Positions 1 through 37,197 of a stretch of DNA of 37,197 nucleotides are shown piece after piece. The notes below the pieces were generated by a model, which was not told where the DNA came from, did not search any database, and worked only from the letters and a program-made list of their open reading frames with translations. The stretch is from NCBI GenBank assembly GCA_022486935.1, contig JAKVJO010000011.1, forward strand, positions 1 to 37,197. Direction: 5' to 3'. Source of the stretch: Solobacterium sp. Lineage in GTDB: Bacteria > Bacillota_I > Bacilli_A > Erysipelotrichales > Erysipelotrichaceae. Each line of letters begins with the position of its first letter. Positions within the stretch are counted from its first letter, which is position 1. A program made the position numbers and the translations under genes.

Positions 1-66
1 CACACCTCATATGTATCACTGTTTCAACTGTTTTTCCAGGGCCGGCAGTTCTCAGAATCCTCTATT

Positions 67-726
67 TTAGAGGGAGTTTCGATGGAAAGGGACTTTCATT
101 GAAATTTGAGCCATCTTCTGATTCAGGCGGACCGCCAGTCTAGCAAGCAGGTAATTGCCGCCAAGAATTGCAACACACCATAAGATACTCAGATACCACG
201 GCTGCTCATAGACATGCAGAAACGGATAAGGCCCTACGGTAAGACGGGCAATATTCATATAGACAATGATGACTGCATAGATCAGGGTTGGAAGCACTGC
301 ATAGACTGCATCCTTCTTTTTGAGCACCGGCTGCTGTTCCAGAAATACCAGTGAAATAAAAGACAGGATCGGGCAGAGAAAATGGGTATAGACAAATGCC
401 CCGCTGAACAGAAACTGCACATAGCCAAACATCGGAGCCAGTACCAGTACCACAACCAGAAAGGTCAGAGAGACCAAGCAGGTACCGACATACCGCAGGA
501 CTTTCACAGTATGGGGTACTTCCGTACCGTTTCTGTATGCCTTGAACCCGAAGATCAGAAAGACCACGCACATACACAGATTAACAAGATTGGAGTCTTC
601 TGTGTAATACAGAAACAGTGAACTTCCTTCATTCAGCACTGCCTTGCCAACACCGATGCATTCCAGTACCACAATCACAGCATTCAGGATCAGGGCAGCT
701 TTCAAACGTTTATTTTTCTCATTCAT
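67..726 (-). CDS. Pr6Pr-like six-helix integral membrane protein
   Basis: A 219-residue polytopic membrane protein of unknown biochemical role. I see about six hydrophobic segments (near residues 10-30, 43-62, 77-99, 108-130, 143-163 and 178-198) and the motif YYTEDSNLVNL at the start of helix 2. That motif resembles the Y(F)T..SN signature of the Pr6Pr/FAR-17a-like membrane protein family, so the family assignment is by recognition. The ATG at 726 has no Shine-Dalgarno sequence. A TAAAAT box lies at 734-739, only 7 nt upstream, so the message may be leaderless. The gene stands alone and is transcribed away from the transglutaminase-like gene. A short CCTCT/AGAGG hairpin (59-73) overlaps the stop codon but lacks a U tract. 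Function cannot be given. Confidence 0.7.
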   Translation of the reverse strand: MNEKNKRLKAALILNAVIVVLECIGVGKAVLNEGSSLFLYYTEDSNLVNLCMCVVFLIFGFKAYRNGTEVPHTVKVLRYVGTCLVSLTFLVVVLVLAPMFGYVQFLFSGAFVYTHFLCPILSFISLVFLEQQPVLKKKDAVYAVLPTLIYAVIIVYMNIARLTVGPYPFLHVYEQPWYLSILWCVAILGGNYLLARLAVRLNQKMAQISMKVPFHRNSL

Positions 727-733
727 ATGCAGT

Positions 734-739
734 ATTTTA
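734..739 (-). promoter_or_regulatory. Possible -10 box of the Pr6Pr-like gene (leaderless)
   Basis: TAAAAT on the minus strand ends 7 nt before the ATG at 726. No convincing -35 is visible. The spacing would put the transcript start at or next to the start codon. Confidence 0.4.
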
Positions 740-825
740 ACGCAGGATTGCAGGATTTCCAGAACAGAAAGATCGCATGATAATGCAGTTTCCAGACTGT
801 TTCATCATTCCGATCTGCAAGCCTT

Positions 826-843
826 GGATTCATGCATGAATCC
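826..843. repeat. 18-bp perfect palindrome in the 727-958 intergenic region
   Basis: GGATTCATG followed by CATGAATCC forms a perfect inverted repeat, with a run of five T at 846-851 to its right. It lies between two divergent genes, so no upstream plus-strand gene would use it as a terminator. A protein-binding site is possible. Confidence 0.45.
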
Positions 844-905
844 GCCTGTTTTTGTTTCTGCAGATTGATGTGAAGTTTCCGCAGAGTTTCGTTTTGAGTG
901 TCATG

Positions 906-932
906 TTGATCACTGCAGTTTCGCGGTATACT
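906..932 (+). promoter_or_regulatory. Probable sigma-A promoter of the transglutaminase-like gene
   Basis: A -35-like TTGATC at 906-911 and a -10 TATACT at 927-932 are separated by a short 15-bp spacer. The predicted start is about 20 nt before the ATG, and AGGAG lies at 946-950. Confidence 0.45.
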
Positions 933-958
933 TATTCAATCAGACAGGAGAATTTAAA

Positions 959-2311
959 ATGAACGAACAGATGGAACTGATCTCCATGGCACTGCCGGAA
1001 GATGTGAAAAAAGCCAAGTGCTGCGGTGACTTTGAACGGGCAGAACGGATCATCAATATCCGGCTGAATGATAAACGGACCGCCGCATGCATGAAGAAAC
1101 GGCTGAAGCTGGAACTGGAAGTACTGAAACGGCTTCCTGCTTATTACCCTTATACAGAGGCAGAAGCACTGCTCATGGTACAGAAAGAGATCCCGGATGT
1201 GACTGCTGAAGAACTGCGCAGCTGGATTGACAGTGACAGAGCAGACTGGATTTACATTCACGGACAGATCCACCTGCAGGACCGCTTCTTCGATTCCATG
1301 AAGAAGGTCTATCCTGAAATTGCAGAACGGGCCAATGAACCGATCGGCCCAAGAACCCTGCTCGATGACAATGTGAAGTACATGCAGGAACATGGATCAT
1401 CCACCTGGCATGTGCATATGAAAGCATCGCTGCAGCTGAAATACTCTGCTTTTGAATCCGGCAAGAAACTGCTGGTTCATCTGCCGGTACCGGCTGAATG
1501 CGCCAACATGAAGAATATCCATATCCTGAGCACTTCACCGGAGTGCACCCACATTGCAGCAGAAGATTCCCTCTGCAGAACCGTATCGTTTGAAGAAGAG
1601 ACAGCTTCTGTTCATCCATATACCGTTGAATATGAATACGATTCCTGTGTGAGCTATGTCAATCCGGATCCTTCTCAGGCAGAACCGCTGGACCAGCCGT
1701 TTGATACCGAAGAACATGCACCGGCAATTGTCTTTACCCCATTCATCAAAACACTGCTCAAAGAGCTTCAGGGCTCTGAAACCAATCCCCTGATCATTGC
1801 CCGCAGGATTTATGACTACTGCACCACCCAGGTCACCTATGCCTTCATGCGGGAATATATGACGATTGAAGGAATTCCTGATTACTGCGGCACTTCCCTG
1901 AAAGGCGACTGCGGCGTTCAGGCCCTGCTATTTATCACCCTGTGCAGATGTGCAGGGATCCCTGCCCACTGGCAGAGCGGTCTCTATGTGACACCGGAAT
2001 CTGCCGGCTGTCATGACTGGGCGATGTTCTTTGTCTTGCCATGGGGCTGGATGTTCGCTGATCCATCCTTTGGCGGCAGTGCATACCGCATGGGCAGTAC
2101 AGAACGCTGGAACTACTACTTCGGCAATCTGGATCCATTCCGGATGGCCGCCAACAATGAAGTACAGTTGGAACTGGATCCGCCCAAGAAGCAGTACCGC
2201 AACGATCCGTATGATAATCAGCGCGGTGAAGCAGAGTACGAAGACCGTGCACTGCTGACTGAAGACTTTGAAACAGAGCAGACCGTTCTGGAAATGAAAC
2301 AGATCGGCTGA
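959..2311 (+). CDS. Transglutaminase-like (papain-fold) domain protein
   Basis: A 450-residue soluble protein with no signal peptide. The C-terminal half holds a transglutaminase-like core with all three triad residues: Cys318 in GDCGVQ, His352 in CHDWA and Asp368 in ADPSFG. This predicts a thiol protease, amidase or cross-linking chemistry in the cytoplasm; members of this broad superfamily differ widely in substrate. Residues 1-150 are helical and charged, and residues 150-260 look like a beta-rich domain that often precedes this core. The ATG at 959 is preceded by AGGAG at good spacing. The gene is monocistronic and convergent with ffh across a shared hairpin terminator. The substrate is unknown. 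Confidence 0.8.
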   Translation: MNEQMELISMALPEDVKKAKCCGDFERAERIINIRLNDKRTAACMKKRLKLELEVLKRLPAYYPYTEAEALLMVQKEIPDVTAEELRSWIDSDRADWIYIHGQIHLQDRFFDSMKKVYPEIAERANEPIGPRTLLDDNVKYMQEHGSSTWHVHMKASLQLKYSAFESGKKLLVHLPVPAECANMKNIHILSTSPECTHIAAEDSLCRTVSFEEETASVHPYTVEYEYDSCVSYVNPDPSQAEPLDQPFDTEEHAPAIVFTPFIKTLLKELQGSETNPLIIARRIYDYCTTQVTYAFMREYMTIEGIPDYCGTSLKGDCGVQALLFITLCRCAGIPAHWQSGLYVTPESAGCHDWAMFFVLPWGWMFADPSFGGSAYRMGSTERWNYYFGNLDPFRMAANNEVQLELDPPKKQYRNDPYDNQRGEAEYEDRALLTEDFETEQTVLEMKQIG

Positions 2312-2319
2312 CCCACGAT

Positions 2320-2354
2320 AAAAGCAGAACTCACATCAGAATTCTGCTTTTTCT
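2320..2354. terminator. Bidirectional terminator between transglutaminase-like gene and ffh
   Basis: The stem AAAGCAGAA (2321-2329) pairs with TTCTGCTTT (2342-2350), flanked by A and T tracts, between two convergent genes. Confidence 0.75.
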
Positions 2355-2358
2355 GTAC

Positions 2359-3777
2359 TCAGAACTTTTTGTATTTCTTGCGCTTCGGGCTGCCGTACTG
2401 TACCTGCTGGGCTTTTGGATTCTGCATGTTTTCAGCCATCCTGGTCAGATGTTCTTCATCAAGATTGCCTTTCTTCTGCATATTGCCGATCATGCCCATC
2501 ATTTTTTTCATCTTGTCATACTGGTTGACCAGCTTGTTGACATCATCGACAGAGGTACCGGAGCCATTGGCAATTCTGCGCTTCATGGAGCTTCTCAGAA
2601 TGGAAGGATCACGGCGTTCCTTTTTGGTCATGGACTGAATGATGGCACGGCTCTGCTTCATGGAATCTGTCGCCTTCGCCTCATCAATCACATCTGCATA
2701 CTGGGAATAGCCCGGCAGCATCTTCAGAATGCCGCTCAGCGGTCCCATCTTGGAGATCTGTTCAAACTGTGTCAGCATGTCGTCCATGGTGAACTCACCG
2801 TTCATCATCCGCTTGGCAGATTTCTCTGCCTCTTCCATGTCCATCTTTTCCTGGGCTTTTTCAACCAGGGAGACGACATCGCCCATGCCGAGAATCCGGT
2901 CTGCCATACGGTCCGGATAGAAGACATCCATGTCCTCGATCTTTTCACCTTCGCCGACAAACTTGATCGGTACGTTGGTGATCTTCTTGACCGAGAGCAC
3001 ACCGCCGCCGCGGGAGTCGCCGTCAAACTTGGTGACAACCAGTCCGGTCAACGGTAAACGGTCGCTGAATGCCTTGGCAACATTGACAATATCCTGGCCG
3101 GTCATCGCATCAACGGTCAGCAGGATTTCATCCGGCTTGACTGCTTCATTGATGTTGACCAGTTCCATCATCAGTTCTTCATCGATGTGGAGTCGGCCGG
3201 CAGTATCGATAAACACGGTGTCATAGCCATGTTCTTTGGCATAGGCCATGCCGTTCTTGACGGTTTCAAGTGCTGAAACTTCGGTTCCTTCACTGTATAC
3301 TTCGCAGTCGATTTCCTGGCCGAGTGTCTTCAGCTGATCAATGGCTGCCGGACGGATGACGTCGGCGGCGATCAGCATTGGTTTGCGGTTGAATTTATTC
3401 TTGCAGATACGGGCAATCTTGGCGACAGATGTCGTTTTGCCGGTACCCTGAAGACCGACCATCATGATCGATGTGATGCCGTTATCCCTGAAGTTCAATC
3501 CTGCCTGGTCATTGCCCAGCAGTTCTGTAATTTCATCATGGACAATCTTGACCAGCATTTCGCCAGGCTGCACGGAATTGATGACTTCCTCACCCTTGGC
3601 CTTTTCCCTGACATCATTCAGGAAGTCTTTGACTACCCGGTAGTTTACATCCGCTTCGAGAAGTGCGAGACGTACTTCCTTCAGCATATCCTCCATATTC
3701 TGGTCGGACAGTTTACCCTTACCTGCAACATTGCGCAGTGCTTTATTTAAACGATCGCTCAATGAATCAAATGCCAT
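2359..3777 (-). CDS. ffh: Signal recognition particle GTPase Ffh (SRP54)
   Basis: Ffh binds the SRP RNA and signal sequences of nascent membrane proteins and, with FtsY, docks ribosomes at the membrane. The 472-residue length fits. The four-helix N domain spans about 1-95. The G domain carries GLQGTGKTT (108-116), ADVIRPAA (138-145), DTAGR (191-195) and TKFDGDSRGG (249-258). The Met-rich M domain starts near 325, with a conserved RRIANGSG segment for RNA binding and a basic C-terminus. The ATG at 3777 is preceded by AGGAG. The usual Firmicutes neighbours ylxM and ftsY are absent; the gene stands alone between a convergent and a divergent gene. Confidence 0.98.
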   Translation of the reverse strand: MAFDSLSDRLNKALRNVAGKGKLSDQNMEDMLKEVRLALLEADVNYRVVKDFLNDVREKAKGEEVINSVQPGEMLVKIVHDEITELLGNDQAGLNFRDNGITSIMMVGLQGTGKTTSVAKIARICKNKFNRKPMLIAADVIRPAAIDQLKTLGQEIDCEVYSEGTEVSALETVKNGMAYAKEHGYDTVFIDTAGRLHIDEELMMELVNINEAVKPDEILLTVDAMTGQDIVNVAKAFSDRLPLTGLVVTKFDGDSRGGGVLSVKKITNVPIKFVGEGEKIEDMDVFYPDRMADRILGMGDVVSLVEKAQEKMDMEEAEKSAKRMMNGEFTMDDMLTQFEQISKMGPLSGILKMLPGYSQYADVIDEAKATDSMKQSRAIIQSMTKKERRDPSILRSSMKRRIANGSGTSVDDVNKLVNQYDKMKKMMGMIGNMQKKGNLDEEHLTRMAENMQNPKAQQVQYGSPKRKKYKKF

Positions 3778-3807
3778 GAGAGAAACTCCTTTCAGACTGT
3801 CCCAATC

Positions 3808-3816
3808 ATTTTATCA
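3808..3816 (-). promoter_or_regulatory. Extended -10 promoter element of ffh
   Basis: TGATAAAAT on the minus strand (TG-n-TAAAAT; -10 at 3808-3813) lies about 30 nt upstream of the ffh start. No good -35 is visible, as is common with extended -10 promoters. Confidence 0.5.
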
Positions 3817-3835
3817 TGAGTGGCCTTGAGATGCG

Positions 3836-3841
3836 TATAAT
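3836..3841 (+). promoter_or_regulatory. Consensus TATAAT 6 nt before a start codon
   Basis: A perfect TATAAT ends 6 nt before the ATG at 3848, so transcription would start at about the A of the ATG. No clear -35 and no strong ribosome binding site are visible. Confidence 0.45.
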
Positions 3842-3847
3842 TAGGGT

Positions 3848-4375
3848 ATGCCAAATCAACTGCCGAAAAAATGGATGAAAGCCATGGGATATGTGATTAT
3901 TCCGCTGGGATTCATCCTGCTGTGTATCTGTTCCGGATCCTATTATGATAATTTCACGGGCCTCAGAAACAATGAACTGTTCAGTGACTGGTTCTATGGG
4001 CTGGCCATTGTAACACTGCTGTACCTGATCTTCTGTCTGGTACTGTCAGGAAAGGGAATCCTGAAGAACTGGGAACTGATCCTGCTGGCCGCTCTGATCG
4101 CCGGCGGCCTGTTGGTACCCTACCATGACGCAGGATCGCTGGTTTCCAACCTGCATATCATCCTGGTCTATGCCGGCTTTGCCTGGATGAACTGGCTGTT
4201 TTTCAAACTCGGCTGGCAGGATGTCAAATCAAGGAATATCTATTTTGGTGCACTGCTGCTCTGTGTGCTGCTTGTCATCACTGCCAACTCCATTACCGGC
4301 TTATCTGAAACCATCTATGTCAGCATCGTATCCATCCTGCTGACTTACCGCACGCTGCAGGTCAAATTGAACTGA
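3848..4375 (+). CDS. Small polytopic membrane protein, unrecognised
   Basis: A 175-residue protein with a short basic N-terminus and five or six hydrophobic segments (about 14-30, 47-66, 75-92, 100-120, 132-150 and 153-170). I do not recognise a family. The start at 3848 is chosen because it is the first ATG after a consensus TATAAT; the only SD-like bases are a weak AGGG. A start at Met10 (3875) is also possible but has no ribosome binding site. It is divergent from ffh and convergent with the 191-residue membrane protein, with only 6 bp between their stops. Confidence 0.6.
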   Translation: MPNQLPKKWMKAMGYVIIPLGFILLCICSGSYYDNFTGLRNNELFSDWFYGLAIVTLLYLIFCLVLSGKGILKNWELILLAALIAGGLLVPYHDAGSLVSNLHIILVYAGFAWMNWLFFKLGWQDVKSRNIYFGALLLCVLLVITANSITGLSETIYVSIVSILLTYRTLQVKLN

Positions 4376-4381
4376 CTCGAT

Positions 4382-4957
4382 TCAGTCCTGTTCAAACAGC
4401 ACGTTTGCCATGGCACTCTGACATGCATTATTGAGCTCAGCCCTCAGGTGCCTGCGCTCCAGTACATACAGATCAACTGCCTCCCACATGGAGAAAGATC
4501 CGATAATACTCAGTGTCTCATTGACCAGGGCGTGATCCAGTGCCCTGGTGAAACTCAATGTCAGAAATGTGACACCGAGAAAGCATAATCCCAAAATCAT
4601 GATGAAATTGATCCGGAGATCCTGCTGTTTGTCTTTGAATACCAGCATGTAGTGCTCCTGTACACAGCTTTTGATCTGTGCCTGTTCTTCCGCAGAATAT
4701 GCTGTTCCATGGAAACAGAGATTCAGCTGTTCAATGACCGGCAGATAGTAGATCTTCTGATCCAGGTAGGCATAAATGGATGGATCCAGATCCAACTGCT
4801 TCCCGCAGGACAGCGGATCATAAGGATGTTCAGGGCACTGCACTTCAATGTTCAGCCGCCCTTCTTTATCCCTGGTATATTCTGAATCGACATATTCCCT
4901 GACACTGGGAATCTGTTTTGAATAGTGTGATACCTGCTGTCTGAGCGTTCTGTTCAT
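4382..4957 (-). CDS. Two-helix membrane-associated protein, unrecognised
   Basis: A 191-residue protein. Residues 1-110 are hydrophilic and cytosol-like, followed by two hydrophobic segments (about 116-136 and 147-165) and a short charged tail. Two cysteines occur in CPEHPYDPLSCG (41-52), with spacing too wide for a simple zinc knuckle. AGAGGA precedes the ATG at 4957 at good spacing. No family is recognised. It stands alone downstream of the MerR flavoprotein operon and is probably transcribed separately, because a hairpin lies in between. Confidence 0.6.
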   Translation of the reverse strand: MNRTLRQQVSHYSKQIPSVREYVDSEYTRDKEGRLNIEVQCPEHPYDPLSCGKQLDLDPSIYAYLDQKIYYLPVIEQLNLCFHGTAYSAEEQAQIKSCVQEHYMLVFKDKQQDLRINFIMILGLCFLGVTFLTLSFTRALDHALVNETLSIIGSFSMWEAVDLYVLERRHLRAELNNACQSAMANVLFEQD

Positions 4958-5036
4958 ATTGTTGTCCTCTTTGGTATCATCATACTCAGCAGAATCAATA
5001 AATCATCAGACAGATTCTCAGTGATGTACAGATTGA

Positions 5037-5064
5037 AAACGACCATCCCGCAGGATGATCGTTT
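5037..5064 (-). terminator. Hairpin terminator of the flavoprotein operon
   Basis: A 12-bp stem (5037-5048 with 5053-5064, one G-U pair, 4-nt loop), followed on the minus strand by a short U run. It lies 20 nt after an out-of-frame stop at 5084-5086, which suggests the upstream gene originally ended there. Confidence 0.6.
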
Positions 5065-5083
5065 GAGGTCAATCAGTTGGAAC

Positions 5084-5185
5084 TCAGTATTTCGACAGGA
5101 ATTCAACCGTCTCTGGTGAACTGTGGTCAATGAAGAGACTGGCCCCCTGATCCAGGACAGCCTGGACAGCACTCTTTATAACTGC
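5084..5185 (-). pseudogene. Out-of-frame C-terminal remnant of the FMN-reductase-like gene
   Basis: In the frame one base away from the upstream gene, 33 sense codons run to a TGA at 5084-5086. They encode a plausible continuation beginning AVIKSAVQAVLDQGASLFI and ending FLSKY. Adding one A in the GGGAATG run (about 5186-5191) would join the two and give a 211-residue protein ending just before the hairpin at 5037-5064. The gene is either a real frameshift mutant or a one-base sequencing error. Confidence 0.65.
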
Positions 5186-5718
5186 ATTCCCATCTGATAT
5201 GCCTGCTGCAGATCATCCGTATGTTCAATCTCACCGGCTGTCCGCATGTTACAGCCGATCAGGATCCCGCCGCTTCTGCAGTTCTGCTCAAAGCAGCCGA
5301 CGTACTGCTCATAAGAATCTTTCATCGTCTTTGCGTATGACTCCTGATCTGCAGCACAGGTACTGATCAGATAAAATGTCTTATTGCTCAATACCGGTTC
5401 GATCGCAAACGTGCGGTCCAGTGTCCGTTTGATCAGCGAGGTCCAGGTGTAGAAATATACGGGGGAAGCCAGCACAATCACATCCGCTTCCATCATTGCC
5501 TGAAAAACGGATGTCATATCATCCTTCTGTACACAGGTGCCTGGATGGCTCCTGCACGCAGCACAGCCCAGACAGTCATGAATCTGAAGCTGGTTCAGGA
5601 ACAATTCTGTTACAGTATGGCCAGCCGCTTCTGCCCCACGCCCAAATGACTCGGCAAGCAGTGCAGTATTGCCCTTTGTACGCATACTGCCCTCGAGAAT
5701 CAATACCTGTTTTGCCAT
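5176..5718 (-). CDS. NADPH-dependent FMN reductase / multimeric flavodoxin-like protein, frameshifted at 3' end
   Basis: A flavodoxin-fold protein, expected to bind FMN and reduce quinones, iron or other acceptors with NAD(P)H. It begins KQVLILEGSMRTKGNTALLAE (phosphate-binding loop), has the CLGCAACRSHPGTC cysteine cluster typical of this subfamily, and SPVYFYTWTSLIKRTLDR in the flavin-binding region. The start is the ATG at 5718, which overlaps the merR stop as TGATG and is preceded by AAGGAG; this implies translational coupling. As read it is 180 residues, but the reading frame breaks near 5188 and the natural C-terminus appears to continue to 5084. It is the third gene of the flavodoxin-merR operon. 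Confidence 0.8.
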   Translation of the reverse strand: MAKQVLILEGSMRTKGNTALLAESFGRGAEAAGHTVTELFLNQLQIHDCLGCAACRSHPGTCVQKDDMTSVFQAMMEADVIVLASPVYFYTWTSLIKRTLDRTFAIEPVLSNKTFYLISTCAADQESYAKTMKDSYEQYVGCFEQNCRSGGILIGCNMRTAGEIEHTDDLQQAYQMGMQL

Positions 5719-6155
5719 CACTTTCTGCTCCTTTTTCCGGCCCGATCTTCGGGATCCTTCCACTGCTTCCTGCGTCCAGCTTCCCATACCAGTCGGCCGG
5801 TCTTGACCGCTTCCTGATAACGGGAGATTTTATAATCCAGACGCTGAAGTGTCTCATCAATGTTCTTACGCTGCTGGATCAGTGCTTCTTTCTGTTCACT
5901 CAACAGCTGCAGCCTTGCCGGGATCGTACTGTCACCCTGCTGGAACATCCGTACATAGTCAATCATCGCTTCAATCGGAAGACCTGCACTGCGCATGCAC
6001 AGTGCCAGCTCTACCCAGGCAAGATCGCTTTCCTGGTAGTCGCGGATTCCGCCGGCAGTTCTGGTGACGGTCGGGATCATGCCGACCCGTTCATAATAGC
6101 GCAGCGTATCCTGGGTGATGCCGTACTTCTCACTGACTTCCTTGATTGTCATCAT
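5718..6155 (-). CDS. MerR-family transcriptional regulator
   Basis: A 145-residue regulator with an N-terminal winged helix-turn-helix (MTIKEVSEKYGITQDTLRYY, then a wing with GGIRDY) and a long C-terminal dimerisation helix (about 80-115). MerR proteins bind between -35 and -10 boxes set 19 bp apart and untwist the DNA to activate. Exactly such a promoter lies upstream of this operon at 6737-6767, so autoregulation is inferred. There is no metal-binding Cys cluster, which fits the AdhR-like, thiol- or carbonyl-responsive class better than metal sensors. The ATG at 6155 overlaps the stop of the flavodoxin gene, with GGAG upstream. The effector is unknown. Confidence 0.9.
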   Translation of the reverse strand: MMTIKEVSEKYGITQDTLRYYERVGMIPTVTRTAGGIRDYQESDLAWVELALCMRSAGLPIEAMIDYVRMFQQGDSTIPARLQLLSEQKEALIQQRKNIDETLQRLDYKISRYQEAVKTGRLVWEAGRRKQWKDPEDRAGKRSRK

Positions 6156-6688
6156 TTATTCTCCTGCTGGATGTTTTGAATCCAGTGTTTCAGAGAAGCT
6201 GCACTGCTGTCTGCTTCATGACCATAAATCGGCAGGCCCTCTTCAATCCGGGCTGAAGGAGCCAGTTTCTTCAGATCCTGCCGGCTGGATCCCATCCCGC
6301 TTCCTTCGTTGGTGCAGAACGGGCAGATCACCTGATCCGTGAAGTCATGATGGTCCAGCCAGGTCCATACCGGCATCGGCATTGTGCCCCACCAGTTTGG
6401 ATAGCCGAGGAAGATCACATCATATCCGGACGGATCCGGATCCATGGCCAGTTCAGGCCGGCTGTCATTCAGCTGTTCCAGTTTCGCTGCGTCTGTGCAG
6501 GCACTGTACTGAAACGGGTATTCTCTGACTGCTTTGATCTCAGCAATGGTTCCGCCTGTTTCCTTCTGCAGCAGCTTTGCAACTCTTTGGGTATTTCCGG
6601 TTTTCAGTACTTCAATCCCGGATGCACCATAGTTTTCTCCGGCATGGGAGAAATAAACAATCAGGGTATTCTCAGAAGTCAGTTCCAT
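6152..6688 (-). CDS. Flavodoxin-family protein
   Basis: A 178-residue flavodoxin-like protein that should bind FMN and carry electrons in the cytoplasm. It has TLIVYFSHAGEN near the N-terminus (phosphate loop; the usual T/S-GNT appears as TGNTQRVAK further on), YDVIFLGYPNWWGTMPMPVWTW (flavin stacking region) and PFCTNEGSGMGSS, matching the Flavodoxin_4 pattern. The start is the ATG at 6688 with GGAG 8 nt upstream. An in-frame ATG at 6736 is ruled out because it overlaps the -10 box of the promoter. It is first in an operon with merR and the FMN-reductase-like gene, a set typical of electrophile or quinone detoxification. Confidence 0.88.
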   Translation of the reverse strand: MELTSENTLIVYFSHAGENYGASGIEVLKTGNTQRVAKLLQKETGGTIAEIKAVREYPFQYSACTDAAKLEQLNDSRPELAMDPDPSGYDVIFLGYPNWWGTMPMPVWTWLDHHDFTDQVICPFCTNEGSGMGSSRQDLKKLAPSARIEEGLPIYGHEADSSAASLKHWIQNIQQENK

Positions 6689-6736
6689 ATCGCATACTCC
6701 ATTCTTCCAGCATGATTGATCTTCCTGGACATGCAT

Positions 6737-6767
6737 ACAATAAACCCTGGAGTAGACTCCAGGTCAA
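6737..6767 (-). promoter_or_regulatory. MerR-type promoter with 19-bp spacer and palindromic operator
   Basis: On the minus strand, -35 TTGACC (6762-6767) and -10 TATTGT (6737-6742) are separated by exactly 19 bp. The spacer holds a perfect 18-bp palindrome, CCTGGAGT-AG-ACTCCAGG (6746-6763). This is the classic architecture for MerR activators, and the operon encodes one. Confidence 0.9.
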
Positions 6768-6814
6768 GCAGATAGCGATACCTGTTTTGCATAGCTGCCA
6801 TGCACAAAATGAAT

Positions 6815-6858
6815 AAAAGCGGTATCCATCAGTCAACAAGCACTGATCAACACCGCTT
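6815..6858 (-). terminator. Terminator of the single-strand-binding protein gene
   Basis: Nested arms AAGCGGT/ACCGCTT (6817-6823 with 6852-6858) and ATCAGT/ACTGAT, followed on the minus strand by TTTT. It lies just after the stop at 6877. Confidence 0.6.
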
Positions 6859-6876
6859 CCTGAAACAGAGAATCAA

Positions 6877-7230
6877 CTACTTCGCAGCTGCCCGGGCTGC
6901 CCTGATCGCTTCCTGACGTCTGGACAGGAAGGATACCTTTTCTGCAATGACCTCACAATTGTAGTAGGTTCTGTCTTCCTTGGTATTTGCAGAACTCTGC
7001 ATCCTGCCCCTGATGCCGATGATGTCTCCCGGTACACAGACACTCGCCGTTTCCTCGGCTATGCCCTTCCAGAGTGTAACCTTGAACAGATCTGAATCAG
7101 TTGATCCATCCTCGTTACGGAACGGCCGGTCTGTTTCAACCAGCATGTGGGCGACCACGGTTCCTTTCGCTGTTGTCTGAATCACCGGTACTTCTTTTAC
7201 CTTCCCAACCAGTACACATGAATTAATCAT
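6877..7230 (-). CDS. Single-stranded DNA-binding (OB-fold) protein, SSB-like
   Basis: A 117-residue SSB-family protein: MINSCVLVGKVKEVPV at the N-terminus, a central LFKVTLWKG.AEE strand and PGDIIGIRGRMQ, which are hallmarks of the SSB OB fold. It is short and lacks the acidic DDDIPF-type tail by which replicative SSB recruits partners, so it is more likely an accessory SSB than the main one. The start is set at 7230 because AGAGGG lies 8 nt upstream; the ATG six bases earlier would be too close to it. Bounded by terminators on both sides, it is probably monocistronic. Confidence 0.8.
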   Translation of the reverse strand: MINSCVLVGKVKEVPVIQTTAKGTVVAHMLVETDRPFRNEDGSTDSDLFKVTLWKGIAEETASVCVPGDIIGIRGRMQSSANTKEDRTYYNCEVIAEKVSFLSRRQEAIRAARAAAK

Positions 7231-7316
7231 TTCCATTTCCCTCTTTTCTTGCAGGCATTCACATCTTCTCAGAAATACCAAAATCGTGCAAAAGGGCAGA
7301 ATAGCTTTTGGGAGCC

Positions 7317-7354
7317 TGAAAAAGCAGTCTTGCCCTAAGGGCAGAACTGCTTAT
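7317..7354 (-). terminator. Terminator of the M16 peptidase pair
   Basis: The stem AAGCAGT...ACTGCTT with an inner GCCC/GGGC (7322-7352) is followed on the minus strand by TTTTT, 28 nt after the ymfH-like stop. Confidence 0.8.
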
Positions 7355-7379
7355 TGTCCTGAAATCGACCAGTTTGGGG

Positions 7380-8654
7380 TTATTTTTCGATCGTGATTGT
7401 ACGCTGGCTCAGATCAAGCTGAGAAACGGCGTTTTTCAGGGTCTCACAGCTGAGTGAACTGATGATCTGATACTCTTCACTCAGTGAGATCCCCTTCATG
7501 CGGCAGTCAAAGAAGGTACGGGCAATATCGGAAGGATGATTGAACAGGTGAAGCATGGTGCCAATCCCGCGGTTGCGCAGCTGGGCAACGGTGCTCTCTT
7601 TGATCTTTGCACTCTGCCATTTTGGAAGCTGGTTTTCAATAAAGCTGCGGAAGCCCTCAGCGTCTTTGGTCCGGTCATAGAACAGGATCATTGCCATGTC
7701 TTTGGAGAAGTCTGATTCATAGCTGAAGTAGGAAGAGATCAGTCCCTGATCCAGCCACTTCTGATAATCCGGATTGACGGAAGAGAACCATGCGTCCATG
7801 GAAGTCTTGACTGCCCAGTCACGCTGTTCACGCTGCTTGTCTGATTCCTGGATGACCGGCAGCTTGATGCCGATGCATACTCTTGGTTCACTGAGATTCA
7901 GATTCACTTCAGACTGCGTACGGATCACCTGCAGCGGTTCTGAAGCAGTATAGCGTTCCAGCTTCACGGCTAGCGCAAATGTCTTGGCGGCCTGGTTCTT
8001 CCGGACCAGATCAATGATCATGGCCGGGTCGGAAGGCGTCACAGCCACCAGCATCATCCGCCCCGGATGGTAGTTCAGCTGATAGCACTGCTCCAGCTGT
8101 GCCTTGGTGATTGCCTTGATGGATGCTTCATCGCCGCAGATATCATAGCGGATCGGATGATTCTGATACATGGAATTGAAGGTCTCAAGATCAAGTCTTG
8201 AAACCGGATCCTGACGGTAGCCGTTCAATTCCTGAATGATGATCGGCTTTTCCTTTTCCACGGAAGCTTCACTCACACTGAAGTCCTGCACAAAATCCAA
8301 CAGCAGATTCAGCGGTGCGGAAATATCCCCGGCCGCTGTCTCAAAGTAACAGGCAGTCTTTTCAAAGCTGGTATAGGCATTGACATTGGCACCAAGTCTG
8401 GAGAATTCCTCCATGACATCGCGCTCATCTGACTCAAATAACTTGTGCTCCAGAAAATGAGCGATCCCGGCCGGAAACTGGTAATGCACGCCGGCCGGAT
8501 CAGTCTGTTCCCTGTCCAGACTTCCGTAAGGTGTCGCAAACATGACATGGCTGGAAGTAAACAGGGGCTTGTGCCAGACAATGACATCCAGACCGTTGGG
8601 AAGTACTTCTTCCATGTAAGTCTCATTCAAAAGACGGTCAGTGATCTGATTCAT
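7380..8654 (-). CDS. ymfH: M16-family zinc metallopeptidase, YmfH-like
   Basis: A 424-residue M16B (pitrilysin-type) peptidase, the catalytic half of a two-protein clamp. The inverted zinc motif HFLEH occurs near residue 66, and the distal glutamate ligand is in EKEKPIIIQELNGY. Two homologous M16 domains are present. The start is the ATG at 8654, preceded by AAGAAGG; an upstream GTG-like start has no ribosome binding site. It overlaps the 3' end of the ymfF-like gene by 17 bp, so the two are translated together. YmfF/YmfH pairs are conserved in Firmicutes near spoIIIE. The substrate is not known from the sequence. Confidence 0.9.
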   Translation of the reverse strand: MNQITDRLLNETYMEEVLPNGLDVIVWHKPLFTSSHVMFATPYGSLDREQTDPAGVHYQFPAGIAHFLEHKLFESDERDVMEEFSRLGANVNAYTSFEKTACYFETAAGDISAPLNLLLDFVQDFSVSEASVEKEKPIIIQELNGYRQDPVSRLDLETFNSMYQNHPIRYDICGDEASIKAITKAQLEQCYQLNYHPGRMMLVAVTPSDPAMIIDLVRKNQAAKTFALAVKLERYTASEPLQVIRTQSEVNLNLSEPRVCIGIKLPVIQESDKQREQRDWAVKTSMDAWFSSVNPDYQKWLDQGLISSYFSYESDFSKDMAMILFYDRTKDAEGFRSFIENQLPKWQSAKIKESTVAQLRNRGIGTMLHLFNHPSDIARTFFDCRMKGISLSEEYQIISSLSCETLKNAVSQLDLSQRTITIEK

Positions 8655-9909
8655 TGACTGCACCTTCTTCCATTTCAAGATGATAGGACACTTTCAGTTC
8701 GACCTCTTTCCAGGCATTCATGATATCTTCCCTGGTCACCTGCTGAAACATCCGGATGTGTTCTTCAATCGTATCATCGCGCTTCAGAAGCACACTGCGG
8801 TAGTCATCCCAGATCAGGGAACGGACTCCGTCTCTGGAAGAACGCCAGGAGTCACAGTACATGGAACAGGTTGTGTTCAGAAGCTGATCATCAAAGTCCC
8901 CTGCCTGCAGGCGTTTCACCTGCTGCTTTGCCAGTGCCTCAGCAGCGGCTTCTTTTCCGCACTCCACATCTGCCGAAATCATCAGGATGCCATCATACGG
9001 TTCATTCTCTGAACCGATGCTGTAGCAGAGTCCTTCTTTTTCACGGATCTCCTGAAACAAGAATGAAGTCGGCAGTCCGCCGAGGATCCCGTTGCCCAGC
9101 ATGAATGCCGGCTGCAGCGGATCAATATAATTGCGGTTGGTATCATATAAGAGAATCAGGGAAGACTGTGTAATCGTACGATGATCAATCTTCTCAACAT
9201 AATCACTGCGATGGGAGCAGTACAGGATATTGCGCTCTGCCGCTCTTGGCGCAAAGTCGAAATATCTGCGGATGATCTTCTCACAGGAAGTCTCATCCAC
9301 ATTGCCCAGCACGAAGATATCCACTGCAGCAGTCTTCAGCAGCTCGGTATAGATGCTATAAACTGTTTCATTCTGCAGTGACTGGATCTCTGCTTCAGTC
9401 GGCAGTCCCTTCTGGCCATAGAAGCCGCCATAGGCCAGTGCTGCCTGTTCCACTGCGTAGTCCGAAGGCTGATCATTGAACAGTCCCCGCAGGATCAGCA
9501 GTTTCTTCCGGCATTCTTCAAACAGTGCATCATCAAATCTGCCGTCTTTGGCCAGCGGGCGGAAGACAAACTTCGACATGAATTCTGCCTGCTGTTCAAA
9601 CAGTTCAGGGTCTTTGACATAGGCCCCATCTACACAGGCACTGGTGAATTCATAGAGATCTGCACAGCCCCGTGATGTGGTGCGTCCGCTGAAGGTTGCC
9701 CCATACAGCATATCTGAGATCCGCTGGGCAGCATCCTTGGTCGGGTATGCCTGGCAGGTATCTGATAACAGATAATCCAGCATCATCCTTGCGGCAAGGT
9801 TGGCACGGTTAAACGGCGTCAGCAGCTCAATGCGGATCGTTACATCCTTGAACTGTTCCGTCCTGTGAATATGAAGATCTACGTTTTGATTGAGAGAAAT
9901 TGTTTTCAT
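8638..9909 (-). CDS. ymfF: M16-family peptidase-like protein, YmfF-like (non-catalytic partner)
   Basis: A 423-residue M16 fold protein. No HxxEH zinc motif is present at the expected place in the N-terminal domain, so this subunit should be catalytically inactive. It keeps the FLFQEIREKEGLCYSIGS segment, equivalent to the R/Y substrate-binding region of the inactive partner in M16B heterodimers. It therefore probably pairs with the YmfH-like protein encoded immediately downstream. The start is set at 9909. A consensus TATAAT (9917-9922) lies only 7 nt upstream and there is no Shine-Dalgarno, so the message may be leaderless; the ATG at 9918 overlaps that box. Confidence 0.88.
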   Translation of the reverse strand: MKTISLNQNVDLHIHRTEQFKDVTIRIELLTPFNRANLAARMMLDYLLSDTCQAYPTKDAAQRISDMLYGATFSGRTTSRGCADLYEFTSACVDGAYVKDPELFEQQAEFMSKFVFRPLAKDGRFDDALFEECRKKLLILRGLFNDQPSDYAVEQAALAYGGFYGQKGLPTEAEIQSLQNETVYSIYTELLKTAAVDIFVLGNVDETSCEKIIRRYFDFAPRAAERNILYCSHRSDYVEKIDHRTITQSSLILLYDTNRNYIDPLQPAFMLGNGILGGLPTSFLFQEIREKEGLCYSIGSENEPYDGILMISADVECGKEAAAEALAKQQVKRLQAGDFDDQLLNTTCSMYCDSWRSSRDGVRSLIWDDYRSVLLKRDDTIEEHIRMFQQVTREDIMNAWKEVELKVSYHLEMEEGAVNESDH

Positions 9910-9916
9910 GGGTCCC

Positions 9917-9922
9917 ATTATA
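9917..9922 (-). promoter_or_regulatory. TATAAT 7 nt upstream of ymfF-like start
   Basis: A perfect -10 box with a weak TGCGCA -35 candidate 17 bp upstream. It would place the transcript start at about the first base of the coding sequence. Confidence 0.5.
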
Positions 9923-9925
9923 CTA

Positions 9926-10141
9926 TCAGCGGCCCGTTATGCGCAGACGCAGCGCACGCATCTTCCGTTCAAAGCGGATTTTACGCTGTGCCTTCTTCAT
10001 ATCTTTGGCAAACCGGCAGGATGATCCGCAGCTCTTGCAGTTGCCGGAGCAGGTATCAATGCCGTGGTCAATCATATAGAGCACTGCCAGGATCACACAG
10101 ATGATAATGACCGCCAGCAGAATCCAGGATACAGTATTCAT
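9926..10141 (-). CDS. FeoB-associated-type Cys-rich single-span membrane protein
   Basis: A 71-residue small membrane protein: one N-terminal transmembrane helix (about residues 5-25, rich in I/L/V), then a short Cys cluster DTCSGNCKSCGSSC and a very basic tail. This helix-plus-Cys-cluster layout resembles the FeoB-associated Cys-rich membrane proteins that accompany ferrous iron transporters, but no feoA or feoB lies nearby. The start at 10141 (ATG) has a weak AAGAG upstream. It sits between nanE and the ymfF-like gene. Function is inferred only from resemblance. Confidence 0.65.
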   Translation of the reverse strand: MNTVSWILLAVIIICVILAVLYMIDHGIDTCSGNCKSCGSSCRFAKDMKKAQRKIRFERKMRALRLRITGR

Positions 10142-10208
10142 ATATACACATTCTCTTTCTGACTGCATTCTGAAGCGGTCCATGCATGATGTCAAATCTT
10201 CTGCCTGA

Positions 10209-10237
10209 AGAAAAAGAGCAGATCCTGTGATCTGCCC
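10209..10237 (-). terminator. Terminator of the GRE-nanE operon
   Basis: GCAGATC and GATCTGC (10218-10224, 10229-10235) with a 4-nt loop, then TCTTTTT on the minus strand, 15 nt after the nanE stop. Confidence 0.85.
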
Positions 10238-10251
10238 CTGCAAATGAATCT

Positions 10252-11004
10252 TCAGTGCTTTGCCTTTTCTGAATCACGCCAGTTGCCCTGGTAACGGTTC
10301 AAGAGGTCTGTGAAACGCTTGGTGGTCAGATGCGGGCGGGTGATGGCGCTGCCGACGATGACTGCATAGGCACCGAGGTAGATGACCTTCATGGCATCTT
10401 CCGGGCTGTAGATATGGCCTTCCATCATGATGTATGCATCATTGCCGAAGTCCCTGCAGATCTTGGCGAATCCTCTGAGATCCGGCTCTTCAATCGATGC
10501 GGTCGCTTTGGTATAGCCATACAGTGTCGGAGCGACAATGTCGGCGCCCATTTCAACTGCGTGCCTGGCTTCTTCATAGTTGGAGACATCTGCGAAGATG
10601 ATTGCTTCAGGGATTTCTTTCTTGACCTGCGGCATCAGATCCCAGGCTGTTGTTCCTTCGTGGGTCTTCTGGGCCGTGCAGTCCAGGGCAATGATTTCAG
10701 CCCCGGCATCCCAGATGGCATGTGCTTCTTTCATGGTCGGAGTGATGAATACATCTGTATCATCATGCCAGACCTTCCAGAGTCCGATCATCGGCAGATC
10801 CGGCACTGCATCTTTGATTGCCTTGATCTGTTCCGGGCTGTTGGCACGGATGCCGACTGCACCGCCCCACTGCGCTGCTTCGGCCATTTTAACTGCCATA
10901 TCAGGCGTATAAATCGGATCATCGTGCTGTACCTGGCATGAGACAATCAGTCCACCCTGCATGGATTCAATTAATGCCTTCTTCTTCGGATCTGTCGTAT
11001 TCAT
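10252..11004 (-). CDS. nanE: N-acylglucosamine-6-phosphate 2-epimerase
   Basis: NanE converts ManNAc-6-phosphate to GlcNAc-6-phosphate in sialic acid and ManNAc catabolism. The 250-residue TIM barrel shows the family motifs in order: GGLIVSCQ, VGIRAN, LDCTAQ, FADVSNYEEA, GADIVAPTLYGYT, EGHIYSPEDA and AYAVIVGSAITRP. The ATG at 11004 lies 8 nt from AGGTGA, which overlaps the stop of the deoR-type gene; a TTG one codon upstream is also possible. It is the last gene of an operon with a glycyl radical enzyme, its activase and a DeoR regulator. No nanA or nanK lies in the window, so its role here may not be classical sialate degradation. Confidence 0.92.
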   Translation of the reverse strand: MNTTDPKKKALIESMQGGLIVSCQVQHDDPIYTPDMAVKMAEAAQWGGAVGIRANSPEQIKAIKDAVPDLPMIGLWKVWHDDTDVFITPTMKEAHAIWDAGAEIIALDCTAQKTHEGTTAWDLMPQVKKEIPEAIIFADVSNYEEARHAVEMGADIVAPTLYGYTKATASIEEPDLRGFAKICRDFGNDAYIMMEGHIYSPEDAMKVIYLGAYAVIVGSAITRPHLTTKRFTDLLNRYQGNWRDSEKAKH

Positions 11005-11011
11005 CAATCAA

Positions 11012-11791
11012 TCACCTTTCTGTGCTTTTTGCACATATTGTTACATTAGCCGGTTTTCTGCAGCCCTTTGGCAGTGCGTTGGTAATCACCTGATCAAACT
11101 GCGGCAGTTTTGCGAAAACTGACATGGCTTTGATACTGAATTTGGTGGAATCAACCAGCAGGATATTCTTTGCGCTGCGTTTCATGGCATGTTTCTTCAG
11201 GGCACCGATCGGTTCACTGAAGACGCTGACTTCAGACTGCTGCAGGCTGATGCCGTTGGCACCGATGAATGCCTGATCAAAGTTGAACTGATCCAACATG
11301 TCGATTGCCAGAGAACCGCAGACCGTGTCGTATTCCTGAAGATAGCTGCCGCCCAAAAGATATACTTCTCCGCCAAAGGATGACGGGATCTGGGCTGAGA
11401 TATAAGTACTTGGAGTTACAATCTGAATCCGCTTATCCAGAAGATACGGGATCAGATAAGCCGGTGTCGTGCCGGAATCCAGGAAGATACAGCTGCCGTC
11501 TTTCAGGTTTTCTGCAGCAGCCCTGGCAATTGCCTTCTTCTCTTCCGCATTGGTATTCTCACGGGATAAGACAGAAGGTTCGCTGTAGATACTTCTTGCC
11601 AGTGCTTCGGCATTCTGGCCAGAGGCACCGCCGCGTTCACGGCTGATCCGGCCAGCCTGTTCCAGCTCATCCAGATCACGCATTACGGAAGATCTGGATA
11701 CACCGAGTTCTTCCTGCAGTTCGGGAATCGTAATGAACGGTTTCTGCTTGAGCAGTCCTTCAATCCGGTAGAGACGTTCTTTCTTCAGCAT
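11012..11791 (-). CDS. DeoR-family transcriptional regulator
   Basis: A 259-residue sugar-phosphate-responsive regulator. The N-terminal DeoR helix-turn-helix is at about 5-57 (ITIPELQEELGVSRSSVMRDLDEL). The sensor domain has the family's DSGTT phosphate-binding motif near 105, IVTPS, LGGSY and FIGANGI. DeoR proteins usually repress their own operon until a phosphorylated sugar binds, so a NanE substrate or product, or a phosphorylated GRE substrate, is a reasonable inducer (inference). It lies between the activase (5-bp gap) and nanE, whose ribosome binding site overlaps this stop codon. Confidence 0.93.
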   Translation of the reverse strand: MLKKERLYRIEGLLKQKPFITIPELQEELGVSRSSVMRDLDELEQAGRISRERGGASGQNAEALARSIYSEPSVLSRENTNAEEKKAIARAAAENLKDGSCIFLDSGTTPAYLIPYLLDKRIQIVTPSTYISAQIPSSFGGEVYLLGGSYLQEYDTVCGSLAIDMLDQFNFDQAFIGANGISLQQSEVSVFSEPIGALKKHAMKRSAKNILLVDSTKFSIKAMSVFAKLPQFDQVITNALPKGCRKPANVTICAKSTER

Positions 11792-11796
11792 GATTG

Positions 11797-12693
11797 TTAT
11801 CCTCCGATGTTTACAGAAAGATCATACGCTATTCCATCCTGCTGCAGCTGCTGAAGATCTTCTTCTTTCAGCGGAACATCATACCCATAGGGATATGCTT
11901 TGCACATCCGCATCCATTTGGCCTTGGCCAGGGTGTGATACGGAAGTAAGTCCGCCCGTTTGAATCCCAGTGCACTGACCTTGCGGTAGATTGCGTGGAT
12001 CACTTCAGGATCCTGGTTGAATCCCGGAATGACAGGAATCCGGATGATCACTTTTTCAGGACACATAGATGCCAGGTACTTCAGATTGGTATCAACCGTA
12101 TCCATCTCAGCTCCGGTGACTTCTTTGAGCTTTGCGGCATCGCTGTGCTTCTGGTCAAAGAGATAGAGATCAATCCAGGGCATGGCGTTTTTGAGATACG
12201 CCAGCGGATAATACCCGGCTGTTTCCACTGCGGTAGTTAAGCCAGCCCGCTTTGCCTGTTTCAACAGATCAACGAGGCTGTCATTCTGCAGGAATGGATC
12301 GCCGCCGGAGACGGTCAGCCCGCCGCCGCTGTTATCGTAATAGTCCCTGTCTTTCAGTACTTCCTTTAGAATCTCGCTGGTGCTCATTGAGGTTCCGGCA
12401 AAGCTGATCGCATCATTGAGACAGACATGTTCGCACTTGCGGCAGAGCGTACACTGATCGAAATTCAGATGCCACTGTTCATCAATCGTGATGGCGTTCT
12501 GCGCACATGCCTCTTTACATCTGCCGCATCCTGTACAGCGGGATGCTTCATGCAGGAGGATTGGCCTGGTGCCCCAGGATTCCGGGTTGGCACACCATGG
12601 ACAGTGCATCCCGCAGCCCTTGAAGAATACCGTGGTGCGGATGCCTGGCCCGTCGTGTGTCGCAAAGCGTTCAATGTTGAATACTTCAGTCAT
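11797..12693 (-). CDS. Glycyl radical enzyme activating protein (radical SAM)
   Basis: This activase abstracts a hydrogen from the GRE glycine using S-adenosylmethionine and a 4Fe-4S cluster. The start at 12693 gives 298 residues. The family signature THDGPGIRTTVFFKGC leads into the radical SAM motif CGMHCPWC (CxxxCxxC). An inserted ferredoxin-like domain follows with two further clusters, CTGCGRCKEAC and CTLCRKCEHVC, as in activases of non-PFL glycyl radical enzymes. SGGDPFLQ matches the SAM-binding GGE/GGD region. The ATG overlaps the GRE stop by 8 bases, so the two genes are coupled. It is dedicated to the adjacent GRE by context. Confidence 0.95.
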   Translation of the reverse strand: MTEVFNIERFATHDGPGIRTTVFFKGCGMHCPWCANPESWGTRPILLHEASRCTGCGRCKEACAQNAITIDEQWHLNFDQCTLCRKCEHVCLNDAISFAGTSMSTSEILKEVLKDRDYYDNSGGGLTVSGGDPFLQNDSLVDLLKQAKRAGLTTAVETAGYYPLAYLKNAMPWIDLYLFDQKHSDAAKLKEVTGAEMDTVDTNLKYLASMCPEKVIIRIPVIPGFNQDPEVIHAIYRKVSALGFKRADLLPYHTLAKAKWMRMCKAYPYGYDVPLKEEDLQQLQQDGIAYDLSVNIGG

Positions 12694-14953
12694 ACAGCAT
12701 CCGGGAAAGCAGTTCGTTCTGCACAGTGGTCGGCAGGTCGATGAATCTTGCACTGTAGCCGGCAACTCTCACAATGAGATCCGGATACTTCTCAGGATGG
12801 ACCTGGGCATCTTCCAGCTGGCCGCGGTCGACAACAGTCACCATCAGCTGACAGCCGCCCTTCTTGAAGTAGGTATCAAACATCACTTTTACTTTTTCTT
12901 TGTCCTCGTGCATCATCCGCGGGGTGAAGCGCATGTTCTGCACACTGCCGCCATGGTACTTTGCCCTGAACTTTGACAGCGAGTTGAGGCAGGCAGTCGG
13001 TCCGCTCTTGGAGGCACCGCCCTGGGGATTGTTGGCCGGGTTCATGAAGACACCGCGCAGTCTGCCATCCAGGGAAGCGTCTGTTTCCAGTCCCCAGTCT
13101 GTATTGGTCTGGTTGTTGGAGATGACGATCAGGTAGTAGCCCATATGATGACGGATTCCGGCATCGCGTACGCCCTTGGCAACATATTCAAACAGGTCAT
13201 TGGCAGTATTGTCGCAGCCTTCATCATCATTGCCGTACTTTGCGACATCCAGCAGGTCTTTTCTGAGCTGCTCATATCCTTCAAAGTTCACAAGTGCGGC
13301 ATCGTTTACTTCTTTCAAGGTGTAGAGATGCTTCTCAAATACCACTTTCTTCACTGCATACAGGGCATCTGAGGCATTGATGTTTCCATAGGTCTCATTG
13401 GTTCCGCCGAGAATCTCGACGCCGCCATCCAGCAGTGCCCTGCCTTTTGCAATGCAGTCATCCATCAGGATCGACGCAAACAGGAAGGATACTTCGTGGT
13501 TCATCACTTCATAGGAGTGAACCTGTACTTCAGCAGAGAGTTCAATGTAATAGTCCAACATGCGGTGGTACTGATCCAGCATGTCTTCATAGGTATGGAG
13601 TTCTTCAATCGGCTTCAGTTCAACGACAGCCGCCTTGTTTACCCCATCCATCGGATCAATGCCGCTGTTGAGACTGATCTGCATGATCTTGATCAGGTTC
13701 AGCAGGGTGTTCGGGGTTCCGACACTCTTGCCCTGGATGACAAACTCGCCGCAGCCGAATGGTACATACTGCTCGGCATAGCTGTGGCTGACCTGCATGG
13801 CATATTCCACTGCCGGTACATTGACATCATCGTTATACAGGGTTGGATAGGTCGCTCCTGAGGCGATGCATTCATAAGCCGCATCCATGATATCCTTCGG
13901 GGTATTGTGATTGAAGCGCAGTGTGAACTGCGGTTCGACGTATCTGGTATCTTTGCATACCTTAAGGCAGATCCGGGTAAACAGATCGCCTGCTTCTTCA
14001 TCTTCCCTGCCATAGCCGCCGACAATGATACGTCCGTTGACGGTTGTTCTTCTGTTTTCAATCAGCTTCCAGAGAGACTTCAGAGAGCGGTAAGCTTCTG
14101 CTTCATCAATGAGTCCCCTGTCCATGTCCCGTTTCAGATACGGGCCAAGCACGACATCCATGCGGCCGTAGTTGATACAGCCGGCACACAGTGCATACAG
14201 CCAGAACAGCTGCAGTGCCTGATGGAAGGTATCCGGGCGGTGTTCTTCAATCCAGGCAAGGTCGTTCTTCATCATCTGAAGATCGCTCTTTCTGGACTCT
14301 GATGCAGTTTCATATTCCCTGTCAATCAGGGTGATCTGATATGCAATCACCTGCTTGAACAGGTTCATGGCCTCAATGCCGGAAGTGATAAACGGATTCT
14401 GCGGTTTAGACTGCATCTCTTCAATGATGCCGTTGATGCCAAGTCGCATCAGCTTTTTGTAATCCAGCATCATACCGGAGAGTCTGGCCGTTGCCATCAG
14501 CGGATAATGGCAGTCAATGAAGCGTCCGGTTGTGGTGTCATTCAGCACATCATCGCAATACAGCGCTTTGACATCATGCTCGCTCCAGAAGTCATACAGG
14601 ACATCGATGCGCTTCTTTTCTGCTTCGGTATCCAGCTGAGCCTTCAGTGCTCTCAGCTTATCGAATACACAGTAGTGGCCAACGCCGCCGACAGAAGTGA
14701 CGCAGCCAAAGCCAATCGGCAGAAAGTCCAGCCGGCCGGCAATCAGATCATCTGATTCAATCGAACGGAACAGGGTCGGATAGATGACTTCAAGGCATTT
14801 GACCTCGCGGACTGCCTTATCATCGCAGGAATATTCCTGATAAGTACGGCTATATTCCTCCATGAGTTCAAGCTGCTGTACGGGAGTTTTTTCACTGGGA
14901 AGCTTCTTGGATACTTCTACGTTCTGGACGCCGTCGATGTTGTTTTTCTTCAT
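12686..14953 (-). CDS. Glycyl radical enzyme, pyruvate-formate-lyase-like, unknown substrate
   Basis: A 755-residue oxygen-sensitive enzyme. The C-terminal glycyl loop is VRVAGYSARF with the radical Gly732. The active-site loop reads VPFGCGEFVIQGK, with Cys401 and Glu403. A single Cys followed at +2 by Glu matches the dehydratase, C-N, C-S and C-O lyase classes rather than true pyruvate formate-lyase, which has two adjacent cysteines. In those classes I know the motif as GCVE; a Gly in place of Val is unusual. It is the first gene of the operon, directly after a TTGACA/TATTCT promoter. Co-transcribed genes are the activase, a DeoR regulator and nanE, suggesting a sugar-derived or amino-sugar-linked substrate (inference). 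I cannot assign the reaction. Confidence 0.93.
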   Translation of the reverse strand: MKKNNIDGVQNVEVSKKLPSEKTPVQQLELMEEYSRTYQEYSCDDKAVREVKCLEVIYPTLFRSIESDDLIAGRLDFLPIGFGCVTSVGGVGHYCVFDKLRALKAQLDTEAEKKRIDVLYDFWSEHDVKALYCDDVLNDTTTGRFIDCHYPLMATARLSGMMLDYKKLMRLGINGIIEEMQSKPQNPFITSGIEAMNLFKQVIAYQITLIDREYETASESRKSDLQMMKNDLAWIEEHRPDTFHQALQLFWLYALCAGCINYGRMDVVLGPYLKRDMDRGLIDEAEAYRSLKSLWKLIENRRTTVNGRIIVGGYGREDEEAGDLFTRICLKVCKDTRYVEPQFTLRFNHNTPKDIMDAAYECIASGATYPTLYNDDVNVPAVEYAMQVSHSYAEQYVPFGCGEFVIQGKSVGTPNTLLNLIKIMQISLNSGIDPMDGVNKAAVVELKPIEELHTYEDMLDQYHRMLDYYIELSAEVQVHSYEVMNHEVSFLFASILMDDCIAKGRALLDGGVEILGGTNETYGNINASDALYAVKKVVFEKHLYTLKEVNDAALVNFEGYEQLRKDLLDVAKYGNDDEGCDNTANDLFEYVAKGVRDAGIRHHMGYYLIVISNNQTNTDWGLETDASLDGRLRGVFMNPANNPQGGASKSGPTACLNSLSKFRAKYHGGSVQNMRFTPRMMHEDKEKVKVMFDTYFKKGGCQLMVTVVDRGQLEDAQVHPEKYPDLIVRVAGYSARFIDLPTTVQNELLSRMLYD

Positions 14954-14986
14954 GGATCTGCACCATCCTCTTCCTGCTGCAGTTAC

Positions 14987-15014
14987 AGAATAGCACTGTT
15001 TCAGAACATGTCAA
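14987..15014 (-). promoter_or_regulatory. Promoter of the GRE operon with candidate operator
   Basis: On the minus strand, -35 TTGACA (15009-15014) and an extended -10 TGC-TATTCT (14987-14992) are separated by 16 bp. The spacer holds a small inverted repeat TGTT-TCAG-AACA. Two AATGAAT direct repeats lie just upstream of the -35. These are candidate DeoR or other regulator sites. Confidence 0.75.
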
Positions 15015-15054
15015 TATCATTCATTTTAATTCATTATTGTTCACTTCAGGTTTG

Positions 15055-15080
15055 ATAAAAGGACTGGTTTCCCAGTCCCT
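15055..15080 (-). terminator. Terminator of ftsK/spoIIIE
   Basis: GGACTGG and CCAGTCC (15061-15067 and 15072-15078) with a 4-nt loop, followed on the minus strand by TTTTATC. Confidence 0.85.
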
Positions 15081-15083
15081 GTG

Positions 15084-17747
15084 CTACTCTTCGTCGAGAT
15101 TTCCATCCCGGTCTTTCTTGATATAGACGTCTCTTGGCTTGGATCCCTGAGCCGGTCCGATGATCCCCTTGCTTTCCAAAAGGTCAATCATTCTGGCTGA
15201 ACGGTTATAGCCAATGCCGAAGCGTCTCTGCAGCAGTGAAGTGGATGCTTTCTGCTGGTCAATGACAAACTCCTTGACCTCTTCATACAGCGGATCTGCG
15301 TCTTCTGAGGCAACTGCAGTACCGTCATTGCCTTCTACCCCTTCGAGTCTGACAAAGGAGTCGTCATACATCGGCACTGCTTCTTTCGATACAAAGTCAG
15401 AAATACGCTGTACCTCTGAATCTGTTACAAAGACACCCTGGATACGGGTTGAAGCAGACTGGCCGATCGGCATATACAGCATATCGCCGTTGCCCAGCAG
15501 ACGTTCTGCACCAACATGGTCGAGAATCGTGCGGGAGTCTATTCCGCTCGATACCGAGAATGCGATACGGGAAGGAATGTTGGCCTTGATGATACCGGTA
15601 ATGACATCGGTAGACGGACGCTGGGTTGCGACAATCAGATGGATACCGGCAGCTCTTGCCAGCTGGGTAATCCGCTGGATAGAGCTTTCAACTTCCTTGC
15701 CGGCAACGACCATCAGGTCTGCCAGCTCATCGATAATGACAACGATATACGGCATCTTCTCATACTTTGGCTGCGCATCGGTCAGACCGATATTGATGGT
15801 GCCGTCCTTGACCTTATCGTTATAGACCTGGATATTGCGGACACCGCACTTGGAGAAGACAGAATAACGGTCTTCCATGATCTTGACGATTGCCTTCAGG
15901 GCATTGCTGGCCTGGGCTGCATCGTTGATGACCGGACCGATCAGATGCGGAATCTTCTGGTACGGGGTGAACTCCACCTTCTTCGGATCCACCAGCAGCA
16001 TCTTTACATCATCCGGTTTGGTCCGCAGTAAGAGTGAAGTGATAATGGTGTTCATACAGACAGACTTGCCGGAACCGGTCGCTCCTGCAATCAGCAGATG
16101 CGGCATCTTATCCAGACGGCAGGTAATCACATTGCCCAGCAGGTCTTTTCCGAGAATGAATACGAGCTGCTGTGACTTTTCCTTCTCCGGGATCTTGGTA
16201 ATGCAGTCCTTCATCTTAACCGGGGTTGCCTGTACATTCGGGATTTCAATACCGACAGCATTGTGGCCCGGAATCGGTGCTTCAATACGGATATCCCTTA
16301 CTGCCAGCTGCATCTTGATGTCATCTGTCAGGTTCAATATCTTACTGACTTTGACGTTGGCATCCGGACGGATTTCAAACTTGGTGACAGCCGGTCCGAT
16401 ATGGGTATCAATCAGATGGGCTTCAATTTCAAAGTTGCGCAGTACTTCAATGAGCAGCTCGCCCTTTTCCTGGGCAGCCTCAATATTCGGATCATCCTTG
16501 GCCTTGGGCGGGATCGGATCCAGCAAAGTGATCGGCGGCAGCCGGTAAGGCTTGTTGGAACGTCTTCTGGCAGTTTCGATTCCTCCTGCAGGCTTCACTT
16601 TGACAGGTGCAGGTTCTGCTTCACTGTCTTCATCCAGTGCCGGGATCTCTTCTGTTTCTTCTGCCGGCTGGCCTTCAATGACTTCATCATCCTCATCTTC
16701 AGGAAGTGCTTCCTTCTGGAGCGGATCTTCTTCCGTTTCTGTTTCATCCGTTTCCGGTACCTGATCGACCAGGTCATCCACCTTGATGAAGATGGACTGC
16801 GGCTCTTTCGAGGTTTCCGGAATACTGACATGCGGCTCTTCTGTTGGAATGGACAGCGGTACGGTATTCTCCAGTGCCGGATCAGCGTGCTGGTCGGCGA
16901 GTATATCATACTGACTGCGGGAAGCGGATACCGGCGGAACTTCCGGGGCATCTTCTTTGGTCATATCTGTTTCATCCGCATCAATCATTCTCACAGATCC
17001 GACGTTTTTGGAACGGATCACCGGTTCCGGGTGAATGACTGGCTGCTGTTCTTCCTGCTCTGGTTCATCGTCGGCTTCCGGAATGCTGAGCGGCTCTTCT
17101 TCCTCATCTTCCGGAATCTCTTCTTCCTCTTCTTCCTCTTCATCGTCGTCTTCTTCATCGACGGTAGAGAAGTATGTGGCAATGGCACTGAAGGCATGCT
17201 TGTACACATCCAGATTTACCAGCAGCAATGCGGCAATCACAAACAGTACAACAATGATCAGTACGGTGCCGGTGCGGTCCAGCAGGATCGTGGACAGTGA
17301 ATACAGAAATGCCCCGATGACCCCGCCGCCGATCTTCGATCCGGCAGTGCCGTTGAAGTAGCTGGCGATATCAGCGACATAGTTCTTCAGTACATCAAAG
17401 CCGCGCAGACTGGTATCCGTATCGAGATAAGCGAACGTCAAAAGTACGGCAAGGATAATCAGTACAATTGCCGTTGGATTCTTATCCGAAGTTACGCCCG
17501 TTCTGCCATTGACGATCACGATGAAAATCTGAACCATGAGGATCACCATGATAATCAGGTACATACGGCCAAACAGGAAACGCTGCAGGGAGTTCAGAAA
17601 CTTTCCGACCACGCCGGCATTCATATAGGCAATCAACGTAATTGCCGCAATGATGACAATCATGATCCAGCGTTTCAGTTCTGCTTCGCGTTCCTGTTCC
17701 TTTTTGGAAATACGTTTTGTGGATCTGCTGTTTTTCTTCTTCGACAC
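15084..17747 (-). CDS. ftsK: DNA translocase FtsK/SpoIIIE
   Basis: A hexameric motor that pumps chromosomal DNA through the closing septum. The 887 residues comprise several transmembrane helices within 25-190, a very acidic linker (residues 196-218 almost all D/E), a proline-rich low-complexity region to about 400, and the RecA-like motor with Walker A GATGSGKS (555-562) and Walker B VVIIDELADL. The C-terminal gamma winged helix (STSLLQRRFGIGYNRSARMIDLLE, about 830-855) reads polar DNA signals. The start is a GTG at 17747 with AGAGGGG upstream. It follows the RNase J gene by 35 bp and is probably in its operon. The name SpoIIIE fits the synteny; sporulation cannot be inferred. Confidence 0.97.
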   Translation of the reverse strand: MSKKKNSRSTKRISKKEQEREAELKRWIMIVIIAAITLIAYMNAGVVGKFLNSLQRFLFGRMYLIIMVILMVQIFIVIVNGRTGVTSDKNPTAIVLIILAVLLTFAYLDTDTSLRGFDVLKNYVADIASYFNGTAGSKIGGGVIGAFLYSLSTILLDRTGTVLIIVVLFVIAALLLVNLDVYKHAFSAIATYFSTVDEEDDDEEEEEEEEIPEDEEEEPLSIPEADDEPEQEEQQPVIHPEPVIRSKNVGSVRMIDADETDMTKEDAPEVPPVSASRSQYDILADQHADPALENTVPLSIPTEEPHVSIPETSKEPQSIFIKVDDLVDQVPETDETETEEDPLQKEALPEDEDDEVIEGQPAEETEEIPALDEDSEAEPAPVKVKPAGGIETARRRSNKPYRLPPITLLDPIPPKAKDDPNIEAAQEKGELLIEVLRNFEIEAHLIDTHIGPAVTKFEIRPDANVKVSKILNLTDDIKMQLAVRDIRIEAPIPGHNAVGIEIPNVQATPVKMKDCITKIPEKEKSQQLVFILGKDLLGNVITCRLDKMPHLLIAGATGSGKSVCMNTIITSLLLRTKPDDVKMLLVDPKKVEFTPYQKIPHLIGPVINDAAQASNALKAIVKIMEDRYSVFSKCGVRNIQVYNDKVKDGTINIGLTDAQPKYEKMPYIVVIIDELADLMVVAGKEVESSIQRITQLARAAGIHLIVATQRPSTDVITGIIKANIPSRIAFSVSSGIDSRTILDHVGAERLLGNGDMLYMPIGQSASTRIQGVFVTDSEVQRISDFVSKEAVPMYDDSFVRLEGVEGNDGTAVASEDADPLYEEVKEFVIDQQKASTSLLQRRFGIGYNRSARMIDLLESKGIIGPAQGSKPRDVYIKKDRDGNLDEE

Positions 17748-17782
17748 GTTGCCCCTCTTACTTTACGTCCCACATCCTGTTG

Positions 17783-19450
17783 TTATTCAGCAGTATTGAT
17801 TTCTACAATTGCCGGCAGGATGACCGGGCGTTTGCCGGTTTCCTTCATCACATATCTGGCAATCTTCTCACGTGCATCTGCACGGCAGTTCATGTTGTCA
17901 TAGCGGTTCTGCTTGACGGCATCGTTGATTGTCTTTTCCATGATATCGCCGATTGCCTTGACAATGTAATCCGCATCTTTCAGGTAGATGACACCGCGGC
18001 TCTGTACATCCGGTCCGCCGATGATCTCCTTGGTATTGTGGTTGACTACCACCCCGACAATGATCGCTCCGTCGGTACTCAGCAGTTCCCTGTCTTTCAG
18101 CACCATGCCGGTTGCGTCCAGGTTGTCGTTTCCGTCAACCATGACATCTTCGCACGGGATCGTATCAAAGGAACGCTTCAGCGTGCCGTTTTCAATAGTC
18201 GCAGCCTGGCCGTTGTCCATGACGATGATGTTGTTTGCCGGATAGCCCATGTTCAGGGCAATGTTGGCATTGCTGATGAGCATGCGGTATTCACCCTTGA
18301 CCGGGATATAGTACTGCGGATTGAGCAGATAGATCATCATCTTCAGATCCTCAATGCTTGCATGCATGGAGAATGCCCGCTTGGAGTCAACTGCATGGAC
18401 ATTGGATGTCTCTTTGTAAAGATCATCTTCCATGGTGCTCTCTTCACGCTCGGTGCCCGGTACTGCCGGGGATGCGATGATGACGGTATCGCTTGGCCTT
18501 AACTGGATGACATCGTCTTCCTTGGCTGCGATCTTGCGCATCTTCTTGAAGATGCTGGAGCCATCGCCGGCCACCAGTACGACATCATTATCCACTTCGT
18601 TGTTAAATCCGGATGCCGGGATTTCCAGGCCTGCCGGAATCCGGTAATAGCCCAGGGAAGCCATGTCCTGCATCAGCTGTTTCAGTCCTTCATCGTAAAT
18701 CATGATCTTGCGGTTGAACTTATGGGCAAGTTCAATGATCTCAATGACACGGTACAGATTCTGACGGTAGCAGGAGATGACAATGCGTCCCTTGGCGTCT
18801 TCAAAGTATGGTTCAATTGCCCTTGTGATACGGTGGTTCGGGGCACTGTGTCCTTCTCTGGTTGCACCGACGGATTCTGTCATCAGCACCAGAATGCCCT
18901 TCTGACCGAGTTCCGTGACATCGTTCATGTCAAAACGGAATGCGTCTTCCTTGGTATCGTAGTCAACGACAAACTCACTGGTATAGACGACATAGCCGTC
19001 ATCTGTACGGATCGCAACGCCAAAGCCGTCCGCAATGGACTGCGTGGTGCCGAACGTGCGGATTTCCGTCTTGCCGATCTTGAACGATGCGTTGCGGCGG
19101 ATCCGGTGGATATTCAGATCCTTCAGTCCAGCCTTCTTTGCCTTGCGCTCAAACATCTTGGCAGTTAACGGTGCCGTGTAGACCGGTGCAGATGGGATCT
19201 CTTTCAAAAGATTGCACAGCGCACCCATGACATCATCATGTCCGTGGGTGATAAAGATTCCCTTGATCCGTTTCTGATTCTCTACCAGGTAGTGGAAATC
19301 AGGAATGACCATCTCAATGCCGAGCTGTTCATCCTGCGGATAGCGCATGCCGCATTCAATGACATAGATATCTTCATTGTTCTCCACGACATACATATTC
19401 TTGCCGTCTTCATCCAGACCGCCCAGCGCAAATATACGTACTTTACTCAT
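17783..19450 (-). CDS. rnjB: RNase J-family protein with degenerate active site (RnjB/J2-like)
   Basis: A 555-residue metallo-beta-lactamase/beta-CASP RNase. RNase J normally needs two zinc ions bound by HxHxDH and further His/Asp residues. Here the loop is HGHDDV (69-74) with the last His replaced by Val74. The usual HSIPD motif reads QSIAD (Gln137), the GDF aspartate is Glu159, and the final PVHGEYR histidine is Lys385. The fold and the RNA-binding SCYRQN region look intact. So it is probably a weakly active or structural subunit like B. subtilis RNase J2, paired with a J1 encoded elsewhere (inference). Linkage to spoIIIE, as for B. subtilis rnjB, supports this. ATG at 19450 with GGAGG upstream. 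Confidence 0.9.
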   Translation of the reverse strand: MSKVRIFALGGLDEDGKNMYVVENNEDIYVIECGMRYPQDEQLGIEMVIPDFHYLVENQKRIKGIFITHGHDDVMGALCNLLKEIPSAPVYTAPLTAKMFERKAKKAGLKDLNIHRIRRNASFKIGKTEIRTFGTTQSIADGFGVAIRTDDGYVVYTSEFVVDYDTKEDAFRFDMNDVTELGQKGILVLMTESVGATREGHSAPNHRITRAIEPYFEDAKGRIVISCYRQNLYRVIEIIELAHKFNRKIMIYDEGLKQLMQDMASLGYYRIPAGLEIPASGFNNEVDNDVVLVAGDGSSIFKKMRKIAAKEDDVIQLRPSDTVIIASPAVPGTEREESTMEDDLYKETSNVHAVDSKRAFSMHASIEDLKMMIYLLNPQYYIPVKGEYRMLISNANIALNMGYPANNIIVMDNGQAATIENGTLKRSFDTIPCEDVMVDGNDNLDATGMVLKDRELLSTDGAIIVGVVVNHNTKEIIGGPDVQSRGVIYLKDADYIVKAIGDIMEKTINDAVKQNRYDNMNCRADAREKIARYVMKETGKRPVILPAIVEINTAE

Positions 19451-19490
19451 ATTTTATGATTCCTCCGAATAGCTTGTATCTGCTTGAAAT

Positions 19491-19520
19491 ATTATACGCC
19501 AAGATGGCCGTCTTCTACAA
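19491..19520 (-). promoter_or_regulatory. Promoter of the rnjB-ftsK operon
   Basis: -35 TTGTAG (19515-19520), 18-bp spacer, consensus -10 TATAAT (19491-19496) on the minus strand. The predicted leader is about 35 nt and contains GGAGG. Confidence 0.7.
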
Positions 19521-19540
19521 CCACCATGATTTGGTTAAAG

Positions 19541-19575
19541 CGCATGATCATGCGGTTCTGAAAGCGCTTCAGAAC
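19541..19575. repeat. Two adjacent palindromes between miaB and rnjB
   Basis: CGCATGATCATGCG (19541-19554) is immediately followed by GTTCTGAA-AGCGC-TTCAGAAC (19555-19575). A direct repeat AAAGCGC at 19537 and 19561 allows alternative pairing. It is downstream of the miaB stop but lacks a U tract, so it may be an RNA-processing or regulator site rather than a simple terminator. Confidence 0.6.
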
Positions 19576-19590
19576 GGATCATCTGCACCT

Positions 19591-21027
19591 TCAGATGGCT
19601 TTTCCATCCAGTGTATAAGATTTGACCTGCGTAATTTTAACATCGACAATATCCCCTTCTGATGCGGTATCAGAAGTGAAATTGACCAGTTTGTTGGACT
19701 CGGTATAGCCGCACAGTACTACCGGATTGTTTTTGGAAGGTCCGTCGCACAGTACTTTGACCGTTTGATCTGCATAAACTTCATTGTTCATTCTTGCATA
19801 CTGCGTGATCTTCTCATTGAGTCTCTGCAGCCGCTGCTTCTTGACTGCCAGCGGCGTATCATCTTCCATTGCGGCAGCCGGAGTGCCCTCTCTCGGGCTG
19901 TAGACAAACGCAAAGGCTGAGTCAAAGCGGCAGTAATCCACCAGACTCAGTGTTTCCTCAAACTGTGCTTCGGTTTCACCCGGGAAGCCGACAATCAGAT
20001 CGGTTGTAAAGGTAATATCCGGGATGACCGCTTTCATGTCATCAACCAGTTTCAGAAACTGCTCCCTGGTATAGCCGCGGTTCATCCGGCGCAGTACTTC
20101 ATTACTGCCGCTCTGTACCGGCAGGTGCAGTGCTTTCATGATATTGGGGTAATCCCGCATCGCTTCAATCGTTGAGAAACTGTAGTCTCTCGGGTTGGAG
20201 GTATAGAAGCGGATCCGCTCGATACCGGTTTCTGCCACTGCTTTCAGCAGGACAGTAAAGCCGTCTTCCATGCCCTGATCCTTGCCGTAGGCATTGACGT
20301 TCTGGCCCAGCAGCTGCACTTCTTTTCCGCCTGCCGCCTTGAACTCTTCCACCTCGGCAATGATCTCATCCAGGTACCGGCTGCGCTGCTTTCCCCTGGT
20401 ATAGGGAACGATGCAGTACGTGCAGAACTTGTCACAGCCGTACATGATATTGACAAATGCCTTGTATTTCCGGCTGCGCTCTTTCGGCATGCCTTCAATG
20501 ATACTGCCTTCCTGGGAGCAGACTTCCACTGTCCGCTGGTGCTGATTGATCACATTGGCCAGCAGTTTTGGTAGCTGATCCAAGTTATGGGTGCCGAAGA
20601 TCAGATCTACCTGCGGATAATGCTTCAGAAGATCTTCCACAACGGACTCTTCCTGGGCCATACAGCCGCAGATCGCAATCAGTTTCTTGGGGTGTTTCTG
20701 TTTCAATGTCTTCAATGAGCCCACTTCACCAAGCACATGTTCCTCGGCTGCCCTTCTGACTGCACAGGTATTGAAGATCAACAGATCTGCCGCTTCCATT
20801 TCTGAGATGACTGTAAAGCCCATTGCCTGTAAGATACCGGCAATTGTCTCGCCGTCCCGTACATTGGCCTGGCAGCCATAGGTACGGATACAGCAGGTTT
20901 TACCGCTGCCAAGAGATTGATATTCAGCGGGCAGTGTAAAGCGTTTCTGCTCAGCCGGTTCATTCAGATTCCGTTTTCCCTCTGCCCTGTGGTCCGGCAG
21001 GATATATTGATTCTTGTTTGTCTGCAT
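19591..21027 (-). CDS. miaB: tRNA-2-methylthio-N6-dimethylallyladenosine synthase MiaB
   Basis: MiaB adds the 2-methylthio group to i6A37 of tRNAs using radical SAM chemistry. The 478 residues show the N-terminal UPF0004 domain with cluster ligands near Cys52, Cys88 and Cys122, the radical SAM motif CDKFCTYC (198-205), NVNAYGKD and GFPGETEAQF, and a C-terminal TRAM domain (about 405-470). A 40-residue polar N-terminal extension is usual in Firmicutes. The start ATG at 21027 has no Shine-Dalgarno, and an extended -10 box lies 7 nt upstream, so a leaderless transcript is likely. It is linked to rnjB; in B. subtilis miaB lies near rny. Confidence 0.96.
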   Translation of the reverse strand: MQTNKNQYILPDHRAEGKRNLNEPAEQKRFTLPAEYQSLGSGKTCCIRTYGCQANVRDGETIAGILQAMGFTVISEMEAADLLIFNTCAVRRAAEEHVLGEVGSLKTLKQKHPKKLIAICGCMAQEESVVEDLLKHYPQVDLIFGTHNLDQLPKLLANVINQHQRTVEVCSQEGSIIEGMPKERSRKYKAFVNIMYGCDKFCTYCIVPYTRGKQRSRYLDEIIAEVEEFKAAGGKEVQLLGQNVNAYGKDQGMEDGFTVLLKAVAETGIERIRFYTSNPRDYSFSTIEAMRDYPNIMKALHLPVQSGSNEVLRRMNRGYTREQFLKLVDDMKAVIPDITFTTDLIVGFPGETEAQFEETLSLVDYCRFDSAFAFVYSPREGTPAAAMEDDTPLAVKKQRLQRLNEKITQYARMNNEVYADQTVKVLCDGPSKNNPVVLCGYTESNKLVNFTSDTASEGDIVDVKITQVKSYTLDGKAI

Positions 21028-21034
21028 AGATGTA

Positions 21035-21062
21035 TGTATATCACAGTTTCAGATTGATACAA
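21035..21062 (-). promoter_or_regulatory. Promoter of miaB, predicted leaderless
   Basis: Minus-strand -35 TTGTAT (21057-21062), 16-bp spacer and extended -10 TGA-TATACA (21035-21040). The -10 ends 7 nt before the start codon. Confidence 0.6.
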
Positions 21063-21067
21063 AGGCA

Positions 21068-21100
21068 GAAAAAAGCCGGCGTATGAAAATACCGGCTTTC
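21068..21100 (-). terminator. Terminator of the ferredoxin gene
   Basis: AAAGCCGG and CCGGCTTT (21072-21079 and 21092-21099) with a T6 tract on the minus strand, about 20 nt after the stop. Confidence 0.9.
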
Positions 21101-21120
21101 TTCATCGATTTCAGTGAGAC

Positions 21121-21297
21121 TTATTTCTCAGAGATTGCGCCAACCGGGCATGTACCGATGCAGGTATGGCAATCGATGCATACAGCTTCATCGCAGACGG
21201 ACTTTCCATTATCGTCCAGAGAAAGAGCTGTAACCGGGCAGACTCCTGTGCAGGCGCCGCATCCGATGCAAGTATCCTTATCAACTGTAACTGGCAT
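21121..21297 (-). CDS. 2[4Fe-4S] ferredoxin
   Basis: A 58-residue low-potential bacterial ferredoxin, a soluble one-electron carrier. Two typical cluster motifs are present, CIGCGACTGVCP and CIDCHTCIGTCP, in the pseudo-twofold clostridial layout. The ATG at 21297 has a perfect GAGGAGG site. It has its own strong promoter and terminator, so it is expressed independently. It could supply electrons to the radical SAM enzymes encoded here (MiaB, GRE activase), but that is only suggested by need, not by operon structure. Confidence 0.95.
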   Translation of the reverse strand: MPVTVDKDTCIGCGACTGVCPVTALSLDDNGKSVCDEAVCIDCHTCIGTCPVGAISEK

Positions 21298-21319
21298 GAT
21301 ATATTCCTCCTCGAGAGGT

Positions 21320-21348
21320 ATTTTAGCATTGTTTGGGACGGCATTCAA
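21320..21348 (-). promoter_or_regulatory. Promoter of the ferredoxin gene
   Basis: -35 TTGAAT (21343-21348), 17-bp spacer, extended -10 TGC-TAAAAT (21320-21325) on the minus strand. The leader is about 16 nt and contains GAGGAGG. Confidence 0.85.
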
Positions 21349-21361
21349 TGAATGCAGCCTG

Positions 21362-22369
21362 TCATTTTTGTCGCGCCTGGTGATGCTGGGAAGATGTTTC
21401 TTCTTTGAGCAGCTGTTCTGCCTGGTTGATCTCTGTTTCCAGATCCACGATGGTTTCATGCGAAATATGGGACTGCAGGTCCGGGAATGCCTTCAGGATA
21501 CGGTGCAGACCAGATGCTTTTCGCACTGCATCACTGCGCAGTTCTTTCTGCATTTCCTGAAGACGCTTGCGGGAGTCGTCCCGCTTCATCTGCAGGCTGA
21601 CACCGGCATCGATCATATTCTCTGCAAGATCCTGCTTTTTGTACTGGGCATCGATCTTCACTGCCCGGGCCATGTCCTGCAGATTTTCTCTGGCAAGACT
21701 TGCCTGGACAGCAGATTCACCGATCTTTTCACTGGCTTTGTAGGCAGTTGTACCGATATTCTCAGTCAGGTGGTCAGATACCGTACGCAGTGATTTCTGC
21801 AGACGGTCGATCTCCTTCAGTTTGCGGTTGAGCCCGACGATAACGGATACTGTCACCACCAGATCAATGAAGTAGATGATATACAGCACCAGCATGATGC
21901 GCCAGCCGATTGTTTCTGACAGGTGCATGCCTGATACCTGGTTGATGGATGGGTAGATGACGCCGATCACTGCCACACAGGCAACGCCCCATAGCAGGCT
22001 GAATCTGAGACAGATATAGCCGTGCAGGTTATACGGTTCATGGGAATAATCCCACCACCGCATATGAAAGAGTTTATCCAGAATCCAGCCGGCAAACAGT
22101 TCCACAGCACTGCAGAAGATCATACCGGCAAAAAACAGCAGAACTACATTGGTATGCTCAGCCGAGGTTGATGGACTGATTGTCTTCAGCAGCATCAACA
22201 GTCCAACCACGCCAAACCCGTATACCGGGCAGACCGGGCCGTTGAGAAAGCCGCGGTTGACGATCTTTCCCAGCTTGGCCGCATGGAATACCACTTCCAC
22301 GACCCAGCCGAGAAAGGAATAGATCAGAAAATCGAGGCAGATTTCATAATAGGTTAAACCAAAGATCAT
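21362..22369 (-). CDS. CmpB-like putative transporter permease family membrane protein
   Basis: A 335-residue protein. The N-terminal half has about five transmembrane helices and motifs of the ABC_trans_CmpB (DUF1113) family: FLGWVVEVVFHA, NRGFLNGPVCPVYGFG and WWDYSHEPYNLHGYICLRFSLLWG. The C-terminal half (about 170-335) is a long charged, probably coiled-coil, cytoplasmic region. Despite the family name, no ATPase subunit is nearby and the transport role is unproven. The ATG at 22369 is chosen over a GTG at 22378 because AAGGAG lies 8 nt before it. It starts 26 bp after the MscS-like gene and is probably co-transcribed with it, hinting at a shared envelope or osmotic role. Confidence 0.82.
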   Translation of the reverse strand: MIFGLTYYEICLDFLIYSFLGWVVEVVFHAAKLGKIVNRGFLNGPVCPVYGFGVVGLLMLLKTISPSTSAEHTNVVLLFFAGMIFCSAVELFAGWILDKLFHMRWWDYSHEPYNLHGYICLRFSLLWGVACVAVIGVIYPSINQVSGMHLSETIGWRIMLVLYIIYFIDLVVTVSVIVGLNRKLKEIDRLQKSLRTVSDHLTENIGTTAYKASEKIGESAVQASLARENLQDMARAVKIDAQYKKQDLAENMIDAGVSLQMKRDDSRKRLQEMQKELRSDAVRKASGLHRILKAFPDLQSHISHETIVDLETEINQAEQLLKEETSSQHHQARQK

Positions 22370-22395
22370 GGAGCGCACTCCTTCTATGTTCTGAA

Positions 22396-25300
22396 TCAGT
22401 CTTTCTGGATGCCTTTGGACTGTTCTTTCTGGTCACTGACAAAGCGGTCAGCAGCGGCTTTTTCGTGTCTGGTTGCCTGGGCCTGTACCGCGGCCGGCTG
22501 GTTGACTACCACCTGCGGGAATGGAATGTTGATGTGATAGCGATCAAACAGCAGCAGGATCTCACGGTTCAGATCTCTTGTCACCTGGACACGGTCTGAT
22601 TCTGCACACTGGGCAAGGATTCTCAGATTGACACTGGAATCGCCAAGTTCCGTGACGCCCTTGTAGAATGGGCCGGTCACAATTGCCGGAATCTTCTTCT
22701 TGATATTCGGCAGTTCATTCTCCAGGACGGATTCCACATGTTCCAGTGATTCGCCATAGTCGATGCCGACATCCACCATGGCATAGGAGTACTGCTTGGT
22801 CATGTTGATGACACTGGAGATCGCTGCGTTGTTGAAGATCCGGATATCATTGCCGGCACTGCGCACCTTGGTGGTACGGATGCCGATCTCCACCACTTCA
22901 CCGCGCCAGCCGTCAATGGTGACAATATCGCCGACCCTGAATGATCCCTCAAATACTATCGAGATGCCGGCCAGGATATCGCTGATCAGGCTCTGGGCAC
23001 CAAGGCCGATGACCAGTGACAGGATACCGGCTGAGGCAAGCAGTGTTCCGGCATCGAGGCCAAACGCATTCAGGCAGTAGAAGATCCCGCCGATGACTGC
23101 TGCATATTTCAAGAAGCTGTTCAACAGATGGCCGACCGTTTCACTGCGGGAGCCGAACTGACTGAGGATGTAGATAATTGCCATGCGGATCATCCAGGTA
23201 ATGACAATGATATCCGTCATGGAGAAGATACAGTATGTAATGGAAAAGAGATTGAATCCCTTCTCCCACTTCCGGTTGATGATGTAGTAGATGATGGTAT
23301 TGGACATGGCCGAACTGCGGAACAGCTGCAGATACACTGCCAGTGCCACTGCCGCAGTCATCAGGATCACGGCTGTCACCGACCAGAGTTTCTGTTCCGG
23401 GGTCTTTTCATCCCAGGTGATCGTCTCACCATACCGGCTGATTGCACTCTGGGTCATTTTCCTGGTGCCGCTGAAGCGCAGGCGTTTGAAAAACGGTGCT
23501 CCCTTGGCTTCGGTATCCGGCTTCCTGCAGGCCTGCTGCTGTGAGAGTTCTGCCTCTTCTTCCAGCCGTTCCTGGCGGGGATTTCTGGAGATGGTCAGAA
23601 GACAGAAGATGATCATGATGATGATAAAGCTGATCAGGGCCACCTGCAGGGTGGAAGGCATCCGGTTTGCGTAGATCACCGACAGCGGGATTGCCGCATA
23701 GATATAATCTGTGTCATTGTAGAGGAATCCATTGACGAAATAAGATACGCCATTGATGGTCTGGAAGCCGGAATAGTTATCCTTGAATGCCGCATCGCTG
23801 ATGCCAAGGGAAGAAGCCGACTTTTGAAGCATGCTGTTCTGCGGGTAGGCAGAGATCTCATGGCTTTCGGCATTGACGGCAAACAGGTAGCCGCCCTGGC
23901 CGATGTTGATGCCTTCCAGTGTCGTATTCAATCCGGTTGTCTGCAGTCTTGTTTCAAGACGCGAAGAGTCTACACCGATCTGCACCATGCCGTTGGCATC
24001 CTGACGCTGGACACCGGCAAACTGGACATAGTCGCCAAGATCGTCATACTCCGCATCCTGTACATAAGAAAGTGCAGTGCCGTTGACGACTGCCCAGAAT
24101 GGATAGGACTGGGCAGAGGGATCTGTACTCAGGGAAAAATTGCGGTAGTTATCGCTCATGGCTGTCACGGTACCGGTCTCATCAAATACATAGATGGACT
24201 TCAGATGGGCACAGGACGCAAGATCCGCCGGTGTCTGATGATTCACCATGGAAGGATCCAGCTTCAGCGTATAGGCCAGATGCTGGCCCAGCAGTGTATA
24301 GTCCTGCTTGAATTCTTTCTGGATGGATTCCGTATCCTTCTCATCACTTTCAAGTATCGTCTCCGCAGCGCTGAGACGGCTGTCGGACAGCGTTCCCTGT
24401 CTGGACAGCGGGCCGAGTGTTTCCAGATAGAATGTCAGGATCACTTCTGCGCACAGTCCGATGATGATCACTGCCCGGATCTTGGAACCGACGGCCGGAT
24501 CAAAGTAGAAATCAGAGAACAGATGGACGTAATGATCTTCTTTCTCCGGATGGGCTGCGAGATCGCGGTGGATGAAATCAGAATAGGCAATCAGCAGTGC
24601 AATGATCACTGCAAAGATCAACAGGATCAGGCGGATTGTCACCTGCCCCTTTTCCTTCAGTTCTGACATGGACTTGGCCGCAATCAGCATCGTTCTTCCG
24701 GTCTGCTTGGCAGTCACATAGTATTCCGTGCCATTCAGTTCAGTCACGTCAGAATAGCCGTTGGTCAGCAGTTCCATATCGTAGCCGGAATCACTGGCAG
24801 AAGTGCCGACAAGTGCACTTTGATCCGAATAGGTAATCGTTCCGTCATCCAGATTGATGGAGGTAATCGTACCGGCATTGCCGACATTCAGCGTGCTGAG
24901 TACATGATCCAGGGAGTAATTACTGCTGAGCTGTCTTGCCTCGGCAGAATAGTCGCGGCAATAGAGCAGTGTTCTTCCATCATTCAGCTTCACGGTATAG
25001 TACCAAGTATCATCAATGGTAACCGGAGTCAGATCATTCATCAGCCTGTTCAGTTCTTCTGGATGATCATCAAGGCTCATGTCATTGGCCAGCCGTACAC
25101 TGCCGTCACTGTCCAGCAGTACATAGCATTTCAGCCGCCACTCAGAGGCCAGCCCTTCCAGCTGTGCTTCGCCGTCTTCATGACTGTTGAGATAATAGGC
25201 AATCGTATTGCCCTTGGCCGAAGCGGAGGAATCAAATGAGTCTAGATTCTCACTGCTCATATCACTGGCAGCTTCCACTTTCTGCACAACCAGATTCAGT

Positions 25301-25440
25301 TCTGTTTCATTGTCACTTGCCTGCTGGGCAATGTTATTGGTCAGACTGATCCGGTTCAGTGCTGACTGCAGGATGAATACACCGACAGCCAGAATGATCG
25401 CTTCAATCAGAATATGACGAAACCGTTTCTTGCGCCCCAT
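22396..25440 (-). CDS. MscS-family mechanosensitive channel fused to two extracytoplasmic sensor-like regions
   Basis: A 1014-residue protein, far longer than E. coli MscS (about 290). The C-terminal third is a canonical MscS module: pore helix and beta domain GILSLVIGLGAQSLISDILA (805-824), FEGSFRVGDIVTIDGWRGEV (830-849), IRTTKVRS and NLR near the end. Ahead of it are two similar units, each a transmembrane helix, an extracytoplasmic region and another helix: residues 10-29 / 30-265 / 269-287 and 322-342 / 343-597 / 600-618. Both resemble Cache-type sensors (for example YPFWAVVNG and GQGGYLFAVN in the second). AGGGGGA precedes the ATG at 25440. Gating by a bound ligand as well as tension is an inference. 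Confidence 0.88.
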   Translation of the reverse strand: MGRKKRFRHILIEAIILAVGVFILQSALNRISLTNNIAQQASDNETELNLVVQKVEAASDMSSENLDSFDSSASAKGNTIAYYLNSHEDGEAQLEGLASEWRLKCYVLLDSDGSVRLANDMSLDDHPEELNRLMNDLTPVTIDDTWYYTVKLNDGRTLLYCRDYSAEARQLSSNYSLDHVLSTLNVGNAGTITSINLDDGTITYSDQSALVGTSASDSGYDMELLTNGYSDVTELNGTEYYVTAKQTGRTMLIAAKSMSELKEKGQVTIRLILLIFAVIIALLIAYSDFIHRDLAAHPEKEDHYVHLFSDFYFDPAVGSKIRAVIIIGLCAEVILTFYLETLGPLSRQGTLSDSRLSAAETILESDEKDTESIQKEFKQDYTLLGQHLAYTLKLDPSMVNHQTPADLASCAHLKSIYVFDETGTVTAMSDNYRNFSLSTDPSAQSYPFWAVVNGTALSYVQDAEYDDLGDYVQFAGVQRQDANGMVQIGVDSSRLETRLQTTGLNTTLEGINIGQGGYLFAVNAESHEISAYPQNSMLQKSASSLGISDAAFKDNYSGFQTINGVSYFVNGFLYNDTDYIYAAIPLSVIYANRMPSTLQVALISFIIIMIIFCLLTISRNPRQERLEEEAELSQQQACRKPDTEAKGAPFFKRLRFSGTRKMTQSAISRYGETITWDEKTPEQKLWSVTAVILMTAAVALAVYLQLFRSSAMSNTIIYYIINRKWEKGFNLFSITYCIFSMTDIIVITWMIRMAIIYILSQFGSRSETVGHLLNSFLKYAAVIGGIFYCLNAFGLDAGTLLASAGILSLVIGLGAQSLISDILAGISIVFEGSFRVGDIVTIDGWRGEVVEIGIRTTKVRSAGNDIRIFNNAAISSVINMTKQYSYAMVDVGIDYGESLEHVESVLENELPNIKKKIPAIVTGPFYKGVTELGDSSVNLRILAQCAESDRVQVTRDLNREILLLFDRYHINIPFPQVVVNQPAAVQAQATRHEKAAADRFVSDQKEQSKGIQKD

Positions 25441-25471
25441 CTGAAGTCCCCCTTAAAATCTTTGCGAAACA

Positions 25472-25477
25472 AGTATA
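25472..25477 (-). promoter_or_regulatory. Possible -10 box of the MscS-like gene
   Basis: TATACT on the minus strand, about 31 nt before the start; the -35 match (TGCAGT at 17 bp) is poor. Confidence 0.4.
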
Positions 25478-25500
25478 CAACAGTGCGATTCATCACTGCA

Positions 25501-25530
25501 GAAAAAAAGAATTCCGGATCATTCCGGAAC
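25501..25530 (-). terminator. Terminator of the DUF4203-like gene
   Basis: TTCCGGA and TCCGGAA (25512-25518 and 25523-25529), then a T7 tract on the minus strand, right after the stop at 25541. Confidence 0.9.
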
Positions 25531-25540
25531 TCTGTCTGAT

Positions 25541-26143
25541 TCACTTCATCCGTTTGTCGTTCTTGAACTGGAACCAGATGCCCAGTGCACCGACCGCAAT
25601 GCCGAGGATCATCAGCGCTGTGGAGCTGGTCACACCGAGAATGCCGCAGACCGCCTGAACGGTACCCTGCCCGCCGGCAAGACCCGTCGATACGATAATC
25701 AGCGGTTTCATGAACTTTACGGAAAGAATGGCACATGCCAGTCCGAAGACCAGGGCAACGATCACCAGTGTGGTATCGTTGATCGAGGTTTCGCCAAGCA
25801 CCGCAAACAGGGTAAAGAATACGGATACGCCAACCAGCAGGAACACGCCTACCTTGTACAGTACATAGGCAATCACTGCAACGGCTGCGCCAATCACGAT
25901 CGCAACAATCAGTTTGACTGGATCTTCAATCTGGGTATAGGCACCAAGCAGTGCATAGCTGCCGATCCCGCCCAGCAAAAAGCCGCAGGCAGTAATCGCA
26001 AACCGGTAGAAACGGTAGCCGAAGAAGCAGAGGAACAGGTTCCAGATCGTATTGAAGGCAAAGCCGCCGATGCCGACACTGGCAAGTCTGTTCTTGGCAT
26101 CTGTCAGCCAGCCTGTAAATGTAGTCTCAATCGTTGTAATCAT
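25541..26143 (-). CDS. DUF4203/TMEM198-like polytopic membrane protein
   Basis: A 200-residue, glycine-rich protein with about seven hydrophobic segments, including FLLGGIGSYALLGA and VKLIVAIVIGAAVAVIAYVLYKVGVFLLVGVS. The repeated small-residue helices and overall layout match the DUF4203 (TMEM198-like) family, whose bacterial function is unknown. GGGAGAT precedes the ATG at 26143. It is bounded by terminators on both sides and so is monocistronic. Confidence 0.75.
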   Translation of the reverse strand: MITTIETTFTGWLTDAKNRLASVGIGGFAFNTIWNLFLCFFGYRFYRFAITACGFLLGGIGSYALLGAYTQIEDPVKLIVAIVIGAAVAVIAYVLYKVGVFLLVGVSVFFTLFAVLGETSINDTTLVIVALVFGLACAILSVKFMKPLIIVSTGLAGGQGTVQAVCGILGVTSSTALMILGIAVGALGIWFQFKNDKRMK

Positions 26144-26186
26144 ATGTTCTATCTCCCAATGCCCTGTAATTTAGCACAGTTTGGGT

Positions 26187-26217
26187 AAAAAGAAAACGTC
26201 CTGATGATCAGAACGTT
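26187..26217 (-). terminator. Terminator of rny
   Basis: AACGTCCTG and CAGAACGTT (26195-26203 and 26209-26217, one G-U pair), then a TTTTCTTTTT tract on the minus strand. Confidence 0.85.
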
Positions 26218-26232
26218 CTCTCTGATGACTGG

Positions 26233-27786
26233 TTACTGGGCGATTTCCTGTGTACGGACTTCGCGGATCAGCGTGACTTTGATCTGGCCCGGATAGGTCA
26301 TTTCGCTTTCAATGCGATCCTTGATCTCATGGGCAATCTTCACCATGCGGATATCATCCACTTTATCCGGCTGTACCATGACACGGACTTCACGGCCTGC
26401 CTGAATGGCGAATGCTTTCTCAACACCGTCGAAGCTCTGGGCAATCTTTTCCAGCTGTTCCAGACGCTCGATGTAGTTCTCCATGGATTCATAGCGGGCA
26501 CCCGGACGGGCTGCGCTCAGTGTATCAGCTGCCGCAACAAGCTGGGCAATGATATCATCTGCCGGCACATCGCCGTGATGGGATTCAATGGAATTGATGA
26601 CAATCGGGCTCTCGCCGTACTTCTTGGCAAGTTTGGCACCCAGTTCAACATGGGAGCCTTCCTGTTCGAAGTCAACTGCCTTGCCGATATCGTGCAGTAA
26701 TCCTGCCCGCTTGGCAAGACTCTGATTCAGTCCGAGTTCCGCAGCCATGATGCCGCAGAAGACTGCAACTTCTTCAGAATGTTCCAGGGCGTTTTGACCA
26801 TAGCTGTAACGGAAGCGGAGCTTGCCGATCAGTTTGACCAGTTCCTTGTTCATCCGGCCGATGCCAAGCTTGAAGATGGTTTCTTCACCGATCTTCTGCA
26901 TGGAATCATCCAGTTCACGGGTAACTTTATTGACGACTTCTTCGATTCTGCCCGGCTGGATACGTCCGTCCTTCATCAGGATTTCAAGAGACTGTCTGGC
27001 AATCTCACGGCGGATCGGGTCAAAGCAGGATACGGTAATGACATCCGGTGTATCATCGATGATCAGATCAACACCGGTAGCCTGTTCAATGGCCTTGATG
27101 TTACGTCCTTCACGGCCGATGATACGGCCCTTCATATCTTCTGAGGACAGGGTGACTGCCGATACGGTACGCTCGATGGTTTCATCCTGGGCATAGCGCT
27201 GGATGGCATTGGCAATGATACTGCGGGCATTGTCTGCCGCACGTTCCTCTGCCTCTTCATCCTTCTCGTGCAGATATTCGCCGATATCCTTTTCACTCTT
27301 CTTGGCAACGATGTCCATTAATTCTTTCTTGGCATCTTCCTGGTTCATGCCTGCCACTTTTTCAAGTACGGCAGTCTGGTTGTCAATCTTGGCCTGCAGT
27401 TCTACCTGCATCTTGTCAATGTCCTGGAGTCTGTCATCAACGACCTTGGTGCGCTCGTCAACTTTCTTCTCCTTGGCATTCAGATTCTCTTCCCGGAAGT
27501 TCAGTGTATCTTCCCGGCGCAGCAGTTTATTCTCTGTCTGCTGCATTTTGTTCTTTTCGTCCCGGATTTCCTTCTCTGATTTCTGCTTTAAATCAAGGAC
27601 CTGCTGTTTCCCGTCCAGTGTTGCCTGTCGGACAATATTATCCGCTTTTGCATTTGCTTCATCGAGAATGGACTTTGATTCGGCCGCAGCCCTGCTCAGT
27701 CCGTTCTTATTCGAGATCGTCATAATGACGATGCCGATCACAATGCCAACAACACCAGCGAGAATGGCGGCGGTAACCATGTTCAT
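26233..27786 (-). CDS. rny: Ribonuclease Y
   Basis: A membrane-anchored endoribonuclease that initiates mRNA decay in Firmicutes. The 517 residues are laid out as expected: N-terminal helix (about 4-24), long coiled coil (30-200), KH domain with GRIIGREGRNI (220-230), and HD domain with QNALEHSEEV and LLHDIGKA (His365-Asp366). All metal-binding residues expected of the HD motif are visible. The ATG at 27786 has GGAGG upstream. It has its own consensus promoter and a terminator. The mRNA is predicted to begin with a small GAAA-loop hairpin. It is next to recA and pgsA, as in B. subtilis. Confidence 0.98.
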   Translation of the reverse strand: MNMVTAAILAGVVGIVIGIVIMTISNKNGLSRAAAESKSILDEANAKADNIVRQATLDGKQQVLDLKQKSEKEIRDEKNKMQQTENKLLRREDTLNFREENLNAKEKKVDERTKVVDDRLQDIDKMQVELQAKIDNQTAVLEKVAGMNQEDAKKELMDIVAKKSEKDIGEYLHEKDEEAEERAADNARSIIANAIQRYAQDETIERTVSAVTLSSEDMKGRIIGREGRNIKAIEQATGVDLIIDDTPDVITVSCFDPIRREIARQSLEILMKDGRIQPGRIEEVVNKVTRELDDSMQKIGEETIFKLGIGRMNKELVKLIGKLRFRYSYGQNALEHSEEVAVFCGIMAAELGLNQSLAKRAGLLHDIGKAVDFEQEGSHVELGAKLAKKYGESPIVINSIESHHGDVPADDIIAQLVAAADTLSAARPGARYESMENYIERLEQLEKIAQSFDGVEKAFAIQAGREVRVMVQPDKVDDIRMVKIAHEIKDRIESEMTYPGQIKVTLIREVRTQEIAQ

Positions 27787-27823
27787 ATTGTTTCCTCCAT
27801 CTCTCTGATATGAAATTTACTGA

Positions 27824-27837
27824 TGAGATTTCTCTCA
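27824..27837 (-). promoter_or_regulatory. Predicted 5'-terminal hairpin of the rny mRNA
   Basis: On the minus strand TGAGA-GAAA-TCTCA forms a 5-bp stem closed by a GNRA-type loop. It starts at about the predicted transcript start (7 nt after the -10 box). Confidence 0.5.
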
Positions 27838-27843
27838 CGGTTA

Positions 27844-27872
27844 ATTATACAAACTGGAAGCGGTTTAAACAA
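27844..27872 (-). promoter_or_regulatory. Promoter of rny
   Basis: -35 TTGTTT (27867-27872), 17-bp spacer, consensus -10 TATAAT (27844-27849) on the minus strand. Confidence 0.85.
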
Positions 27873-27897
27873 GAACAAAACCGTACCCCGATTCCTT

Positions 27898-27927
27898 CAA
27901 AAAAGGCTCTCCGATATCCGGAAAGCC
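27898..27927 (-). terminator. Terminator of recA
   Basis: Minus-strand GGCTTTCCG pairs with CGGAGAGCC (27919-27927 and 27905-27913), then a T6 tract, 13 nt after the recA stop. Confidence 0.9.
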
Positions 27928-27939
27928 CTCAAATCTATG

Positions 27940-29028
27940 CTATTCTGCAGTCTTTTCTGCGGTTTCTTCAGGTGTTTCTTCCGCCGCACCCGGTTCCGGG
28001 AACATGGTTTCCTTGAGCTGGGCAGTGATTTCCTCGTCAATGGCAGGATTTGCCTTGATAAACTCACGGACTGCCATGAAGCCCTGGCCGATCTTTTCTC
28101 CCTTGTAGGAGAACCAGGCACCGGACTTGTCGATGATGTTGTGTTCCACACCAAGGTTGATGATCTCATCCAAGTGGGAAATACCCTCCCCGTAGATCAT
28201 ATCGACCTGGGCAGTCTTGAATGGCGGTGCGACCTTGTTTTTAACGACTTTGATCTTGCAGACGTTGCCGATGGCATCGCCGCCGTTCTTGATCGTTTCT
28301 CCGCGTCTGACGTCGAGACGGACAGAAGCGTAGAACTTCAGTGCACGGCCGCCCGGGGTTGTTTCCGGATTGCCGAACATGATGCCGACTTTCTCACGCA
28401 GCTGGTTGATGAAGATGGCAGTGCACTGGGAACGGTTCATGACACCGGCCAGTTTGCGCATTGCCTTGGACATCAGTCTTGCCTGAAGGCCGACAGAGGA
28501 ATCACCCATCTCGCCGTCCAGTTCAGCCTGCGGTACCAGTGCGGCAACCGAGTCAATGACCACCAGGTCAATTGCCCCGGACTTGATCAGCACTTCGGTG
28601 ATCTCCAGTGCCTGTTCGCCGGAATCCGGCTGGGACAGGATCAGTTCATCAATATCAACACCCAGTTTCTGGGCATACAGCGGATCGATGGCATTTTCTG
28701 CATCGATGAATGCACATCTGCCGCCGCTTTTCTGACACTGGGCAATCGCATGCAGGGCAAGCGTTGTCTTACCGGAAGATTCCGGTCCGTAGATCTCAAT
28801 GATTCTTCCCTTTGGATAGCCGCCGATGCCAAGTGCCGCATCCAGCGTCAGGCTGCCGGTTGGAATTGCATCAATGGAAACGTCAGCGCGATCGCCGAGT
28901 TTCATGATGGAACCTTTGCCGTATTCCTTCTCAATTGCCTTCAGGGCATCCTGCAGCAGTGCATCCTTTTTGGAATCCGCTGCAGACTGTTTCTTTTCTT
29001 CTTTGGTATCTTTCACTTCTTTTGCCAT
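27940..29028 (-). CDS. recA: Recombinase RecA
   Basis: RecA forms the filament for homologous recombination and triggers the SOS response. The 362 residues include Walker A GPESSGKT (81-88), the [10 protein letters not shown] Walker B strand, loop L1 ([18 protein letters not shown]), loop L2 ([28 protein letters not shown]) and an acidic, Ala/Glu-rich C-terminal tail. One variation stands out: FIDAEN where nearly all RecA proteins have FIDAEH (Asn112). AAGGAG precedes the ATG at 29028. It follows pgsA by 77 bp; no strong promoter and no obvious Gram-positive LexA box (GAAC-N4-GTTC) is visible in that gap, so it is probably read from the pgsA promoter. Confidence 0.98.
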
Positions 29029-29105
29029 GTCTGTTAACTCTCCTTCACCCTACTTATACGCAGGACGGACAATGATTCCCCGAAAAAATATTTTTTATGA
29101 CTGAA

Positions 29106-29699
29106 TTACTTGGACTCCATAATGTCGCCCTTGAGCTGGGTGAAATAGGATACCCCGCTGGCCAGACTGACAAATGCCGCAAACCAGAGAATCAACTTGG
29201 AAATCGGCAGACCCCAGAGTTCAAACGGCAGATTGTTCAGCAGGATCAGTGCAACAGAAACCATCTGCAGCACAGTCTTCAGCTTGCCCATCATCTGGGC
29301 AGGCACCACCTTGCCATTGGAAGCTGCGATCATCCGGCAGCCGTCAACGATAATGTCACGGCAGACCATGATGATGACCGGTACCACCGGAATAATGCCG
29401 CGGGATACAAACAGCAGGAACATTGTTGTTGTCAGCATCTTGTCGGCAATCGGATCAGCGAACTTGCCGAAGGTTGTCATCATGTTGCGGGAACGGGCAA
29501 TATGTCCATCCAGCGCATCGGTAATTGCCGCCACGAGATAAATTGCCAGCGTGATCAGATTGATGATGGAAATACTGACATTGCCGACCGTGAATACCCT
29601 TGGTTCAATGCCGAACTGTGCATACGGGAAGATATAGACCAGAACGATCACCGGTACCAGTACAATCCGGAAGACAGTCAGTCGATTTGGAAGATTCAT
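29106..29699 (-). CDS. pgsA: CDP-diacylglycerol-glycerol-3-phosphate 3-phosphatidyltransferase
   Basis: PgsA makes phosphatidylglycerol phosphate, the committed step to phosphatidylglycerol. The 197-residue membrane enzyme carries the complete CDP-alcohol phosphotransferase signature: Asp61, Asp64-Gly65, Ala68-Arg69, Gly78, Asp82 and Asp86. Several transmembrane helices follow. AAAGGAG precedes the ATG at 29699. It has an extended -10 promoter and is probably co-transcribed with recA, matching the pgsA-(cinA)-recA order of B. subtilis except that cinA is missing. Confidence 0.96.
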   Translation of the reverse strand: MNLPNRLTVFRIVLVPVIVLVYIFPYAQFGIEPRVFTVGNVSISIINLITLAIYLVAAITDALDGHIARSRNMMTTFGKFADPIADKMLTTTMFLLFVSRGIIPVVPVIIMVCRDIIVDGCRMIAASNGKVVPAQMMGKLKTVLQMVSVALILLNNLPFELWGLPISKLILWFAAFVSLASGVSYFTQLKGDIMESK

Positions 29700-29713
29700 A
29701 CAGGTCTCCTTTA

Positions 29714-29729
29714 CACGTTATTTTACGTG
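29714..29729 (-). promoter_or_regulatory. Predicted 5'-terminal hairpin of the pgsA mRNA
   Basis: CACGT-AAAATA-ACGTG on the minus strand, beginning within a few bases of the predicted transcript start and ending about 4 nt before AAAGGAG. Confidence 0.45.
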
Positions 29730-29732
29730 GTT

Positions 29733-29741
29733 AGTATATCA
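29733..29741 (-). promoter_or_regulatory. Extended -10 promoter of pgsA
   Basis: TGA-TATACT on the minus strand (-10 at 29733-29738). The -35 region (TCAGTA) is poor, as expected for an extended -10 promoter. Confidence 0.6.
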
Positions 29742-29789
29742 CACTCCATCCGGCCTACTGACCAGATGAATCCTCATAAATGTATAGAA

Positions 29790-29815
29790 AGAAGAAGGCA
29801 TTTCTGCCCTCTTCT
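29790..29815 (-). terminator. 3' hairpin/terminator of RNase P RNA
   Basis: An 11-bp stem (29790-29800 with 29805-29815, one G-U pair) closed by a GAAA loop on the minus strand. The U tract after it is short (TTTC). Confidence 0.65.
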
Positions 29816-29818
29816 GAA

Positions 29819-30181
29819 TAGACACACTCGGTAAGCCATGTTCTGTCCGCCCTTGCGGGTGTGGCAGCCATTTATCTGTGCCCGAAGGCACCTTCCGCCT
29901 GCTTCAGTTCGCCCTTGGAAGTTCTCCTACCAAATTTGGATTTCTCGCTTGTGGGGTTTATCGCGTTCCACCCATTCTGTTTCCAGAACGGCTCCGTCAC
30001 TGTGACACGTTAGGGAACTGGACCATGGAGTTGCCTCTTTAGGTGTCGTTCCGCCGTCAGCCGTGAGGCTGCCTGGCCTTATTGATTGGACCAGCACAAT
30101 CACTATCATCGTCGCAGATGATGCGAGCATGGACTTTCCTCTAAGACCTCATCGGTCCCAGCGGCTGCCTCGAGTATCTCT
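29819..30181 (-). ncRNA. rnpB: RNase P RNA (catalytic subunit)
   Basis: The ribozyme that matures tRNA 5' ends. On the minus strand it has the universal CR-I core GAGGAAAGTCC near the 5' side (around 30135), AAGGCCAGGC and GATAAACCCC internal segments, and the 3' CR-V region ACAGAACATGGCTTA near 29835-29850. The ends pair as P1: GAGATACTCG (30171-30180) with CGAGTGTGTC (29821-29830), one mismatch. It begins about 5 bp after the gpsB stop, an arrangement also seen in B. subtilis. Exact ends are inferred from P1. Confidence 0.95.
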
Positions 30182-30184
30182 ACT

Positions 30185-30538
30185 TTAATGCCTGCTTTGA
30201 CTGCCGTGGCTTTCAGCGTCGAATACCTGTTCTTCCAGGCGTGACAGACGCTTCAGGATATCCACATTTGCGGCACCCTGCTGAGCCGGGGTCGGATTAG
30301 CTTCCAGTGCCCGGGTCTTGCCTTCCACTTCAATCAGTTTGGCTCTCAGGGATGCGTTGGTGCGTTCCAGTTCAGCGATCTTCTCGTTGAGTTCCTTGGA
30401 GTTGTCCTGGTAGGTCTGATAATCCTGAATCACAAGGTCAAGGAATGAATCAACTTCTGTTGCATTGTATCCCTTGAAATCAATATTGAATTCTTTGTCC
30501 AGAATCGTCTGGATATCAAGATTTACCTTTCCTGCCAT
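30185..30538 (-). CDS. gpsB: Cell-division protein GpsB (DivIVA-like)
   Basis: GpsB is a small coiled-coil scaffold that links penicillin-binding proteins to division and elongation sites. The start at 30538 gives 117 residues. The N-terminal membrane-binding DivIVA-type motif is present (TILDKEFNIDFKGYNATEVDSFLDLVIQDY split around the loop), then a coiled coil (about 40-75) and a C-terminal oligomerisation helix (DILKRLSRLEEQVF). The longer upstream reading is rejected because it would start inside the promoter. The class A PBP that GpsB is known to partner is encoded divergently here. The SD GGAG sits in the loop of a small hairpin. Confidence 0.93.
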   Translation of the reverse strand: MAGKVNLDIQTILDKEFNIDFKGYNATEVDSFLDLVIQDYQTYQDNSKELNEKIAELERTNASLRAKLIEVEGKTRALEANPTPAQQGAANVDILKRLSRLEEQVFDAESHGSQSRH

Positions 30539-30544
30539 GATCAG

Positions 30545-30560
30545 TTCACGCTCCCGTGAA
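30545..30560 (-). promoter_or_regulatory. Hairpin in the gpsB leader with the SD in its loop
   Basis: On the minus strand TTCACG-GGAG-CGTGAA: a perfect 6-bp stem whose 4-nt loop is the GGAG ribosome binding site. It begins near the predicted transcript start. Confidence 0.5.
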
Positions 30561-30563
30561 ACA

Positions 30564-30592
30564 ATTATTGCAGGTGTGAAACCAAAAATCAA
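30564..30592 (-). promoter_or_regulatory. Promoter of gpsB (and probably rnpB)
   Basis: -35 TTGATT (30587-30592), 17-bp spacer, extended -10 TGC-AATAAT (30564-30569) on the minus strand. Confidence 0.65.
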
Positions 30593-30599
30593 CAGTACC

Positions 30600-30628
30600 T
30601 TCCCTATTAATGTGAACACCGGTATAAT
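30600..30628 (+). promoter_or_regulatory. Promoter of recU-PBP1
   Basis: Consensus TATAAT at 30623-30628; the -35 TTCCCT at 30600-30605 (17-bp spacer) is weak. It is divergent from the gpsB promoter. Confidence 0.6.
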
Positions 30629-30652
30629 ATTTCACGTTGGCAGGAGGCATGC

Positions 30653-31243
30653 ATGGTCAATTATCCCAATGGCAGAAAATCATCGATTGCTGCAGCACAG
30701 CCTGCCGCCAAAACAGCAGCCGGCGGCCGCGGCATGGAGCTCGAGAAAGAAATCTCGATGACCAATGATTACTACCTGAATATTGATAAGGCAGTCATTC
30801 ATAAAAAGCCGACACCGGTCACCATCGTCAAGGTGGACTACCCGATGCGCAGCGCTGCCAAGATCACTGAAGCTTATTTCAAGCTTCCTTCCACCACAGA
30901 CTACAATGGCATCTATCAGACAAAGTACATCGACTTTGAAGCCAAGGAATGCAGATCCAAAACCAGCTTTCCGATCAAGTCCATTCACCCGCATCAGATC
31001 AAGCATCTTGATGCCGTGACAAGACATGGCGCCATTGCCTTTGTGATTGTCCGCTTCATTGCCTACAGTGAAACTTATTATGTCACAGCATCTTTGATGA
31101 CAGACTATATCCGCACCTGCGGACGCAGCTCAATACCCTATGAATGGTTCAAAGAGAATGGCCATCTGATACCCTACAGCTACGTCAAGCCGGTGGATTA
31201 TCTTGTCATCGTGGATCAGCTTTACTTCAAGGAGACTCAGTAA
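30653..31243 (+). CDS. recU: Holliday junction resolvase RecU
   Basis: RecU cleaves Holliday junctions and aids chromosome segregation with RecA. The 196 residues show GRGMELEKEISMTNDYY near 25-41, AVIHKKPTPV, and the nuclease core: Asp83 in STTDYNGIY and Glu96-x-Lys98 in YIDFEAKE, then SFPIKSIHPHQIKHL. AGGAGG precedes the ATG at 30653. The PBP1 gene starts 3 bp after the stop, the recU-ponA pair known from B. subtilis and other Firmicutes. Confidence 0.97.
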   Translation: MVNYPNGRKSSIAAAQPAAKTAAGGRGMELEKEISMTNDYYLNIDKAVIHKKPTPVTIVKVDYPMRSAAKITEAYFKLPSTTDYNGIYQTKYIDFEAKECRSKTSFPIKSIHPHQIKHLDAVTRHGAIAFVIVRFIAYSETYYVTASLMTDYIRTCGRSSIPYEWFKENGHLIPYSYVKPVDYLVIVDQLYFKETQ

Positions 31244-31246
31244 TTC

Positions 31247-34120
31247 ATGACAAATGAACAGCATAGATCAAGATCCCGTGAGGAACGTTATTACGAAGAG
31301 CAGCAGGTGCATCACACCCGTTCTTCTTCGAATCATTCTTCCGGGCATCATAAGAAATCAAGAAAACTGAATAAGCGCAATCTCTGGACAATCATCCTGG
31401 TGGTTCTGGTCTGCATTGAAATGACGGTCTGTGTTACCGGACTGGTGATTCTCAAAAGTATGCTGGACACCGAGCCGACATTGAACATCTCAGATTTCTA
31501 TACCACTGAGTCTTCCCATATCTATGATAAGGACGGCAATGAAATCGCTGACGTCGGCACCACCATCCGTGAGAATGTCACTTATGAAGATCTCTCGGAA
31601 TCGATCATCGATGCGTTTCTGGCAACGGAGGATTCCCGCTTCTTCTCCCATGACGGATTCGATCTTCCCCGCTTTGCCAAAGCGATGATTGAAAACGTGC
31701 TGTCCGGGTCGTTCTCCCAGGGCGGATCCACGTTCACCATGCAGCTGGTCAAGCTGACTTACTTCCAGAATGATGAGACCGGTACCTCAACCGGCAAGTC
31801 CATCACCTATAAAGTGCAGCAGATTGACCTGGCAAGGCAACTGGAGAAACAGTCCAGCAAGAAAGACATCTTTGTCATGTACCTGAACCGTCTGAACTTC
31901 GGCGGCACCGGCAACATCCGCGGCATCCAGAAAGCATCCGAGTATTATTACGGCAAGTCTGCTTCAGAGCTGAACCTGGAAGAAGCGGCCATGCTGGCAG
32001 GTGTCATCAACTCCCCATACAACTATGATCCGCACAACAATCTTACCAAGGCAACCAGCCGCAGAAATACCGTACTGAACCTGATGGAGCGGCATGGCTA
32101 TATCACTTCTTCAGAGTGCAAGCTGGCCAAGAGTGTCAAAGTCGAAGATACGCTGGTTGATCCAAACAGCGGATCCGGTTCTTCTTACAAGTATCAGGCC
32201 TACATTGATGAAGCGGTCAAGGAAGCACAGACACTGACCGGCAAGGATCCATTGAATACGGCCATGAATATCTACACCGCCATGGACTCTTCGGTGCAGG
32301 AAGTCATGGACAATATACAGGAAGGCAATTACGACGATATCCAGTATCCGGATGATCTGATGGAAATCGGCGCGACGACCATCAATAACCAGACCGGTGA
32401 AGTTGTTGCGATTGCCGGCGGAAGGAACTACGGGCGAGGCGGTTCGATGCTGCTGAATCATGCAACCGATCAGTACAAACAGCCTGGTTCTTCGGTGAAG
32501 CCTTTGCTTGATTACAGCCTGGCCTTTGAGTATCTCGGCTGGGCTACGGATCATGTCGTGACGGATAAACCGATCATGTATGAGGGCACCAATGTCGTCA
32601 TCAAGAACGCAAATGGAAACTATGCCGGACAGGTTACCCTGAAGTATGCTGTCGGCATGTCACTCAATACCCCGGCAATCCAGACGCTGGAAGAAGTCAT
32701 CAATACAGCCGGCTGGGATACCGTGGTCAACTATGTTATGAGTCTTGGCTTCTCACAGGTCACCGCAGACAACTTCGATATCGGCTTCGCCATCGGCGGA
32801 TCCAACTTCACTTGTTCAACGGAGGAACTGGCGGCAGCCTACTCAATGACGATGAACGGCGGCTATTACATTGAACCGCATCTGATCAACAAGATTGAAT
32901 TCCGTGACGGATCACAGGATCCGCTTGAACCGACTTACGAAAAGAAACAGGTACTGTCTTCTGAATCAGCGTATCTGACTGCACAGCTGATGTATGATGC
33001 CGTGCATACCAATTACCAGAACTTCCTGCAGATCCTGATCCGTGATAATTACCAGACCTATGGCAAGACCGGCACCAGTGACTGGGGCGATGAGGGACTG
33101 CAGTACAACATTCCTTCCGGTTCATCCAAGGATAAATGGATGGTATCAGAGACAACGCAGTATACAACAGCAGTCTGGGTCGGCTATGAAAAAGGTATCA
33201 AGGATGAAGATACCTACTTCAACTCTGCCAAGGCGCTGCTGAACATCCCTGGACATATCTCGGATCACATCATGAGTGCATTATGTGACGACAATCCGCC
33301 GGCCGATCTCGAGAAGCCGGAAGGCGTTTCCGATATCACACATATCCTCGGCACCTTCCCTTACGCTTCACCGATTGAAGGCATGGACAGTTCCTATATC
33401 ACGACTGGACAGATCAAGAGTACATTCAATACTCTGGCAGATCCTTCCGCCGGCGATGTATCTACCCTGAACAACTTCAGCTACTCACAGTCTTCAGATG
33501 GGTCGCTGAACTTCACCTGGGATCCTTACCCCGACTCCGGAGCACTGCAGGAAGCCAGCGATACGATGGACATCAGTCTCTATGACTCGGATGGCAATAC
33601 GATCGTCTCGGCAACCGGCAAACGGATCTTCGATTACTCCTGGATCTACGGACCGATCCGCTACAAGGCAAGGATCTCACAGAATGGAACAACCATTGCA
33701 GAGATCCAGTCCGATACGGAGACCTCGGTGCAGAATATCGATATTGCACCGAATACCACCACTGAAGTATGCGGGTTCTACGGCTATGAAAACGGGACCG
33801 GAGAATCCAATGAAGTATGCAGCACGTTTACTTCCAACGGTGCAACCAGCGGAACCGGAGCAGTATCCGGCAGCACTGCACAGGATGGCGACAGTGAAGG
33901 ATCCAGTACCGCGGATTATTCCAGAGTACCGGCCAATACCAATGCCAAAGATAACCTGAGCACTGCAGAAGCGTATGCTTCACACTATGGAACGACTGTT
34001 CAGAAGACAGTTGATTCCAGCAAGTCAGGAACCTTCATGTTCTATGATTCTGATAACAACCTGCTGAGTACCGGACAGGAGATTCCTTCCGGCGTCATCA
34101 TCCGTTACTTCACAGACTGA
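31247..34120 (+). CDS. ponA: Class A penicillin-binding protein (PBP1A/1b-type)
   Basis: A bifunctional peptidoglycan synthase. The 957 residues hold a polar cytoplasmic N-terminus (1-44), a signal anchor (45-70), a GT51 glycosyltransferase domain with ATEDSRFFSHDGFD (Glu128) and GGSTFTMQLVK, and a transpeptidase domain with Ser415 in SSVKP, SLN (472-474) and KTGT (607-610). The C-terminus adds a fibronectin III-like region (about 740-850), a Ser/Thr/Gly-rich linker and a PASTA-like end. It is in operon with recU and divergent from gpsB, whose product binds class A PBPs in related species. AAGGAG lies 12 nt before the ATG. Confidence 0.96.
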   Translation: MTNEQHRSRSREERYYEEQQVHHTRSSSNHSSGHHKKSRKLNKRNLWTIILVVLVCIEMTVCVTGLVILKSMLDTEPTLNISDFYTTESSHIYDKDGNEIADVGTTIRENVTYEDLSESIIDAFLATEDSRFFSHDGFDLPRFAKAMIENVLSGSFSQGGSTFTMQLVKLTYFQNDETGTSTGKSITYKVQQIDLARQLEKQSSKKDIFVMYLNRLNFGGTGNIRGIQKASEYYYGKSASELNLEEAAMLAGVINSPYNYDPHNNLTKATSRRNTVLNLMERHGYITSSECKLAKSVKVEDTLVDPNSGSGSSYKYQAYIDEAVKEAQTLTGKDPLNTAMNIYTAMDSSVQEVMDNIQEGNYDDIQYPDDLMEIGATTINNQTGEVVAIAGGRNYGRGGSMLLNHATDQYKQPGSSVKPLLDYSLAFEYLGWATDHVVTDKPIMYEGTNVVIKNANGNYAGQVTLKYAVGMSLNTPAIQTLEEVINTAGWDTVVNYVMSLGFSQVTADNFDIGFAIGGSNFTCSTEELAAAYSMTMNGGYYIEPHLINKIEFRDGSQDPLEPTYEKKQVLSSESAYLTAQLMYDAVHTNYQNFLQILIRDNYQTYGKTGTSDWGDEGLQYNIPSGSSKDKWMVSETTQYTTAVWVGYEKGIKDEDTYFNSAKALLNIPGHISDHIMSALCDDNPPADLEKPEGVSDITHILGTFPYASPIEGMDSSYITTGQIKSTFNTLADPSAGDVSTLNNFSYSQSSDGSLNFTWDPYPDSGALQEASDTMDISLYDSDGNTIVSATGKRIFDYSWIYGPIRYKARISQNGTTIAEIQSDTETSVQNIDIAPNTTTEVCGFYGYENGTGESNEVCSTFTSNGATSGTGAVSGSTAQDGDSEGSSTADYSRVPANTNAKDNLSTAEAYASHYGTTVQKTVDSSKSGTFMFYDSDNNLLSTGQEIPSGVIIRYFTD

Positions 34121-34124
34121 ACAA

Positions 34125-34162
34125 ACGTGCCCCTGATCAATCAAGATCAGAGGCACATTTTA
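34125..34162. terminator. Bidirectional terminator between PBP1 and nth
   Basis: GTGCC-C-CTGATC and GATCAG-A-GGCAC (34127-34138 and 34145-34156, one mismatch), with ATTTTA on one side and GTTTG on the other, between convergent genes. Confidence 0.75.
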
Positions 34163-34168
34163 TGTTTA

Positions 34169-34804
34169 CTATAAGTTTTTATTCTTCTCTTTGCAGATGG
34201 AGACAAACGGGCATCTTGCACATTCCGGGTTTCTGGCATGGCAGAGATATCTGCCGAAGAAGATCATCTGGTGATGGGTCTTGATCCAGCGCTCTTCCGG
34301 GATCTTCTTTCTCAGCTTCTGCTCTACCTGATAGACCGTATCATCCGGATCTGCCAGTCTCAGCCGCTTGGAGATGCGGTCGACATGGGTATCTACTGCA
34401 AGCGATGGGATGCCGTAGCATTCACTCAGGATGACATTGGCGCACTTGCGGCCAACCCCCGGCAGTGAAACCAGATCATCCATGGTATCCGGCACTTCAT
34501 CATGGAAGCGCTCATGGATGCCCTGGGCCATCCCCTGGATTGCCTTTGCCTTGTTGTGGTACAGGCCAAGCGATGCGATGCAGTGCTCGATCTGTCTGAT
34601 GTCTCCTGAAGCCAGTGCAGCAGCATCCGGGAATTGTTCAAACAGTCCGGGTGTGACTTTGTTGACACTGGCATCGGTTGTCTGGGCTGACAGTACCACG
34701 GCAACTGCCATCTCATAGCTGTTGCGGTGCACGAGTTCGCAATGGGCATCCGGAAACAGTTCATCCAGTCCATCCAGAATCTGCTGTGTCTTTTTTGCAA
34801 TCAT
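34169..34804 (-). CDS. nth: Endonuclease III (DNA glycosylase/AP lyase)
   Basis: Nth removes oxidised pyrimidines and nicks AP sites in base-excision repair. The 211 residues include the helix-hairpin-helix LPGVGRKCANVIL with catalytic Lys120, the catalytic Asp138 in VDTHVDRI, and the C-terminal 4Fe-4S loop with Cys188, Cys195, Cys198 and Cys204 (C-x6-C-x2-C-x5-C). The start overlaps the dnaD stop (ATGA), so it is coupled to dnaD. The dnaD-nth order is conserved in Firmicutes. Confidence 0.97.
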   Translation of the reverse strand: MIAKKTQQILDGLDELFPDAHCELVHRNSYEMAVAVVLSAQTTDASVNKVTPGLFEQFPDAAALASGDIRQIEHCIASLGLYHNKAKAIQGMAQGIHERFHDEVPDTMDDLVSLPGVGRKCANVILSECYGIPSLAVDTHVDRISKRLRLADPDDTVYQVEQKLRKKIPEERWIKTHHQMIFFGRYLCHARNPECARCPFVSICKEKNKNL

Positions 34805-35346
34805 GATTTTTTGACCTTGCCCTGCTCAATCATCTCAGCAGTATAGCCCTTGTCCTGCCAGTCTTTCAGGATGCGTTCAATATAGGTCAGGTTCAGTTTC
34901 TGGTAGGCACTGGCTTCCCGCAGTGCATAGACAATCAGGTGACGGTCAATGGAGCGGTTCCAGTCACTGATCTTCTGCATCTCCGGCTGGGACAGCGGTC
35001 TGCCCAGTTCTGTTTCAAATACATCAAATAATGAAGTGTCCATGATCTCACGGTCTCTTGCCGTGTTGGTTTCAAACAGGCCGTTCAGCCGGTAGCTGAT
35101 CTTCCTGCTGGATGCCCGGATCTCCAGATACTTCTTGGCACAGAGCACGGAGATTTCCTGATTGACCAGCTCAGATGGCATGCCGGTCTTCTTGGACAGT
35201 GCTTCCAGGGTGATCTCAATATGATGCTCGTTGAAAAAATCAATCAATAAAACGAGGATTGTTTCCTTCTCGTCCAATCCGAGATATTCCAGGTGATCCA
35301 GAATCCAGTCCCGGTGATTTACATAGTTCTGTTCATACCATTTCAT
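34801..35346 (-). CDS. dnaD: DnaD-type primosome protein
   Basis: DnaD helps load the replicative helicase at origins and restart sites. The start at 35346 gives 181 residues: an N-terminal winged-helix DDBH1-like domain (about 1-100, DWILDHLEYLGLDEKETILVL) and a C-terminal DDBH2 domain ending with YIERILKDWQDKGY, the diagnostic YxxxI...W motif. GGAG precedes the ATG at some distance; longer readings would start inside the leader. It is first in the dnaD-nth operon and fires from a consensus promoter back-to-back with that of the thioredoxin-like gene. Confidence 0.92.
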   Translation of the reverse strand: MKWYEQNYVNHRDWILDHLEYLGLDEKETILVLLIDFFNEHHIEITLEALSKKTGMPSELVNQEISVLCAKKYLEIRASSRKISYRLNGLFETNTARDREIMDTSLFDVFETELGRPLSQPEMQKISDWNRSIDRHLIVYALREASAYQKLNLTYIERILKDWQDKGYTAEMIEQGKVKKS

Positions 35347-35395
35347 ACGAATGAATTCTCCAAAACGCATTGTCAGAAAAAACGCGTGTGCAATC

Positions 35396-35424
35396 ATTAT
35401 AGGCATATGCCGCCCCATGGGCAA
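35396..35424 (-). promoter_or_regulatory. Promoter of dnaD-nth
   Basis: -35 TTGCCC (35419-35424), 17-bp spacer, consensus -10 TATAAT (35396-35401) on the minus strand. Confidence 0.85.
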
Positions 35425-35428
35425 GAAA

Positions 35429-35457
35429 TTGCAAACGTCTGAGTGAAATGGTAAAAT
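35429..35457 (+). promoter_or_regulatory. Promoter of the thioredoxin-like gene
   Basis: -35 TTGCAA (35429-35434), 17-bp spacer, extended -10 TGG-TAAAAT (35452-35457). Its -35 lies 4 bp from the dnaD -35, so the two promoters are back to back. Confidence 0.85.
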
Positions 35458-35473
35458 TTACAGCGGTGAGAAT

Positions 35474-36010
35474 ATGTTAAAGAGAATTATGTTTACATTC
35501 CTGACACTGCTGGTCATCTACAGCGGCGTCATTGTTGGTTATAAGATTTTTGAACCGGAGAACGCAGAAGAAATCGCAGACAGTGCCATGACTTCCTCTT
35601 CACTGGACTATGACACGCTGAAAGATTACACGCTGAACAGCGGCGCCTCTGCCATTCATTACTACTTCTTTGGCAGTTCCAAGACAAATGACTCTCTCTA
35701 TGTCATGAATACCGTGCTGAGAAGCGTAAACCGTGATACCTCGGTTGATCTCAGTACTTTAATTGAGTATGTTGATATCTCAAGTCTTGAAGATACTGGC
35801 ACCACCCAGCGTCTGAAAGATGACTGGACAGTCTCTACCTACCCTGCCTTTGTGGCATGTCAGGTACAGGACGGACAGATCGTCATCCTGAACAAGCTGG
35901 AATGGAATGCCAATTCACCTATGAGTGAAGACAACATCATCCAGTGGCTGGTTGAAAACGGACTGTATGACGGATCCACACCAGATCTGATCGCTACTCC
36001 TTCCGCGTAA
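35474..36010 (+). CDS. Membrane-anchored thioredoxin-like protein lacking CxxC
   Basis: A 178-residue protein: N-terminal signal anchor (about 5-24), a polar linker, and an extracytoplasmic domain from about 55. The domain pattern looks thioredoxin-like: a beta strand ending HYYFFGSSKTND where a redox CxxC would sit, a long helix (LYVMNTVLRSVN), STLIEYVDIS, and STYPAFVACQVQDG, where Pro124 corresponds to the cis-proline. No cysteine pair is present, so it is not a disulfide reductase; a binding or scaffolding role is possible. GGTGAG precedes the ATG at 35474. A strong terminator follows. The fold assignment is moderate. Confidence 0.65.
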   Translation: MLKRIMFTFLTLLVIYSGVIVGYKIFEPENAEEIADSAMTSSSLDYDTLKDYTLNSGASAIHYYFFGSSKTNDSLYVMNTVLRSVNRDTSVDLSTLIEYVDISSLEDTGTTQRLKDDWTVSTYPAFVACQVQDGQIVILNKLEWNANSPMSEDNIIQWLVENGLYDGSTPDLIATPSA

Positions 36011-36012
36011 GT

Positions 36013-36046
36013 CGAAGGCAATGGATCAATCGTCCATTGCCTTTTC
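36013..36046. terminator. Bidirectional terminator
   Basis: AAGGCAATGGA and TCCATTGCCTT (36015-36025 and 36033-36043), an 11-bp perfect stem with a T tract, between the convergent thioredoxin-like and kinase genes. Confidence 0.9.
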
Positions 36047-36051
36047 TGTAC

Positions 36052-36960
36052 CTATTTTCTTGAATTCTGAATCTGTTCTTTCAATGTGCTGAACAGCTGC
36101 TCCGTATTGATCGGCTTGGAGAGATGGGCATTCATGCCGGCCTTGCGGGTAATCTCACGGTCTTCATCAAATGCGTAGGCCGTCATTGCAATAATCGGGA
36201 TCTTCCGGACATCAGGACGGTCCAGTGCACGGATTGCCCTGGTCGCTTCGACACCATCCATGACCGGCATGCGGATATCCATCAGGATTGCATCATAAGT
36301 GCCTGGCTTTGCATTGCTGAAGAGCTTCAGTGCCTCTTCACCATTGACTGACGGTGTCACATTCATGCCTTCCAGTTTCAACAGCTCTGTAACAATCTGA
36401 CGGTTCAGCAGATGATCTTCCGCCACCAGGATGGAACATCCTTCCAGACTGAAGCTGTCAGATTTCTGTTCTTTGGGCTGGCGTTTCGTGACTGGTTTTG
36501 ACTCTGGCTGTCTGCGGAACTGGTAAGTAAAGGTCACAATAAATTCAGAGCCTTCTCCAAGCTTACTTCTGGCAGTGATGTTGCCGCCCATGGCATTGGC
36601 AATCCGCTTTGACAGTGCAAGGCCAAGACCGGTTCCCTGCACCGCACCTGTTACATTGGTGCGCTCCTGTTCAAACGGCTTGAAGATCCGCTCTTTCAAG
36701 AATTCTTCGCTCATGCCGCAGCCGTCATCCTTGATGATGATCTGATCCGTAGAGAGATTTCCCTCTGCCTTCAGATGCTTGAAGCGCATGGTGACATGAC
36801 CGCCGACCGGCGTATACTTGCATGCATTGTTCAAGAGATTCATGAACATCTGCTGGCTCTTCAGCACATCAACATACATGACACAATTCTTCGGGAACAG
36901 TTCAATATCCGGATAGTTGACATCCTCCCGCCTATTGAATAAGCGGGAATCCCCTGACAC
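36052..36960 (-). pseudogene. Hybrid histidine kinase, 3' fragment truncated by an IS end
   Basis: Only the ATPase and receiver domains remain. The HATPase_c part has the N box MNLLNNACKYTP (40-51), G1 DDGCGM (78-83), F box FKPFEQ (93-98) and G2 GTGLGLAL (109-116). The receiver has Glu181-Asp182, phospho-acceptor Asp228 in LMDIRMPVMDG, T260 and Lys282. The sensor, the dimerisation helices and the phospho-acceptor His are absent. The first ~15 codons (36917-36960, from a GTG start) are insertion-sequence DNA, and a stop codon lies directly upstream in frame. Whether the rest of the gene lies beyond the window, on the other side of the element, cannot be seen. Confidence 0.8.
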
Positions 36961-37197
36961 CTACATCATGGCTCACATTCCACGAATTCAGAATGATATA
37001 TCATACGGTATAAGAGGTTTCGCATGCTGCAGGTTATCAGTACTTTGTTACGCCCTGAAGGTTAGCAGCCAGTATACTTCTGCAGGACACGCCTGGCCCT
37101 TGTTTGAATCATGTATGACTGCCGCCTGCTAGAATCCAAAGCAGGCCCGGCAGCTGATGTGCTGGTTCTTCATGTTCTGTATTAAATCTGTGTGCAT
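36917..37197 (-). mobile_element. Right end of an IS200/IS605-type (TnpB-associated) element, partial
   Basis: On the minus strand the sequence reads GGGGATTCCCGC, an 11-nt loop, GGCGGGAGGATG and TCAA. This matches the familiar 3' end of IS605/IS1341-type elements: a GC hairpin (36927-36931 with 36943-36947) followed by a TCAA cleavage tetranucleotide (36917-36920) as in IS608. The rest, to 37197, has no open frame and no recognisable TnpB zinc finger, so it is probably the decayed or noncoding (omega-RNA-like) 3' part. The element continues outside the window. The family call rests on pattern recognition. Confidence 0.55.

Follow-up and report, generated by a model that had tools for sequence, protein, structure and literature searches.

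Gene organization of the locus

The window, i.e., the whole stretch of 37,197 nucleotides that was analysed, carries on its minus strand a long gene predicted to encode an MscS-type channel preceded by two extracellular sensor-like modules, and a gene for a CmpB-like membrane protein follows it in the same direction. The features of the locus are as follows:

22396..25440, minus strand: Cache-Cache-MscS channel gene, 1014 aa (open frame, ATG start, MscS matches)
24655..25359, minus strand: unit 1, predicted extracellular dCache module, residues ~28-262 (AlphaFold models and fold matches; Pfam Cache matches in relatives, not in the window copy)
23662..24414, minus strand: unit 2, predicted extracellular dCache module, residues ~343-593 (fold matches of an AlphaFold model; 8 of 27 rows match Pfam dCache_1; in the window copy, only dCache_2, below the cut-off)
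23386..23580, minus strand: predicted cytoplasmic linker, residues 621-685 (between hydropathy peaks; K+R-rich)
23314..23385, minus strand: predicted extra membrane helix, residues 686-709, ahead of the MscS core (centre of the hydropathy peak at 697)
22501..23253, minus strand: MscS core and cytoplasmic domain, residues ~730-980 (Pfam, NCBIfam and PDB matches)
22951..23055, minus strand: pore helix (MscS TM3), residues ~796-830 (lowest entropy of the compared regions, 0.78; helix assigned after the MscS family)
21362..22369, minus strand: gene for a CmpB-like membrane protein, co-directional neighbour of the channel gene (Pfam ABC_trans_CmpB match; likely start; synteny)
25508..25533, minus strand: terminator-like hairpin separating the channel gene from the TM7S3/TM198-like gene (a stem of 11 pairs, then a T run; this matches the consensus but is no proof)

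A chance open reading frame was ruled out for the channel gene by a full-length relative of 56% identity in another genome of the genus and by further relatives in Clostridium transplantifaecale (locus L031, 36% identical) and in an Eubacteriales MAG (L032, 43% identical). A GGGGGA motif sits a few bases 5′ of the ATG, and the terminator-like hairpin separates the gene from that of a TM7S3/TM198-like membrane protein of 200 residues directly upstream (window positions 25541-26143). Based on the hairpin and the GGGGGA motif, the channel gene may start its own transcript, which may run on into the CmpB-like gene; the likely ATG of the latter (22369) lies 26 bases past the channel stop codon, and the stretch separating them showed no terminator-like site on that strand. 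Upstream of the channel gene, no sequence matched a promoter, and promoter-like sites in the region were no commoner than in shuffles. The identity of the downstream neighbour as CmpB-like, given in the initial annotation, was borne out by its match to Pfam ABC_trans_CmpB (E 1.2e-51).

MscS core and predicted membrane topology

Judging from homology over the pore helix and upper vestibule (~90 residues), the predicted channel protein is a member of the MscS superfamily. Searches with the whole protein matched Pfam MS_channel_2nd at residues 818-881 (E 3.2e-14, above the cut-off) and the PDB MscS structure 3udc at residues 767-982 (E 8.9e-36); the other two MscS Pfam models, which neighbour MS_channel_2nd, were below their own cut-offs, and the NCBIfam MscS model reached E 9.1e-43, yet stayed below its curated cut-off. 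Residues 767-982 align with the pore helix, beta domain and cytoplasmic domain of MscS channels (PDB 3udc/3t9n, E. coli MscS); those proteins, however, have neither the two Cache modules nor the five membrane helices that precede the MscS core here.

Hydropathy peaks lie near residues 7-27, 266-286, 320-340, 599-619, 688-708 and 732-760, and inside 792-831. Combined with the MscS fold, they fit eight membrane helices. In this topology the N-terminus and the linker (621-685) would be inside and the two large loops outside, and the same reasoning would place the Cache modules outside. The regions predicted to be outside are acidic (net -22 and -16), and the linker contains 13 K+R among the 66 residues of 621-686, with four K/R among the first six residues of the protein. 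The short inside loop 291-318 has a net charge of -4 rather than a positive one and gives no help to the eight-helix model. The initial annotation had described an MscS channel joined to two extracytoplasmic units flanked by helices, and this architecture holds, the extracytoplasmic placement being a predicted one: both units are flanked by hydropathy peaks, and their limits are placed here at residues ~28-262 and 343-593, against the earlier 30-265 and 343-597. That description is corrected by one more membrane helix, at ~688-708, before the MscS core.

Two modules of predicted dCache fold

Both units are predicted to have the dCache fold, i.e., a long N-terminal helix and two PAS-like alpha/beta subdomains. 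No Pfam Cache domain was above its cut-off in the window protein, the best match being dCache_2 (E 0.049, 13.2 bits versus a cut-off of 26.5), and the units are therefore filed as dCache-fold modules rather than under a Pfam family. Pfam matches of relatives and structural models provided the link to dCache. Among the relatives, unit 2 matched dCache_1 in 8 of 27 rows (best E 2.7e-6), and unit 1, for which divergent shorter proteins were excluded and 18 of the 27 rows kept, matched dCache_2 in eight, dCache_1 in eight and sCache_3_2 in seven of the 18 (best E 4.5e-5, 2.7e-4 and 3.1e-4, respectively). Profile searches against PDB sequences gave nothing significant for either unit, with myosin VI at E 0.8 for unit 2, and tectonin (best, E 0.18) and the chemoreceptor TlpB (E 0.21) for unit 1.

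The AlphaFold model of residues 1-625, built on a four-row alignment, had a mean pLDDT of 69, reaching ~80 through much of the Cache region and falling below 50 near residues 299-323 and 592-625. When it was used as a Foldseek query, dCache and other extracellular sensor domains made up nearly all of the best 50 rows, the first being McpH, Mlp24, CtaA and PctA. In VIA-align, where Z may be inflated by long helices and many fold matches had a high rmsd, unit 1 matched the tandem Cache domain of PscC (Z 17.1, rmsd 4.3, 137 aligned) and unit 2 matched Mlp24 (Z 15.7, rmsd 6.7, 223 aligned), and the high full-length rmsd makes the relative placement of the helix and halves uncertain. Unit 1 modelled alone, from three rows, gave a mean pLDDT of 76 and again had PscC as its best match (Z 15.7, rmsd 2.1, 117 aligned). 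Comparing both regions with dCache domains, as had been proposed with the initial annotation, thus gave matches to solved dCache domains for both (best Z 15.7-17.1), and not a fold unrelated to any sensor. The Cache-like motifs noted earlier in the second unit stand for that unit but not as a property of it alone, since both units model as dCache.

Units 1 and 2 are homologous and hence arose by duplication: their profiles aligned over 273 columns in hhalign (99.8% probability, E 2.7e-29), and the unit 2 profile picked up unit 1 within the window protein (E 1.3e-14). The duplication was not visible in a BLAST comparison of the protein with itself and was revealed by the profiles. Across 62 aligned proteins including that of the window, a sample dominated by one clade, the pore helix was the most conserved region compared (mean column entropy 0.78), and the membrane-distal and proximal halves had entropies of 1.84 and 1.99 in unit 2 and of 2.48 and 2.10 in unit 1. 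Based on its lower entropy, unit 2 looks like the common sensor and unit 1 like a more variable module.

Distribution and diversity of the fusion family

Cache-Cache-MscS channels are common within the taxonomic family of the window; in the broader samples of the class and phylum, they are rare. When the window protein was searched at E <= 0.001, 57 of the genus's 60 genomes gave a match, and many of the matching frames had the size of a stand-alone MscS. At E <= 1e-60, matches occurred at the family level in 63 of 272 genomes and 7 of 59 genera, and those listed were open frames of >800 aa, except two (198 and 626 aa). The same threshold gave matches in 64 of the 395 genomes of the class sample; among those listed, long frames occurred only in the window, G447 and G453, and the others were <=468 aa, indicating a pore close to that of stand-alone channels. 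With the unit 2 profile, 5 of the 395 genomes of the class sample (two in shorter ORFs) and 3 of the 295 genomes of the phylum sample were matched at E <= 1e-6, and at E <= 0.001 in nine genomes every match lay in an open frame of at least 935 aa, which is fusion size.

In a tree of 60 proteins, made by a quick method with a midpoint root, having some long branches and omitting the N-terminally incomplete L087 and L092, the window protein pairs with that of G002 and adjoins a larger channel group; the L031 protein falls just outside these, and a divergent group of ~920-990 residues lies further out. Divergent shorter fusions were found as tandem neighbours, 10-15 bases apart, in two loci (L052:1167-7758 and L053:6025-11889), with a short MscS gene after them in L052, which suggests possible mixed-subunit channels. 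The otherwise open channel frame of L032 contains a single in-frame TAG (L032:3938-3940) in the distal half of unit 2, which could reflect assembly error, decay or readthrough.

Solute-binding protein genes beside relatives

We read 62 other loci, picked non-randomly from listed places, and 61 fusion ORFs of 898-1300 aa, not counting truncated or split genes (such as L032, L035 and L103) or the window itself. Directly downstream of the channel, 24 of the 61 fusion ORFs have a gene for an NMT1/THI5-type solute-binding protein of ~350-360 residues, as detected by BLAST, and a family scan of three of these downstream proteins assigned all of them to this type. By called starts, 15 of the 24 pairs overlap by 4 bases, two overlap by 8 and five are 1-17 bases apart, and the remaining two need a later start, giving spacings of -4 and 14. 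A lipoprotein-signal pattern is present in 23 of the 24 proteins; that of L102 precedes the likely start and was not counted. The 24 paired channels form one clade (SH-aLRT 100) spanning five genera.

One NMT1-type protein was searched in 59 genomes, which were hand-picked and included ones already known to hold it. It was present in 26 and lay beside a Cache-MscS gene in all 26 by coordinates, with the pair split over two contigs in G036. No second copy was found in these 26 genomes at E <= 1e-10, and no homologue was matched in the other 33, including the window's own (62% complete). Within 120 bases 3′ of the binding-protein gene, 12 of the 24 loci have a same-strand ORF of >100 aa, and no ABC-transporter part was found among the seven of these 12 that were scanned. 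The sole PDB match of the NMT1-type protein at E <= 0.001 was the formylaminopyrimidine-binding protein (E 1.5e-4), and its sole NCBIfam match was the sulfonate-binding SsuA family, below the cut-off.

A second pairing, independent in the tree, is found in C. transplantifaecale (L031), where the gene for an SBP_bac_3 protein (E 6.3e-26) lies upstream of the channel gene with an 8-base overlap by called starts. This protein resembles amino-acid-binding proteins, below the cut-offs. The genes further upstream (L031:2377-5605) match BCCT transporter and histidine ammonia-lyase-type models, also below cut-offs, and are a possible hint, across a gap of 545 bases, to the ligand. An SBP_bac_3 partner for the window-type channel was also considered and rejected: its closest homologues in the L032 genome (43%) and the window genome (31%) lie in apparently ordinary ABC-transporter operons, as judged by eye from translations, and those in G002 and G009 are weak only.

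No binding-protein gene adjoins the window copy, and with the search used neither binding-protein type was detected beside 36 of the 61 fusion ORFs, which a contig end or another family could explain in some cases. Ten scanned neighbours of fusions lacking the NMT1-type protein belong to unrelated families or to no family; lipoprotein-like neighbours in L110 (382 aa) and L112 (371 aa) had no family match and may be other binding proteins. Other genes beside the binding proteins include that of a protein of 1123 residues that combines Reg_prop repeats with a SpoIIE phosphatase domain, overlapping the preceding binding-protein gene by 4 bases (L045:12001-15372), and, in two genera, that of a PrsW-type membrane protease at most 21 bases after the binding-protein gene (L086:11180-11899 and L099:10674-11396).

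Proposed gating mechanism and alternatives

We consider it somewhat probable that the window protein is a channel of the MscS superfamily in which an extracellular small molecule, acting via the two tandem dCache modules, sets the opening or shifts the tension threshold. Each subunit would span the membrane eight times and expose both Cache modules on the outside. One of the modules would be engaged by a ligand or, in some relatives, by a solute-binding lipoprotein carrying its ligand, and the resulting change could travel from the helices beneath the modules through the cytoplasmic linker and then the extra helix to the first MscS helices. The pore would be biased open or closed, and solute release would then track the chemical surroundings. 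Sequence or models show the domain layout, the dCache fold of either unit, the duplication behind them, the MscS core and, in relatives only, the tight gene pairing with binding proteins; we infer the topology, ligand binding, binding-protein contact, conduction, the direction of gating and the number of subunits.

Several lines of evidence argue for ligand gating. The models of both units have the dCache fold and resemble dCache domains that bind ligands, and relatives match Pfam Cache families; the MscS core is intact by family match, with its pore helix the most conserved region compared. In relatives, the binding-protein gene is paired with the channel (24 of the 61 fusion ORFs, all 26 genomes holding it and the independent pair in L031), and the scanned genes following it (seven of 12) lack ABC-transporter parts. 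The sensor-fused MscS channel of the initial annotation is thereby supported beyond its original basis, both units being dCache by model and relatives being encoded with solute-binding proteins. On the other hand, the missing binding-protein neighbour of the window copy and of the 36 fusion ORFs speaks against ligand gating, as do the window copy's lack of an above-cut-off Pfam Cache match and of a significant dCache match among PDB sequences. We suggest only tentatively that an extracellular lipoprotein hands a captured solute to the tandem dCache modules and that these gate the MscS pore directly, converting a chemical signal from outside into a flux of solutes or ions. This would be a new class of bacterial chemosensory ion channel; the window copy would then bind its ligand directly or use a binding protein encoded elsewhere.

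Alternatively, the protein could be mainly a mechanical osmotic valve, its Cache modules binding no ligand and acting as spacers or cell-wall contacts that adjust the mechanics. A pore of the MscS superfamily, close to the stand-alone MscS channels of the class, would suit such a valve, as would the 36 fusion ORFs without the two binding-protein types. The exclusive pairing of binding protein and channel in the 26 genomes and the second, independent pairing in L031 argue against it, and so does the conservation pattern: the membrane-distal half carries the ligand in many dCache sensors, and in unit 2 this half is the more conserved one. We regard a mainly mechanical role as rather unlikely. 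The modules might also sense general osmolyte, ion or pH conditions, instead of one specific ligand, and so set the valve threshold; this would agree with the acidic extracellular parts and with the first two same-strand genes upstream of the L031 binding protein, with their below-cut-off matches to BCCT (betaine-type) and histidine ammonia-lyase-type models. However, NMT1-type and SBP_bac_3-type binding proteins usually bind defined small molecules, and the BCCT link concerns one locus, at 545 bases from the binding-protein gene, making this explanation improbable.

Some MscS subfamilies have no observed mechanosensitivity, and a response to other stimuli has been suggested for them, as stated in an excerpt of PMC4560390. 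A non-conducting receptor, with the MscS part serving as an oligomeric scaffold that relays the signal to another protein, would accord with such subfamilies and is nevertheless very improbable, because, among the regions compared, conservation is highest in the pore helix and beta domain, and a conserved cytoplasmic partner gene was not seen. Least credible is the CmpB-like protein as a working partner subunit, an idea encouraged by its co-directional gene 26 bases downstream with no same-strand terminator-like site between, and rejected by synteny, as a homologue occurs in 1 of the 62 other loci, namely G009, which holds a 72%-identical channel fragment and where a 256-residue opposite-strand ORF intervenes; the conserved partnership to which the initial annotation had pointed is thus not upheld.

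Comparison with known systems

The ligand-tuned MscS channel favoured here would share its extracellular fold, by model, with dCache chemoreceptors and sensor kinases (PscC, Mlp24, PctA and Tlp3), whose output, however, is signalling and not a pore, no channel being present in those structures. In bCNG channels, the cyclic-nucleotide domain is located inside the cell. MscS cores extended by further membrane helices, by domains that bind ligands or by large loops outside the cell have already been recognised, according to an excerpt of PMC4560390, and the window channel resembles the bCNG and MscK/MscM subfamilies in being an MscS core plus added domains; its added part would be a tandem dCache region outside the cell, whereas that of bCNG channels is the cyclic-nucleotide domain (same excerpt).

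Binding proteins can work with membrane sensors, as exemplified in excerpts of two papers by NspS-MbaA, in which a binding protein acts with a membrane sensor (PMC8967002), and by ArtI, which is required for arginine sensing by the dCache protein STM1987 (PMC8846402). The gene pairs of the relatives resemble these systems in combining a binding protein with a membrane sensor, but the window copy has no such gene next to it, and the outputs of NspS-MbaA and ArtI-STM1987 are c-di-GMP enzymes. The Cache survey PMC4822843, as stated in an excerpt, defines its ion-channel class by VWA_N and VGCC_alpha2; Cache is associated with a channel there too, but in an auxiliary subunit of an unrelated channel and unfused to the pore. 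A search of open-licence papers gave, among the matches listed, nothing on a Cache-MscS fusion or on an MscS channel paired with a binding protein.

The family offers a well-studied extracellular sensor fold fused to a pore, and its relatives add a binding protein amenable to purification and ligand screening, so that the question of what gates an MscS relative becomes directly testable. Such a channel would be a bacterial parallel of the Cache-bearing subunit in animal calcium channels, a valve set by pressure and perhaps also by chemistry.

Other genes in the window

Elsewhere in the window, a pyruvate formate-lyase-like glycyl-radical enzyme is encoded beside a radical-SAM protein, probably its activase (11797-14953); the enzyme is under the cut-off of every named NCBIfam enzyme among the matches listed. 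Positions 7380-9918 hold two adjacent M16-type peptidase genes, one corresponding to the M16 domain and the other to the inactive C-terminal domain.
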